From: Roseofilum acuticapitatum BLCC-M154
GTDB taxonomy: Bacteria; Cyanobacteriota; Cyanobacteriia; Cyanobacteriales; Desertifilaceae
Direction: 5' to 3'
Length of the DNA stretch: 55,245 nucleotides
Assembly (NCBI RefSeq): GCF_030068475.1
Contig: NZ_JAQOSP010000037.1
Location: 1 to 55,245 of the forward strand
Program-made: the position numbers and the translations under genes
The notes under the pieces: generated by a model
The model's database searches: none
What the model was told of the DNA's origin: nothing
Seen by the model: the letters and a program-made list of their open reading frames with translations, nothing else
Shown here: positions 1-55,245 of the stretch, piece by piece
Layout of the letters: every line of letters begins with the position of its first letter
How positions within the stretch are numbered: position 1 is the stretch's first letter

Positions 1-147
1 TGAAAATTTGTTAAGAAGCGGGCAAGATGCCCGCACTCCTCGAATTCTTTGATCTGACTGGAGTGGGAGCATCTTGCTCCCTGGATTTTTAATTAGGGTA
101 TTTCCGCTTCGCGGACATGAATAAGCGAACTTGATATAACAGGAACG
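1..147. repeat. R1 composite hairpin repeat
   Basis: Two short hairpins sit side by side. One has a GCGGGC/GCCCGC stem with loop AAGAT (about 18-34); the other has a GGGAGC/GCTCCC stem with loop ATCTT (about 66-82). A tail with a TTCCGCTTCGCGGA stem and the phrase AACTTGATATAAC follows. The same unit recurs near 17.1-17.5 kb, 45.5 kb, 51.1-51.2 kb and 55.1 kb. Here it lies just downstream of the minus-strand GH3 gene and may act as its transcript end. No coding function is evident. Confidence 0.8.
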
Positions 148-148
148 T

Positions 149-1720
149 TCAAAACCCTAGGGTTTTCAGGGCGATCGCCTGAGCATCCGGCATTTGTCCG
201 TAACTAAACACATAAGGCACATCCTTCGGCAGTTGGGGACGTAGCATTTCCAGGATATAGGGACTGCCATAAATCACCAAGGCTTGCAAACGATCGGCTT
301 TGAGTAAGGCTTCAAACCAGGCGATCGCCGTTTCATTCAACGTGGAACTGCCCCGAAAGGGATGACCCCGAACGAACAATTGTAACAAAGTTGGCTCTTG
401 ACCTGGGCTGGCTGAACTGGGGGTATGACGGTCTACTAGCTTAAACTGATATCCCTGAGATTCGGGGATCGTAATTGCGGGCGCTGGTTTAGCCAATACG
501 GAACAATCCAAAGCATCATCGACTACAATTAAATTACAGCCCCCTAGAGGATTAAGGGGGAGATTACCGCCCGTTTCCTGGGCATCCCGAAGAATAGATT
601 GCACCACTTGGCGAGTTTCTGGGGTTGCCAAAGCCTGGGGAAATTGCGGAGAATTGGGTCTCGGTTTAACTTTTTGTTTCGCTTGAAAAATGCGTTCTAC
701 AGAAGCTTGAATGCTCTCTGGGGGGATGGTTCCCGCTCTGACGGCGGCACAAACGGCGGCGATCGCCCCTGGAGGATCTTGGGGCATCAAGAGGATATCT
801 GCACCCGCTTGCACCGCTAAAACGGCGGCTTCGTTGCTGCCATAATGTTTGGCGATCGCTCCCATCACCAGAGCATCGGTAACAATTAAGCCCATAAATC
901 CCAACTCTTGCCGCAATTTCTGGGTGAGGATTTTGGCCGATAATGTGGCTGGGTACTGCTCATCCCAAGCCGGAATCAGCAGATGGGCGCTCATAATGCT
1001 ATCGACTCCAGAGGCGATCGCCCCCTGAAACGGCGGTAGCTCAATTTCCCCTAACCTCGCTGCTGAATGGGGAAGCACCGGCAACTCCAGATGGGAATCT
1101 ACGGCTGTATCCCCATGGCCGGGAAAATGTTTGGCCGTGGTTAAAATCGGATAGGGTTTAGCCCCCTCAATATAAGCAGCCGTTAACTGACTCACCCGTT
1201 GCGGTGTCTCCCCAAATGCCCGCACATTAATCACGGGATTTTGAGCATTATTATTGACATCAACCACCGGTGCATAGAGCCAATTCAAACCGATCGCCAC
1301 CGCTTCTTTCGCCGTCATTTCCCCCATCTGTTGAGCATAATGGCGAGCCGCTTGGGGGGATTTTTCGGCGATCGCCCCCAAAGCCATGGGGGGCGGGAAA
1401 TGGGTAGCTCCACTAAAGCGTTGTCCTACCCCTTCCTCCACATCTGCCCCCACCAACAGGGGAAAGGTTGCCCAACTTTGCAAACTGTTAATGCGATCGT
1501 GGAGTTCTGCCGCACTCCCACCCACGAGGATGACTCCCCCCACCCCCCACTGGGCGATCCAACGTTTCAGCGTCTCATTCGGCGGTTCCCAGTCCGGATA
1601 ACGAATTTGATAATCGAACAAATAACCACTCGCTCGAATCACCACCATTTGGGCAACCTGTTGTTCTAAGGACAGAGAAGCTGGATCGGGCAGAGGAGAA
1701 GCAGGGGTTGGATCTGACAT
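149..1720 (-). CDS. Glycoside hydrolase family 3, NagZ-like beta-N-acetylhexosaminidase
   Basis: This 523-residue protein has a GH3 N-terminal TIM barrel. The motif KHFPGHGDT lies at about residues 197-205; in NagZ enzymes this loop carries the catalytic histidine. The segment VTDALVMGAI at about 277-286 holds the likely nucleophile Asp282. By family it should cleave N-acetylglucosaminyl or related beta-glycosides during peptidoglycan recycling in the cytoplasm; no signal peptide is visible. About 160 further residues follow the barrel and contain no motif I recognise. It starts 17 bp after rbfA on the same strand, so the two are probably cotranscribed. The exact substrate (GlcNAc or another beta-glycoside) is inferred, because GH3 enzymes vary. 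Confidence 0.85.
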   Translation of the reverse strand: MSDPTPASPLPDPASLSLEQQVAQMVVIRASGYLFDYQIRYPDWEPPNETLKRWIAQWGVGGVILVGGSAAELHDRINSLQSWATFPLLVGADVEEGVGQRFSGATHFPPPMALGAIAEKSPQAARHYAQQMGEMTAKEAVAIGLNWLYAPVVDVNNNAQNPVINVRAFGETPQRVSQLTAAYIEGAKPYPILTTAKHFPGHGDTAVDSHLELPVLPHSAARLGEIELPPFQGAIASGVDSIMSAHLLIPAWDEQYPATLSAKILTQKLRQELGFMGLIVTDALVMGAIAKHYGSNEAAVLAVQAGADILLMPQDPPGAIAAVCAAVRAGTIPPESIQASVERIFQAKQKVKPRPNSPQFPQALATPETRQVVQSILRDAQETGGNLPLNPLGGCNLIVVDDALDCSVLAKPAPAITIPESQGYQFKLVDRHTPSSASPGQEPTLLQLFVRGHPFRGSSTLNETAIAWFEALLKADRLQALVIYGSPYILEMLRPQLPKDVPYVFSYGQMPDAQAIALKTLGF

Positions 1721-1737
1721 AGCTCTACACCACAGTG

Positions 1738-2139
1738 TTACTCATTGTCTTCAGCGACCCTATTTTCCGAGTCTTCCTGGGGGGGATGCTCGTGGGAAAT
1801 CTGGTTAATCAGATGCAACAGGCGATCGCCTCTTTCCAAAGATTTATCTTCCAAAAACACCACCTCTGGAGTCCGCCGTAACTGCATCCGATGGCCCAGT
1901 TCATATCGAACAAAGGAAGTTGCAGACTGTAAGCCTTCCATGGTTTCCGCTTTGGCTTCTTCCGTCCCGTAAATACTGACGAAAATTTTCGCATGTTGCA
2001 GATCTCCAGAGACATCCACATCCGTAACACTGACCATACCCGCCCCTACTCGGTCATCTTTAATGTCATGAAGCAACATTTGGCCGACTTCGCGTTTAAT
2101 TTGGGAGGACACGCGAGACACACGACGACTGTTAGCCAT
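1738..2139 (-). CDS. rbfA: Ribosome-binding factor A
   Basis: The 133-residue product matches RbfA in length and motifs: an N-terminal [14 protein letters not shown] helix, then the KH-like core with [20 protein letters not shown] at about residues 37-56 and the LRRTPEVVF strand near 89-97. RbfA binds the 30S subunit and helps mature the 5' end of 16S rRNA, particularly in the cold. The C-terminal tail is acidic and glutamate-rich. The start is an ATG preceded by AGGAAGT at a good distance. It lies between a DUF751 gene and the GH3 gene on the same strand, with 17-50 bp gaps, which suggests one operon. Confidence 0.95.
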
Positions 2140-2186
2140 AAGACTTCCTCCACACTTTAGGGTAATTAGGGGTTATCTTCTCTAGT

Positions 2187-2390
2187 TCACACCGGAGATA
2201 ATCCTAGCATAGCCCGTAATGTCAGGGTTAGGAAAACAAAGCCAGAAACTAACAGTCCCAAAGTGGCGATCGCCGTTACCGGATTCTTAAACAGGGGTTG
2301 AATGGCTTTGAACAGAAAGAAGAAAATGCCAAGGGTAAAGGTAATCAAATACCGAGGATACCGTGATACGTTCTGAAAGAAATCTCCCAT
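2187..2390 (-). CDS. DUF751 (Ycf33-related) small membrane protein
   Basis: This 67-residue protein opens with MGDFFQNVSRYPRYL, the characteristic DUF751 start. Two hydrophobic segments follow, at about residues 16-27 and 38-58. The frame stays open upstream to a GTG at 2453, but the ATG at 2390 matches the family's N-terminus, so I chose it. The family is restricted to cyanobacteria and plastids (Ycf33) and has no established function. It is 48 bp upstream of rbfA on the same strand, and the two are probably cotranscribed. Confidence 0.85.
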   Translation of the reverse strand: MGDFFQNVSRYPRYLITFTLGIFFFLFKAIQPLFKNPVTAIATLGLLVSGFVFLTLTLRAMLGLSPV

Positions 2391-2469
2391 GGGATTAGTT
2401 AAATTGCCAAAATTGAACAGGTCTCTGGCTATTCTACCGTTGACAGGGAACACTCACCATCCCTTCTTC

Positions 2470-3384
2470 CTAGGAAACCGAAACCGCACCTCGATCGAAC
2501 ACTTGACCATCGGTTCCGATACCCTGGATAACCAGGCGATCGTCATACACAGTATGGGCCGCAAAACTCAGACGAGAAGCAGAATAGGCCGTCCATTCTG
2601 AATGTCCCACATCCCGCAAGCCTGCCCCTGCTCCACAAATCAGGTAAGTTGTACCATTAATCGCATAGGTGCGTTCATAGACATGATCGTGGCCATTGAT
2701 ATACAATTGCACCCCATATTTTTGAAACAAAGGCGTGAGGGTGGTAATCAACTTCCTATTTAAGCCATAGTGGGCAGAAGAATAGATTTGGTGATGGCCA
2801 AACACGATTTTCCAGAGGGCATCTGATTGTTTTAAGCCTTCCTCTAACCAAGCCAGTTGATTCACCCAATCTGCATTACCATTCGTATCTAAAGCCCAGA
2901 ATTGCACCTTACCCCGACGGAAGCTATAGTAACGCTTTCCTCCCATATTGAAGAGAGGATATTGGGTTTGAGGCACACCATTATCCGTGCGAATATCATG
3001 GTTTCCCAAACAGGCATAAAAGGGAATTCCTTGTTGCAAGAGAGGGCTATAGGGGTCTTCAAAAACTGCTTTGATTTTCTCAATTTCGCCATTATTGTAA
3101 ATATTATCACCAGCTAAAACCACTAATTCGCAGGGAAAATTCTGGCCATACTCAGTCATCGCTGAGGCCACTGCATATTGACCCCGGGCCCCGGTTCCCG
3201 TATCGGCAACAGAGAAAAATCGCAACAGGGGAGTTTGATCCGGAGTATTAGGGGGTAAGTTATTTTGGGCGATCGCTATTTCTAAGGGAGGTTGAGAGCG
3301 ATTCAATACAATTTTTTTCCCGATTACCCATCCTAGGGCAATTCCAGCTCCCCAACGCAGCAGTTCACGACGTTTAATATTCAT
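2470..3384 (-). CDS. Metallophosphoesterase (calcineurin-like, purple-acid-phosphatase type), Tat-exported
   Basis: The 304-residue protein has a metallophosphatase fold. Visible motifs are FSVADTGTG (first Asp), AGDNIYNNG (GDN), CLGNHDIR (GNHD), VFGHHQIYS and INGHDHVYERT (GHxH). Together these supply the dinuclear metal ligands of the calcineurin-like family. The N-terminus has RRELLRWGAGIALGWVIG, a twin-arginine signal followed by a hydrophobic stretch, so export in folded form by Tat is likely. Proteins of this type hydrolyse phosphomonoesters outside the cytoplasm. It is divergent from leuB, and the 140 bp between them must hold both promoters. The substrate is unknown. Confidence 0.85.
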   Translation of the reverse strand: MNIKRRELLRWGAGIALGWVIGKKIVLNRSQPPLEIAIAQNNLPPNTPDQTPLLRFFSVADTGTGARGQYAVASAMTEYGQNFPCELVVLAGDNIYNNGEIEKIKAVFEDPYSPLLQQGIPFYACLGNHDIRTDNGVPQTQYPLFNMGGKRYYSFRRGKVQFWALDTNGNADWVNQLAWLEEGLKQSDALWKIVFGHHQIYSSAHYGLNRKLITTLTPLFQKYGVQLYINGHDHVYERTYAINGTTYLICGAGAGLRDVGHSEWTAYSASRLSFAAHTVYDDRLVIQGIGTDGQVFDRGAVSVS

Positions 3385-3524
3385 TAGGGTTTGGGTTAAT
3401 TCACGATTGGTGATATTTAGACAGTATAACTTGACTTTCTTTTGTGCTTACGGCTAATTAGAGTCGAGATTAGCGCTATATTTAAACCTTGCAAACCTTC
3501 TGCAACAAATAAACCCATAAGGTT

Positions 3525-4607
3525 ATGACTGAGCATTATCGGATTACACTCCTTCCAGGAGATGGCATTGGGCCGGAAATTATGGCGGTGATGGTGGATG
3601 TCTTAAAGACGATCGCCCCCAAGTTTGATTTAGAGTTTAGCTTTCAAGAAGCCCTGATCGGTGGAGCGGCGATCGATGCTACCGGTAGCCCCCTCCCGGA
3701 AGAAACCCTCAATACCTGTCGTCAAAGTGATGCGGTTTTGCTGGCAGCCATTGGGGGCTATAAATGGGATAATTTGCCTCGTCAGCAACGACCGGAAACA
3801 GGTTTATTGGGGTTGCGATCGGGGTTAGGATTATTTGCCAATTTGCGACCGGCAACCATTTTACCCCAACTGATTGATGCTTCTACCCTGAAACGGGAAG
3901 TGGTGGAAGGCGTTGATATTATGGTGGTGCGAGAATTGACCGGTGGGGTCTATTTTGGCGAACCGAAAGGCATTTTTGAGACCGAAACTGGGCAAAAACG
4001 GGGCGTGAATACCATGGCCTATACGGAAGGGGAAATCGATCGCATCGCCAAAGTTGCGTTTGAAATTGCCCAAAAGCGCAACAGTCAACTCTGTTCGGTG
4101 GATAAGGCCAATGTACTGGAAGTATCGCAACTTTGGCGCGATCGCGTCACCGCCATGGCCGATGATTATCCTGATGTGCAACTGTCCCATCTCTATGTGG
4201 ATAATGCCGCCATGCAACTGGTGAGAGCGCCCAAACAATTTGATACCATCGTCACCGGTAACTTGTTTGGGGATATTCTCTCCGATGCTGCCGCCATGTT
4301 AACCGGCAGTATTGGCATGTTACCCTCAGCCAGTTTAGGCGCATCGGGCCCTGGAGTCTTTGAACCCGTCCATGGATCAGCCCCCGATATTGCCGGACAA
4401 GATAAGGCTAACCCCCTGGCTCAGGTTCTCAGTGGAGCGATGATGTTGCGCTATGCATTGAATCAGCCCCAAGCAGCGCAGGCGATCGAAGATGCAGTAC
4501 AAACCGTTTTGAATCAAGGTTATCGCACAGGCGATATTATGTCTGAAGGACAGAAGTTAGTGGGATGTCGGGAAATGGGAGAAGCGCTACTAAAGGCTCT
4601 ATCATGA
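3525..4607 (+). CDS. leuB: 3-isopropylmalate dehydrogenase
   Basis: This 360-residue enzyme catalyses the NAD-dependent oxidation and decarboxylation of 3-isopropylmalate in leucine synthesis. Family motifs are clear: [11 protein letters not shown] at the N-terminus, [14 protein letters not shown], the [13 protein letters not shown] loop, the DKANVLEVS segment with the catalytic lysine, and [27 protein letters not shown] with the metal-binding Asp. [15 protein letters not shown] closes the nucleotide site. Length is normal for the family. It seems to be a single-gene unit: the upstream gene is divergent, and a degenerate hairpin repeat follows. The start ATG at 3525 has only a weak ribosome-binding site (AAGG). 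Confidence 0.96.
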
Positions 4608-4630
4608 CAGGGGAGTAAGGGAACCTGGGC

Positions 4631-4700
4631 GCTCCCTGGAACAGCGAGCAAGAGGCTCGCACTCCCTAGTTCCCCCCATCCCCCCATCCAAACTTGATAT
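4631..4700. repeat. Degenerate R1 hairpin repeat
   Basis: A GCGAGC/GCTCGC hairpin with loop AAGAG lies at 4644-4660, followed by ACTCCCTAG, a CCCCCAT-rich run and AACTTGATATAATAATC. The stem and loop match the R1 family with base changes on both arms. It lies between leuB and the Uma2 pair. Confidence 0.6.
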
Positions 4701-4733
4701 AATAATCAACGACCCTTCCCAGTACCTGAAACC

Positions 4734-5504
4734 ATGATAGCCACCTCCTCAGCCTATAAAATTACTTGGGAAAAACTACCGGAGGACTTTATACTCCCCG
4801 ACGATCCCGTGGATAATATTCATCAACCCGCCCTAGCTGCTGCCCTCACTGAAAGCTTAGACCAAGCTGGAAAATTACCCGAAAAGGCCCTAACGCCCAC
4901 CAACTATGGCATCTGTGCCACCGTCAATGGCAAAATGGTCGTTAAAGCTCCCGATTGGGCTTATATCCCCCAGATCAGCGTTGAGCGTCCAGAAGTAATC
5001 CGCAGTTATACGCCAAACCTACAAGGAGATCTGCCGGTTATTGTCCTAGAATTTTTATCGGATACTGACGGGGGGGAATATTCGACAAAAGCTACCTATC
5101 CCCCAGGCAAGTATTTCTATTACGAACAAATCTTGTGCGTGCCAAATTACGGCATTTTTGACCCGAAAACGGGAGAATTAGAACTCTATCGTTTAGGCAA
5201 CCAGCAACGCTATACTCTGCAATCTCCGAATCCAGACGGACGATTTTGGATACCAGAAATGGGTTTATATCTGGGAGTGTGGCAAGGGAGTCGAGAAAAT
5301 CTAGAGAGCTATTGGCTACGCTGGTGGGATGAACAGGGTAATCTCTTGCTGTGGGGTAAAGAGAAAGTCGAGCAAGAGCGATCGCGAGCCGATGCTGAAC
5401 GGCAGCAAGCTGAAACTGAACGACAACGAGCCGAAACTGAACGACAACGAGCCGATCGCCTAGCCGCCCAATTGCGAGCCGCCGGTATTGAAATCAATGA
5501 ATAA
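4734..5504 (+). CDS. Uma2-family (DUF820) PD-(D/E)XK nuclease-like protein, copy 1
   Basis: The 256-residue protein belongs to the Uma2 family, abundant in cyanobacteria and predicted from its fold to be a PD-(D/E)XK endonuclease. Candidate active-site parts are PDWAYIPQ (Asp about residue 79), VIVLEFLSD (Glu about 104) and the KATYPPGKYFYY lysines. The C-terminal 50 residues form a charged coiled coil with heptad-like AETERQR repeats encoded by a 21-bp tandem repeat. Copy 2 starts 13 bp downstream and is nearly identical except for this tail. No specific partner or DNA target is known, and the family's true role is unproven. Confidence 0.85.
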   Translation: MIATSSAYKITWEKLPEDFILPDDPVDNIHQPALAAALTESLDQAGKLPEKALTPTNYGICATVNGKMVVKAPDWAYIPQISVERPEVIRSYTPNLQGDLPVIVLEFLSDTDGGEYSTKATYPPGKYFYYEQILCVPNYGIFDPKTGELELYRLGNQQRYTLQSPNPDGRFWIPEMGLYLGVWQGSRENLESYWLRWWDEQGNLLLWGKEKVEQERSRADAERQQAETERQRAETERQRADRLAAQLRAAGIEINE

Positions 5505-5517
5505 TGAACCATAAACC

Positions 5518-6225
5518 ATGATAGCCACCTCCTCAGCCTATAAAATTACTTGGGAAAAACTACCGGAGGACTTTATACTCCCCGACGATCCCGTGGATAA
5601 TATTCATCAACCCGCTCTAGCTGCTGCCCTCACTGAAAGCTTAGACCAAGCTGGAAAATTACCCGAAAAGGCCCTAACGCCTACTAACTATGGCATCTGT
5701 GCCACAGTCAATGGCAAAATGGTCGTTAAAGCTCCCGATTGGGCTTATATCCCCCAGATCAGCGTTGAGCGTCCAGAGGTCATCCGCAGTTATACGCCAA
5801 ACCTACAAGGAGATCTGCCGGTTATTGTCCTAGAATTTTTATCGGATACTGACGGGGGGGAATATTCGACAAAAGCCACCTATCCCCCAGGCAAGTATTT
5901 CTATTACGAACAAATCCTGCAAGTGCCAAATTACGGCATTTTTGACCCGAAAACGGGAGAATTAGAACTCTATCGTTTAGGCAACCAGCAACGCTACGAT
6001 CGCCAGTCTCCGAATCCAGACGGGCGATTTTGGATACCAGAAATGGGTTTATATCTGGGAGTGTGGCAAGGGTGTCGAGAAAACCTAGAGAGCTATTGGC
6101 TACGCTGGTGGGATGAAGAGGGTAATCTTTTGCTGTGGGGTAAAGAGAAAGTCGAGCAAGAGCGGCAACGAGCCGATCGCCTAGCCGCCCAATTGCGAGC
6201 TGCTGGCATTGAAATTAATGAATAA
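5518..6225 (+). CDS. Uma2-family (DUF820) PD-(D/E)XK nuclease-like protein, copy 2
   Basis: This 235-residue paralogue of the gene just upstream keeps the same candidate catalytic segments (PDWAYIPQ, VIVLEFLSD, KATYPPGKYFYY). Substitutions are few, for example ILQVPNY for ILCVPNY and RYDRQSP for RYTLQSP. Its coiled-coil tail is shorter by 21 residues, ending RQRADRLAAQLRAAGIEINE. The stop codon overlaps the start of the amidase gene by 8 bp, so copy 2 and the amidase may be translationally coupled. Function is inferred from the family only. Confidence 0.85.
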   Translation: MIATSSAYKITWEKLPEDFILPDDPVDNIHQPALAAALTESLDQAGKLPEKALTPTNYGICATVNGKMVVKAPDWAYIPQISVERPEVIRSYTPNLQGDLPVIVLEFLSDTDGGEYSTKATYPPGKYFYYEQILQVPNYGIFDPKTGELELYRLGNQQRYDRQSPNPDGRFWIPEMGLYLGVWQGCRENLESYWLRWWDEEGNLLLWGKEKVEQERQRADRLAAQLRAAGIEINE

Positions 6226-8008
6226 TATTGATAATCCTGTGAAATTTATTTTATCTTCTATTCTGGTTCTGAGTACGGTGGCGATCGCCGCTCCTGCTGT
6301 TGCCAATTCTGATATCTTTATTGCCTATCCTGGCGATCGCCATCAAACCACCGCCGATCGCATCTTCCTCATTGGCACAGCTCCCATTGGCGGCGAAGTT
6401 CGGGTCAATGGTGAGGTCATTTCCCGCTCCCCTGGAGGCCATTTTGCCCCCAGTTTCCCCCTGGACATGGGCGAGAATACCTTCACCCTGCGCCATGGGA
6501 ACCAGGAAAAGCAGATTACCATTATCCGCAACTCTGCCCTTCCACCTGCTCCCGTTGGTCTCAACTTTGCCGAGCGATCGCTCACTCCCCAAGTGAACAT
6601 CGCCAAACCCCCCGGAGAACAAGTTTGTTTTTCCGCCATTGCTCCTAACCAAGCCACCGTCACCGTTACCCTAGGGCAACAAACCCTACCCCTAACCCCC
6701 CTCTCCTCCCTAACCGAACTGCCCCCCAACTCTGCTGTCCTCACCGGAGAAAACCAACCCACCACCCTCGAAAGCACCACCTATAAAGGCTGTGCCACCC
6801 TTCCCCTCATCTCAGAGAGTCAAAACCTGGGCAAACCCCAATTTACCCTGACTCTGAACGGCCAAACCCTGAGCCAAAGCGCCCCAGGACAAATTTCTAT
6901 CCTTTCCCCTGTCGAATTTCAAATTGCCGAAGTCACCGCCGAAAATGGAGTCGCTCGTACCGGCCCCAGTACCAACTATTCCCGGTTAACCCCCCTTCCC
7001 AAAGGAACCCGCGCCCAAATTACCGCCGAAGAAGGGGAATGGCTCAGATTAGACTATGGAGCCTGGATCAAGCGCGAAGAAACACGGATCTTTTCCAGTG
7101 CCGCCCCTCCTGTTTCCCTGATTCGCAGTATTCGCGCTCGTCAAATTCCTGGATGGACGGAAATTGTCTTTCCCCTGCAAGTAGCGGTTCCCGTCAGCAT
7201 TCAGCAGCGCCAAAATAGTATCACCCTGAGTTTGTATAATACGACCGCCCAAACCGATACCATCTATCTCAATGATGACCCCCTGATTAAGCGCCTAGAT
7301 TGGGAACAAGTTTCACCGACCCGCATCGACTATACATTTGCCCTCAAAACCGAGCAACAGTGGGGCTACAAGCTCCGTTATGAGGGCACAACCTTAATTT
7401 TGTCGTTACGCCATCCTCCCCAGGCTTCTGGCTCATCCTCGCAACCCTTGCAAGGGATGAGAATTTTGCTCGATCCGGGCCATGGGAGCGAGAATGATTT
7501 GGGCGCAAGGGGGCCAAACGGCTATCCAGAAAAAGATGTGAATTTGGTAGTCTCTAAGCTGTTGCGGGACGAGCTACGGAAGCGGGGAGCCACGGTATTA
7601 ATGACCCGCGAAGGGGATGATGACCTCTGGCCCCATGACCGGGTAGAGATCATTGAAGCGCAAGAACCGGATCTCGCTCTGAGTATCCATTATAATGCCT
7701 TACCTGATGCCGGAGATGCGGAGAATACGGCGGGGGTGGGCATGTTTTGGTATCATCCCCAAGCTCATAGTTTGGCGGTATTTTTACATCAGTATTTGGT
7801 GGATGAGCTAAACCGGCCCTCCTATGGGGTATTTTGGAATAACTTAGCTCTGGCTCGTCCGGCGATCGCCCCTTCCGTTCTGTTAGAATTAGGCTTTATG
7901 ATTAATCCCCTAGAATTCGAGTGGATCGTCGATCCCCAATCTCAACAAGAACTCGCCAACACTCTCGCTGATGCCATTGTTGTTTGGGTGAGTGAAAGTC
8001 AACAGTGA
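6218..8008 (+). CDS. N-acetylmuramoyl-L-alanine amidase (Amidase_3) with SH3-like domain
   Basis: The 596-residue exported enzyme cleaves the amide between muramic acid and the peptide stem. A signal peptide (hydrophobic core, then APAVANS) occupies about residues 1-27. An SH3-like segment, RTGPSTNYSRL to GAWIKREE, spans about 245-290. The C-terminal zinc amidase begins near residue 415 with LLDPGHGSEN (zinc His), then YPEKDVN (zinc Glu), SIHYNA (second zinc His) and LLELGFM (catalytic Glu). The frame extends to a TTG at 6209, but the ATG at 6218 gives the better signal peptide. The start overlaps the preceding Uma2 stop. The residues ahead of the SH3 domain are probably wall-targeting beta domains; that is inference. 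Confidence 0.92.
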   Translation: MNNIDNPVKFILSSILVLSTVAIAAPAVANSDIFIAYPGDRHQTTADRIFLIGTAPIGGEVRVNGEVISRSPGGHFAPSFPLDMGENTFTLRHGNQEKQITIIRNSALPPAPVGLNFAERSLTPQVNIAKPPGEQVCFSAIAPNQATVTVTLGQQTLPLTPLSSLTELPPNSAVLTGENQPTTLESTTYKGCATLPLISESQNLGKPQFTLTLNGQTLSQSAPGQISILSPVEFQIAEVTAENGVARTGPSTNYSRLTPLPKGTRAQITAEEGEWLRLDYGAWIKREETRIFSSAAPPVSLIRSIRARQIPGWTEIVFPLQVAVPVSIQQRQNSITLSLYNTTAQTDTIYLNDDPLIKRLDWEQVSPTRIDYTFALKTEQQWGYKLRYEGTTLILSLRHPPQASGSSSQPLQGMRILLDPGHGSENDLGARGPNGYPEKDVNLVVSKLLRDELRKRGATVLMTREGDDDLWPHDRVEIIEAQEPDLALSIHYNALPDAGDAENTAGVGMFWYHPQAHSLAVFLHQYLVDELNRPSYGVFWNNLALARPAIAPSVLLELGFMINPLEFEWIVDPQSQQELANTLADAIVVWVSESQQ

Positions 8009-8019
8009 GATGACCGGGT

Positions 8020-8088
8020 GAGGGCAGGTTCAGGACATTGATGGGTTGGTATCCTAGATATGGGTAAAACCCGCCCCTACAAAACTTT
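8020..8088. repeat. R3 repeat (GTAGGGGCGGGTT type), partial copy
   Basis: GAGGGCAGGTTCAGGACATTG on the left and GGTAAAACCCGCCCCTACAA on the right frame a short imperfect inverted repeat. It is the same family as the tandem repeat at 8784-9091 and the single copy near 39.2 kb. It separates the amidase from the toxin-antitoxin pair. Confidence 0.7.
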
Positions 8089-8153
8089 TTATTTTTAATT
8101 GAGCAGTTGGATGGGTATACTTTTCCTAACATTTGCAGTTTTGAGAAGAGGCA

Positions 8154-8405
8154 ATGGTTACTCAGGTTAAAGGGATTTATCACCAGGGATGGATAGAACT
8201 GATTGAACTGCCTGATGATTGGGTGGAAGGGAGTTCAGTTGTCGTGACGTTTGTAGGCTCCAATGACATTAACCTAGAGGCTCAGGGAATCACTCAGGAG
8301 GAAGCGGGACGTTTACGAGGAAGTCTAGCCTCATTTGCAGAAGATTGGGAGAGTCCAGAAATGAGTGTTTATGACAACTATGACGCAGCCAAAACCAACG
8401 GTTAG
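8154..8405 (+). CDS. Putative antitoxin of a MazF-type pair
   Basis: This 83-residue protein begins MVTQVKGIYHQGWIELIELP, a beta-rich N-terminus like small antitoxins with a swapped-hairpin DNA-binding fold. It has an acidic C-terminal tail (EEAGRLRGSLASFAEDWESP) of the kind that wraps the toxin. It overlaps the downstream MazF-like gene by 35 bp, the usual toxin-antitoxin arrangement. A strong purine-rich site (GAGAAGAGG) lies 4-12 bases before the ATG. I recognise the context rather than the exact family, so the name rests mainly on position and size. Confidence 0.7.
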   Translation: MVTQVKGIYHQGWIELIELPDDWVEGSSVVVTFVGSNDINLEAQGITQEEAGRLRGSLASFAEDWESPEMSVYDNYDAAKTNG

Positions 8406-8739
8406 TCGGGGTGATATGGCCTTAGTGCTTTTCCCAAATTCTAATCTGACTTCTGCTAAAACTAGACCGGCTTTAATCGTGCAAGCGGATCATTTACAAA
8501 CGGGGTTATCACAGATTATTGTGGCTATGGTGACTAGCCAAATGTTTCGAGCGGGTCATCCGAGTCGGGTGACTGTTTTACTCAATTCTCCTGTAGGAGG
8601 GCAGTCGGGTTTACTGACTGATTCGGTGATTATGACGGATAATTTAGCAACCATATCTCTGGCTGCGGTTTATCGCATTATTGGTGCGATTCCGACATCA
8701 GAAATTGATATAGCATTGAGGCATACACTGGGATTGTAA
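8371..8739 (+). CDS. MazF/PemK-like endoribonuclease toxin
   Basis: The product, about 122 residues, has the PemK/MazF layout: SRGDMALVLFP near the N-terminus, KTRPALIVQAD (strand with the conserved Arg-Pro), then IIVAMVTSQ and the SGLLTDSVIMTDNLATI segment. MazF toxins are ribosome-independent mRNA interferases, inactivated by the partner antitoxin. ATGs at 8371 and 8380 are both possible starts; both lie inside the antitoxin gene, which allows translational coupling. I chose the first. Tandem R3 repeats follow, so the pair is probably a small mobile or islet-borne module. Confidence 0.85.
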   Translation: MTTMTQPKPTVSRGDMALVLFPNSNLTSAKTRPALIVQADHLQTGLSQIIVAMVTSQMFRAGHPSRVTVLLNSPVGGQSGLLTDSVIMTDNLATISLAAVYRIIGAIPTSEIDIALRHTLGL

Positions 8740-8783
8740 AGAGAGAAAACCGATGGACATAACATCAAAAGAATGATTCCCAA

Positions 8784-9091
8784 TTCTTGTAGGGGCAGGT
8801 TTAACCATATTCCCCATATCCCATCCATAACTTCTGTAAACCTGCCCCACCCCTACCAAAATGGTGAGGGCGGGTTCAGGACCTTAATTTATGGGTTTCC
8901 TAAATGTTGGTATAACCCGCCCCTACAACATCGATAATTCCCCATTCTTGTAGGGGCAGGTTTAACGATATCCCCCATTTCCCATCCATAACTTCTGTAA
9001 ACCTGCCCCACCCCTACCGAAATGGTGAGGGCGGGTTTAGGACATTGATTTATGGGTTTCCTAAATGTTGGTATAACCCGCCGCTACAACA
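8784..9091. repeat. R3 tandem direct repeat, 161-bp period
   Basis: Two near-identical units start at 8784 and 8945. Each begins TTCTTGTAGGGGCAGGTTTAA and ends in TATAACCCGCCCCTACAAC or, in unit 2, a variant (CCGCCGCTACAAC). Within each unit, GTAGGGGCAGGTTTA and AAACCTGCCCCACCCCTAC, and GGTGAGGGCGGGTT and AACCCGCCCCTAC, form imperfect inverted repeats. The second unit ends 9 bp from the stop of the minus-strand small gene. No reading frame in it looks coding. Confidence 0.85.
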
Positions 9092-9099
9092 TCAATAAC

Positions 9100-9519
9100 T
9101 TATGTAAACTCAATAAACTTTTTAGCTAATTCAATCAATTCATCCTTATATCCACTAATACAAGAGCGATGTAGGTTTAAGTTCATCTCATCGTCCTCAA
9201 GATCCCCTGAAAAAATTAGGGCAGTATTGTCTACCACATGCACGACAGTCCAAGCAATTAACTTGCCCTCTTCTTCAATCATGCAAGTGATATCCTTCAA
9301 ATTTGAACTATCACCAAAGCTATTTTTTGCTGTTTGAAAAAAATTATTCGCCAATGTAGCAGCAATCCTTTGATCGATTTTCTGGTCTGATGTCAGCACC
9401 ACTCCTCTATTATAAATCAAACCCACACTATCAATATTATTCCGATTTTTGGAACACTTATTGAATACTTTTTTCAGTGCGGCTTTGACATCATCAAGAT
9501 CTTTGTATTCATTAGCCAT
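9100..9519 (-). CDS. Small protein of the NTPase cluster, possible roadblock/LC7-like fold
   Basis: I do not recognise this 139-residue protein with certainty. Its pattern of a helix, IDSVGLIYNRGVVLTSDQ (strand-turn-strand), a helix from about residue 60, CMIEEEGKLIAWTVVHVVDNTALIFSG strands and a C-terminal helix resembles the roadblock/LC7 layout. Residues 100-139 (ALIFSGDLED to YKDELIELAKKF) parallel the end of the neighbouring AAA protein (LIIFWSNLPE to YKNQLYQQISSLF). That suggests a free-standing version of that domain. It is 120 bp downstream of the AAA gene and has its own good promoter. An SD-like GAGGATGG precedes the ATG. Confidence 0.6.
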   Translation of the reverse strand: MANEYKDLDDVKAALKKVFNKCSKNRNNIDSVGLIYNRGVVLTSDQKIDQRIAATLANNFFQTAKNSFGDSSNLKDITCMIEEEGKLIAWTVVHVVDNTALIFSGDLEDDEMNLNLHRSCISGYKDELIELAKKFIEFT

Positions 9520-9559
9520 GATCCCATCCTCATCTATGTACTTAAAATAAGACGCTTGT

Positions 9560-9589
9560 ATTGTAATATTTGTAACAAATTTTTGTCAA
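9560..9589 (-). promoter_or_regulatory. Promoter with palindromic operator before the 139-residue gene
   Basis: Read on the minus strand, TTGACA (9584-9589) and TACAAT (9560-9565) are separated by 18 bp, matching the -35 and -10 consensus at 6/6 and 5/6. Inside the spacer, ATTTGTTACAAAT (9568-9580) is a perfect odd palindrome and could be an operator. The predicted start of transcription is about 9553, leaving a leader of about 34 nt. Confidence 0.55.
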
Positions 9590-9639
9590 TAATCTTTGGG
9601 TTAACTTTTACATCTTCACACAAAAAACAGCAATTGAAT

Positions 9640-11229
9640 TCACCTATGAGAAAACAAACTTGAAATTTGTTGATAGAGTTGATTCTTGTAGCTGAAATAA
9701 AGGGCGTGTTGACTATCATTGCCATCTTTTTCCGGTAGGTTAGACCAAAAAATAATTAAAACTTTATGCTGGTTCAGATCGAAAACATAAAAAGTTAATT
9801 GTTCAATAGTCGTTTTTCGATCTAACTGTATATCAAAATAACGAAGCCATGACTTATGCCAATCACTCCATATATCTGCGACTGTTTTCAAAACTCTATC
9901 TATAATTTTCTCAGTCTCATTGATGTCCTCTTTAAATAGCTGTTTCTTGACTTTGAGGTTGTCAATTCCCTCCGATTCAGAACACAGAGCAACAACCATC
10001 CCATCAATATATCTTGACTTTAAGCCCTTGAACAATATAGGATCGAGATCCTCTGGGATTTCTGGCTCAGACATGGGTTCTGAGATAAGAAAGCTCAGGG
10101 TTTCCTCTATCCATCTCTGATTAAACACCTTTTGATACAGCCGGTTGGAAACGTTAATATAATCTTCAGATTTGGCTGCTAAACCTGATACAATCAAGTT
10201 GATTTGCTCTTCACGACCTCCATCAAAGTAAATTTTATTGACTTGTTTTAACAATTGTTTATATAGCTCTAGAGCGCGGATTCGCTCCTCAACCGTAGTA
10301 TACCCGATTCTATACCATCGTTCCACTTCTTGGAAATGCGAGAGGGTGTCATGACTGCGCCAATTATTAATCAGTTTCTGTTCAAGCAGCTCTTGCACGG
10401 CTGTAGAAATATTGTCATCTCCAGTAATGTTAAGTTCTTCAATACAGAGATTACAGACAAATTGAGTTAAAAATGGCTTACCACCTGTCCAGATGAGAAT
10501 TTCTTGAAATAGCTGTTCAGGATCGCAATTTAATCCGGCTAATCCTTGAATTAAGGCGCTACAGTCCCCCTCATCTAACCGTCCTAATTCAATTCCTTTA
10601 GCTGTGTTGAACGCCACGGCCGGATCGGTTAGAATATCTGTAGGTTTGGCCACCCCCAAAAGCACAAACTTAACCGACTTCAAGGTTTCCTCTTGCCCTA
10701 AAGCTCTGAGCAAACCCAGAAAACTATTTTGCAGCTTCCAAGAGATCAAGTTCTGGATTTCATCCAAGAAAACAATCAGTTTTTCCGTCCCTTTGTCCCG
10801 CAGATACTCCATCAGGTATTTCAGGGATTCTCGAAATTGTAAAGCGGAAGGATAATTAGCCATCTCTTGCGAACGCTGCTCGATATTCTGAGTCAGCATT
10901 CGAGCTTCAGGTGCGGGAAATGTAGCCGCAATCTCCCAGAGTAAACTTTGGCAAAGTGAGGCTTCATTAACTGTTGAGCCAAACCCTTGTAAATTCATCG
11001 TCACGCAATGATAACCAGCATCTTGTAATTGGTCAGCAATGCGAATCATTAAGGAAGTTTTACCCGATTGTCGTGCGGCGAGAATATAACAACATTGTTG
11101 CGTCGTCTCTTGGGTTAAAAATTTATAGAGTGCCCAGTCAGCAAGACGCTTAATATAGGTTGATGCTTCTAAGGATAATGCTCCTCCTTTGACACCTTGA
11201 TAGTATTGTCTCATTTCCTTAACCCTCAT
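9640..11229 (-). CDS. AAA-like (AAA_35-type) ATPase with C-terminal accessory domain
   Basis: The protein is about 529 residues. Walker A is ARQSGKTS (about 52-59) and Walker B is LIVFLDEIQNL (about 151-161), in the arrangement of the cyanobacterial AAA-like/AAA_35 group of STAND-type NTPases. GGKPFLTQFVCNLC and the NRLYQKVFNQRWIEE motif (about 375-390) mark the end of that module. The last 130 residues form a separate domain resembling the small protein encoded next. The frame runs to 11295, but MRVK at 11229 (11-bp overlap with the upstream gene) or MRQYY at 11214 fits better. It probably forms an operon with the HTH-NTPase upstream. Function is unknown; related NTPases act in signalling or conflict systems. 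Confidence 0.7.
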   Translation of the reverse strand: MRVKEMRQYYQGVKGGALSLEASTYIKRLADWALYKFLTQETTQQCCYILAARQSGKTSLMIRIADQLQDAGYHCVTMNLQGFGSTVNEASLCQSLLWEIAATFPAPEARMLTQNIEQRSQEMANYPSALQFRESLKYLMEYLRDKGTEKLIVFLDEIQNLISWKLQNSFLGLLRALGQEETLKSVKFVLLGVAKPTDILTDPAVAFNTAKGIELGRLDEGDCSALIQGLAGLNCDPEQLFQEILIWTGGKPFLTQFVCNLCIEELNITGDDNISTAVQELLEQKLINNWRSHDTLSHFQEVERWYRIGYTTVEERIRALELYKQLLKQVNKIYFDGGREEQINLIVSGLAAKSEDYINVSNRLYQKVFNQRWIEETLSFLISEPMSEPEIPEDLDPILFKGLKSRYIDGMVVALCSESEGIDNLKVKKQLFKEDINETEKIIDRVLKTVADIWSDWHKSWLRYFDIQLDRKTTIEQLTFYVFDLNQHKVLIIFWSNLPEKDGNDSQHALYFSYKNQLYQQISSLFSHR

Positions 11230-12559
11230 GATTAACCAGTGGATGTTCTTGGAAATATTCCTGATACAGCCTGCAACGCACCTGATATTGACCATTTTCC
11301 AGTTTAATTAACCCAGCTTTTTCCAGTTGAAACTTAGCAAATTGATTCACACAGGGTTGCTTTTGCAGAATTTGTTCAAAGCATTGAGCGAGGTTGGGGT
11401 GGTCTTGCAGTAATTTAAGTTTCTTTTGCAAATGCCCAATTAAAGGGCTATCCGGTTGTTTTACTTTGGCTAAAAAATCATTAAGGTTCAGTCCTTCTCG
11501 TTTAATATGATAAAAAGCATGATTGAGTAACTCTGGATATCCTCCTAGCCAGTCTTTGAGTTGAAGGACTTCCTGTTTTCTCCACCTCAGATCGTACTTT
11601 TGAGCTAGAGTTTCAATTTGATTATCTGTGAATTCATGAAGCTCTAAAGGCAAGCCTACATTGTCCAAAGGACTGCCAGATAACTCATATTGGGCATAGG
11701 GTTCTGTGCTATAAGCCAGCAATAGATTAGGGAAGACTAACTGCTGATCGCGACTATTTTTCTTCATGTGCTGTTCATGCCATGAGCGGAGAAGTTGAAG
11801 AAATGGAGATTGAATTAGTTTCAAACCAATGACTTTATCAAGTCCGTCAATAATTAGGGTTTTAGGATCGGGCACTTTAGAAAAAACAAAAGCTTCTAAG
11901 TAGTCCGTGCAACGAATGCCTACAGCGATTTTCTTTTGCCAAAATTCATCTAAACCATCGGACTTACATCTAAATGCTTGAGTGACTATATAAGTAAAAT
12001 TATATAAGAATGTCTCCAAATCTTCAAAAACTGTATCCTCAAGATTCGATAAATCAATACGGGCAACTTGATGTTTACACTCAGTTGATAACCATTCTTC
12101 TATTCGCAGTAATAAACTTGACTTTCCTAAACCCTGTGCGCCCTTGATCCGTAATAATAATCGCTGATCCTCTGGAAGATTTCTAAACTCCAGCTCAATT
12201 CTACTTTGTATGTTTCGCTGTACATAACGAGGAGAATCAACAGTAACAACCCCAGTTAACAAAGGGATAGTTAGCTCTTGCTGTATCTTCGCCCTCAACG
12301 GATGATTCTCCGCCACCATATCGGGGCAATGTTGAAGAAAGAGATTCAGTAGCTTGGGTTGCTTGTTTCCCTTACCTAGGATCTGGAAATATTTGTACAC
12401 CTCTGATAAGTGCTTTCTCACTGTTCCACCAGCGAGATGCTTGGCTTGAGCGATGTCTTTGGCTGACTGTCCGGCTAAAAAGCTCCGAAGGATCTCATAC
12501 CGTTCTGGCGCTGAGTCCTCTAGCTGCTGGAGTAGTTTGTCAAATTGGCTTTTGTCCAT
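11219..12559 (-). CDS. HTH-STAND-like NTPase
   Basis: This 446-residue protein begins with a helix-turn-helix (about 20-60: ILRSFLAGQSAKDIAQAKHL then TVRKHLSEVYKYF) resembling LuxR-type or vWA-MoxR-associated N-terminal HTH domains. A P-loop follows, with Walker A KGAQGLGKSS (about 139-148) and Walker B LIIDGLDKV (about 235-243). GYPELLNHAFYHI (about 345) matches the winged-helix or 'GGxPLL' region of STAND and AAA_35 ATPases. It probably senses a signal by nucleotide-dependent oligomerisation; that is family knowledge, not shown here. It overlaps or abuts the second ATPase gene. An extended -10 lies just before the ATG, so the mRNA may be leaderless. Confidence 0.7.
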   Translation of the reverse strand: MDKSQFDKLLQQLEDSAPERYEILRSFLAGQSAKDIAQAKHLAGGTVRKHLSEVYKYFQILGKGNKQPKLLNLFLQHCPDMVAENHPLRAKIQQELTIPLLTGVVTVDSPRYVQRNIQSRIELEFRNLPEDQRLLLRIKGAQGLGKSSLLLRIEEWLSTECKHQVARIDLSNLEDTVFEDLETFLYNFTYIVTQAFRCKSDGLDEFWQKKIAVGIRCTDYLEAFVFSKVPDPKTLIIDGLDKVIGLKLIQSPFLQLLRSWHEQHMKKNSRDQQLVFPNLLLAYSTEPYAQYELSGSPLDNVGLPLELHEFTDNQIETLAQKYDLRWRKQEVLQLKDWLGGYPELLNHAFYHIKREGLNLNDFLAKVKQPDSPLIGHLQKKLKLLQDHPNLAQCFEQILQKQPCVNQFAKFQLEKAGLIKLENGQYQVRCRLYQEYFQEHPLVNHEG

Positions 12560-12565
12560 ACGCGG

Positions 12566-12574
12566 ATTATATCA
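12566..12574 (-). promoter_or_regulatory. Extended -10 promoter, possibly giving a leaderless mRNA
   Basis: On the minus strand TGATATAAT is a consensus extended -10. Only six bases separate it from the ATG of the HTH-NTPase gene, so transcription would start at or beside the start codon. The -10 overlaps ATTAT/ATAAT inverted arms (12566-12578). No good -35 is visible. Confidence 0.45.
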
Positions 12575-12620
12575 TAATGTAAGATGCGTAGCTTATAAAA
12601 TGAAGTGCGTCGTCAATCTC

Positions 12621-12716
12621 TTGACATGCGTAAGCCAGTACGATAGTCTTGAAATAAGACTAGACAACAAAAAAGCCCAAGACAATTGGGTTATTGTCTC
12701 AGGCCTTAAATTTTTA
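12621..12716 (+). ncRNA. Hairpin-rich leader or short RNA ahead of two micro-genes
   Basis: TTGACA at 12621 could be a -35, although the matching -10 is weak. Two hairpins follow: AGTCTT/AAGACT (12645-12661) and a 12-bp stem with two mismatches, GCCCAAGACAAT paired to ATTGTCTCAGGC (12675-12704). The second is followed by TTAAATTTTTATT, as in an intrinsic terminator. A third hairpin (CCATCAT/ATGATGG, 12728-12744) lies 9 bases before the first micro-gene. This could be an attenuator or a separate RNA of about 65 nt. Transcription has not been shown. Confidence 0.4.
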
Positions 12717-12753
12717 TTACTTATCGACCATCATAGCATGATGGTCTCCAACT

Positions 12754-12948
12754 ATGACACATATCAAGAAGGATCGGTATTTGAAGCTTCAGATTCCTTT
12801 CTGGACGCTTCCGCACGCTTTACCTGTACTGCGGCAAATTGGCCAAACTTTTGGGGGATTTACTCTTTACCTCTCCCTTGGAGGATGGCAAAATCCCGAC
12901 GGTCTCCTGGTTTGGGATCTCAATTGGGTTGTGGAGGTCTACTATTAA
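12754..12948 (+). CDS. Micro-gene 1, 64-residue protein of unknown function
   Basis: I do not recognise this protein. It is rich in aromatic and hydrophobic residues (FWTLPH, FGGFTLYLSLGGW, LLVWDLNWVVEVYY) and has no Cys or signal peptide. An in-frame stop at 12739 forces the ATG at 12754, which has only a weak ribosome-binding site and a hairpin in front. Its TAA overlaps the ATG of the next small gene. The alternative is a single 117-codon frame (about 12738-13091) in the phase of the second gene. I prefer two genes because this frame reads as a balanced protein and the second ATG has its own strong SD. Confidence 0.5.
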   Translation: MTHIKKDRYLKLQIPFWTLPHALPVLRQIGQTFGGFTLYLSLGGWQNPDGLLVWDLNWVVEVYY

Positions 12949-13091
12949 TGAACAATCTGTTTTCCTCCAATGAAGAGATTTTAGACCTGCTCTATCAACT
13001 CTTACAAGACTACGGAAATAAAGCACGGCAGGAAGCCATTTATCTAGAAGTGAATGGGGATGTTTTTATTGTCCTGATCGCTTCTAGCTAA
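12948..13091 (+). CDS. Micro-gene 2, 47-residue protein of unknown function
   Basis: The ATG overlaps the TAA of micro-gene 1 (TAATG) and is preceded by a near-perfect Shine-Dalgarno GGAGGT nine bases upstream, strong evidence for translation here. The product begins MNNLFSSNEEILDLLYQLLQ, an amphipathic helix, followed by a beta-prone end (AIYLEVNGDVFIVLIASS). No family is recognised. The stop/start overlap predicts coupled synthesis with micro-gene 1. A terminator-like hairpin follows at 13105. Confidence 0.55.
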   Translation: MNNLFSSNEEILDLLYQLLQDYGNKARQEAIYLEVNGDVFIVLIASS

Positions 13092-13104
13092 TCTAGTGCC
13101 TAAT

Positions 13105-13134
13105 CCCTCTTCTCAAAGCCTTACCAGAAGAGGG
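13105..13134 (+). terminator. Terminator-like hairpin after the micro-genes
   Basis: CCCTCTTCT (13105-13113) pairs perfectly with AGAAGAGGG (13126-13134), followed by GTTTCCCC. It lacks a strong U-run, so termination is likely but not certain. Confidence 0.5.
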
Positions 13135-13180
13135 GTTTCCCCAAGTTTTACCCTATCCATGAGCAAGGAAACAATCAATC

Positions 13181-13441
13181 ATGTCTAATCACAATCAAGC
13201 TTGCTGCTGCCGTTGTCCCCATCAAACCCAGTGTTGTCCACAAGTTAAAAACCAACAAGCCATTTATCCCTTGTGGTTTTTCGGATTGGTAATCATGGTA
13301 ACGATCATGAGCATCCGGGTTAATCCTGCTCCCCAAGTCCAAGAAACTCAACAGATGAGTCCGACTTGGATCAGCGATACCAAAGACAAAGAAGATGACG
13401 GTGGCTTAGTTCCCACGAACTACCCGCCCACCCAACGTTAG
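13181..13441 (+). CDS. Small Cys-rich single-pass membrane protein
   Basis: The 86-residue protein is not recognised. Residues 8-22 hold a cluster of Cys (ACCCRCPHQTQCCPQ) like a metal or redox site. One membrane helix follows (IYPLWFFGLVIMVTIMSI, about 29-46), then a polar, acidic tail (ISDTKDKEDDGG). A cytoplasmic Cys cluster anchored to the membrane is the likely topology. It lies just downstream of the micro-gene pair on the same strand but behind a hairpin. The ATG at 13181 has no clear ribosome-binding site beyond GAGCAAGGAA about 20 bases upstream. Confidence 0.6.
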   Translation: MSNHNQACCCRCPHQTQCCPQVKNQQAIYPLWFFGLVIMVTIMSIRVNPAPQVQETQQMSPTWISDTKDKEDDGGLVPTNYPPTQR

Positions 13442-13485
13442 AGGAGGACTCACTTCAATACCATTGTCGGTTTTAAGAATAACGC

Positions 13486-13794
13486 TTATAAGGGCGATCG
13501 CGCGATCGCCCTTTCCCTTTGCCCTCTCTTTGTGGCGATCGCCTCAGATTCCCCAGCATCTAGCCTAACCTCATATTGCAGATGGTTAACTTGCTCCCGG
13601 TTCACAACAGAGCGAACCTGAAACCAAGAAACCGTTTGAACTTCAAGGGTTCCGGGAACCGGGGGATCGATATCTGCCAGTTCCCGATATACGGCTTCTG
13701 GAATAATGATGGGACTGTAGAGTTGAGGTAACAGGTGTAAATGGGCGATCGCTGCCAAATTCGTTATCACTGAAGTATCGCTAACAACAATCAC
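13486..13794 (-). pseudogene. Truncated PIN-domain toxin (DUF3368-like)
   Basis: The N-terminus MIVVSDTSVITNLAAIAHLHLL, IIIPEAVYREL and LDAGESEAIA match the first two-thirds of DUF3368/PIN toxins, which are usually near 160 residues. Here the frame stops at 102, soon after the central acidic motif, in a HIP1-rich palindrome (GGGCGATCGCGCGATCGCCC). The last conserved Asp and final strands of the PIN fold are therefore missing and the nuclease is probably dead. Only 45 bp separate the stop from the convergent small membrane gene, so the missing end has been deleted rather than frameshifted. It overlaps its antitoxin gene by 4 bp. Confidence 0.7.
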
Positions 13795-14039
13795 AAGCGC
13801 CCCAACTCCCGCAGGTTTCTGACATCCAACTCAAAATCCTCCACATCATAGGAATAAAGCGGGATCTGGCGCTGCTCTAGAAGCTGACGGAACTGATGCA
13901 GTGACAAATTAGCCAACTGAGCTGCATAACCTACAGTTAAGCGTCCGCTTTCAAACAAATGCAACGCAATTTCCTGACGAAACTCATCAGGAGTCAGTCG
14001 AGAAGCTTGCAGGATTTCATCAGAAATAACAATACTCAT
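13791..14039 (-). CDS. UPF0175-family antitoxin
   Basis: This 82-residue protein has the UPF0175 pattern: LTPDEFRQEIALHLFESGRL, then a helix-turn-helix (TVGYAAQLANLSLHQFRQLL), then the QRQIPLYSYDVEDFELDV segment. Members pair with DUF3368/PIN toxins in cyanobacteria. The 4-bp stop/start overlap with the toxin is the normal arrangement. Here the toxin is truncated, so the antitoxin is intact but may be a relic or may act as a solitary regulator. Its start lies inside the 3' end of a small DUF2281-like gene. Confidence 0.85.
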   Translation of the reverse strand: MSIVISDEILQASRLTPDEFRQEIALHLFESGRLTVGYAAQLANLSLHQFRQLLEQRQIPLYSYDVEDFELDVRNLRELGRL

Positions 14040-14166
14040 AAGACAACATTTTCATCTCTTTATCTTGAGACTTGATTATCAAAAACTCAATAAAGTTATT
14101 AACTTCATGTACTAATTCTTCTGGTAGATTTTCAATATTATTAATCGCTTGCTCACGGAGGTTCAT
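14020..14166 (-). CDS. DUF2281-like 48-residue protein, possible antitoxin or remnant
   Basis: A short minus-strand frame encodes MNLREQAINNIENLPEELVH, then EVNNFIEFLIIK, the typical short helical start of DUF2281/antitoxin-like proteins. It ends in a frame that overlaps the UPF0175 gene start by 20 bp (MKMLSYEYCYF at its tail). The protein is shorter than most DUF2281 members (60-80 residues), so the tail may be a secondary fusion into the following gene. TA-module proximity supports an antitoxin-type role, by inference. Confidence 0.5.
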   Translation of the reverse strand: MNLREQAINNIENLPEELVHEVNNFIEFLIIKSQDKEMKMLSYEYCYF

Positions 14167-15747
<1,581 letters not shown>

Positions 15748-15814
15748 TTTTTTGACCCATTATTTCAGTCACCAGTTACCCGATTGATAGTTTTTCGATG
15801 TCCGGTTGAGATCA

Positions 15815-15840
15815 AATCCCTCTCCCCTGGGAGAGGGATT
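15815..15840. repeat. Perfect hairpin between sqdB and sqdX
   Basis: AATCCCTCTCC (15815-15825) and GGAGAGGGATT (15830-15840) form a perfect 11-bp stem with loop CCTG. A further GAGGGAGAGGGC follows. The sequence is of the CTCTCCC/GGGAGAGG type common in cyanobacterial spacers. It may attenuate read-through from sqdB into sqdX. There is no U-run. Confidence 0.6.
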
Positions 15841-15923
15841 GAGGGAGAGGGCAAGAATTCCATGAAAATGCTATATAACGGGTGACTGTTCTTTATTTAA
15901 TTACTTTAGGATTGCGCTTTTTT

Positions 15924-17054
15924 ATGAGAATTGCTCTGTTTACAGAAACATTTCTACCCAAGATTGACGGGATTGTTACTCGTCTAACCCAGACCGTCGA
16001 TCATCTGCAACGATTGGGCGATCGCGTGTTAATTGTTTGTCCGGAAGGGGGACTGACAGAATATAAGGGAGCTAAAATCTATGGGGTATCGGGAATGCCC
16101 CTACCCTGGTATCCTGAGCTAAAAATGGCGTTTCCGCGACCAGCCATTGGGGAGGCGATCGCCGATTTCGATCCCGATCTCATCCATGTGGCAAACCCTG
16201 CGATCCTGGGTTTAGCTGGACTCTATTATGGCAAGAAGTTTGATATTCCCCTAGTGGCTTCCTATCATACCCATCTGCCCCAATACCTACAACATTACGG
16301 GTTAGGGGTGTTGGAACCGGTGTTATGGGAGTTGCTTAAAGGGGCCCATAACCAAGCCGATCTCAACCTCTGTACCTCTAGTGTGATGGTACAAGAACTC
16401 ATCAACCATGAGATTGAACGAGTGGATTTATGGCAGCGTGGAGTCGATACGGAATTATTCCACCCCAGTTTAGCCTCTAGAGAAATGCGCGATCGCCTCT
16501 CCCAAGGACATCCCGACAGTCCCCTGCTCCTCTACGTCGGACGCTTAGGTGCAGAAAAAGAAATCGATCGCATCAAACCCGTCCTCGAAAGCATCCCCGG
16601 TGCGAGATTGGCACTCGTGGGAGATGGCCCCAACCGCGCCGTTTTAGAAGAACATTTTGCTGGAACTCCCACCCATTTCGTCGGCTATCTGCGCGGTCAA
16701 ACCCTAGCCTCCGCCTTCGCTTCCGCCGATGCCTTTGTCTTCCCCTCCAGCACCGAAACCCTAGGACTTGTTCTCCTCGAAGCCATGGCTGCGGGTTGTC
16801 CCGTCGTCGCTGCGGGAACCGGCGGCATCATCGATATTGTCACCGATGGCGTAAACGGCTACCTCTTCGATCCCAGCGATCCCCAGGGTGCAATTACCGC
16901 CACCCAAAAACTCCTCGATAACCAATCTGAGCGCGAAACCCTGCGCCAAAATGCCCGTCAAGAAGCGGAACGCTGGGGTTGGAGTGCGGCGACTCAACAA
17001 CTGCGCCGCTATTATCAAGCTGTTGTCAGCACCCGACAACCCCTAGCCGCTTAG
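15924..17054 (+). CDS. sqdX: Sulfoquinovosyltransferase (GT4)
   Basis: The 376-residue glycosyltransferase moves sulfoquinovose from UDP-sulfoquinovose to diacylglycerol, completing SQDG. MRIALFTETFLPKIDGIV at the N-terminus is the SqdX signature. The GT4 C-terminal half shows LLLYVGRLGAEKEID, FVGYLRGQTLASAFASAD and the ExxxxE-type motif FVFPSSTETLGLVLLEAMA. The frame stays open upstream to 15882, but the ATG at 15924 matches homologues. Length is normal. Regulation is probably shared with sqdB. The repeat array begins about 15 bp after its stop. Confidence 0.95.
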   Translation: MRIALFTETFLPKIDGIVTRLTQTVDHLQRLGDRVLIVCPEGGLTEYKGAKIYGVSGMPLPWYPELKMAFPRPAIGEAIADFDPDLIHVANPAILGLAGLYYGKKFDIPLVASYHTHLPQYLQHYGLGVLEPVLWELLKGAHNQADLNLCTSSVMVQELINHEIERVDLWQRGVDTELFHPSLASREMRDRLSQGHPDSPLLLYVGRLGAEKEIDRIKPVLESIPGARLALVGDGPNRAVLEEHFAGTPTHFVGYLRGQTLASAFASADAFVFPSSTETLGLVLLEAMAAGCPVVAAGTGGIIDIVTDGVNGYLFDPSDPQGAITATQKLLDNQSERETLRQNARQEAERWGWSAATQQLRRYYQAVVSTRQPLAA

Positions 17055-17067
17055 TCTGTCATATCCA

Positions 17068-17556
17068 GTCCGGTTTCCGCAAGCGGACATGAAAATTTGT
17101 TAAGAAACGGGCAAGATGCCCGCACTCCTCGAATTCTTTGATCTGACTGGAGTGGGAGCATCTTGCTCCCTAGGGCCGTGACTGGAATTCTTTGATCTGA
17201 CTGGAGTGGGAGCATCTTGCTCCCTAGGGCCGTGACAATCCTAAAATGGTGGGTTATATCTAGTCCGGTTTCCGCAAGCGGACATGAAAATTTGTTAAGA
17301 AGCGGGCAAGATGCCCGCACTCCTCGAATTCTTTGATACAGCACTTGGCGCTCTCATGAGGTACAGTGCGATCCCCCCTGCTTAGAAAGGGGGGAACGAG
17401 GAAAGTCCCCCTTTTTAAGGGGGATTTAGGGGGATCGAGATGTATCGCATAGCAGAGGAAAATGCTGTATGACTGGAGTGGGAGCATCTTGCTCCCTGGA
17501 TTTTTAATTAGGGTATTTCCGCTTCGCGGACATCAATAAGCGAACTTGATATTAAG
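17068..17556. repeat. R1 composite repeat array
   Basis: At least two R1 units and one partial duplicate lie here. Each unit has CCGGTTTCCGCAAGCGGACAT, then the GCGGGC (or ACGGGC)/AAGAT/GCCCGC hairpin, then GAATTCTTTGAT and the GGGAGC/ATCTT/GCTCCC hairpin. The segment GAATTCTTTGATCTGACTGG to GGGCCGTGAC is duplicated directly (about 17130-17181 and 17184-17236). The last unit is interrupted by a 135-bp element. Open frames here (for example about 17051-17344, minus) follow the repeats and are not genes. Confidence 0.85.
17336..17470. mobile_element. R2 MITE-like element inserted in R1
   Basis: A 135-bp element has perfect 8-bp terminal inverted repeats, ATACAGCA and TGCTGTAT. Inside is a strong internal hairpin of the GGGGGGATC/GATCCCCC and CCCCCTTTTTAAGGGGG type. 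It splits an R1 unit between GAATTCTTTG and GACTGGAGTG; unbroken R1 copies read GAATTCTTTGATCTGACTGG. No clean target duplication is visible. It has no coding capacity, so it would need a transposase from elsewhere. Confidence 0.7.
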
Positions 17557-17570
17557 CCTAAACTTCTGTC

Positions 17571-19055
17571 TTAACTTTGTCCCGGAATTGTAATATCGAT
17601 CGCCGTTACCGTACCATCCTCACTTAAGGCGCTCAAAGGTGGATCGATCTGCTCTTGATTTCCCACCACCAGAGTTACCATCTGTTCCGGTTTCAGATAC
17701 TCCTGAGCCACCCGTTGCACATCCTCAATGGTTGTTTCTTCCACACCCCGTTGATACTGGAAAATAAAATCTTTTGGATACCCATAATAGGTATAGCGCA
17801 TCAAGCGAGAAAGGGTTTGGGAGGGCTTTTGGAAATTAAATACAAAAGAATTAAGTACCCCATCCTTAGCAGCCGTTAATTCTTGGGCCGTAATTGGGTT
17901 TTGGATGATGCGATCGAACTCTTGGCGCAGAGCGGTAATAAAGGGGACAGTCGCTTCTGAACGAGTTGAACCCCCAGCAATTAACATCCCTGGATAATCA
18001 TAACGGGGACTCCAAACGCCATAAACCGAATAAGCCAATCCTTGACGCGATCGCACCTCATTAAATAAGCGCCCTCCCAACCCATTCAAAACTTCATTCA
18101 TGACGGACAGGGTAAAAAAGTCAGGATTATCCAACTGTCCTCCTAAATGACCCATCAGTATATTACTCTGAGTCAGTTGGGGTTGATTAACCACAAAAAT
18201 CCCCCCCGTTTGAGATTGGGAAACCTTGGGTAAAGAAGGCAACTTAAAATTAGGATCGCTTTGCCAATCTCCAAATGTGGCTTCTAGTTTTTCTCGCATC
18301 TGGGCCGGATCGAAATCTCCCACCAAACCCAACATCATATTATTGGGGACAAAATACTGTTGATAGAAGTCAATTAAATCCTGCCGTTCAATCCCGTCTA
18401 ATGTCTCATATTCGACCGTCCGAGCATAGGGACTTTCTTGGCCATATATCAACTTTTGAAATTCCCGACGAGCGATCGCATCCGGGCTATCATTACGCCG
18501 GGCAATACTCCCTTGCACTTGGGTTTTGGCTAACTGTAATTGCTGCTCATCAAAAGCCGGTTGGCGCAAGACTTGGGCAAAGAGTCTTAACACTTCATCC
18601 GTATCCGGGGTGAGGGCGCTAAACTGGGCCGTAGCCGAAGCACTACCAATCGACGTTTCAATAGAAGCGGCTCGATCTTCAAGCGATCGGTTCAGTTCAT
18701 CGGGGGAATAGGTTTGGGTTCCACCGCTACGCATCACTGTCCCCACCAAACCAGCCAACCCGACTTTTTCCTTGGGTTCCAGGCGATCGCCCGTGTGAAA
18801 CATGGCAATTCCCGTCACTAGCGGTAAATCCCGGTCTTCCATCAAAAAGACCTCAATGCCATTGTCCATCGTAAATTGGGTATACTCTGGAACTGTCACC
18901 TCTGGAAGAGGCGGAAAGGTTAGCTGGTTATAGGGTTTAGCCTCAGCAGCAACTGCCGATTCATGCCATTGCAGGGTTAGGGCTAAACTTAGCACCATCA
19001 AAGCCAGCCACAGCCCCCGAACCATCTTTTTTGTCACTCGTCTTACTTGCATCAT
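17571..19055 (-). CDS. M16-family peptidase subunit lacking the zinc motif
   Basis: The 494-residue protein has an N-terminal hydrophobic signal (ALMVLSLALTLQWHESAVAA, about 16-35) and the M16 (insulinase/processing peptidase) fold. The usual HxxEH zinc site is absent: the equivalent stretch reads GLAGLVGTVMRSGGT (about 103-117). In paired bacterial M16 systems one subunit is catalytic and one is not, and this is the non-catalytic type. The catalytic partner is immediately upstream (19229-20785). Location is probably periplasmic or outer thylakoid side. The pair is separated by a 173-bp spacer holding an R2 element. Confidence 0.88.
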   Translation of the reverse strand: MMQVRRVTKKMVRGLWLALMVLSLALTLQWHESAVAAEAKPYNQLTFPPLPEVTVPEYTQFTMDNGIEVFLMEDRDLPLVTGIAMFHTGDRLEPKEKVGLAGLVGTVMRSGGTQTYSPDELNRSLEDRAASIETSIGSASATAQFSALTPDTDEVLRLFAQVLRQPAFDEQQLQLAKTQVQGSIARRNDSPDAIARREFQKLIYGQESPYARTVEYETLDGIERQDLIDFYQQYFVPNNMMLGLVGDFDPAQMREKLEATFGDWQSDPNFKLPSLPKVSQSQTGGIFVVNQPQLTQSNILMGHLGGQLDNPDFFTLSVMNEVLNGLGGRLFNEVRSRQGLAYSVYGVWSPRYDYPGMLIAGGSTRSEATVPFITALRQEFDRIIQNPITAQELTAAKDGVLNSFVFNFQKPSQTLSRLMRYTYYGYPKDFIFQYQRGVEETTIEDVQRVAQEYLKPEQMVTLVVGNQEQIDPPLSALSEDGTVTAIDITIPGQS

Positions 19056-19092
19056 TGTTTTAGGTAATGGGTAATAGGTATTGCTTGCGTTC

Positions 19093-19191
19093 TACAGTAG
19101 ATCTCGATCCCCCTAAATCCCCCTTAAAAAGGGGGACTTTCACTGCCCCCCTTTATCTAAGGGGGGTTGGGGGGATCTTTGCCTAACTGTA
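19093..19191. mobile_element. R2 MITE-like element, solo copy
   Basis: Short inverted ends TACAGT (19093-19098) and ACTGTA (19186-19191) bound an internal sequence GATCCCCCTAAATCCCCCTT followed by AAAAAGGGGGACTTTC, then CCCCCC and GGGGGG arms. The core matches the 17.3 kb and 55.1 kb elements in the same order. It lies between the two M16 genes and could be a hairpin in their mRNA. Confidence 0.6.
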
Positions 19192-19228
19192 ATTTTTGAA
19201 GAAAGTGAAGCGCTGTCAGTAATCAATG

Positions 19229-20785
19229 TTAATTACTCGCGGTTAATAATCGCCCAATGGTGCGATTTTCTGGGGTAAAGGTCGCCTTTGCCACCCGTTG
19301 GATATCTTGGGGAGTCACTGCTTCAATGGCTTCAATTTCTGCAAATAAATTGCGCCAAGATCCGGTTTTGGCTTCATAGTCTGCTAACAAATTGGCTAAA
19401 CCCGAATTGGAGTCTAATGTACCGAGTAAACTGGCTTTGGCTTGGGTTTTCACCCGATTTAATTCGGCTTCGCTTACCGGTTCAGTTTTCATGCGTTCAA
19501 TTTCCACAGCTAAAGCTTCTGCTACCCGATCGACTGTACTCCCCGGAGCAGTTAAACTGTAGAAGAGCATTAAATTGGGGTATTTATCGCCAGGAAAACC
19601 GCTAAATCCGGCCGCAGAGAGAGAGACTTGTTTCTCTTCGACTAAGGATTTATACAAGCGAGCGGTGCGTCCATCACTGAGAATAGACCCCATTAAATCA
19701 TAGACAGCATGATCGGGATGATTTCCGGCTGGCCGGTGGTAGCCTTCGAGGTACATGGGTTGGGCGGGTAATTCTAGGGTGACTTCCCGCGTTTCGGTTT
19801 GTGGCGGTTCCACGGGCATATTCACCTTGGGAATGGGGCGATTGCGAAAGCGACCAAAATAGGTTTGGGCTAGTTTTTTGACTTCTGGGGTGTTGACATC
19901 CCCGACGATCGCCACAATCAGATTATGGGGGACATAATAGCTCTCGAAGAAGTCTTTGACATCTTGCCGTCTCAGGTTGCGTAAGTCTTCTTCATAGCCA
20001 ATTACCGGTTGCCGATAGGGATGGACTTTGAAGGCGGCATCTTGGAAGGCTTCAATCATTTTGCCGATGGGGGAGTTATCGGTACGCATCCGTCGCTCTT
20101 CGAGGATGACTTCTTTTTCTTGGTAAAATTCCCGAAATACAGGGTTAAGGAAGCGATCGGACTCTAGGGACATCCACAACTCTAGTTTGTTGGATGGCAA
20201 GCTAAAAAAGTAACGAGTTTCATCTGTGGAAGTAGTGGCATTTAGTCCAACTCCCCCAAACTGTTCGACAATTTTGCCAAATTCATTTTGTTTGATGTAT
20301 TGGGAGGCTTGTTTGTTGACTCCCTCGAATTCGGCTTGGAGTTGTTCGGCTTTTTCCTCTTCTCCATTGGCTTTAGCGGCTTGAATTTGATCGAAGAGGC
20401 GATCGAGTTGATCCATCAGGGGTTTTTCGGCAGCATAATTGGTTGTGCCAATCTGGGTTGTCCCCTTGAATGCTAAGTGTTCCAAGTAATGGGCTACACC
20501 GGTTTTGCCTACGGGTTCATTGGCTCCGCCAACATCTGCATAGAGCATAAAGGAGACTACAGGAGCTTGATGGCGTTCGAGGACAATGAATTTGATGCCA
20601 TTATCAAGCGTAAAGGTTTTAACTTCTTTTTCAACTTTGTCTAAATAAGGTTGAATGGAAAACTCGCTCGAATCTTGGATTAAGGCGATCGCCGGTTGTA
20701 CCCCCAAGACATAAACGCTCAGACATACACTCAGCAGGATTGCTCCTAGCATTTTGAGAGGCTCAATGGACAAGATTTTGTTCAT
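19229..20785 (-). CDS. M16-family zinc peptidase, catalytic subunit
   Basis: The 518-residue protein has a signal peptide (MLGAILLSVCLSVYVLGVQP, about 12-31) and the M16 zinc site HYLEH at about 103-107, with the third ligand Glu probably within the ETRYFF/LWMSLESDRF region. It should degrade peptides or misfolded proteins on the periplasmic side. An RERRM-like segment (LEERRMRTDN) and the FxGxY-rich middle are typical. An insert of charged residues (QIQAAKANGEEEKAEQLQAE, about 130-150) follows the motif. It probably works with the zinc-less M16 protein encoded next. Confidence 0.92.
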   Translation of the reverse strand: MNKILSIEPLKMLGAILLSVCLSVYVLGVQPAIALIQDSSEFSIQPYLDKVEKEVKTFTLDNGIKFIVLERHQAPVVSFMLYADVGGANEPVGKTGVAHYLEHLAFKGTTQIGTTNYAAEKPLMDQLDRLFDQIQAAKANGEEEKAEQLQAEFEGVNKQASQYIKQNEFGKIVEQFGGVGLNATTSTDETRYFFSLPSNKLELWMSLESDRFLNPVFREFYQEKEVILEERRMRTDNSPIGKMIEAFQDAAFKVHPYRQPVIGYEEDLRNLRRQDVKDFFESYYVPHNLIVAIVGDVNTPEVKKLAQTYFGRFRNRPIPKVNMPVEPPQTETREVTLELPAQPMYLEGYHRPAGNHPDHAVYDLMGSILSDGRTARLYKSLVEEKQVSLSAAGFSGFPGDKYPNLMLFYSLTAPGSTVDRVAEALAVEIERMKTEPVSEAELNRVKTQAKASLLGTLDSNSGLANLLADYEAKTGSWRNLFAEIEAIEAVTPQDIQRVAKATFTPENRTIGRLLTASN

Positions 20786-20844
20786 AAGGATAGGACTAGA
20801 AATATACCCGTATTTTTCAGTATAGGAGAACAGAAAGAAGGAAA

Positions 20845-21609
20845 TTAGGACTTAACTTTACCAAAGCGGCGATCGCGCTTTTGGAACTCCCACAGCGCTC
20901 GATGCATCTCCGCTCGGTCAAAATCTGGCCAGAGCGTATCGGTAATATAAATCTCTGAGTAAGCCAACTGCCACAACAAAAAATTACTAATTCGCATCTC
21001 TCCACTGGTGCGAATCAACAGATCTGGATCGCCAATATTCACCGTATATAGATGGCGCTCAAACAAAGCTTGATCGATATCTTCAGGGTTTAAATTTCCC
21101 TGCTGCACCTGTACGGCTAAAGCTTGACAGGCTTCTACAATTTCCTGCCGTCCCCCATAATTGGTCGCTACGGTCAACCGCATTCCTTGATTCTCAGCCG
21201 TTGCTGCTCTAGAGCGATCGATCTGTTGTTGGACGGAGGGGGGGAGATCTTGCAGTCCACCCATAAAATCTAAGCGAATTTTCCGCTCCATCAGTTCAGG
21301 TAATTCTCGTTGCAGGAGATACTCTAGTAAGGTCATAATCACCTTAACTTCTTGGGCAGGACGCTTCCAATTTTCAGTAGAAAATGAATAAAGGGTGAGG
21401 GCTTGGATACCCCAATCATCACAACAGCGCACCAACTCCCTAACTGTATCCCCTCCACGATTGTGCCCCATAATTCTAGGGAGTCCTCGCCTCTGGGCCC
21501 ACCGACCATTACCATCCATAATTACTGCAACATGACGAGGAAGCTTTTGGGGATCGAGGTCACTAGGGAGAGTCTTCAAAGTATTGTCAATAATTTGCTT
21601 TGCAGTCAT
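20845..21609 (-). CDS. uppS: Isoprenyl transferase (undecaprenyl diphosphate synthase)
   Basis: The 254-residue cis-prenyltransferase adds isopentenyl units to farnesyl diphosphate, giving the undecaprenyl carrier for wall and glycan synthesis. The signature [14 protein letters not shown] starts at residue 26, with the catalytic Asp32. [26 protein letters not shown] and the C-terminal [20 protein letters not shown] follow as expected. Its ATG overlaps the stop of cdaA by 4 bp (ATGA), so it is probably translated with it. Confidence 0.96.
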
Positions 21610-22529
21610 TTTTTCTTGTCAGAATCAGAAGAAGGTAAACGGAGTAGGCGTGCAACCATGGCTGCACCTTGAGTATTGATTTGGCGGCCCAAATTTCGCA
21701 AATCGGGGGCTACAGCCTCCCGTTCTACTGATTGAGAGAATTTGGCTTCCAGGAGTTCCTTTAGTTTACTGCTGGTTAAGGGACGATTCAGGAGACCCCG
21801 CTCGGCCAGAGAAATAGAGCCGGTTTCCTCAGAAACGACGACGCACAGACAGTTTTCTACCCGGTCAGTGATGCCCATGGCTGCTCGATGGCGAGTGCCG
21901 AGTTTACGGGAGGCGGTGCGGTCTGATAGGGGTAAAATTACTCCGGCAGCAATAATACGAGACATGCGAATCCAAACGGCTCCATCATGTAACAGGGTAC
22001 TGGTTTGGAAAATAGTTTGTAATAACTCCTTCGAGACTTCTGCATTTAACCTTACACCAGGAACTGAAAAATCGCGTTCATCAATGGGCCCGGTGGTTTC
22101 TAAGATGAGTAGGGCCCCTGTCCGATTTTGAGAGAGGTCTTTAACGGCATCCACTATTTCATCAATCACGCTATCGGCTTTGGGGGGAGGTTCTGATGGG
22201 GGAAGAAATAAATCAATGATTTGTCCTTGGCCCAATTGTTCTAGAAAGCGACGGAATTCAGACTGCAAAATGACAGCCATGGCTACGGCAGAACCGATGA
22301 CTAACTTGTTTAACACAAAACTCAGTAGGGTTAAGTTTATTACTGAACTAATGGCGGTGGCCAGCATGAGAATAATGAATCCTCGCACCATCCACAAGGT
22401 TCGACGTTCACCAATAATCATCAAGACCATGTAGGTCAAGATGAGAACAAAGATGAAGTCAACGGTATGCAGTAGGGTTTTTTGAGTATCAGTTAAGTTG
22501 GATAACCATTGTGTTAAAAAATCTCCCAT
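21606..22529 (-). CDS. cdaA: Diadenylate cyclase
   Basis: The 307-residue enzyme makes c-di-AMP from two ATP. Three membrane helices (about 22-40, 44-65, 68-88) precede the DAC domain, with the catalytic DGA at 182-184 (LLHDGAVWI) and RHR at 213-215 (LGTRHRAA). This is the CdaA (membrane) class. In cyanobacteria c-di-AMP has been linked to potassium, osmolyte and day-night control. uppS overlaps its stop codon. A short heptamer repeat lies upstream of its ATG and may carry its promoter region. Confidence 0.95.
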
Positions 22530-22532
22530 AGC

Positions 22533-22590
22533 TAGGGAATAGGGAATAGGGAACAGGGAATGGGGAATAGGGAATAGGGAATAGGGAATA
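22533..22590. repeat. Short tandem repeat, heptamer GGGAATA
   Basis: About eight units of GGGAATA with variants (GGGAACA, GGGGAATA) run from 22533 to 22590, immediately upstream of cdaA. Such heptamer runs are typical of cyanobacterial genomes and mutate in copy number. Confidence 0.85.
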
Positions 22591-22667
22591 CTGCTCTATC
22601 CTACCTTGGGCACTTGAGCCTAGGGACAGAGTGCAATCTGACCCCAGTTTCAAGTTGGGTGTCGCTG

Positions 22668-24074
22668 CTAAGAGGTGGTTTTGAGGCGATCGGGAAGCCG
22701 ATCGCCTTTTACCAAGTCTTGATAGGTTTCCCGTTCGATAATCACTTCTCCTTGACCGTCTTTAACTAAGACGGCGGCCGGTCGGGTGATGCGGTTATAG
22801 TTGGAAGCCATACTATAGTTGTATGCTCCGGTGGCTAAAATGGCGATCGCCTCTCCGGGTTGCAAGGGGGGAAATTGGGCTTGTTGGATCAGGATATCAC
22901 CGGATTCGCAATGTTTACCAGCAAGGGTTACGGTTTCCGTACAGGGTTGGGTCATACGATCGACAGCAACCGCCCGATAGAGGGCTTGATAGGTGATGGG
23001 GCGAGCATTGTCGGACATGCCCCCATCAACGGCGATATAGGTTCGCATGTCGGGAATGGCTTTACGGGAGCCGACGGTGTAAGCGGTGATACAGGATGAA
23101 CCGACGAGGGAGCGTCCGGGTTCACAGATGATATGGGGGGGAGTAATTTGGGCGCGATCGCAAGCGGTTACCATGGCGCTACAGACTTGTTTTACCCAAG
23201 CTTCGATGGAGGGGGGATCGTCGCTTTCAGTATAGCGAATGCCTAAGCCACCTCCTACATTTAAGACAGAGGGAGATAAGCCCATATTCTTCGCTTTCAG
23301 GAACCATTGCACCATGACACCGGGGAGATCTTGGTGGGGTTCAAGTTCAAAGATTTGCGAGCCAATATGGGCATGGAATCCTTGGAAATTAAGACTCGGT
23401 TGTTGGGCAATCTCTGCCAGAACTGCTTCTATTTGATTGGGATCGAAGCCAAATTTACTGTCAATATGTCCGGTGCGAATATATTCATGGGTATGACATT
23501 CGATACCAGGGGTAATCCGAATCAGGATAGAGATGGTTTTGCCTCGATCTTGTGTAAGCTGGGCTAGGGTTTGCAGTTCTAGGCGGTTATCCACGACTAC
23601 ATTACAGCCGACTTGTAAGGCTTCTGCCAATTCGGTTGCGGATTTATTGTTGCCATGGAAGTAAATCCGATTGGCGGGAACTCCGGCTTGTAGGGCAGTG
23701 TAGAGTTCTCCACCGGAGGCGACATCAATGCCTAATCCTTCTGAAGCGGCGATCGCACAAATGGCTAAACAATTCCATGCTTTGGAGGCATACAGAACCG
23801 TAGCTTCTCCTGGATAGTAGCGCTTAAAGGCTTCTCGGTATTGGCGACAGGCAGCCCGTAAGCCCTCTTCATCGAGGATGTAGAGGGGAGATCCATAGGT
23901 TTTGACTAATTCAGAAACGGCTACACCCCCGATAGTTAATTGATCGTCGCTGTTGACTTGAGCGGTTAGGGGCAGTAAGTATTGATTGGGAGAGCGATCG
24001 CTGACTGGATCTGCTCCAGAGGAAAGATAATCTGTGCCACGGGGTGGAGTAATGCGGGAGGGTGTGGATACCAT
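22668..24074 (-). CDS. lysA: Diaminopimelate decarboxylase
   Basis: The 468-residue PLP enzyme decarboxylates meso-diaminopimelate to lysine. The Schiff-base lysine is in LYASKAW (K98). HAHIGSQIFE binds the phosphate, GGLGIRY and CEPGRSLVGSSC (substrate binding) follow, and CESGDIL and YNYSMASNYN complete the active site. The N-terminal 40 residues (PSRITPPRGTDYLSSG) are longer than in most homologues and probably disordered. It is divergent from rimI with a 111-bp spacer. Confidence 0.95.
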   Translation of the reverse strand: MVSTPSRITPPRGTDYLSSGADPVSDRSPNQYLLPLTAQVNSDDQLTIGGVAVSELVKTYGSPLYILDEEGLRAACRQYREAFKRYYPGEATVLYASKAWNCLAICAIAASEGLGIDVASGGELYTALQAGVPANRIYFHGNNKSATELAEALQVGCNVVVDNRLELQTLAQLTQDRGKTISILIRITPGIECHTHEYIRTGHIDSKFGFDPNQIEAVLAEIAQQPSLNFQGFHAHIGSQIFELEPHQDLPGVMVQWFLKAKNMGLSPSVLNVGGGLGIRYTESDDPPSIEAWVKQVCSAMVTACDRAQITPPHIICEPGRSLVGSSCITAYTVGSRKAIPDMRTYIAVDGGMSDNARPITYQALYRAVAVDRMTQPCTETVTLAGKHCESGDILIQQAQFPPLQPGEAIAILATGAYNYSMASNYNRITRPAAVLVKDGQGEVIIERETYQDLVKGDRLPDRLKTTS

Positions 24075-24185
24075 AATCTCAGGAAAGCAAGTTCGTTATT
24101 CATTATTAATGGGTTCTATACTCTATTGTCCATGGTGAACTGCAAATCACCAATAGTTATCTGTCAATCGGCTCAATACCTCCCT

Positions 24186-24713
24186 ATGAACCTATCTGTT
24201 TCTGTACCCTTTGTTCTCCATGCGATCGCCCCTGAACACCTAAGCGCCGTTCTCACCCTCGATCGCCTCTGTTTTGGACAATTATGGAGTTTAGACGCTT
24301 ATCAACGGGAACTCGATAGCCCGAATAGTGAGTTGTTGGGGATCAGTTGGAATCAGGAACTGGTGGGATTGGGCTGTTATTGGGCGATCGTTGAAGAAGC
24401 TCATCTGACTATTTTAGCGATTCATCCCCAGTATCAAAATCAAGGCTTAGGGCAATTTCTGCTCTGTGCTTTATTAGACTCTGCCCGCAAACGGGGCTTA
24501 GAACGAGCCACCCTAGAAGTGAAAGCCTCTAACCACAGTGCCCTAGGACTCTATCAAAAATTGGGTTTTCTCACGGCTGGAAGACGACGCAATTATTATC
24601 AAGAAACGGGAGAAGATGCCCTTGTTTTATGGCTCAATCATTTACAATCTCCCCAGTTTCCCGATCGGTTAATCCAGTGGCAACAGCAAGCCCAAGAAAA
24701 ATGGACAGAATAG
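24186..24713 (+). CDS. rimI: Ribosomal protein S18 alanine N-acetyltransferase, GNAT family
   Basis: The 175-residue GNAT protein has the acetyl-CoA motif HPQYQNQGLGQFLLCAL (Q/RxxGxG/A) at about residues 82-98 and ERATLEVKASNHSALGLYQKLGF, the RimI-type C-terminal half. The frame continues upstream to 23982, but that would overlap lysA on the other strand. The ATG at 24186 (MNLSVSVPF) gives the normal length. It is expected to acetylate the N-terminus of S18; other RimI substrates are possible. A perfect terminator palindrome follows. Confidence 0.85.
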   Translation: MNLSVSVPFVLHAIAPEHLSAVLTLDRLCFGQLWSLDAYQRELDSPNSELLGISWNQELVGLGCYWAIVEEAHLTILAIHPQYQNQGLGQFLLCALLDSARKRGLERATLEVKASNHSALGLYQKLGFLTAGRRRNYYQETGEDALVLWLNHLQSPQFPDRLIQWQQQAQEKWTE

Positions 24714-24730
24714 TTAAACGATCGCAAAAA

Positions 24731-24758
24731 GTAGGGGCGAAAAATTTTTCGCCCCTAC
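24731..24758. terminator. Perfect palindrome terminator between rimI and ftsH
   Basis: GTAGGGGCGAAAAA and its exact complement TTTTTCGCCCCTAC form a 28-bp palindrome between convergent rimI and ftsH. On the minus strand the stem is followed by TTTTTGCGATC, an ideal U-run for ending ftsH transcription. On the plus strand the internal TTTTT may serve rimI. Confidence 0.8.
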
Positions 24759-24796
24759 TCTATTCTGTGCTATCAATCGGGCCAGTCGAGTGAAGG

Positions 24797-26635
24797 TTAG
24801 GCGATCGCCGCCATTTTCACTTCATTATTAGCTAATAACTCTTGCAGCTCCTCAGAATCCACGGTTTCCCGTTCCACCAGCATTTGAGCCAACTGGTCAA
24901 GGACAGCGCGATTATTGACTAAAACTGCCTTAGCTCGGCGATAGGCTTGGTCTACCAGATTCCGCACCTCATCATCAATTGCTGCTGCGGTTTCTTCCGA
25001 GAAATCCCGCTCGGCGGCAATATCGCGACCCAGGAACATATTCCCTTGCTGACGACCTAATGCCACAGGGCCGAGGCGATCGCTCATTCCGAAGCGAGTC
25101 ACCATTTGCCGAGCCACCCGTGCCACCTGTTGCAAATCATTAGACGCACCCGTAGTCACTTCTTCCTCGCCAAAGATAATCTCCTCAGCCAAACGACCCC
25201 CCAGAGCCACCGCCATCTGATTTTGTAGATAAGAACGGCTGTATAATCCCGAATCCATGCGGTCTTCACTCGGTGTAAACCAAGTCAAACCTCCCGCACG
25301 GCCACGAGGAATAATACTGATCTTTTGCACCGGGTCATAATCCGGCATCAGAGCGCCCACCAAAGCATGGCCCGCCTCATGATAAGCCACCAACTGCTTG
25401 CGTTTTTCGCTCATCACCCGGTCTTTCTTCTCCGGCCCAGCCAGAACCCGGTCAATGGCATCATTAACTTCATCCATAGAAATCTCAGTCAGATTGCGAC
25501 GAGCCGCCAGAATAGCTGCTTCATTCAACAAATTAGACAAATCTGCACCGGTAAATCCAGGAGTCCGACGAGCAATTTTTTCCAAATCCACATCCGGGGA
25601 TAGGGTTTTGCCACGGGAGTGAACATTGAGAATTTCCAAGCGCCCTGCATAGTCGGGACGGTCTACCACCACTTGACGGTCAAAGCGACCGGGACGCATC
25701 AAGGCAGCATCTAGGACATCAGGACGGTTAGTCGCAGCAATAATGATAATGCCCGTATTGCCTTCAAACCCATCCATTTCGGTCAGCAATTGGTTTAGGG
25801 TTTGTTCCCGCTCATCATTGCCACCACCGAGACCTGCACCCCGTTGACGACCTACGGCATCAATTTCATCGATGAACACGATACAAGGAGCATTAGCTTT
25901 GGCTTGTTCAAACAAGTCGCGGACGCGGGAAGCACCAACCCCCACAAACATTTCTACAAACTCAGAGCCGGAGATGGAGAAAAAGGGAACACCGGCTTCA
26001 CCCGCAACCGCTTTAGCCAGTAAGGTTTTACCCGTTCCAGGAGGGCCAACTAATAGCACACCTTTAGGGATTTTAGCGCCCACTGCCGTGAAGCGATCGG
26101 CATTTTTCAGGAAGTCTACTACCTCAGTTAACTCTAATTTGGCTTGTTCAATCCCAGCCACATCGCCAAAAGTCACTTGGGTTTGCGGTTCCATTTGCAC
26201 TCTAGCTTTAGACTTGCCAAAGTTCATGGCCTGAGATCCAGGGCCATTTTGGGCCCGTCTCAGGAGGAAAAATACCCCAACCACCAGCAAAATGGGGATG
26301 AACAGACTACTTAAGGCCCGCACCCAAGCCCCATCATCACTGGGGGGTAAAACTGAGATATCAACATTATTTTGGGTGAGAATGTTGAGTAAGTCTGGAT
26401 CGTTGGGGAGATTGACCAGAATTTTATCGCCATTTTCTGCGGTCACTAGCGCTCTGGTGCGGTCAGCACTCAGATTTACCCGCTCTACCTGTCCCGTTTC
26501 TACTTCGTCAATCAGTTGACTGTAAGGCCAGGTTTGGGTGGGTTGGGGCTGTTGGTCAAACAGCGCAGTCCCTAAAGCAATGACGACGATCGCCAGTAAA
26601 GCATACAGTCCCGCATTTCTCCATCGTTTGTTCAC
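24797..26635 (-). CDS. ftsH: ATP-dependent zinc metalloprotease FtsH
   Basis: The 612-residue membrane protease has two membrane helices (about 9-26 and 107-126) flanking a periplasmic/lumenal loop. The AAA module has Walker A GPPGTGKT at 197-204, Walker [10 protein letters not shown] at about 251-259 and SRH residues [20 protein letters not shown]. The zinc motif HEAGH is at 419-423. Cyanobacterial FtsH homologues maintain photosystem II by D1 removal or regulate iron and other stress responses; which paralogue this is cannot be told from the sequence alone. Its final residues ([10 protein letters not shown]) lack any extra domain. Confidence 0.96.
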
Positions 26636-26908
26636 GCCGGTTTGATCCTCCTATGGTGTTCTAGGCTATTAGGACGGTTTTGCCTTTGATTATTAATCTT
26701 ATATTAACTAATATTACGAAACTGTGAACGATCTGCACAAGAATCCAGACAGGCTATCCCTTCTAGGGAGTATAAGTGCTTCCCATCAGGGGGCGATCGG
26801 TGTGGAAAACCCTACCCCCATCCGAACGCCAAGGACTCTCCATTCCTCTTGATTAACTTTCAGAATAACAGTGATAAAATGGGCTAAAATTTCTGAGAAC
26901 TCCAAACC

Positions 26909-29900
26909 ATGCCCTCCATCTCCGGTTATCAAACTCTCCATCTCATTTATGAAAGCAGTAACTCGGAAGTTTATCGCGCTATCCGAGAAAGCGACCAACA
27001 AAGGGTAATTCTCAAACTCCTGAAAGAAGACTATCCCACCCCCTCAGAACTCAGACGCTACAAACAAGAATATAAACTCACCCACTCTAATGAATTAATC
27101 GGAGTGGTAAAAGCCTGCGACTTGCAACCCTACAAAAACACCCTAGTGATGATCCTCGAAGACTTCGGGGGAGAATCTCTTAAAACTCTTAACATTCAGC
27201 AAACCTTTAACCTCAATCAATACCTATCCCTATTCATAAAAATAGCCGACTGCCTAGGACAACTCCACTCAGCAAATATTATCCACAAAGACATTAATCC
27301 TGCCAATATTGTCTTCAACCCCCAAACCCAAGAACTGAAAATCATTGACCTCGGCATTTCTACTCAACTAAGCAAAGAAAATCCCACCCTCAAAAACCCC
27401 ACCACCCTAGAAGGAACCCTTCCCTACATCTCCCCGGAACAAACCGGGAGAATGAACCGCTCCCTAGACTATCGCACTGACTTTTATTCTCTCGGTGTAA
27501 CCTTTTACGAACTGCTCACCCACCAACTCCCCTTCACCACCCAAGACGAGCTAGAATTAGTCCACTGTCATATTGCCAGAGAACCGCGATCGGCCACAGA
27601 AATTAATCCCCAAATTCCCCCCATTCTCTCCGACATCATCAGCAAACTGATGGCTAAAAATGCCGAAGACCGGTATCAAAGTGCCTGGGGATTAAAAGCT
27701 GACTTAGAGACCTGTTTAGCTCAACTGGAACAAGAGGGAAAAATTGACCCATTCCCCTTAGCCAGCCAAGACCTATCCGATAAATTCCAAATTCCCCAAA
27801 AACTCTACGGCAGACAAAACGAAATCGAGCAACTGTTAAACACCTTTGAGCAAGTAGACCAGCACAGTCAAATGGTACTAGTTGCCGGTTACTCAGGCAT
27901 CGGTAAATCGGCCCTAGTCCAAGAAATTTACAAACCCATCACCCAAAGAAAAGGCTACTTTATCTCTGGAAAATTCGACCAATTCCAGCGCAACGTGCCC
28001 TATTCAGCAATCGTATCAGCCTTCAAAGGATTTGTGCAACAACTGCTAACAGAAAGCCCAGAAAAATTAGAACAATGGAAAAGTAAGTTCTTAGATGCTC
28101 TGGGTGTAAATGGACAAGTAATCGTTGATGTGATCCCAGAAATGGAACTGATTATTGGCCCCCAATTGCCCGTAGGTGAACTGGAACCAATGGAATCCCA
28201 GAACCGGTTTAACTTAGTGTTTCAAAACTTTGTTCACTGCTGTTGTAGTCCGAAACATCCCCTAGCGATCTTTCTAGACGATCTCCAATGGACAGATAGA
28301 GCAACGTTAAAGTTAATCGAACTAATTGTGATGGATAAAAACCTAAAAAACTTATTGTTGATAGGAGCATATAGAGACAATGAAGTAAATGTGAACCATC
28401 CTTTTATCATGTTGGTTAATAAGCTCAAAGAAAATCAAATTGGTATTCATGAGTTGACCTTAAAAAATCTAGTTATAAATGACGTTAGACATCTAATCGA
28501 AGACACAGTGACGCAAGAGAGTGAAAACGTACAAGAACTGTCCAAGATTATCTTTAAGAAAACACAAGGGAACCCATTCTTTGTGAACCAGTTTTTAAGC
28601 AACTTATACTCTGAAAACCTGATTGAGTTTAATTATAAAAACCAAGTATGGGAATGGGATTTGTACAAAATCAAGTCTCAAAACATAACAGACAATGTGG
28701 TTGAGTTGATGATTGGTAAGTTAAGAAAACTGCCCTTGAGTACCCAGGAAGTTTTAAAGCTGGCAGCTTGTATTGGAGCAAACTTTGATTTGACCACGTT
28801 ATCTATTGTATCAGAAGAGCCTGCGTCTGACCTATTCGATCACATCATTCCGGCAATTCAATCGGGGTTAGTTTTATCTTTATCAGAATTAGATCCAGAA
28901 CTTTTGATTCAAGATTACAGGTTTGTACATGACCGAGTACAACAAGCTGCGTATGCTTTAATTGCTGAAGAGGATAAACCATCAATTCACCTAAAAATTG
29001 GACAACTCTTGCTCAAGAGTAGTTCTGAAGAAGAGCAATCAGAAAAATTATTTGAGATTGTCGGTCATTTGAATATTGGTTTTGATAGACTGACGAATGC
29101 TGAAGAAAAAAATAAAATTAGTCAGTTAAATCTTGAAGCAGGTAAAAAGGCGAAATCATCAGCCGCTTATATGGGTTCATTAGAATATCTGAAAGCGGGA
29201 ATGGAGCAATTGAGTGATGACAGTTGGGAAAAGCATTATAAGTTAACCTTTGAATTCCATAAGGAGCGTTGTGAAGTTGAATACTTGAATTACAATTTTG
29301 ATGAATCTGAAAGATGGGCTGATCTGACATTACAAAAAGCTCAATCAACGTTAGATAAATGTGAAATTCACAGGCTTCTATGCTTGCAAAATACTCTATC
29401 AAATAAGTATGAAAAAGCTTTTGCTAGTGTAATAATTGGTTTGGAATTATTGGAAATTGATTTTCCCAGTCCAACAGCAGATCAAACTGAACTACAAGCT
29501 TATCTTGAGGTTGAAGTAAAAAATCTTAAAAATGACTTAGAAGATCGCAAGTTTTCCGAGCTAGAACAGGCTGAAGAATGTACTGATCTAGAAAAACAAA
29601 TGGCAATGAAATTGCTGCACTGTGGGACATCTTCGATGTTTTTGACCAACCCAACTATGTGGTGGATTGTTGTTATCAATTTGGTTCAAATGTCCTTGAA
29701 GTATGGGTTGGTCATTGACTCAATTTTTGGATTTTCTGCCTATGGCATGTTTTTGGCAAATATACAAGAAGAATATGCCCTTGCTTATGAATTTGGAACC
29801 TTAGCGATCAATCTTGCTGAACGATTTAATAATGGGGGATCAAAATGTCAAGTTCTTCATGTATTTGCCACTTATATTAATGGGTGGAATAAACACTTGA

Positions 29901-32188
29901 AATATGCCGATCCCATGAATAATGAAGGGTTTGCATTAGCCTTAGAGTTTGGCGATATTCACTATGCGGGATATACGATAATGGTGGGTTGCTATAACTT
30001 GTTTTATCAAGGTAAACCGCTTGAAGAGATGACAGAGCAAATCGAAAAATATCTCTTGTATACAGAGCAGAACAGTCATCAATTGGGAACTGATTTGTTA
30101 TGGGCAGCTCATTTGGTCATTCTGAACTTAAGAGGTTTAACTTCAGATATTGATTCCTTTGATGATGGAGAAAAAGCCGAAGAAATTTATCTAAATAATT
30201 GGATAGAATGTCAGAATTTCATGGTGCTTTGTTATTATTACATTATCAAATCTAAAGCCTATTATCTGTATTGTAAACTGGATGAAGCCCTGGATTGTTT
30301 GTCAGAAGCGGAAAAATTACTCCCTTTTATCTCCATTAGCATTCCAGTTGCCCAACACAACTTCTATTCGTCTTTAACTCTTTTGCGTTTGTATCCTAAT
30401 TCCGATCTGGAAAGTCAACAACAATCCATAGAAAAAGTCCGAAATAACCAAGTGAGAATGAAAAAGTGGGTGGATAATTGTCCCGAAAACTTTTTACATA
30501 AGTATTTATTAGTGGAAGCAGAATTGGCTCGGGTTTTAGGAAATACTTTAGAAGCCATGGATTTATATGACCGTGCGATTGAAGCGGCCCATGAAAATGA
30601 TTATGTTCAGGAAGAAAGTTTAGCCAATGAACTGGCTGCTGAGTTTTATTTGAAATTCCAAAAGCCGAAGTTTGCTAAAATTTATATACAACAGGCTTAT
30701 TATGGATATAGAGTTTGGGGAGCAATGGCTAAAACAGAGCAGTTGGAAAAACTCTATCCACAGTTATTAGGTCGATCGGCTAATCCGAAGCAAAGGAATA
30801 TTTCTATTACTAAAATCTCGACGAGCAAAAACTCTACCGTGGCTTTAGATCTATCAACGGCGATTAAAGCAAACCAAGCGATTTCTGGTGAAATTGTATT
30901 GGAGAAGCTGTTGATTTCATTGATGAATATCATTATGCAAAATGCGGGAGCGCAGAGTGGCTATTTGCTGATGGCTTATCAAGATAAATTAATGATTGAA
31001 GCGTGCCAAACTTTAGATTCTGAAGAAATTGAAGTCTTACAATCTGTTCCTGTGGAAGACAATAGTTGTATTGCCCAGAGTCTAATTAATTATGTGCGTC
31101 GCACTCAAGAGAGTGTGGTGCTGAATGATGCGACAAATAGTGGCAATTTTGTTAATGATCCTTATATTAAACAATGTCAACCCAAATCTATTCTTTGTGT
31201 TCCTCTGATTAATCAAGGAAAGTTGGTGAGTATTGTTTATCTGGAAAATAATCTGACAACAGGTGCGTTTACAGAGGATCGAGTGGAGATGATTAAGCTA
31301 TTGTCGGGACAAGCGGCGATCGCCCTAGAAAATGCGTATCTCTACCAAAACTTGGAACAAAAAGTACAACAGCGCACCGCAGAACTCGCATTAGCGAATC
31401 AGGAAATTGGCATCTTAAACGAGAAACTACAAGCAGAAAACCTACGGTTAAGCTCAGAATTAGATGTAGCCAAAAAGCTCCAGCAGATGGTGCTTCCCAA
31501 AGCGGAGGAGTTAGAAGATATCATCGGTTTGGACATTGCTGGATATATGGAACCGGCCGATGAAGTAGGGGGAGATTACTATGACGTTCTCAAGCAAGGA
31601 GAACGGCTGAAGATTGGGATTGGGGATGTGACGGGCCATGGCTTAGAAAGTGGGGTGCTGATGCTGATGGCTCAAACGGCAATTCGCACCCTGCAAAAAG
31701 TAGACGAAACCGATCCGGTTCGGTTTTTAGATATCCTCAATCAGACCCTCTATGATAATTTGCAACGGATGAATAGTGATAAAAATATGACATTGGCAAT
31801 TTTGGATTATCACCAGGGAAGGGTGCAACTGAGCGGTCAACATGAGGAGGCGATTGTGGTGCGTTCTCATGGGGAAATCGAGTTAATTGATACTATGGAT
31901 TTGGGTTTTCCGATTGGGTTAGATGACCCAATTACTGATTTTATTGGCCAACAGGATATACATTTAAATCCTGGAGATGTGATGATACTGTATACGGATG
32001 GGATTACGGAAGCGGAAAATCGGGAGAATTGTCAATATGGGTTAGAGCGTTTGTGTACGGTGGTGCAGGAATACCGGGAAAAGTCAGCCGATGAGATTCG
32101 GGAGAGGGCGATCGCGGATGTGCAAGAGTTTATTGGGGAGCAAAAAGTGTTTGATGATATTACTTTGGTGGTTTTGAAGCAACGATGA
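26909..32188 (+). CDS. Multidomain Ser/Thr kinase-AAA ATPase-GAF-SpoIIE phosphatase
   Basis: This 1759-residue protein begins with a Ser/Thr kinase (about 7-270): VAIK-like lysine K36, HKDINPAN at 126-133 and DLG at 147-149. An AAA_16-type ATPase follows (Walker A GYSGIGKSAL, about 330-339; Walker B IFLDDLQW, about 453-460). A long helical TPR-like region runs to about 1290, then a GAF domain at about 1330-1475 and a coiled coil. The end is a SpoIIE/PP2C phosphatase (about 1525-1757; GGDYYDV near 1554, GDVTGHG near 1572). Most relatives of this trimodular type end in a histidine kinase. It overlaps cobH by 4 bp (ATGA). Its ligand is unknown. Confidence 0.9.
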   Translation: MPSISGYQTLHLIYESSNSEVYRAIRESDQQRVILKLLKEDYPTPSELRRYKQEYKLTHSNELIGVVKACDLQPYKNTLVMILEDFGGESLKTLNIQQTFNLNQYLSLFIKIADCLGQLHSANIIHKDINPANIVFNPQTQELKIIDLGISTQLSKENPTLKNPTTLEGTLPYISPEQTGRMNRSLDYRTDFYSLGVTFYELLTHQLPFTTQDELELVHCHIAREPRSATEINPQIPPILSDIISKLMAKNAEDRYQSAWGLKADLETCLAQLEQEGKIDPFPLASQDLSDKFQIPQKLYGRQNEIEQLLNTFEQVDQHSQMVLVAGYSGIGKSALVQEIYKPITQRKGYFISGKFDQFQRNVPYSAIVSAFKGFVQQLLTESPEKLEQWKSKFLDALGVNGQVIVDVIPEMELIIGPQLPVGELEPMESQNRFNLVFQNFVHCCCSPKHPLAIFLDDLQWTDRATLKLIELIVMDKNLKNLLLIGAYRDNEVNVNHPFIMLVNKLKENQIGIHELTLKNLVINDVRHLIEDTVTQESENVQELSKIIFKKTQGNPFFVNQFLSNLYSENLIEFNYKNQVWEWDLYKIKSQNITDNVVELMIGKLRKLPLSTQEVLKLAACIGANFDLTTLSIVSEEPASDLFDHIIPAIQSGLVLSLSELDPELLIQDYRFVHDRVQQAAYALIAEEDKPSIHLKIGQLLLKSSSEEEQSEKLFEIVGHLNIGFDRLTNAEEKNKISQLNLEAGKKAKSSAAYMGSLEYLKAGMEQLSDDSWEKHYKLTFEFHKERCEVEYLNYNFDESERWADLTLQKAQSTLDKCEIHRLLCLQNTLSNKYEKAFASVIIGLELLEIDFPSPTADQTELQAYLEVEVKNLKNDLEDRKFSELEQAEECTDLEKQMAMKLLHCGTSSMFLTNPTMWWIVVINLVQMSLKYGLVIDSIFGFSAYGMFLANIQEEYALAYEFGTLAINLAERFNNGGSKCQVLHVFATYINGWNKHLKYADPMNNEGFALALEFGDIHYAGYTIMVGCYNLFYQGKPLEEMTEQIEKYLLYTEQNSHQLGTDLLWAAHLVILNLRGLTSDIDSFDDGEKAEEIYLNNWIECQNFMVLCYYYIIKSKAYYLYCKLDEALDCLSEAEKLLPFISISIPVAQHNFYSSLTLLRLYPNSDLESQQQSIEKVRNNQVRMKKWVDNCPENFLHKYLLVEAELARVLGNTLEAMDLYDRAIEAAHENDYVQEESLANELAAEFYLKFQKPKFAKIYIQQAYYGYRVWGAMAKTEQLEKLYPQLLGRSANPKQRNISITKISTSKNSTVALDLSTAIKANQAISGEIVLEKLLISLMNIIMQNAGAQSGYLLMAYQDKLMIEACQTLDSEEIEVLQSVPVEDNSCIAQSLINYVRRTQESVVLNDATNSGNFVNDPYIKQCQPKSILCVPLINQGKLVSIVYLENNLTTGAFTEDRVEMIKLLSGQAAIALENAYLYQNLEQKVQQRTAELALANQEIGILNEKLQAENLRLSSELDVAKKLQQMVLPKAEELEDIIGLDIAGYMEPADEVGGDYYDVLKQGERLKIGIGDVTGHGLESGVLMLMAQTAIRTLQKVDETDPVRFLDILNQTLYDNLQRMNSDKNMTLAILDYHQGRVQLSGQHEEAIVVRSHGEIELIDTMDLGFPIGLDDPITDFIGQQDIHLNPGDVMILYTDGITEAENRENCQYGLERLCTVVQEYREKSADEIRERAIADVQEFIGEQKVFDDITLVVLKQR

Positions 32189-32784
32189 AGAAGTCTGAAC
32201 ATCCGATCGCCCTGGAAAGCTTTGCCCTGATCGATCGCGAAATTGGCTCCCATAATTTAAACACCGAAGAATATGCGATCGCCCGTCGCATTATCCATAG
32301 CACCGCCGACTTTGACTTCAAAGACTTACTCTCCTTTAGTTCCACAGCTATTCAATCCGGTATCGATGCCCTGCGCCAACAATATCCCATTATTACCGAT
32401 GTCTCCATGGTCAATATGGGAATTCGCAATTTAGTCGCTCAAACCTTTAATAATCCTCTGTTTGTAGCCGTAGAAGCAGCCCCCCAAGCAGAACCGGGAA
32501 AAACCCGCACAGAGACCGGAATGATCCAGTTAGCGCATCAGTTGCCAAATGGCATTTTTGCGATCGGAAACGCCCCCACGGCTCTTTTAGCCCTGTGTGA
32601 GGAGATCGAACAGGGGAGGGTGCAGCCTAGCCTAGTCATTGGCGCTCCTGTGGGCTTTGTGTCGGTGGTGGAATCTAAATCCCGATTAGCTCAATTGGCG
32701 GTTCCCCAAATTATCGTCAAGGGGCGCAAGGGCGGATCGCCCGTTGCGGCAGCGATTGTCAATGCTTTGATCCATCTGGCTTAG
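32185..32784 (+). CDS. cobH: Precorrin-8X methylmutase
   Basis: The 199-residue enzyme moves a methyl group from C-11 to C-12 of precorrin-8X to give hydrogenobyrinic acid, or the cobalt form (CbiC). The probable catalytic His is in RRIIHSTADFDF at about 38-49. Conserved MVNMGI, TRTETGM, FAIGNAPTAL and VIGAPVGFVSVVESK segments follow. Length is normal. The ATG overlaps the TGA of the giant kinase gene, and cobL begins 8 bp later. Cobalamin is needed as a cofactor in cyanobacteria, for example for MetH in some strains. Confidence 0.94.
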   Translation: MKKSEHPIALESFALIDREIGSHNLNTEEYAIARRIIHSTADFDFKDLLSFSSTAIQSGIDALRQQYPIITDVSMVNMGIRNLVAQTFNNPLFVAVEAAPQAEPGKTRTETGMIQLAHQLPNGIFAIGNAPTALLALCEEIEQGRVQPSLVIGAPVGFVSVVESKSRLAQLAVPQIIVKGRKGGSPVAAAIVNALIHLA

Positions 32785-32792
32785 GAGCAGTG

Positions 32793-34052
32793 ATGAATCC
32801 AATTCATGTGGTGGGTATTGGCTTAGAGGGTGCGGCTGGACTATCGGCGGCTGTGCAAGAGATCGTCGATCGCGCCACACTATTGGTAGGAAGCGATCGC
32901 CACTTAGCCTATTTTCTCCAACACCCCGCCCAGCGTCTCACCTTAACCGATATTTCTCAAACCCTACGTCAGGTAAAAGAGCGTCTCAGTTCAGAAATCA
33001 TTGTGATTTTGGTATCAGGTGACCCCCTATTTTTTGGTCTAGGGCGACTCCTCCTGAGCTATTTTCCCCCAGAGCAATTATGCTTTCATCCCCATGTGAG
33101 TTCGGTACAACTCGCCTTTAGTCGGGTGAAAGTCCCTTGGCAAGGGGCGACCATGGTTAGTATCCATGGTCGAGATTTCGATGAATTAGTGACTGCCCTA
33201 CAAAAAGGCGCATCTCCTATTGCTGTATTAACCGATCCCCTCCATGCTCCCGGCGCGATCGCCCGTTTACTCTTAAATTTAGATTTACCTACCTCTTATC
33301 AATTCTGGGTGTGTGAAAACCTAGGGGGAACCGATGAACAGATCCAAAACTTATCCCCCCAAGAAGCCTTGATGCGGACATTTGCGCCCCTGAATATTGT
33401 GATCTTGGTACAGAAAACTGAAAATGACTCAGTGGATCTCGAAGATTTACCCGCTCTCGGTATCCCCGATCGCCACTTCCACAGTTTCGGCGATCGTCCC
33501 GGTTTAATCACCAAGCGGGAAATTCGCCTTCTCATCCTAGGAGAACTAGCCCTACAACCCAAGCAAACCATCTGGGATATCGGCGCGGGAACCGGTTCCG
33601 TCTCGATGGAAATCGGCCGGTTAGTCCCCACTGCCCACATTTATGCCATCGAAAAAACGGCGGCTGGAATTCAACTGATTCAAAAGAATGCACGGCGCTT
33701 TGGGGTTGCCAACGTAGTCTCCATTCAAGGCAAAGCACCCGATATTCTCCGTCAAATTCCTGCCCCCCATCGGGTATTTATTGGCGGCACTGGGGAGGAT
33801 TTGCAGGGAATTTTAGCCTGTTGTTTAGCAACCTTGTTACCAGGGGGTAAAATAGTTATGGCTCTGGCCACATTAGAACATTGGCAACAGGCGATCGCCT
33901 GGATCGATCGCCATCAATTAACCTATCGGGTGCTACAAATTCAGGTCTCTCGCTCCCTTCCCGTGGGTCGATTTACCCGTTTTGCCCCCTTAAATCCGGT
34001 GACTCTCTTGACCATTGAACCCTTTGACTCAAGGGCCAAAAGAGCCTATTAA
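32793..34052 (+). CDS. cobL: Bifunctional precorrin-6B methyltransferase/decarboxylase (CbiET)
   Basis: The 419-residue protein fuses two corrin enzymes. The N-terminal half (1-about 200) is a CbiE-type methyltransferase with VVGIGLEGA and VSGDPLFFGLGR. The C-terminal half is CbiT-like with the SAM motif IWDIGAGTGSVSMEI at about 259-273 and VFIGGTGED. It methylates C-5 and C-15 and decarboxylates the acetate side chain of precorrin-6B. I use the ATG at 32793, with AGGAG 6-10 bases before it, not the GTG at 32790. The 3' end overlaps the convergent CPBP protease gene by 24 bp. Confidence 0.94.
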   Translation: MNPIHVVGIGLEGAAGLSAAVQEIVDRATLLVGSDRHLAYFLQHPAQRLTLTDISQTLRQVKERLSSEIIVILVSGDPLFFGLGRLLLSYFPPEQLCFHPHVSSVQLAFSRVKVPWQGATMVSIHGRDFDELVTALQKGASPIAVLTDPLHAPGAIARLLLNLDLPTSYQFWVCENLGGTDEQIQNLSPQEALMRTFAPLNIVILVQKTENDSVDLEDLPALGIPDRHFHSFGDRPGLITKREIRLLILGELALQPKQTIWDIGAGTGSVSMEIGRLVPTAHIYAIEKTAAGIQLIQKNARRFGVANVVSIQGKAPDILRQIPAPHRVFIGGTGEDLQGILACCLATLLPGGKIVMALATLEHWQQAIAWIDRHQLTYRVLQIQVSRSLPVGRFTRFAPLNPVTLLTIEPFDSRAKRAY

Positions 34053-34964
34053 TCCTAGAATTAAACCGGTCATCCCCAAAATCAAAACCCCCACCAGACC
34101 GCTTAAGGGTTGTCCGTTCATACCCGTTACCCATTCAGGCCACGAGCGATCGGATTTTGGCTCTAAAATTTGGGTCGTATCTAAACTGATTAACCCCCAG
34201 ATCCAACCAGCATGAAGTCCCCAAGCTAATCCCAAACTTCCCCCATCCACCCAGCGAGCCAGCACTAAAATTAGGCCCATCAACGCCAGTCCCGGCAATT
34301 GGATTAAACCGCCCTTAAAATCCCAAATCAGATGGGAGAGGGCAAAAATTAAACTCGAAAGGATCGCTGCCCACACCCCACCCATATCCCCTTGTAGTTC
34401 AGTGAGTAAAAATCCCCGAAATACAACTTCTTCAATGCCACCGATCCACAAACTCAGGGCTAAAATTGAACCGACAACCAGCAGAAAAGAGGAGGTCATC
34501 CCTTCGGTTTTCCACACCAAGCTTCCCCAAATGACTTGTAAGCCATAGGCGATCGATAAGGTGAAAATCCCTAAAGCCAGACCTGCCATTAACGACAAGA
34601 AAATAGGCAGATCCAGACTCAGACCATAATCAGAAATGGGTCGCTCTTCAATCCAAACCACTGCCCCTAATAGTAGGGGAACCAAAAGGTATAGGGGCAT
34701 CAGTAAGGACAGTTTTTGTTGCGGGGTTAAGGGTTGGGGAGGATGCCATTGCAGATGACGAGCCACAGGAATGGCGATCGGTAACCACAGGATGACCCAC
34801 AGGATAAAAAAAGCAAGACTGTTGAGAATTCCTGAACTGGGGTGAACCTGAAATGACCACCTAGAAAGAGATAGAGAAAACAGAACCCCCGATCCAGACG
34901 CAGATTTTCTCATACTTAGTCTTTCGTCTGGACTTTGGCTAGGCTTAATCCGGTTCAGATCCAT
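34029..34964 (-). CDS. CPBP-family intramembrane metalloprotease
   Basis: The product, about 311 residues, contains several membrane helices and the CPBP (Abi) motifs: EEVVFRGFLL (EExxxR; about 195), then a conserved FALSHLIWDF segment (about 223). Such proteases act in lipid-modified or membrane substrate processing, or in bacteriocin immunity; the cyanobacterial substrate is unknown. Frames start at 34976; I chose the ATG at 34964 (MDLNRIKP), which overlaps cyAbrB by 20 bp. An ATG at 34913 would avoid the overlap. Its 3' end overlaps cobL on the opposite strand by 24 bp. Confidence 0.8.
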   Translation of the reverse strand: MDLNRIKPSQSPDERLSMRKSASGSGVLFSLSLSRWSFQVHPSSGILNSLAFFILWVILWLPIAIPVARHLQWHPPQPLTPQQKLSLLMPLYLLVPLLLGAVVWIEERPISDYGLSLDLPIFLSLMAGLALGIFTLSIAYGLQVIWGSLVWKTEGMTSSFLLVVGSILALSLWIGGIEEVVFRGFLLTELQGDMGGVWAAILSSLIFALSHLIWDFKGGLIQLPGLALMGLILVLARWVDGGSLGLAWGLHAGWIWGLISLDTTQILEPKSDRSWPEWVTGMNGQPLSGLVGVLILGMTGLILGLIGSFGP

Positions 34965-35355
34965 TTTTTTCATCATCCACTTGAATCAAGTGAATGTGTT
35001 TATAGCCCAATTTAATCTCAAATTCATCCCCTTTCTTTAGCCCCATGGCTTCAGTATAGGTAGAACCAATCACAATTTGGCCATTTTTATGGACACTCAC
35101 ACGGTAGGTGGGTTCCCGTCCCCGGCCATCCTTCGATTTACCCGGATCGAGATCGATACCTTTCGCTGCTAATACGGCATCATAGAATTCAGCTAAATTG
35201 ACCCGGATATCGTCTCCCTCTTTTTTAGGGGCATTATAGTAGCCACAATATTTTGCCCTTTCTCGACGGGATAGACGGGAGAGTTCATTCACTTTTTGAA
35301 GCAGAGCTTTCCCCGTTAAGGGTGCTTCTGGAAGTTGTAAATCCTTTTCGCTCAT
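34945..35355 (-). CDS. cyAbrB-family transcriptional regulator
   Basis: The 136-residue cyanobacterial AbrB-type regulator begins APLTGKALLQKVNELSRLSR. It then has GYYNAPKKEG and VNLAEFYDAVLAAKG, GRGREPTYRVSVHKNGQIVI and KKGDEFEIKLGYKHIHLIQV, the C-terminal AbrB DNA-binding end. cyAbrB proteins (two paralogues in most cyanobacteria) tune carbon and nitrogen balance, hydrogenase and Calvin-cycle genes, and are essential or near-essential. It looks closer to the cyAbrB2 type, from memory of that family. A long AT- and hairpin-rich region lies upstream. The CPBP gene follows with an overlap. Confidence 0.9.
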   Translation of the reverse strand: MSEKDLQLPEAPLTGKALLQKVNELSRLSRRERAKYCGYYNAPKKEGDDIRVNLAEFYDAVLAAKGIDLDPGKSKDGRGREPTYRVSVHKNGQIVIGSTYTEAMGLKKGDEFEIKLGYKHIHLIQVDDEKNGSEPD

Positions 35356-35822
35356 TTGAATACCTTAATTTTAGGTGGGTTTGAACAACACAGACAAAAA
35401 TTCAGAGCTATAACCGTACCACCCTGAAGAAAATTCCTTCAGAGTTGCTGAGATTCACTCTTGAGTTGGTCTGGGTCAGGTTTTTCCTGACAGACTTAAC
35501 AAGTATCTTACACAATTTTAGTCAATTTTTGAAGTTTTTTCGTTTTTTTTTCAGGGTCTTGGTAAAGAATCCGTTTACTCTTTCTTGAACCTTTTAGGAT
35601 CGGGGGGCCTAGCCCCGTTGGACAAGGAGGAAAAAGCCGGGTTCAATTATAAGAAGATTGAGTAAAACCGCAGTCGGATTAAAGGGATTCGCGGCCAATC
35701 AAGAGGAGTTGATCGCCAGGGTAGTCCTAAATTGCCCTCTCAATCTGTAGGTGAATCAGAATCGGTGACGAACGGTAGAATGATAGGGTCGCCTTGACAT
35801 CCTCAATCAAACCTCTAAAGTC
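35356..35822. other. Long intergenic region between cyAbrB and sdhB
   Basis: I see no protein gene in these 467 bp. Two hairpins lie upstream of cyAbrB: CTGAAG/CTTCAG (35424-35442) and a CAGG/CCTG hairpin with loop TTTTT (about 35474-35492). They could form part of a long 5' leader for cyAbrB (minus strand). A very T-rich run on the plus strand spans about 35517-35552. CGGGG/CCCCG with a short loop (about 35600-35618) lies on the sdhB side. Both divergent promoters must be here, but I cannot place them. Confidence 0.5.
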
Positions 35823-36803
35823 ATGGAAGTTGTTTTTCAGATTATTCGCCAAGATCAAAAGATAGCACCCAGAGTTGAGCGCTACACTTTGGATGTCGAT
35901 CCGAGTGAAACGATCTTAAGTTGCCTCAACCGCATTAAGTGGGAACTCGATGGTACTCTCGCCTTCCGCAAAAATTGCCGCAATACCATCTGTGGAAGCT
36001 GTGGAATGCGAATTAATGGCCGTTCGGCACTCGCTTGTAAAGAAAATGTGGCGGGTGAACTCCAAGCTCAAGGAGAGGGTTCTGCAACCATCACTATTGC
36101 TCCTTTGGGGAATTTCCCGGTAATTAAGGATTTGGTGGTGGACATGCAATCGTTTTGGGATAACTTAGAAAAGGTCGATCCCTATGTGAGTACGGCCTCA
36201 AGATCCCTTCCAGAACGGGAGTTTCTCCAATCCCCTGAAGTGCGATCGCAACTGGAGAAAACCGGTAACTGTATTCTCTGTGGCGCTTGCTATTCTGAAT
36301 GCAATGCAGCAGAAGTCAACCCCGATTTTGTTGGCCCCCATGCCCTGGCAAAGGCCTATCGTATGGTAGCCGATACCCGCGATAGTCAAACTTCAGAGCG
36401 ATTAGATCAGTATAATGATGCCACCAGTGGCGTTTGGGCCTGCACCCGTTGTCTCTATTGCGATACCGTTTGCCCCATGGAGGTGAATCCTTTAGAGCAA
36501 ATTAGTAAAATTAAAGGGGAAATTCTCGATCGCCATACCGCCCAATCTAGCCGCCCCATTCGCCATCGTAAGGTTTTGGTGGATATGGTTAAAGATGGCG
36601 GTTGGGTCGATGAGCGGCAATTTGCTCTCAAAGTAGTTGGTAATGCTTTTCGAGATATTAAAGGCCTGTTGAGCCTTGCCCCCGTAGGCTTACGATTGTT
36701 AGCACGCAGTAAATTTCCCTTTACCTTTGAGCCTTCAGAAGGTACATCTGAAGTGCGATCGCTCATTGAAGCCGTTCAAAACCTAGAATCCTCAACAGAT
36801 TAA
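35823..36803 (+). CDS. sdhB: Succinate dehydrogenase/fumarate reductase iron-sulfur subunit
   Basis: The 326-residue protein carries electrons from SdhA to quinone in thylakoid or plasma membranes. The [2Fe-2S] ligands are in FRKNCRNTICGSCGMR and ALACKEN (C52, C57, C60, C72). The C-terminal ferredoxin-like domain has NCILCGACYSECNA and ACTRCLYCDTVCPMEVNPL for the [4Fe-4S] and [3Fe-4S] centres. It is somewhat longer than enterobacterial SdhB (about 240), as in other cyanobacteria. sdhA is not in the window, so the complex is split, a normal cyanobacterial arrangement. The Hli gene follows 19 bp later. Confidence 0.93.
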   Translation: MEVVFQIIRQDQKIAPRVERYTLDVDPSETILSCLNRIKWELDGTLAFRKNCRNTICGSCGMRINGRSALACKENVAGELQAQGEGSATITIAPLGNFPVIKDLVVDMQSFWDNLEKVDPYVSTASRSLPEREFLQSPEVRSQLEKTGNCILCGACYSECNAAEVNPDFVGPHALAKAYRMVADTRDSQTSERLDQYNDATSGVWACTRCLYCDTVCPMEVNPLEQISKIKGEILDRHTAQSSRPIRHRKVLVDMVKDGGWVDERQFALKVVGNAFRDIKGLLSLAPVGLRLLARSKFPFTFEPSEGTSEVRSLIEAVQNLESSTD

Positions 36804-36822
36804 CCCCTTTTGGAGATCCCTT

Positions 36823-37092
36823 ATGAATTCTGATGAAATGCCCGAATCTACCCCTGAATTCCCGTTTGAATCTACTCCTGAATTCGACTTTGAATCTACC
36901 CCCGAACCGACTCCAACCCCAGAATCTCCTACACCAGAGTCTAACCCCTCCGAACTTTCTGAACCTTCCTTTGGCTGGACAACCTATGCCGAACAACTCA
37001 ACGGCCGCTTTGCCATGATCGGTATTATTCTCCTGTTAATTCTAGAATTCGTCAGTCAGCAAACCTTCTTTGAGTGGATTGGTTGGCAGTAA
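36823..37092 (+). CDS. High-light-inducible protein (Hlip/SCP), extended N-terminus
   Basis: The 89-residue protein ends with the Hlip signature: FGWTTYAEQLNGRFAMIGII, which has the chlorophyll-binding ExxNGRxAM motif, followed by one membrane helix. Hlips bind chlorophyll and carotenoid, protect photosystem II under high light and assist pigment delivery. The N-terminal 45 residues are an acidic, Pro-rich tail of imperfect repeats (ESTPEFPF, ESTPEFDF, ESTPEPTP). That is longer than in typical Hlips (60-70 residues). It is 19 bp after sdhB, so the two are probably cotranscribed. GGAG lies 11 bases before the ATG. Confidence 0.9.
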   Translation: MNSDEMPESTPEFPFESTPEFDFESTPEPTPTPESPTPESNPSELSEPSFGWTTYAEQLNGRFAMIGIILLLILEFVSQQTFFEWIGWQ

Positions 37093-37096
37093 CGTG

Positions 37097-37176
37097 GAGG
37101 GATAGGGGAGTAGGGTGATAGGGAGATAGGGTGACTAGAAACTCGGTTTCTCCCCATTCCCCCATTCCCCCATTCC
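37097..37176. repeat. GGGATAG-type low-complexity inverted region
   Basis: A run of GGGATAG/GGGAGATAGGG units (about 37100-37130) is followed by a hairpin with GAAAC/GTTTC arms (37139-37151) and then CCCCATT units. The two purine- and pyrimidine-rich arms can pair. It separates convergent Hli and TolB-like genes and may terminate both. Confidence 0.6.
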
Positions 37177-37695
37177 CTACTCAATCCTCTCTCCCAGACG
37201 GTTATAGACGAAAATATCCCATTGCCCCTTGGCATTGGCTTCAAACACAATTCGAGAACCATCGGCATTTAACATCGGATTCTGAACTTGAGTATTTAAA
37301 TTACCGGTAATGTTGCGTAATTGTCGCAGGGATCGATCGTAGAGATAAATATCGGTTTCGCCCTGACGGTTACCCGCAAAAACAATATAGCGACCATCTA
37401 TAGAAACATCGGGATGGGAAGCAATCATATCTAAGGCATTAAGACCGGGTAGATCGATGAGGCGGCGCTCGACTAAATCATACAGATAAATATCTTGACT
37501 GAAGCCGCGATCGGAGGAAAAGACGAGATAGCGACCGGCTACATGGGGGTCAGATTCACTATAGGCGCTATTGAGGCTTTTACCATTCGGATCGTAGGGT
37601 TCGGCCAGCACTTGCGGATAGCTACACCCTATCAATTGAGTTAAAACCACCAGCATAGAGAACCAAACAACACTCGGCCCTTTCTTCTTACCCAT
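37177..37695 (-). CDS. TolB-like (PD40) lipoprotein 1
   Basis: The 172-residue protein has a lipobox-like signal (VVLTQLIGCSYP, Cys about 24). TolB/PD40 beta-propeller repeats follow: GRYLVFSSDRGFSQDIYLYD, then DGRYIVFAGNRQGETDIYLYD and GSRIVFEANAKGQWDIFVYN. Three to four blades fit this length, fewer than a full six- or seven-blade propeller. It is a paralogue of the gene just upstream (37717-38250), suggesting a hetero- or homo-oligomer. Probably anchored in a membrane, facing the periplasm. Function is unknown; TolB proteins usually bind protein partners. Confidence 0.8.
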   Translation of the reverse strand: MGKKKGPSVVWFSMLVVLTQLIGCSYPQVLAEPYDPNGKSLNSAYSESDPHVAGRYLVFSSDRGFSQDIYLYDLVERRLIDLPGLNALDMIASHPDVSIDGRYIVFAGNRQGETDIYLYDRSLRQLRNITGNLNTQVQNPMLNADGSRIVFEANAKGQWDIFVYNRLGERIE

Positions 37696-37716
37696 TACTC
37701 ATTACTCATGACTTAA

Positions 37717-38250
37717 TTATACCGGCCCATCGGGAATATCAAGTTCAATATTGGGGCCGCGATCGATCACTTCAATATCCCATTGACCCCGACGGTCTGT
37801 TTCAAAGACCACATAACGACCATCTGGGCTAATACTCGGATTGCGTACCCAACCCGGATATGCCAAGGTTAAGGCTTCCTGTCGTTTAGTGACCCGATCG
37901 TAAAGAATAATTTCTGGTTTGCCGCGAATACTACTGAGATAGACAATGTAGCGGGCATTATGGCTAATACTAGGAGATTCGATGATGGCGTTGGGTTGAT
38001 TGAGACGAGGCAGTGGGATAAATTGACGTTGACTGAGATGATAGAGATAAATTTGCTGACGGCGATCGCGGTTAGACACAAACGCCACATATTGACCACT
38101 GCCACTAACCGCCGGTTGCTCATCCCGATAGCGACTATTAATTGCCTGGGGGCCGAGGGGAACCTCTACCCGGTTACATCCCCCCAGAAGAACGACCCAG
38201 ACTCCTAAACTCAGCAGGATGACTTGGCTTAACCGAGAGTCACTCCGCAT
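37717..38250 (-). CDS. TolB-like (PD40) lipoprotein 2
   Basis: The 177-residue paralogue has a lipobox (VVLLGGCNRVE, Cys about 25) and repeat units GQYVAFVSNRDRRQQIYLYH, ARYIVYLSSIRGKPEIILYD and GRYVVFETDRRGQWDIEVID. Its order, length and blade phrases match TolB-like lipoprotein 1, which lies 21 bp downstream, so the two arose by tandem duplication and diverged. Operon with it is likely. Role unknown. Confidence 0.8.
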   Translation of the reverse strand: MRSDSRLSQVILLSLGVWVVLLGGCNRVEVPLGPQAINSRYRDEQPAVSGSGQYVAFVSNRDRRQQIYLYHLSQRQFIPLPRLNQPNAIIESPSISHNARYIVYLSSIRGKPEIILYDRVTKRQEALTLAYPGWVRNPSISPDGRYVVFETDRRGQWDIEVIDRGPNIELDIPDGPV

Positions 38251-38264
38251 AGTTAACTCACTCC

Positions 38265-39113
38265 CTAATAGTCAAAATTCCCCGGTCGATCGTTGGGGCG
38301 ATCGCTACTTAAATCATCAAGTGGCTCAAAATCCACATAATCTTCCCTTGGCGGTTCCGGTTCTCGGCGATCGCGATACCCACCATTATCACTCTCTGGA
38401 GGTCGCGGACGACGGCTTTCAGATGGGGGACGGGACTCTCGCGACTCTGGAGGACGACCATAGGAGCGATCGTCATCATCCATCGGGCCATAGGGGTCTT
38501 CATACCCCGTTGACCGATAACTCGACGTTTCCCAATCCTCAGACCCTCGACTGGTTGTTGGTGAAGGACGGCGCGGGGGTCTGCTTCCTGAGCTAGAAGC
38601 AGGGGCTGAAGGGCGGGAACTACTGCGTCGGCGGCTCGATGAAGAGCGTCGGGGATAATCCTCCTCATAGCGATCGCCTTGAGGATAGCGGTCTTCCTTC
38701 GTGCCAATCATCCGTCGGGGGCGCGGTTCTTCCTCCGGCTCCAACCGATCTAAGCGAGGATCGTAATTATCATACCCATCATAAGTATATGCCCGGCTGA
38801 CTGGGCGATCGTCATCCACAATCGGCGTATTTTGCTTCGCCCGCGAGGTCGCCAAACCCCTTAAGCGAATACTTTCCACGGCAAAAAAAATCGCCGATCC
38901 CGTCAACAGAAACTGACCAAACGTTAAAATCGGATCGAGTCGCCATCCTTGAAAAAATAGAATACCACCACTGAGAACGGCCACCGCCATGAAAAAAATA
39001 TCATGATCCCGCGCCAATTCTGGGCGAACAGACCGGAGAAAATACAACCCAGCGCCGGCCCCAAACAGGACAACGCCCAACATTGCCCCTGGGTTGAGTC
39101 CAATATTGACCAT
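38265..39113 (-). CDS. ycf66: Ycf66 family protein
   Basis: The 282-residue protein begins MVNIGLNPGAMLGVVLFGAG, with three membrane helices (about 7-26, 38-55, 62-80), the Ycf66 N-terminal domain found in cyanobacteria and some plastids. The C-terminal 180 residues are disordered: Arg, Ser, Pro and Asp rich with RRSSSSRRRSSSRPS and repeated PPRE/RPPES phrases. Ycf66 has no established function; a thylakoid role is inferred from distribution. It lies downstream of psbX on the same strand, as in other cyanobacteria to my recollection. Confidence 0.85.
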   Translation of the reverse strand: MVNIGLNPGAMLGVVLFGAGAGLYFLRSVRPELARDHDIFFMAVAVLSGGILFFQGWRLDPILTFGQFLLTGSAIFFAVESIRLRGLATSRAKQNTPIVDDDRPVSRAYTYDGYDNYDPRLDRLEPEEEPRPRRMIGTKEDRYPQGDRYEEDYPRRSSSSRRRSSSRPSAPASSSGSRPPRRPSPTTSRGSEDWETSSYRSTGYEDPYGPMDDDDRSYGRPPESRESRPPSESRRPRPPESDNGGYRDRREPEPPREDYVDFEPLDDLSSDRPNDRPGNFDY

Positions 39114-39538
39114 GACTTGCCTACTCCACGAAACTGAACGATAGCGCTGTGCGCTGGTAATGGATCATCATTCACACTAATCGGTAAACGGTAGGGGCAG
39201 TTAAGCCTGAGCTTCGTGGGGAAGACCAGAGGAGTGGTTAACCCGCCCCTACTTGTCCACGGCTTATGCAATTGTAGATTACATCAATCCACTTTTGACC
39301 CTTGCTGAATCAGGATTTCTGATGTACTTACTTCAAAAATTTTACCGCAAATCCTTGAGCGTCAGTGACAGCACTTTCTATTGCGATCAAAATACGTTTT
39401 TATCCCCCTAAATCTCCTCTTCGACTGCACTCAGGGCCAGTCTTAGAAAGGGAAGGATGGTAACGTATCTCGTAGGATTGCCCAGGGCTGTATGCCAACT
39501 CTCCCAAGGATTTGCGGCTCCCAATTGGCTCGAATTCC
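39114..39538. other. Intergenic region between ycf66 and psbX
   Basis: I find no gene in these 425 bp. An R3-type repeat lies at about 39201-39255 (GGTAGGGGCAGTTAAG and GGTTAACCCGCCCCTAC ends). A degenerate R2-like stretch spans about 39370-39475: ACAGCACTTTCTATTGCGAT, then ATCCCCCTAAATCTCC, then TCTTAGAAAGG. Its stems are largely broken. The ycf66 promoter, if separate from psbX, must be here. Confidence 0.5.
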
Positions 39539-39658
39539 TTAAGAGCGCTGGATTTTGTCCCGTTGACTAATAAAGATTAAAGCAACGGTTGCCGGAATGA
39601 CGACAATTGCGCCACCCCAGACTAAGCTCCACAAAAAATTGGCTAAAGAAGGAGTCAT
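39539..39658 (-). CDS. psbX: Photosystem II protein PsbX
   Basis: A 39-codon minus-strand frame encodes a protein that begins MTPSLANFLWSLVWGGAI and ends ALIFISQRDKIQRS, one membrane helix with a short basic C-terminus. Length and sequence are those of cyanobacterial PsbX, a peripheral PSII subunit near cytochrome b559 that helps quinone QB binding or turnover. The stop is TAA at 39539-39541. It lies upstream of ycf66 in the same direction. Confidence 0.95.
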   Translation of the reverse strand: MTPSLANFLWSLVWGGAIVVIPATVALIFISQRDKIQRS

Positions 39659-39746
39659 AGATCCTCACGCAAGATTACTAAAAGATTTACATTTCGTTTA
39701 ATTCTAACAGCAATGAGTTTACATTCGACAGAAAACAGAAGCGGCT

Positions 39747-41009
39747 CTAGCGGTTAACTGGCTCAAAGCGGATGAGCTGGCCGTTCGATGCATCGGTCAG
39801 CACATAGAGCATCCCATCTGGCCCTTGTCGAACATCCCGTACTCGCTGACCGATCGCGATCGACTCTTCATTTAACACCTTGCCCGACTCGTCTAGCTCG
39901 ATACGGCGAACATCTTGAGACACTAAACCCCCAGCAAAGAGATTACCTTGCCATTGGGGAAAGAGGGTTCCCGAATAAACCGCCAAGCCAGAGGGAGCAA
40001 TGGAGGGAGTCCAGATTAGTTTAGGGTCTACCATCCCCGGCAGGGAAGTTTCTGGAGCAATCATGCCGCCCGAATATTCTCGACTGTGGGTGGCTACGGG
40101 CCAGCCATAGTTTTTACCGGCTTCTACCCAATTGACTTCATCTCCTCCCCTAGCCCCATGCTCAGTCGCCCAAACCCGGTTGGCAGAGGCATCGAAGGCC
40201 AATCCTTGAATATTACGATGGCCATAGCTCCAAACTTCTGGTGCTGCCTCGGCATTGTTGAGAAAAGGGTTATCTGCTGGAATTGAACCATCGTCATTGA
40301 TGCGGATAATTTTTCCCAGATGACTGCCAAGATTCTGGGCTTGTTGGCGGATGAATTGCCCCTCAAGTTCTACGGGAGGATTGCCCCCATCGCCAATGGA
40401 GGCTAACAGCGTGCCGTCGGGCAGCCATAAAAGACGGGAGCCGAAGTGCTGTCCTCTGGGTTTGGTTTGGGAGACTTCAAAAATGACTTGCCAATTGCTC
40501 AGGGAACTGCCATCAAAGGTGGCTCGCGCAATGCGCGTGCGGTTCTCTGAAGAGGTTCCATGAGCGTAGGTGAAATAAATCAGGCGGTTGTCTGCAAAGT
40601 CTGGATGCAGGACAATATCTAGAAGTCCCCCTTGGCTCTGGGCAAAAACTTCGGGGACTCCAGGAATTGGAGTGGGATCGAGGATACCTTCTCGGACAAT
40701 ACGCAAGCGTCCCGATCGCTCGGTAATCAGAATGGAACCTTCTGGCAGCCAGGTGAAACCCCATGGATGTTCTAGGTTTTCGACTACGGTGATGCTCTTA
40801 AGGTTTGGATTGCCAGCCGATGCCATTTCTGATGGAGCTGGGGCATCTGTGGCGGATTCTTCAAGGGGGATCTCAGTTGCAGGTTCTGATTGAACTTGCG
40901 TCGTACACCCCATGACTCCTAAAAAGGCGATCGCCGATCCGACGGCAAGAAAATTGCAGGCTTTTGTGAGGGTAGGACATTCTCGATTGCGATCGATGGG
41001 AAACATCAT
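39747..41009 (-). CDS. PQQ-type sugar dehydrogenase (YliI/soluble aldose dehydrogenase family), lipoprotein
   Basis: The 420-residue protein has a lipobox (FLGVMGCTTQV, Cys about 35) and a six-bladed GSDH/PQQ beta-propeller: HPWGFTWLPEGSILITERSG, VFAQSQGGLLDIVLHPDF, LIYFTYAHG, FGSRLLWLPDGTLLASIGDG, EVWSYGHRNIQGLAF and WATEHGARGGDEVNW. Family members oxidise aldoses with PQQ and calcium. Whether this strain makes PQQ is unknown. The linker after the Cys is acidic and Pro-rich. Divergent from yggT. Confidence 0.88.
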   Translation of the reverse strand: MMFPIDRNRECPTLTKACNFLAVGSAIAFLGVMGCTTQVQSEPATEIPLEESATDAPAPSEMASAGNPNLKSITVVENLEHPWGFTWLPEGSILITERSGRLRIVREGILDPTPIPGVPEVFAQSQGGLLDIVLHPDFADNRLIYFTYAHGTSSENRTRIARATFDGSSLSNWQVIFEVSQTKPRGQHFGSRLLWLPDGTLLASIGDGGNPPVELEGQFIRQQAQNLGSHLGKIIRINDDGSIPADNPFLNNAEAAPEVWSYGHRNIQGLAFDASANRVWATEHGARGGDEVNWVEAGKNYGWPVATHSREYSGGMIAPETSLPGMVDPKLIWTPSIAPSGLAVYSGTLFPQWQGNLFAGGLVSQDVRRIELDESGKVLNEESIAIGQRVRDVRQGPDGMLYVLTDASNGQLIRFEPVNR

Positions 41010-41129
41010 TATCTTCCACGAAACGGTTACTGGGTCGGAAGGATGGCTTACCTTGTTCTTCAGTCTAGCGCAACACCACAGTTGTACAATTCAATTAGAT
41101 GTCACACCATAAGAGATAAAGCAAAGCCG

Positions 41130-41414
41130 ATGACTACCCTGAGCCTAATCAGTTTAATCTTAGGAATTACCTTGGCAATCATGACCTTTTTGTTCATTTT
41201 CCGGATTGTCCTGACCTGGTATCCTCAAGTTAATCTTAATAGTTTTCCGTTTAATGTTGTCGCTTGGCCCACGGAACCCTTTTTAAGTCCCTTACGCAAA
41301 GTAATTCCTCCCCTAGGCGGTGTTGATATTACTCCTATTATTTGGGTGGGGATTTGCTCTTTGATCCGAGAATTGCTGATTGGCCAACAAGGGTTGTTGA
41401 AAATGATGCTCTAA
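41130..41414 (+). CDS. YggT/Ycf19-family membrane protein
   Basis: The 94-residue protein has two membrane helices (about 4-28 and 67-86). The YggT signature RIVLTWYPQVN, then PTEPFLSPLRKVIPPLGGVD and PIIWVGI, is clear. In plastids and cyanobacteria the family (YlmG/Ycf19) is linked to membrane complex assembly and nucleoid positioning. The frame opens at 41043, but the ATG at 41130 gives the family N-terminus. The PQQ-type gene is divergent. Confidence 0.9.
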   Translation: MTTLSLISLILGITLAIMTFLFIFRIVLTWYPQVNLNSFPFNVVAWPTEPFLSPLRKVIPPLGGVDITPIIWVGICSLIRELLIGQQGLLKMML

Positions 41415-41458
41415 GGGGCAGTTCTCCCTTGCATGTCCGCTTTTAATTTTTACTGAAT

Positions 41459-42304
41459 ATGACAATTCTCTTTCGGAATTCGCGAATTAAGCTCTCTGCT
41501 GGAATGCTGTTTTGGCGAGAAGTGGGTCAGGGAACCCCAATTATTTTTTTACATGGCTCCTGGGATGAGGGGGGGCAATGGGTGGGGGTGATGGAGCGGT
41601 TGGGGGCAGATTATCAGTGTTTTGCTCCTGATTTACTGGGATTTTCTGAGTCGGATCGGCCGAATGTCCATTATTCCTTGAATTTACAGGTCGAGTGTTT
41701 GCAGGAATATTTCCAGGCTCTGAAATTAGATGGGGTTTATCTGGTGGGCCATTCTCTGGGGGGATGGATTGCGACGCGCTATGGTTTGGCTCATCCAGAG
41801 CAGGTGAAAGGCTTGATTTTATTGGCTCCGGAAGGGGTGGATGTACCGGAGTTAAAAGACCGATGGAAATCAGCATCTTGGTTGGTGGGGCCGAAATCGT
41901 TTTGGGTGCAATTGCTGAAGGTGGTGTTACCTGTGGCTCGATGGATGGGCAAGGGGAAACCGATCGAGGCGCTGTTGGAGAGGCGATCGCATTTTCTGCA
42001 ATTTTTCCCGGCTTGTCAGATGCTGTTTTTACGCAGGGCTAGGGAAATTCAGGCGGAATATGTGCAGGATGAGTTGCCTACTCTCAAGGTTCCGAGTTTA
42101 CTGCTATCGGGTTTATCCAGCCATAGCGATCGCCCAGAAATTGACCGGCTTAACCAGGTGTATAGCGAGCGAGTGCCTAATCTAAAAGAACAAACCTTAC
42201 CGACAGGCGATCCCGATTGGCCGCGCAGCCATTCGGATGCAGTGGCCCAGGCCATTCGCGAGTTTGTGCAGGCGATCGAAACTGACCAAAACCCCTCCAA
42301 GGGC

Positions 42305-42313
<9 letters not shown>
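41459..42313 (+). CDS. Alpha/beta hydrolase
   Basis: This 284-residue protein has the canonical fold: FLHGSWDEGGQW (oxyanion loop), CFAPDLLGFSESDRP, VGHSLGGWIATR (nucleophile Ser about 98), ILLAPEGVD and the final His in PRSHSDAV. The cap region after residue 130 is rich in Trp and Lys. The substrate is unknown. The promoter of purA overlaps its final codons. Confidence 0.88.
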
Positions 42314-43687
<1,374 letters not shown>

Positions 43688-43760
43688 AGCAATGTCCTTC
43701 TAGGACGGCTTTTCCTAATCTATAGCTAACTGAGTTAAAATCAACACTGAAACAGAGATT

Positions 43761-44354
43761 ATGGAACTTACTATTGAGTGTCACCAAAGAGAAGCGGGAA
43801 CTAAACCCAGAGCCTTACGCCGTTCTGGATTTATCCCAGCTAATTTGTATGGACACAAGGGCAATGAATCGATTTCTTTGACCGTGGATGATAAAACGGT
43901 ACAGAATCTGCTCAAAAGTGCTGTGGTCAACAATACCCTGATTAATGTCAATATCCCGGAACTCTCTTGGAGCGGTAAAGCTCTTTTGCGGGAAGTGCAA
44001 CGCCACCCCTGGAAAGGTTTCCCTTATCACCTGAGTTTCTTTTCTATTGCTTCTCAAAAGAGCGTGGAAGTGGATGTGCGCTTAAACTTTGTCGGAGAGG
44101 CGATCGGCGTGAAACAATCTGGTGGCTTACTCGATTCTCCCCTGAGTGAAGTTCGAGTGCAATGCCCTCCCGATCGAATTCCAGAAGCTATTGATGTGGA
44201 TGTCAGCGATCTGCCCGTTGGCGGTTCTTTGGCTGTCAAAGATTTGAATATCCCCGAAGGAGTGAAAATTATGGCCGAACCGAAACAACTGGTGGTTACG
44301 GTATTGGCTTCTAGGGTGACCCGGAAAATGGCAGAAGAAGAGACTAAAGATTAG
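43761..44354 (+). CDS. rplY: 50S ribosomal protein L25/CTC
   Basis: The 197-residue CTC-type L25 binds 5S rRNA. The N-terminal half has [20 protein letters not shown] and [11 protein letters not shown]; the CTC C-terminal beta domain follows ([19 protein letters not shown]). A mild rho-independent terminator lies 29 bp downstream. Confidence 0.95.
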
Positions 44355-44382
44355 AGAGGTTTTTCTTACACTACCCTTTTGG

Positions 44383-44410
44383 GGGCGGATTTCGGTTCGC
44401 CCTTTTTTTT
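44383..44410 (+). terminator. Rho-independent terminator after rplY
   Basis: GGGCGGA/TTCGCCC (7 bp, with one G-T pair) with loop TTTCGG (44383-44402) is followed by eight Ts (44403-44410). It ends the rplY transcript before the PfkB-family gene. Confidence 0.85.
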
Positions 44411-44453
44411 TGCGCTGTTCCGTTTTTGAATATCAGGAGGATTGAGAATTAGT

Positions 44454-45452
44454 ATGAGTAATCAAGTGGATGTTTTTGGTGTGGGTAATGCGTTGGTCGA
44501 TGTGTTGGCCTTTGTGGATGACTCCTTTATTGTGGAGCGGTCTTTGGAACGTGGGGTGATGACTCTGGTAGATGCCCAAGCTCAGGGTAAAATTTTGGGG
44601 GGACTCCAGCGAGATGACCTGAAATTAAGGTCTGGAGGTTCTGCGGCTAATACGATGATTGCGATCGCCCAAAGTGGCGGTACAGGATTTTATACCGGTA
44701 AAGTGGCCGCCGATACCAATGGCCAGTTTTATGCTCAGGATATGAACGCTGCCGGAATTAAGTTTGAAGTGGCTCCTGCGCCTCTAGAAAACGGCCCCAC
44801 GGGGACTTGTGTGGTATTGACTACCCCAGATGCAGAACGCACTATGTGTACCAATTTAGGGGCTTCCACAACTCTTTCCCCCAGTGATATTGATGTGGAG
44901 AAGCTGAAACGTTGTCAATATAGCTATGTGGAAGGCTATCTTTGGACAGGGGATGATACCCGCAAAGCGAGTATTGAGACTATGGAGCAGTCTAAGCGCC
45001 ATGGGGTGAAGGTTTCCTTTACTCTTTCTGACCCGTTTTTGTTGCACAGTTTCCGCGATGATTTTCGCCAAGTGGTGACAGATTATTGTGATGTGCTGTT
45101 TTGTAATGCGGATGAAGTGCGTCAATTTTTAGACCTCGAAGACCTAGATGCTTGTGCCCAAAAAGTCGGAGAAATGGTCGATCTTGCCTTTATTACGGAT
45201 AGTAGTAAAGGGTGTTTAGTAGTACAAAACAAGGAAGTGATTACCGTAGAAGGTTTTCCGGTTAAGCCTTTAGATACGGTGGGTGCAGGGGATGCTTTTG
45301 CCGGTGGTGCATTGTATGGACTCACCCATGGCTATAGTGCGCCGCAAGCGGCTCGGTGGGGGAATTATCTGGGATCGGCGATCGTGCAGATTCAAGGGCC
45401 CCGGTTGGAAAAAGCACCTGTAGAGCAGATGGCAGCTATTCTCGGATCTTAA
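44454..45452 (+). CDS. PfkB-family carbohydrate/adenosine kinase
   Basis: The 332-residue kinase begins DVFGVGNALVDVLAFV. LRSGGSAANTMIA is the substrate-binding motif and DTVGAGDAFAGGALYGL the catalytic anion-hole motif with the base Asp. Cyanobacterial members of this length are usually called adenosine kinase, though the sugar or nucleoside specificity is not proven by sequence. The frame opens at 44442 (TTG), but the ATG at 44454 is the likely start. AGGAGG lies 13 bases before it, a rather long spacing. Confidence 0.85.
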   Translation: MSNQVDVFGVGNALVDVLAFVDDSFIVERSLERGVMTLVDAQAQGKILGGLQRDDLKLRSGGSAANTMIAIAQSGGTGFYTGKVAADTNGQFYAQDMNAAGIKFEVAPAPLENGPTGTCVVLTTPDAERTMCTNLGASTTLSPSDIDVEKLKRCQYSYVEGYLWTGDDTRKASIETMEQSKRHGVKVSFTLSDPFLLHSFRDDFRQVVTDYCDVLFCNADEVRQFLDLEDLDACAQKVGEMVDLAFITDSSKGCLVVQNKEVITVEGFPVKPLDTVGAGDAFAGGALYGLTHGYSAPQAARWGNYLGSAIVQIQGPRLEKAPVEQMAAILGS

Positions 45453-45472
45453 CTGAAGTTGTTAGATTTTAA

Positions 45473-45494
45473 GGAGTGCGAGCATCTTGCTCGC
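45473..45494. repeat. R1-type hairpin, single
   Basis: GCGAGC/GCTCGC with loop ATCTT lies at 45478-45494, preceded by AAGGAGT. Both arms differ from the GGGAGC/GCTCCC form in a compensatory way. It lies between the PfkB gene and cydA. No other gene is visible in the remaining 197-bp spacer. Confidence 0.75.
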
Positions 45495-45649
45495 TTGTTG
45501 TTTCTTCGGATCTGTTCGAGTGGCTCCGATTACTCATTACCGCCAAAATCTGTAAACTTTCTTAAAGTATCCTACTCAACCCTTGCCTAAATTACGAACT
45601 ATCCGTTAAACCAAAAGAGCAAAAACTTATATCGTATGCAGAACAGTCC

Positions 45650-47056
45650 ATGGATTGGCTTTCAGACCCGGTAACGCTCTCGCGCATTCAATTTGCTTTA
45701 ACGGCAATTTTTCACATGCTTTGGCCCGTTCTCACTACAGGAATGGGCATTTTCTTAGTCATTCTGGAAGGACTCTGGCTGAAAACGGGCAACCCAGACT
45801 ATTATCGTCATTGCCGATTCTGGGCCAGGATTTATGTCCTCAATTTTGGTATTGGTGTCGCTTCTGGACTGCCGATGGCCTTTCAGTTTGGCATGAACTG
45901 GGCCCCCTTTTCGGAAGCGGTGGGGGACTTTTTTGGTACAGTTCTCGGTTTTGAGGCAACGATGGCTTTTATGCTTGAAGCCAGTTTCTTGGGTATCATG
46001 CTGTTTGGTTGGGATAGAGTCCCCCCAGTGATTCACTATATTGCTACGATTTTGGTGGCCTTTGGGGCGAACTTATCCACGTTCTGGATTTTATCGGCTA
46101 ATTCTTGGCTGCAAACTCCCGCAGGTGGCGAGTTTATTGATGGCAAGTTTGTGGTACATGACTTTTTTGCAGCGATTGCTAACCCGTTTATGGTGAATAG
46201 TTTCCTGCATATGTTTTTTGCTACGTTAGAAACTTCCCTATTTGTGATTGGGGGGATTAGTGCTTGGTATCTGATTAATGGCCGTAATGTGGGCTTTTTT
46301 AGCAAATCCCTGAAAATTATTTTAGCAGTGGCGATCGCCGTTGCTCCCCTACAAATCTTCATCGGTCACCTGAGCGCCGAACAAGTGTATCACCATCAGC
46401 CCACCAAACTCGCTGCCATGGAAGGTCAATGGGAAACTGTCCCCGCAGGAGAAACAGCCGGATGGAGCATGGTAGCGCTTCCCAATGGAGAAACCGAAAC
46501 CAATGATTGGGAAATCAAAGTTCCCTATGCTCTCGGTTATCTCCTAGAGCTAAAACCTAAGCTCTCTGAACCCGTGTATGGACTCAAAGAATGGCCCTAT
46601 GAAGACCGTCCCCATATGGTGGGATTAGTGTATTACTCTTTCCGCATTATGATTGCGATCGGCTTATTTCTAGCCGCTTTAGCCGCAGTCACCCTCCTAC
46701 AATGGCTCCGAGGGCAACTTTCAGAAGCAAAAATTGTCGCCCAAAAATGGCTCCTACGAGCCTGGATTTTTGCCGCTCCCTTGGGCTATCTAGCCGTAGA
46801 AACCGGCTGGATAGTGCGTTGTGTGGGACGACAACCCTGGACTGTTTATGGCCAAATTCGCACCGTAGACGCTGCCTCTAACCTCCCTCCCGGAGAAATT
46901 TTGACTTCTCTAGTGGGCATTACCAGTATTTACATCTTTTTCCTCGGATCTGCACTCTATTTTGGCAGTCGCATTATTCGCAAAGGCCCCAATTTAGAAA
47001 TTGCTTTACCCAGCAATGTTCAGGTTAAGGATGACCAGTTAACCGCCACCAGTTAG
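45650..47056 (+). CDS. cydA: Cytochrome bd-type quinol oxidase subunit I
   Basis: The 468-residue integral membrane protein carries hemes b558, b595 and d and reduces oxygen to water with quinol. LSRIQFALTAIFHMLWPVL is the start, with the axial heme His (FHML). QFGMNWAPFSEAVGDFFGT, LEASFLGIMLFGWDRVP and WILSANSWLQTP are typical. The Q-loop is short, as in cyanobacterial and cyanide-insensitive (CIO-type) oxidases. cydB follows after 27 bp. It is an alternative to the aa3-type enzyme for respiration or over-reduction protection. Confidence 0.94.
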   Translation: MDWLSDPVTLSRIQFALTAIFHMLWPVLTTGMGIFLVILEGLWLKTGNPDYYRHCRFWARIYVLNFGIGVASGLPMAFQFGMNWAPFSEAVGDFFGTVLGFEATMAFMLEASFLGIMLFGWDRVPPVIHYIATILVAFGANLSTFWILSANSWLQTPAGGEFIDGKFVVHDFFAAIANPFMVNSFLHMFFATLETSLFVIGGISAWYLINGRNVGFFSKSLKIILAVAIAVAPLQIFIGHLSAEQVYHHQPTKLAAMEGQWETVPAGETAGWSMVALPNGETETNDWEIKVPYALGYLLELKPKLSEPVYGLKEWPYEDRPHMVGLVYYSFRIMIAIGLFLAALAAVTLLQWLRGQLSEAKIVAQKWLLRAWIFAAPLGYLAVETGWIVRCVGRQPWTVYGQIRTVDAASNLPPGEILTSLVGITSIYIFFLGSALYFGSRIIRKGPNLEIALPSNVQVKDDQLTATS

Positions 47057-47083
47057 CTATTAGCCCATTACCCCTTACCCACT

Positions 47084-48097
47084 ATGGAATCTCTAGAATA
47101 TTTTTTGCCTCAACTGTGGTTTTTCATTCTGGGACTGTTTCTGTTCCTCTATGTTCTATTAGACGGCTTCGATCTCGGTGTCGGTATTCTTTCGATCACC
47201 TCATCTTCCGAAGAAAAGCGATCGTTCCTAATGACCAGTCTAGGGAATGTCTGGGATGCCAACGAAACCTGGTTAGTTCTCATGGGTGGCTCCCTCTTTG
47301 GGGCCTTTCCCCTCGCCTATGGAACCGTCTTAAACGCCCTCTATCTCCCCGCAGTCATCATGGTTGTCGGCTTGCTCTTCCGGGCCGTTTCCTTTGAATT
47401 TCGGGAAAATTCAGAAAGCAAATGGTTCTGGAATTACGCCTTTGGTATCGGTAGTTTCCTCGCTGCTCTCGGCCAAGGATTTGCCCTCGGAACCGTGTTT
47501 GAAGGCATTGCTGTGGATGAAGCCGGCCATTTTATCGGCGGCCCTTTTGACTGGTTAACCTGGCGATCCATCTTAGTCGCCTTAACCCTCATTCAAGCCT
47601 ATGTTTTAATTGGCTCCACCTACCTAATCATGAAAACCACAGGAGAACTCCAACAAACCCACTTCAAAACCGCTAAAATTGCCACCCTAACCACCTTTGT
47701 CGGCGCACTCTTTATCACCATTAGCACTCCCATATTCTATAATTCTGTGCGCTCTCGGCTCTTTGAAGCACCTCAAATTTACCTGTTCTCCCTAATTCCA
47801 TTAGCTTGTGTTCTGCTGGTGTTCTTGCTTTACCGTAGCCTGAGCAACAAAGAAGACTTTACCCCATTTTTATGGACAGTTTTACTCTTCTTTACCTCTT
47901 TTCTCGGCTTAGGTTTCTTGATTTTTCCCTACATCATCCCCCCTAGCATCACCATTTATCAAGCAGCATCAGATACCAGCTCTCTGGTATTCATGATCAT
48001 CTTTGTGGGCTTCCTGATTCCCATTCTCTTAGCCTACAACCTTTACAACTACGTGGTCTTTCGAGGGAAAATCACCACAGAATCTTACGGAGAATAA
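47084..48097 (+). CDS. cydB: Cytochrome bd-type quinol oxidase subunit II
   Basis: The 337-residue partner of CydA has nine or so membrane helices and the family starts: FFILGLFLFLYVLLDGFDLGVG, then NVWDANETWLVLMGG and LYLPAVIMVVGLLFRAVSFEFR. No heme is bound by this subunit. Spacing of 27 bp from cydA means one operon. A hairpin (TCTTACGG/CCGTAAGA, 48083-48106) spans the stop codon and a second, longer hairpin follows. Confidence 0.94.
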   Translation: MESLEYFLPQLWFFILGLFLFLYVLLDGFDLGVGILSITSSSEEKRSFLMTSLGNVWDANETWLVLMGGSLFGAFPLAYGTVLNALYLPAVIMVVGLLFRAVSFEFRENSESKWFWNYAFGIGSFLAALGQGFALGTVFEGIAVDEAGHFIGGPFDWLTWRSILVALTLIQAYVLIGSTYLIMKTTGELQQTHFKTAKIATLTTFVGALFITISTPIFYNSVRSRLFEAPQIYLFSLIPLACVLLVFLLYRSLSNKEDFTPFLWTVLLFFTSFLGLGFLIFPYIIPPSITIYQAASDTSSLVFMIIFVGFLIPILLAYNLYNYVVFRGKITTESYGE

Positions 48098-48116
48098 TCC
48101 GTAAGAATTTGAATCT

Positions 48117-48162
48117 GGGACAGGGAAAGAGCAGTATTTTTACTCACCTCTTCCCCTGTCCC
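48117..48162 (+). terminator. Strong hairpin after cydB
   Basis: GGGACAGGGAAAGAG (48117-48131) pairs with CTCTTCCCCTGTCCC (48148-48162), 15 bp with one mismatch, followed by TAAAATTT. It should separate cydAB from the rpsB leader. Confidence 0.7.
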
Positions 48163-48232
48163 TAAAATTTAGCTCTTTTCCTAGCAAAAACACGCCAATT
48201 GTGCTTTAATAGTAAGGTTGTCTAAACACGCA

Positions 48233-48303
48233 CATCTAGGCGGTTCGGGTGTTTCCCTCGTGGAAATCAATCCACCTAGATGGAGGATAAACCCGAAAGG
48301 AGA
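48233..48303 (+). promoter_or_regulatory. Pseudoknotted leader of rpsB (candidate S2 autoregulatory RNA)
   Basis: A stem CATCTAGGCGG (48233-48243) pairs with CCACCTAGATG (48272-48282) with one mismatch. Within its loop TTTCC/GGAAA forms an inner hairpin (48252-48266). The loop bases TTCGGGT (48244-48250) are an exact complement of ACCCGAA (48291-48297). That segment touches the Shine-Dalgarno AAAGGAG (48297-48303), so the 7-bp pseudoknot would mask the ribosome site. rpsB leaders in other bacteria have a similar role in S2 feedback. A TTTAAT -10 may lie at 48205. Confidence 0.75.
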
Positions 48304-48313
48304 AGAAAAATCT

Positions 48314-49096
48314 ATGCCCGTTGTTTCACTCGCTCAGTTATTAGAATCTGGCGTTCATTTCGGACACCAAACCCGTCGCTGGAATCCCAAGATGTCGCAG
48401 TACATCTACACCTCCCGCAACGGGGTACATATCATTGACCTGGTGCAAACTGCCCAGAAAATTGAAGAAGCCTATCAGTACATGCGTACCATGTCTGAGC
48501 AAGGTAGAAAAGTCTTATTTGTAGGAACCAAACGGCAAGCGGCTGGCATTATTGCCCAAGAAGCCTCTCGCTGTGGTGCATACTATATCAATCAGCGCTG
48601 GTTGGGGGGAATGCTTACCAACTGGGCAACGATCAAAAATCGGGTAGAACGCTTAAAAGAACTCGAACGCTTAGAAAATAGCGGAGCGTTGGACTTACGC
48701 CCGAAAAAAGAAGCTTCGGTATTGCGTCGGGAAATGGGTAAACTGCAAAAATACCTCGGCGGCATTAAAACCATGCGTAAAGTTCCCGATATCGTCGTGG
48801 TGATTGACCAACGGCGAGAGTATAATGCGGTTCAGGAGTGTCTTAAGCTCAATATTCCGATTGTGGCTCTGCTGGATACCAATTGCGATCCGGATACGGT
48901 GGATTATCCCATTCCAGCCAATGATGATGCCATTCGTTCCATTAAGCTGATTGTCGGTAAACTGGCAGACGCGATTTATGAAGGTCATCATGGTGAAGTG
49001 TATGTAGACGACTCCGATGATTATCCGGATGCGGAAGAAGACTTCGATGATGAAGACTTTGACGAGGATGAAGATGAGGAAGAGAGCGAAAACTAG
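48314..49096 (+). CDS. rpsB: 30S ribosomal protein S2
   Basis: The 260-residue protein begins [20 protein letters not shown], with [20 protein letters not shown] and [12 protein letters not shown], standard S2 motifs. [12 protein letters not shown] and [14 protein letters not shown] follow. The C-terminal 30 residues are very acidic ([20 protein letters not shown]). The frame is open back to 48218, but the ATG at 48314 with AAAGGAG before it is the start. tsf follows 80 bp downstream, the conserved order. Confidence 0.97.
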
Positions 49097-49176
49097 AGAT
49101 CTGTTTCAAGCCTTATCATGTAAAGAGTAATCATCTGTGCGTAAGCACTTTGGTGTAATCAAGAATCTGAATTAAC

Positions 49177-49836
49177 ATGGCAGAAATTTCAGCAAAACTG
49201 GTTAAAGAGCTACGGGAAAAAACGGGCGCTGGCATGATGGATTGCAAAAAAGCGCTCAAAGAAACCGATGGCGATATTGAAAAAGCCTCAGAATGGCTGC
49301 GTCAAAAGGGTATTGCCTCGGCAGGTAAAAAGTCCTCTCGTGTAGCTGCTGAGGGTTTGGTGGATAGTTATATCCATACCGGAGGTCGAATTGGGGTTCT
49401 GGTAGAAGTCAACTGTGAAACGGATTTTGTGGCTCGTGGGGAAGCTTTCCAAGGCTTGGTTCGCGATATTGCTATGCAAATTGCTGCTTGTCCGAATGTT
49501 GAGTATATCAGTGTAGACCAAATTCCGGTGGAGATGGTCGAGAAAGAAAAAGCGATTGAGATGGGACGGGATGATTTAGGTAATAAACCCGATAACATCA
49601 AGGAAAAAATCGTGGCTGGACGGATTGAAAAGCGCTTGAAGGAGTTAACTTTACTCGATCAAGTGTATATTAAGGATCAGACGAAGACGGTCGCCGAATT
49701 GGTGAAAGAAAAGATCGCTCAGTTAGGCGAGAATATTCAGATTCGTCGCTTCGCTCGATTTGTTTTGGGTGAAGGGATTGAGAAGGAAGAAAGCAACTTT
49801 GCTGAGGAAGTGGCTGCACAGGTGGCTGGTAAATAA
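49177..49836 (+). CDS. tsf: Translation elongation factor Ts
   Basis: The 219-residue exchange factor for EF-Tu has the N-terminal [20 protein letters not shown] and [12 protein letters not shown] motifs. It is the short form usual in cyanobacteria, with one core subdomain of the E. coli protein shortened. It is the second gene of the rpsB-tsf operon. The start is an ATG at 49177. Confidence 0.96.
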
Positions 49837-49975
49837 GGGGTTTAAGGGGGGGCTAAGTCCTCCCTACCCCATTGGCTAGTGGTGAATGCTGGCTGAGGGA
49901 GGGGCGTAGGATTATTGCGCTCCTTTACTATCTCAAGGTTTAATCTATCGAAAACCCTAGAGTAAATGTGGAATT

Positions 49976-51016
49976 ATGGCTAGACCCCTACAGCGAATCG
50001 AAGGAGAGATCGAGGAGTTGGAAAGTGCGATCGCCGCTTTAGCAGAAGAATTTTATCAAATCTATGGCAAATATACCCGACATTTGGGGCCGGCAGTGCG
50101 GCAACAGTTGATTTTAGCCAGTTATCAAATTTGTACCCAAGGATATCCTCACGAATTTCTGGAGCTTTCGTTAACTGGAAGACAGCAGTTACAGGAAAGG
50201 ATTAAAGATGTCGCTCAACGAGCAGAACGAGACATTCGGGAAATGGTCACTCGCCCCCTAGAAGCTACTTTGGCTCTGCCTTCAGAAGCAGAGGAGGACG
50301 AGAACGAAGAAGAGGAAGATGATTCCCAAGAGAGTGAAGACTTCTCTTTAAACTCAGGGGTTGATGAATCTGAGGAAGAGCAGCCGTTGATTAAGAACCC
50401 GGAAGCTTTAGCCGAATGGCAGCACAAGCTAGAAAAACAGATTTTCAAGTGGTTAGAATCCTTCTCCCATGAAGTGAATCAACTCTTGAGAAAAGCGAGG
50501 ATTTTTACTGAAGATGTACCGGAACCCTTAATCGAATTGGCTAAACAGGTGATGGGCACTCAAGAGATGATCGCGCCGAGTTTACCGAATATTTTAAACA
50601 TAGCGATTGAGGCCGAAACCTTTCTCAATCCGAGGAGAAAAGGAGACTTTAAGGGTCAAATTGAACTGCCTGAACGGTTACTCAAACAACATCAAGATGC
50701 AATTACGCCGGTGATTATTGGCTTGCAGAAGGGAGATTTTGATGAAGACGAGGATGAGGATGAGGATGAGGATGACGATCGCGATCCGATCGCCATTCTA
50801 CCCTTTTCTCTGCCTCTCAAGATCATGCTCATTAACCTGCGCCTCTCGGATATCGAGTTTAGTGATGCTAGGGTAACGAGCTACCGCAATCAAATTAGAC
50901 ATTTACAAGATCGCTTGCGCTCTAGGGGACAAGAGTATCAGCGTAAACAAAAGGAATATGCGATCGCCCAAGCAGAGTCTGCCTGGCGATCGAGTTGGAT
51001 TGAGGAGAGGGAATAG
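49976..51016 (+). CDS. Hypothetical cyanobacterial protein with acidic linkers
   Basis: I do not recognise this 346-residue protein. An N-terminal helical part (ESAIAALAEEFYQIYGKYT, AVRQQLILASYQICTQGYP) precedes two acidic low-complexity linkers: DENEEEEDDSQESEDF (about 103-120) and DEDEDEDEDEDDDRDP (about 256-271). The C-terminal helical region ends RQEYQRKQKEYAIAQAES, a likely coiled coil. Domains of this sort suit protein-protein contacts rather than enzymes. It is 139 bp from tsf and may be separately transcribed. Mini-repeats follow its stop. Confidence 0.7.
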   Translation: MARPLQRIEGEIEELESAIAALAEEFYQIYGKYTRHLGPAVRQQLILASYQICTQGYPHEFLELSLTGRQQLQERIKDVAQRAERDIREMVTRPLEATLALPSEAEEDENEEEEDDSQESEDFSLNSGVDESEEEQPLIKNPEALAEWQHKLEKQIFKWLESFSHEVNQLLRKARIFTEDVPEPLIELAKQVMGTQEMIAPSLPNILNIAIEAETFLNPRRKGDFKGQIELPERLLKQHQDAITPVIIGLQKGDFDEDEDEDEDEDDDRDPIAILPFSLPLKIMLINLRLSDIEFSDARVTSYRNQIRHLQDRLRSRGQEYQRKQKEYAIAQAESAWRSSWIEERE

Positions 51017-51017
51017 G

Positions 51018-51056
51018 ATGGGGAGATGGGGAGATGGGGAGATGGGGAGATAGGGG
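51018..51056. repeat. Tandem octamer GAGATGGG
   Basis: Four to five direct copies of GAGATGGG, the last variant GAGATAGG, follow the acidic-protein gene. A slippage-prone short repeat, similar in kind to the heptamer run at 22.5 kb. Confidence 0.85.
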
Positions 51057-51062
51057 TATCCT

Positions 51063-51252
51063 GATTAAAAATCCAGGGAGCGAGACGCTCCCACTCCAGT
51101 AACATCAAGGGATTAGAGGAGTGCGGGCATCTTGCCCGCTTCTTCACCCTTTATCCGGACTTGATATAACATCAAGGGATTAGAGGAATGCGGGCATCTT
51201 GCCCGCTTTTCCCATTTTCATGTCCGCTTGCGGAAACCGGACTTGATATCAC
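51063..51252. repeat. R1 repeat cluster, inverted orientation
   Basis: This is the reverse-orientation form of the R1 unit: GGGAGC-GAGAC-GCTCCC, then CACTCCAGTAACATCAAGGG, then GCGGGC-ATCTT-GCCCGC twice, each followed by TCCGGACTTGATAT or a Pu-rich link. It lies between the acidic-protein gene and chlI. Minor frames in it (for example at 51188) are repeat shadows. Confidence 0.8.
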
Positions 51253-51273
51253 CCTTCTGCTGCATGAAGCGCT

Positions 51274-52383
51274 TTATGCTTCCGGTTCGGCTAACCCAAA
51301 CACCCGGCAAAAGACCTTCTGCACCTTATATCCCGAATCAATAGACTCTAGGGGATCTTTCCGCAGACGGTGGCGCAAACAGAGGGTAACCACTTGTTGA
51401 ATATCCTCTAGGGTAACTTCCGTGCGTCCCTCAAAAGCCGCCAAGGCTTTAGCCGCACGGTTAGTAACAATATCGCCGCGCAAACCATCCACATCTAATT
51501 CCGAACAAACTTGGGAAATTTGCACCCGCAATTCATAATCAATGGTGACCGAAGAAAGACGCTCTCTAGCTTGTACCAATCTTTCTTGCAGAGCTTCCTG
51601 TTCCGTTTGACAGCGTTGTAAAAACTCCCTAGGATTCCCATCAAAGTCAGAGCGCTCTTCCACAATTTTCACCCGTAGGGCTGGATCTTTGACGGTGCGA
51701 ATTTCGGCGTGCATTCCAAACCGGTCTAATAACTGGGGTCTGAGTTCCCCTTCTTCTGGGTTGCCGGAACCCACGAGGACAAACCGAGCGGGGTGACGGA
51801 TGGAAATGCCTTCCCGTTCTACCGTATTCCAACCACTAGCAGCAGAGTCGAGCAAAACATCGACTAAATGATCGTCGAGAAGGTTAACTTCATCTACATA
51901 GAGAATTCCTCGGTTGGCTTTTGCTAGAAGTCCCGGTTCAAAGGCTTTTACCCCTTCAGAGAGTGCCTTTTCAATATCAATGGTTCCACATACCCGGTCT
52001 TCTGTTGCTCCCAGGGGCAGATCCACCATCATCACTTTGCGGCGGGCAATGGGGAGGTTTTCTTGGTAGTTCACCCGTTGTCTGACTTCATCACTCATCA
52101 GTTCTTGATCGTGGGGATCGCTGTTAAAGGGATCATCGGCAACGATTTCAATTTCGGGTAATAAATCTGCTAAGGCGCGGATAGTGGTCGATTTACCTGT
52201 ACCGCGATCGCCCATAATCATCACTCCCCCAATTTTCGGGTCAATCACATTCAGCAGCAGGGCGAGTTTCATCTCTTCCTGTCCCACAATTGCCGTAAAG
52301 GGAAACACGGGACGACTCTGCTGCACAGGAGATAAGGGAGTTTCAGGGGTTGAGTTCTGCTCAGGGGCGAGGACTGAATTCAT
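51274..52383 (-). CDS. chlI: Magnesium chelatase ATPase subunit I
   Basis: The product, 369 residues, is the AAA+ ring subunit that drives Mg insertion into protoporphyrin IX, committing to chlorophyll. [20 protein letters not shown] is the start of the domain. Walker A is [11 protein letters not shown] (about 57-67) and Walker B is [33 protein letters not shown] is the sensor region. The frame is open upstream to 52464; I use the ATG at 52383 (MNSVLAPEQ). An ATG at 52419 is possible. The gene stands alone, convergent with the acidic-protein gene through a repeat cluster. Confidence 0.94.
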
Positions 52384-52571
52384 AGGGTTACTTAGTCTAT
52401 TAGGTTCATTGGATCGCATCAGGAGGGCATAAACCCCCCTACTTATCTTCCCTGAAAAGGGCACGGTTTTGAAGAGCAGGGGAAAACTCAGGGTGACCGG
52501 CCGATCGCGGGAGGATTACGATAGAGTGGTTTTGACGCTCTATGGTGTACCCAACCATGAATCCTCCCATA

Positions 52572-52811
52572 ATGCAATCTGCACTTCGGATCACCACTAA
52601 GGTTTTGCCGGGCGATAAAGTGGAAATTCAAGTTCCCTCTGGTTCTGAAGGTCAAGAGGTGGAAGTTTTTGTCGTGTTTCCTCCTCCCGCTTCTATCAAC
52701 CGGTCTTCATTTGTGGCGTTTATCGAACAATTACAGAATCAGCATCCTAAGCGTTCGGTGGAAGAGATTAATCATGATTTGATGATGGAAAGGAACTCAT
52801 GGGACAGTTAA
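52572..52811 (+). CDS. Putative antitoxin of a VapBC-type pair
   Basis: The 79-residue protein starts MQSALRITTKVLPGDKVEIQ, the usual opening of a family of cyanobacterial antitoxins. An EVEVFVVFPPP strand follows and then a helix (FVAFIEQLQNQHPKRSVEEI). ATGs at 52542 and 52557 are also possible; 52572 matches family starts. It overlaps the PIN gene by 13 bp. Confidence 0.75.
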   Translation: MQSALRITTKVLPGDKVEIQVPSGSEGQEVEVFVVFPPPASINRSSFVAFIEQLQNQHPKRSVEEINHDLMMERNSWDS

Positions 52812-53239
52812 ATCTGGATATTTACCAACGAGTTTACCTAGATACAGCAATTGTCATTTATGTTGTTGAGTCTCATGTTTCTTATTCTGCTCGCCTACAA
52901 CCCCTTTGGCACAAGTTTCAAGCTGGCGATATTGAATTAGTTACCAGTCAACTGACATTAATGGAAACTTTAGTGAAACCGATCAAAGAAAATAATCAGA
53001 CGTTAGTTGGTAATTATAGAACTTTCCTAGAAGGGACGGGAATTCAATTGATTGCTATTGATAAAAAAATTATCCTCAATGCTAGTCAATTGAGAGCAAC
53101 TACCGGCTTGAAAACACCGGATGCAATTCACGCAGCAACTGCTATGTCAGCTCGTTGTGATTTGTTTTTAACCAATGACCGTGCATTTGAACATTTTTCA
53201 GGATTATCTTCAGTCGTAATTCTTGATGATGTTATTTGA
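52799..53239 (+). CDS. PIN-domain toxin (VapC-like)
   Basis: The 146-residue PIN protein shows all four acidic elements: YLDTAIVIYVVE (first Asp), LMETLVKP (Glu), GLKTPDAIHAATA (Asp) and FLTNDRAFE (Asp). VapC toxins cleave tRNA or rRNA. The start is an ATG within the antitoxin gene, so translation is probably coupled. The fold is intact, unlike the truncated PIN gene at 13.5 kb. dnaX begins 37 bp after the stop. Confidence 0.88.
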   Translation: MGQLNLDIYQRVYLDTAIVIYVVESHVSYSARLQPLWHKFQAGDIELVTSQLTLMETLVKPIKENNQTLVGNYRTFLEGTGIQLIAIDKKIILNASQLRATTGLKTPDAIHAATAMSARCDLFLTNDRAFEHFSGLSSVVILDDVI

Positions 53240-53276
53240 CGCTCAATGAAGAAAAGTTCATTATCGATGATTGGCC

Positions 53277-55070
53277 GTGACTTACGAACCGCTCCATCAT
53301 AAATATCGACCCCAAATGTTTTCCCAGTTAGTGGGACAGGAGGCGATCGCGCAAACGCTCTCGAATGCGCTAAACCGGAATAAGATCGCCCCCGCATACC
53401 TGTTTACCGGGCCAAGGGGAACGGGGAAAACCTCTAGTGCGCGGATTTTGGCTAAGTCTCTCAATTGTATTCAGGCTCAGGGGCCGACGGCGACTCCCTG
53501 CGGTCAATGTGATATTTGTGTTTCAATTACGAAGGGTTCATCCTTGGATGTGATGGAACTCGATGCAGCCAGTCATACCGGGGTGGATAATATTCGGGAA
53601 ATTATTGAGCGATCGCAGTTTGCCCCGGTGCAATGTCGGTATAAAGTCTATGTAATTGATGAGTGTCATATGCTCAGTACGGCGGCCTTTAATTCGTTGC
53701 TGAAAACCTTGGAAGAACCGCCCGATCGCGTTGTTTTTGTCCTCGCCACCACCGATCCGCAACGGGTGTTACCTACGATTATTTCCCGGTGTCAACGGTT
53801 CGATTTTCGACGCATTCCTTTAGAGTCTATGGTGGCTCACTTAAAACATATTGCCAGAAAAGAGGCGATCGCCATTACCGACGAAGCCATCACCCTAGTG
53901 GCGCAAATTTCCCAAGGAGGACTCCGGGATGCCGAAAGTTTACTCGATCAACTCAGCTTATTAGTCGGTTCCGATGACTTAACCGAAGTCGGATCGGAAC
54001 AGGTTTGGGACTTAGTAGGTTCAGTTCCAGAGCGCGATTTATTACAATTATTAGCCGCCATTAGCCAACAAAATCCCCCCGACATTCTCGACTTAGCCAA
54101 AAGCATCCTAGATCGAGGTCGAGAACCCTTAACCCTCCTGCATAATTTAACCACTTTTTACCGCGATTTACTGATTGCAAAAACTGCACCCAAACGGCAA
54201 GATTTAGTCGCCCTCACCGCTTCCACTTGGCAGCAATTGATCGACTTATCCCAACACTTTAGCGTCCCCCAAATTTTAGCTGCTCAAACTCATCTTCAAG
54301 AGAGCGAAAGCCAACTGAAAAATACCACCCAACCGCGACTGTGGTTAGAAGTCACATTATTAGGCTTACTTTCAGCCAACCAACCCCCTGTTCAAGCCAC
54401 TCCTGCACCCGTGGTTAGCACTCCTGCTCCTAACCCTGCACCCAAACCCGCCATTTCTCCAGCACCCAAACCCGTTGAACCCCCCCCATCTCATGCCCAA
54501 CCCACACAACAGACTCAACCCCCTCAACCGGTTACTTCGGTTAATTCTGACAATTTAGAACAACTTTGGCAAAGGGTGATTGATAACTTAGAATTGCAGG
54601 GCACTAAAGTTTTAATTTCCAATTACTGTGTTTTATTGAAATTACAAGACCATACGGCTCAGATTGGCATCAATAAAAAAGGAGCGCAAAATTTAGTTAA
54701 AGGCGTTCAACCTCAACTGCAAGAAGCCTTCAAAAAAAGCTTTAATCATCCCTTTAATTTAAAGTTTGAGTTACTCGATGGCACAGAAAAAAAAACGCCC
54801 CTGACTCAGCCGCCTCCAGTCCAAAACCCACCAGTTGAGCAAACACCAGTTACCCGGAGATCGCCAGCACCTCCACCTGCACCCAGTGTAGAACAAGAAA
54901 AACAGCGAGAACAGCAGAAAGTAAGACAAGCTGCCCAACAATTCGCCCACTTTTTTCGGGGAGAACTGATTGATATACCGGATAAAATATCCTTGCCTCA
55001 ACCTGAAAATTTTGAGACTGATGCTTCCTATTTAGAATCAGCAGATGAGGATGACGAAATTGAATTTTAG
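53277..55070 (+). CDS. dnaX: DNA polymerase III subunit gamma/tau
   Basis: The protein, about 597 residues, is the clamp-loader ATPase. YEPLHHKYRPQMFSQLVGQE is the N-terminus, Walker A GPRGTGKTSS follows (about residues 46-55), then a zinc-type Cys set (LNCIQAQ, PCGQCDIC) and IDECHMLSTAAFNSLLKTLE (Walker B/box). Pro- and Gln-rich linkers (PAPKPAISPAPKPVEPPPS) separate the gamma core from the tau-like C-terminal part. Starts at 53271 (TTG) and 53277 (GTG) are possible; GTG gives MTYEPLHHK. No intein is present here, unlike in some cyanobacterial dnaX genes. Confidence 0.93.
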   Translation: MTYEPLHHKYRPQMFSQLVGQEAIAQTLSNALNRNKIAPAYLFTGPRGTGKTSSARILAKSLNCIQAQGPTATPCGQCDICVSITKGSSLDVMELDAASHTGVDNIREIIERSQFAPVQCRYKVYVIDECHMLSTAAFNSLLKTLEEPPDRVVFVLATTDPQRVLPTIISRCQRFDFRRIPLESMVAHLKHIARKEAIAITDEAITLVAQISQGGLRDAESLLDQLSLLVGSDDLTEVGSEQVWDLVGSVPERDLLQLLAAISQQNPPDILDLAKSILDRGREPLTLLHNLTTFYRDLLIAKTAPKRQDLVALTASTWQQLIDLSQHFSVPQILAAQTHLQESESQLKNTTQPRLWLEVTLLGLLSANQPPVQATPAPVVSTPAPNPAPKPAISPAPKPVEPPPSHAQPTQQTQPPQPVTSVNSDNLEQLWQRVIDNLELQGTKVLISNYCVLLKLQDHTAQIGINKKGAQNLVKGVQPQLQEAFKKSFNHPFNLKFELLDGTEKKTPLTQPPPVQNPPVEQTPVTRRSPAPPPAPSVEQEKQREQQKVRQAAQQFAHFFRGELIDIPDKISLPQPENFETDASYLESADEDDEIEF

Positions 55071-55075
55071 TCAAA

Positions 55076-55105
55076 TGTAGGGAGCAAGATGCTCCCACTC
55101 CAGTA
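55076..55105. repeat. R1 hairpin at the right end
   Basis: GGGAGC-AAGAT-GCTCCC followed by CACTCCAGTA lies immediately after dnaX. This is the R1 unit in the orientation seen at 51.1 kb. An R2 element begins at the next base. Confidence 0.75.
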
Positions 55106-55245
55106 ATACAGCAGTTTTCGCTGTTATGTGGGACATCTTGATCCCCCTAAATCCCCCTTAAAAAGGGGGACTTTCCTATTCCCCCCTTTTTAAGGGGGGC
55201 AAGGGGGGATCTTTTCCTACTGTCCACCGATACAGCGCAAAGCGC
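55106..55245. mobile_element. R2 MITE-like element, cut by the window end
   Basis: Starts with ATACAGCA, the same terminus as the 17.3 kb copy read in reverse, then GATCCCCCTAAATCCCCCTT, AAAAAGGGGGACTTTCC, CCCCCC and GGGGGG arms. The right end is not inside the window. It follows CACTCCAGTA exactly where the 17.3 kb element follows CACTCCAGTC. Confidence 0.6.

What the first reader, a model, noticed from the sequence alone, without database searches (positions are those of the whole stretch)
9100..12559. Two AAA/STAND-type NTPases plus a small protein that looks like a free-standing copy of one's C-terminal domain
Seen: an HTH-NTPase gene and an AAA_35-type ATPase gene overlap, and a 139-residue gene follows. 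The last segment of the ATPase (LIIFWSNLPE to YKNQLYQQISSLF) and of the small protein (ALIFSGDLED to YKDELIELAKKF) share order and hydrophobic pattern. Known: STAND-like NTPases with N-terminal HTH domains occur in bacterial conflict and signalling systems. Inferred: the small protein could be a soluble partner or competitor in oligomer assembly. This is my best candidate for an undescribed system in the window.
Basis: partly seen in the sequence, partly recalled or inferred. Interest (0 to 1): 0.6.

Follow-up and report, generated by a model that had tools for sequence, protein, structure and literature searches.

The report
NTPase with exchangeable, separately made tail
A cyanobacterial two-gene NTPase locus swaps its tail domain between close relatives, and the tail also appears set to be made as a separate small protein, which suggests a built-in regulator like those of some bacterial immune systems.

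Summary
Three genes are real, all minus strand: HTH-AAA_35 NTPase (gene 1), AAA_35 NTPase (gene 2) and a 139-residue protein S. S does not resemble the window's own gene 2 tail (X) beyond chance. Yet in a same-genus genome, G004, a 57%-identical homologue of S is the C-terminal domain of the orthologous gene 2. In Roseofilum halophilum that tail is a vWA-like domain at the same locus. DNA comparison shows a cassette swap. Low-confidence models of X and S both rank Roadblock-type folds first. In relatives the usual tail is vWA-like: all 29 readable fused genes of 30 have an in-frame Met at the junction, and 14 of 18 less-redundant ones have a strong ribosome-binding site before it, against 10 of 140 other internal Mets. 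One genome also carries free vWA genes downstream. Making the tail as a separate protein thus looks like a family habit, met in the window by gene S. Nothing shows that the internal start is used, or any defence function. S was found in 2 of 39 relatives, X in the window only, weak rows aside.

The parts
11219..12559 (-). gene 1: HTH (LuxR/sigma-like, weak) + AAA_35 NTPase, 446 aa
   Evidence: orthologues directly upstream of a gene 2 in 19 of 19 loci
9640..11229 (-). gene 2: AAA_35 NTPase with exchangeable C-terminal domain; likely start 11229 or 11214 (first-ATG ORF starts 11295)
9643..10080 (-). domain X, the swapped C-terminal domain of gene 2 (Met at 10074 at the junction, no ribosome site before it)
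   Evidence: DNA homology to L023 ends at 10081, to G004 at 10121; Roadblock-like low-confidence model; anti-SD +0.2
9560..9589 (-). promoter-like site TTGACA-18-TACAAT (11 of 12), 40 bases before the S start
   Evidence: consensus match only: 16 such sites in the region against 11.2 (sd 3.0) in shuffles, this one the best
9100..9519 (-). S: 139-aa free-standing protein, homologue of the fused C-terminal domain of gene 2 in G004
   Evidence: anti-SD -8.2; dN 0.24, dS 0.82 against G004
9097..10080 (-). whole exchanged cassette (X + spacer + S) relative to R. halophilum, where a vWA-like cassette sits
   Evidence: homology 13160-10081 (86.6%), break, resumes at 9096
8773..9094 (.). two copies (93%) of a 161-nt dispersed repeat at the 3' edge of the cassette

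Best explanation
The locus is a two-NTPase operon whose second NTPase carries an exchangeable C-terminal domain, and the system uses that domain in two forms: fused to the NTPase and free. In most relatives read the domain is vWA-like, and the free form would be made from a ribosome-binding site and ATG inside gene 2. In the window the vWA cassette was replaced by a Roadblock-like domain X fused to the NTPase plus a separate gene for a second such domain, S, with its own promoter-like and ribosome sites. Shown: orthology, cassette swap, S = fused tail in a relative, conserved Met plus SD-like site at the junction in relatives. Inferred: that the internal site is used, that X and S are Roadblock folds, that they pair, and that the free domain tunes (caps or completes) the NTPase assembly.
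For: S is 57% identical end to end to the G004 gene 2 tail, its start Met aligned with the fused junction Met. R. halophilum has a vWA-like tail at the same locus. Break points lie at domain edges. Junction Met in 29 of 29 readable fused AAA-vWA genes of 30 tried, near-duplicates included; in 18 less-redundant ones 18 of 18, where a stretch of that length elsewhere holds a Met in 23% on average; anti-SD at or below -7 kcal/mol in 14 of 18 against 10 of 140 other internal Mets, P 5e-10; SD cores at the right distance in 13 of 18 against 1.1 expected. The peptides encoding the SD differ (LQEDM, LEGDFM, LRRSSM, EKENPM). AAA and vWA distances correlate over 17 genes, Mantel r 0.60, P 0.0005: mostly old fusions, so the site was kept. 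G101 has free vWA genes; one is 88% DNA-identical to the gene 2 tail and starts at the junction Met. The X model ranks Rag C-terminal domains, MglB and Roadblock proteins (Z up to 9.8), the S model MglB first (Z 5.5).
Against: No expression or protein data. X-S sequence similarity is at chance level. Models are poor (pLDDT 54.6 and 45.6); Foldseek gave nothing usable for S (best E 0.61), and for X the list also holds LuxR-type ligand domains. Robl_LC7 (PF03259) found nothing in 14 relatives, and S and gene 2 do not hit it. 4 of 18 junctions lack a strong SD. In the synonymous-codon test only 2 of 29 genes fall below 0.05; 20 of 29 are at or below 0.2, the rest higher, up to 0.82. The genes are related, so the P values overstate independence. 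The window's X junction lacks the internal site and the G004 junction has a weak one (-3.6). S and X are rare.
Confidence: 0.5

Rival explanations
1. S is an orphan cassette: a displaced former C-terminal domain left downstream when X was inserted, as orphan modules lie behind polymorphic toxins; no present role in the complex.
For: The window differs from G004 by X plus spacer between NTPase and S; dS of S against G004 (0.82) is below that of gene 2 (1.31) and gene 1 (1.50), as for a cassette moving by itself, though S is short; free vWA copies in G101, one of them without a ribosome site.
Against: S has a strong ribosome site, a promoter-like site and an intact frame; dN/dS about 0.29 shows constraint, though this pair cannot tell the fused from the free state.
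Confidence: 0.27
2. The junction Met and SD in vWA relatives are relics of gene fusion (the vWA gene brought its own start site), not a working internal start.
For: Free vWA genes begin at the same Met with an SD in L205 (-7.3), G101's 238-aa gene (-10.1) and L189 if its start is Met 60 (-8.9); L187 has -5.6. L206 shows vWA fused to another AAA_35 with the site intact. Most synonymous-codon tests are not significant.
Against: The Mantel correlation indicates old fusions; representatives are 38% identical at the median, yet the site persists in changing peptides.
Confidence: 0.25
3. X is the effector and S its specific inhibitor, an antitoxin-like pair carried by the locus.
For: Adjacent and exchanged together; RpnL/RpnS precedent (PMC10327210); TA-like genes next door.
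Against: No toxin family matched in gene 2; in G004 S itself is the fused tail, an odd place for an inhibitor.
Confidence: 0.12

Closest known systems
RpnL/RpnS genes-within-genes (PMC10327210; abstract, introduction and passages seen)
   Same: Variable C-terminal domain that oligomerises and is also made separately from an internal start
   Different: Rpn is a PD-(D/E)XK nuclease; here an AAA_35 NTPase with vWA-like or other tails; in the window the free domain is a separate gene
Cas11 made by internal translation (Cas10d/Cas11d in the PMC10327210 introduction; Cas11b PMC11899642, listing only)
   Same: Part of a large-subunit gene is made as a separate small protein, for Cas11d in a cyanobacterium too
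   Different: No relation to Cas proteins was seen in the family scans of genes 1, 2 and S (weak CARF rows at E 0.03-0.04 for gene 1); not otherwise tested
vWA-MoxR ternary and STAND/EAD conflict systems (PMC7159879, PMC8195603; passages seen)
   Same: NTPase plus vWA plus exchangeable domains, in cyanobacteria
   Different: AAA_35 rather than MoxR; no VMAP or iSTAND component noted; AAA_35, roadblock, Swt1 and dynamin occur 0 times in the main text of PMC7159879
Polymorphic toxins with exchangeable C-terminal cassettes (PMC3482391, listing only; orphan modules recalled)
   Same: Constant N-terminal part, swapped tail, free tail copies
   Different: NTPases without a toxin family match; secretion signals were not tested
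Roadblock/LC7 (MglB, Ragulator, Rag C-terminal domain)
   Same: Order of elements in the models; top structure matches
   Different: No sequence match; low-confidence models

Membership tests
Genes-within-genes (Rpn-like) | In-frame internal start signals before the C-terminal domain | tested here: met
   For vWA relatives: Met in 29 of 29, strong SD in 14 of 18. Not met at the window's own X junction (+0.2), weak in G004 (-3.6).
Genes-within-genes (Rpn-like) | Short product really made and binding the long one | not testable with these tools
   needs protein experiments
Rpn family | PD-(D/E)XK nuclease N-terminal domain | tested here: not met
   Pfam gives AAA_35 for genes 1 and 2
AAA_35 (PF14516) NTPases | Score over the Pfam cut-off | tested here: met
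   gene 1 253.5 and gene 2 63.5 bits, cut-off 27
vWA domain (tail of relatives) | Pfam VWA match and metal-site motif | tested here: inconclusive
   VWA over its cut-off in L203 (33.0 of 23.8); under it in L023 (18.2), L061 (19.6), L205 (23.4), L206 (21.3); VWA_2 weak in L073; none in L064 and L074. The DxSxS-like site is aligned and conserved in the 10 rows; in L074 and L202 its Asp is Ser.
Roadblock/LC7 (PF03259) | Sequence profile match | tested here: not met
   no hit for S or for gene 2 (X scanned as part of it) up to E 1
Roadblock/LC7 fold | Fold match of X and S | tested here: inconclusive
   VIA Z 8.7 (X to MglB, 3.6 A, 117 aligned) and 5.5 (S to MglB, 3.8 A, 94 aligned) on models of pLDDT 54.6 and 45.6
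vWA-MoxR ternary systems | MoxR ATPase and third component beside the vWA protein | tested here: inconclusive
   no such family among the proteins scanned; most neighbours were only clustered, not scanned
Known anti-phage systems (PADLOC-DB) | Significant model match | tested here: not met
   genes 1, 2 and S: best E 0.00028, 17.9 bits over 32 residues of gene 2 (PDC-S01)

The most novel reading that the evidence does not exclude
A cyanobacterial NTPase family in which the C-terminal module is exchanged as a cassette (vWA, Roadblock-like, HEPN-dynamin) and the module is as a rule co-produced as a free subunit, by an internal ribosome site in vWA forms and by a separate gene in the window, so that free module and NTPase-bound module pair to set the threshold of assembly.
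Probability: 0.35. Interest if true: 0.75.

Novelty: new variant of a known kind. Interest (0 to 1): 0.58.

Why it matters
If the internal start is used, a cyanobacterial NTPase-vWA gene that reads as one protein makes two, and the window shows the same need met by a separate gene after a domain swap. That turns a question on free tail domains in NTPase conflict-type systems (partner, cap or leftover) into a direct test, and would extend the genes-within-genes principle from nucleases and CRISPR to this kind of NTPase.

Tried and rejected
X-S homology by sequence: rejected as unproven. S or X among PDB sequences: S none up to E 10; X three chance rows, best E 0.27. S in viral contigs: 81 stretches matched a pattern, none encodes a relative. 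Phylum search with S: 31 of 386 genomes at E <= 0.1; apart from the window's own gene all rows are partial and at E 0.00125 or worse; treated as noise. X: 32 of 59 genomes match the query, but by the NTPase end only, except one weak row in G020 (24% over 110 residues, one stop inside, E 4.8e-4); in the phylum 4 of 386, the window and three weak rows. Foldseek with the S model: nothing usable. NCBIfam: no useful name. PADLOC. Papers: AAA_35 with cyanobacteria gave 12 papers, none on this system by title and start of abstract, not opened; PF14516 none; internal-start, vWA and ATPase terms 3 papers, passages of one seen. 'Not found in print' rests, in an open-licence library only. A conserved third gene beside genes 1 and 2: in the clustering (19 loci and the window) other clusters were shared by six loci at most. 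Fused-looking frames such as those in G582, G633, G645 and G396 were not read; the 30 genes are those I had fetched.
Full report
What is there. The window (G000:C37) lies in a genome of the same genus as G003. G003 appears to be Roseofilum halophilum BLCC-M91: its contig C97 has the same length, 59594 bases, as NZ_JAQPOK010000097.1, source of L023 (inference). Three minus-strand genes follow one another: gene 1 (12559-11219), gene 2 (ending at 9640) and S (9519-9100). Genes 1 and 2 are AAA_35 NTPases, gene 1 with a weak LuxR-type HTH; S has no family.

The resemblance claimed. The last segments of gene 2 (domain X) and S are collinear but score like shuffled sequences. The claim is not supported by sequence within the window.

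Why it is nevertheless right. In same-genus genome G004, S (57% identity over 139 positions) is the C-terminal domain of the gene 2 orthologue, and the start Met of S aligns with an internal Met at the fused junction. In R. halophilum the NTPase part is 88% identical but the tail is vWA-like. At DNA level the window matches R. halophilum from 13160 to 10081 (86.6%), then nothing until 9096; it matches G004 from 12560 to 10121 (74.5%) and again from 9520 to 9101 (73.8%). The edges are thus the domain junction and, 3', a 161-nt repeat with two copies in the window and matching stretches in L023, one of which covers the last ten bases of its gene 2 including the stop. This is a cassette exchange.

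What the tail is in relatives. In 19 fetched loci (L023, L025 and 17 more) gene 1 lies directly upstream of a gene 2. The 17 are top hits of an order search of 147 genomes; the choice favours close relatives. The tail is vWA-like in 18 of the 19; it is S in L025. L071 and L074 hold two copies, the one next to gene 1 with a long tail that in L071 matches HEPN_Swt1 and, under its cut-off, Dynamin_N. The vWA name rests on weak Pfam scores, under the cut-off in L023, L061 and L073 and absent in L064 and L074, plus the aligned metal-site motif; it is over the cut-off in L203. Of 10 further fused loci (L194-L203) 4 have gene 1; others carry a gene with a weak DO-GTPase2 match (L195) or a piece of the HEPN-dynamin protein (L196, L201, L202).

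An internal start. I tried 30 fused genes, near-duplicates included; one (L204) had no recognisable motif and was dropped. All 29 others have a Met 8-32 residues before the vWA metal-site Asp (Ser in L074 and L202). In 18 less-redundant ones, picked by hand (median identity 38%; three pairs above 60%), a 25-residue stretch elsewhere in the same protein holds a Met in 23% of cases on average; 14 of 18 junction Mets have anti-SD energy at or below -7 against 10 of 140 other internal Mets (Mann-Whitney P 5e-10), and SD cores fall at the right distance in 13 of 18 against 1.1 expected. The genes are related, so these P values overstate independence. Weaknesses: four of 18 lack a strong site, and random synonymous recoding often gives as good a site: only two of 29 genes fall below 0.05, 20 are at or below 0.2, the highest is 0.82. 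Control: 17 loci were scanned; two are vWA family members and three lack the tail motif; of the 12 other AAA_35 proteins two end within 13 residues, and of the 10 that continue two have a Met within 60 residues, the better at -5.6. AAA and vWA distances correlate over 17 genes (Mantel r 0.60, P 0.0005), so most fusions look old.

Free copies elsewhere. In G101 two free vWA genes follow gene 2; the 238-aa one is 88% identical in DNA to the tail of gene 2, begins at the junction Met and has an anti-SD energy of -10.1; the 301-aa one has +2.0. Several genomes hold free vWA genes in other contexts (L187-L193, L205).

S in the window. S has a -8.2 ribosome site, against +0.2 for the Met before X, and the best promoter-like site of the region lies 40 bases before it (consensus only, 16 sites against 11.2 in shuffles). 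Against G004, S has dN 0.24 and dS 0.82; the gene 2 NTPase part 0.16 and 1.31.

Fold. X (single sequence, pLDDT 54.6) has the order helix, two strands, helix, two strands, helix; VIA ranks Rag GTPase C-terminal domains (Z 9.8, 3.4 A, 117 aligned), MglB (8.7) and Roadblock proteins, with LuxR-type ligand domains at up to 7.9. S (two sequences, pLDDT 45.6) ranks MglB (5.5, 3.8 A, 94 aligned) and an archaeal Roadblock (4.8) first, but unrelated rows follow at 4.1. Z under 8 may be a common arrangement. A shared Roadblock fold is plausible, not shown.

Mechanism. Roadblock domains usually pair (established knowledge, recalled, e.g. MP1/p14 and MglB). I infer that fused X and free S pair, and that the free vWA does the like in relatives. 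Whether the free form completes the complex (as Cas11) or restrains it (as RpnS) is open; RpnS (PMC10327210) is the closest in anatomy.

Distribution. S: 2 of 39 relatives, nothing convincing beyond the window in 386 genomes of the phylum. X: the window only, weak rows aside, of 59 and 386. AAA_35-vWA profile: 52 of 388 genomes of the order, counting fused and free vWA alike.

Noticed in passing
window 4734-6225: Two near-identical tandem ORFs (256 and 235 aa) that differ mainly in the length of a charged C-terminal tail.
   Followed up: no
window 8154-8739 and 13486-14039: Toxin-antitoxin-like pairs on both sides of the locus: a PemK/MazF-like protein (PF02452) with a small upstream ORF, and a UPF0175 protein beside an ORF without Pfam match.
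   Followed up: partly
L071 8723-12634, L074 8279-12181: A gene-2-like NTPase with a long tail (in L071 HEPN_Swt1 and weak dynamin matches) between gene 1 and the AAA_35-vWA gene.
   Followed up: partly
L074 4451-6376, L202 2977-4911: The vWA-like tail has Ser in place of the metal-site Asp, as if the metal site were lost.
   Followed up: no
L206 2303-4468: One gene fuses HTH, gene-1-type AAA_35 and vWA, with the junction Met and SD (-10.3) present.
   Followed up: partly
L204 2726-5971: A vWA-like domain (blastp match) followed by an FGE-sulfatase domain, a type of domain reported in DGR targets (PMC10907252, passages).
   Followed up: no
L062 7373-8278: Free vWA gene with a C-terminal zinc-ribbon-like segment (weak Pfam matches).
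   Followed up: no
L195, L192, L205: Gene set around vWA: a P-loop GTPase (DO-GTPase2 match weak in L195, over cut-off in L192), a protein without Pfam match, and dynamin-like pieces in L192 and L205.
   Followed up: partly
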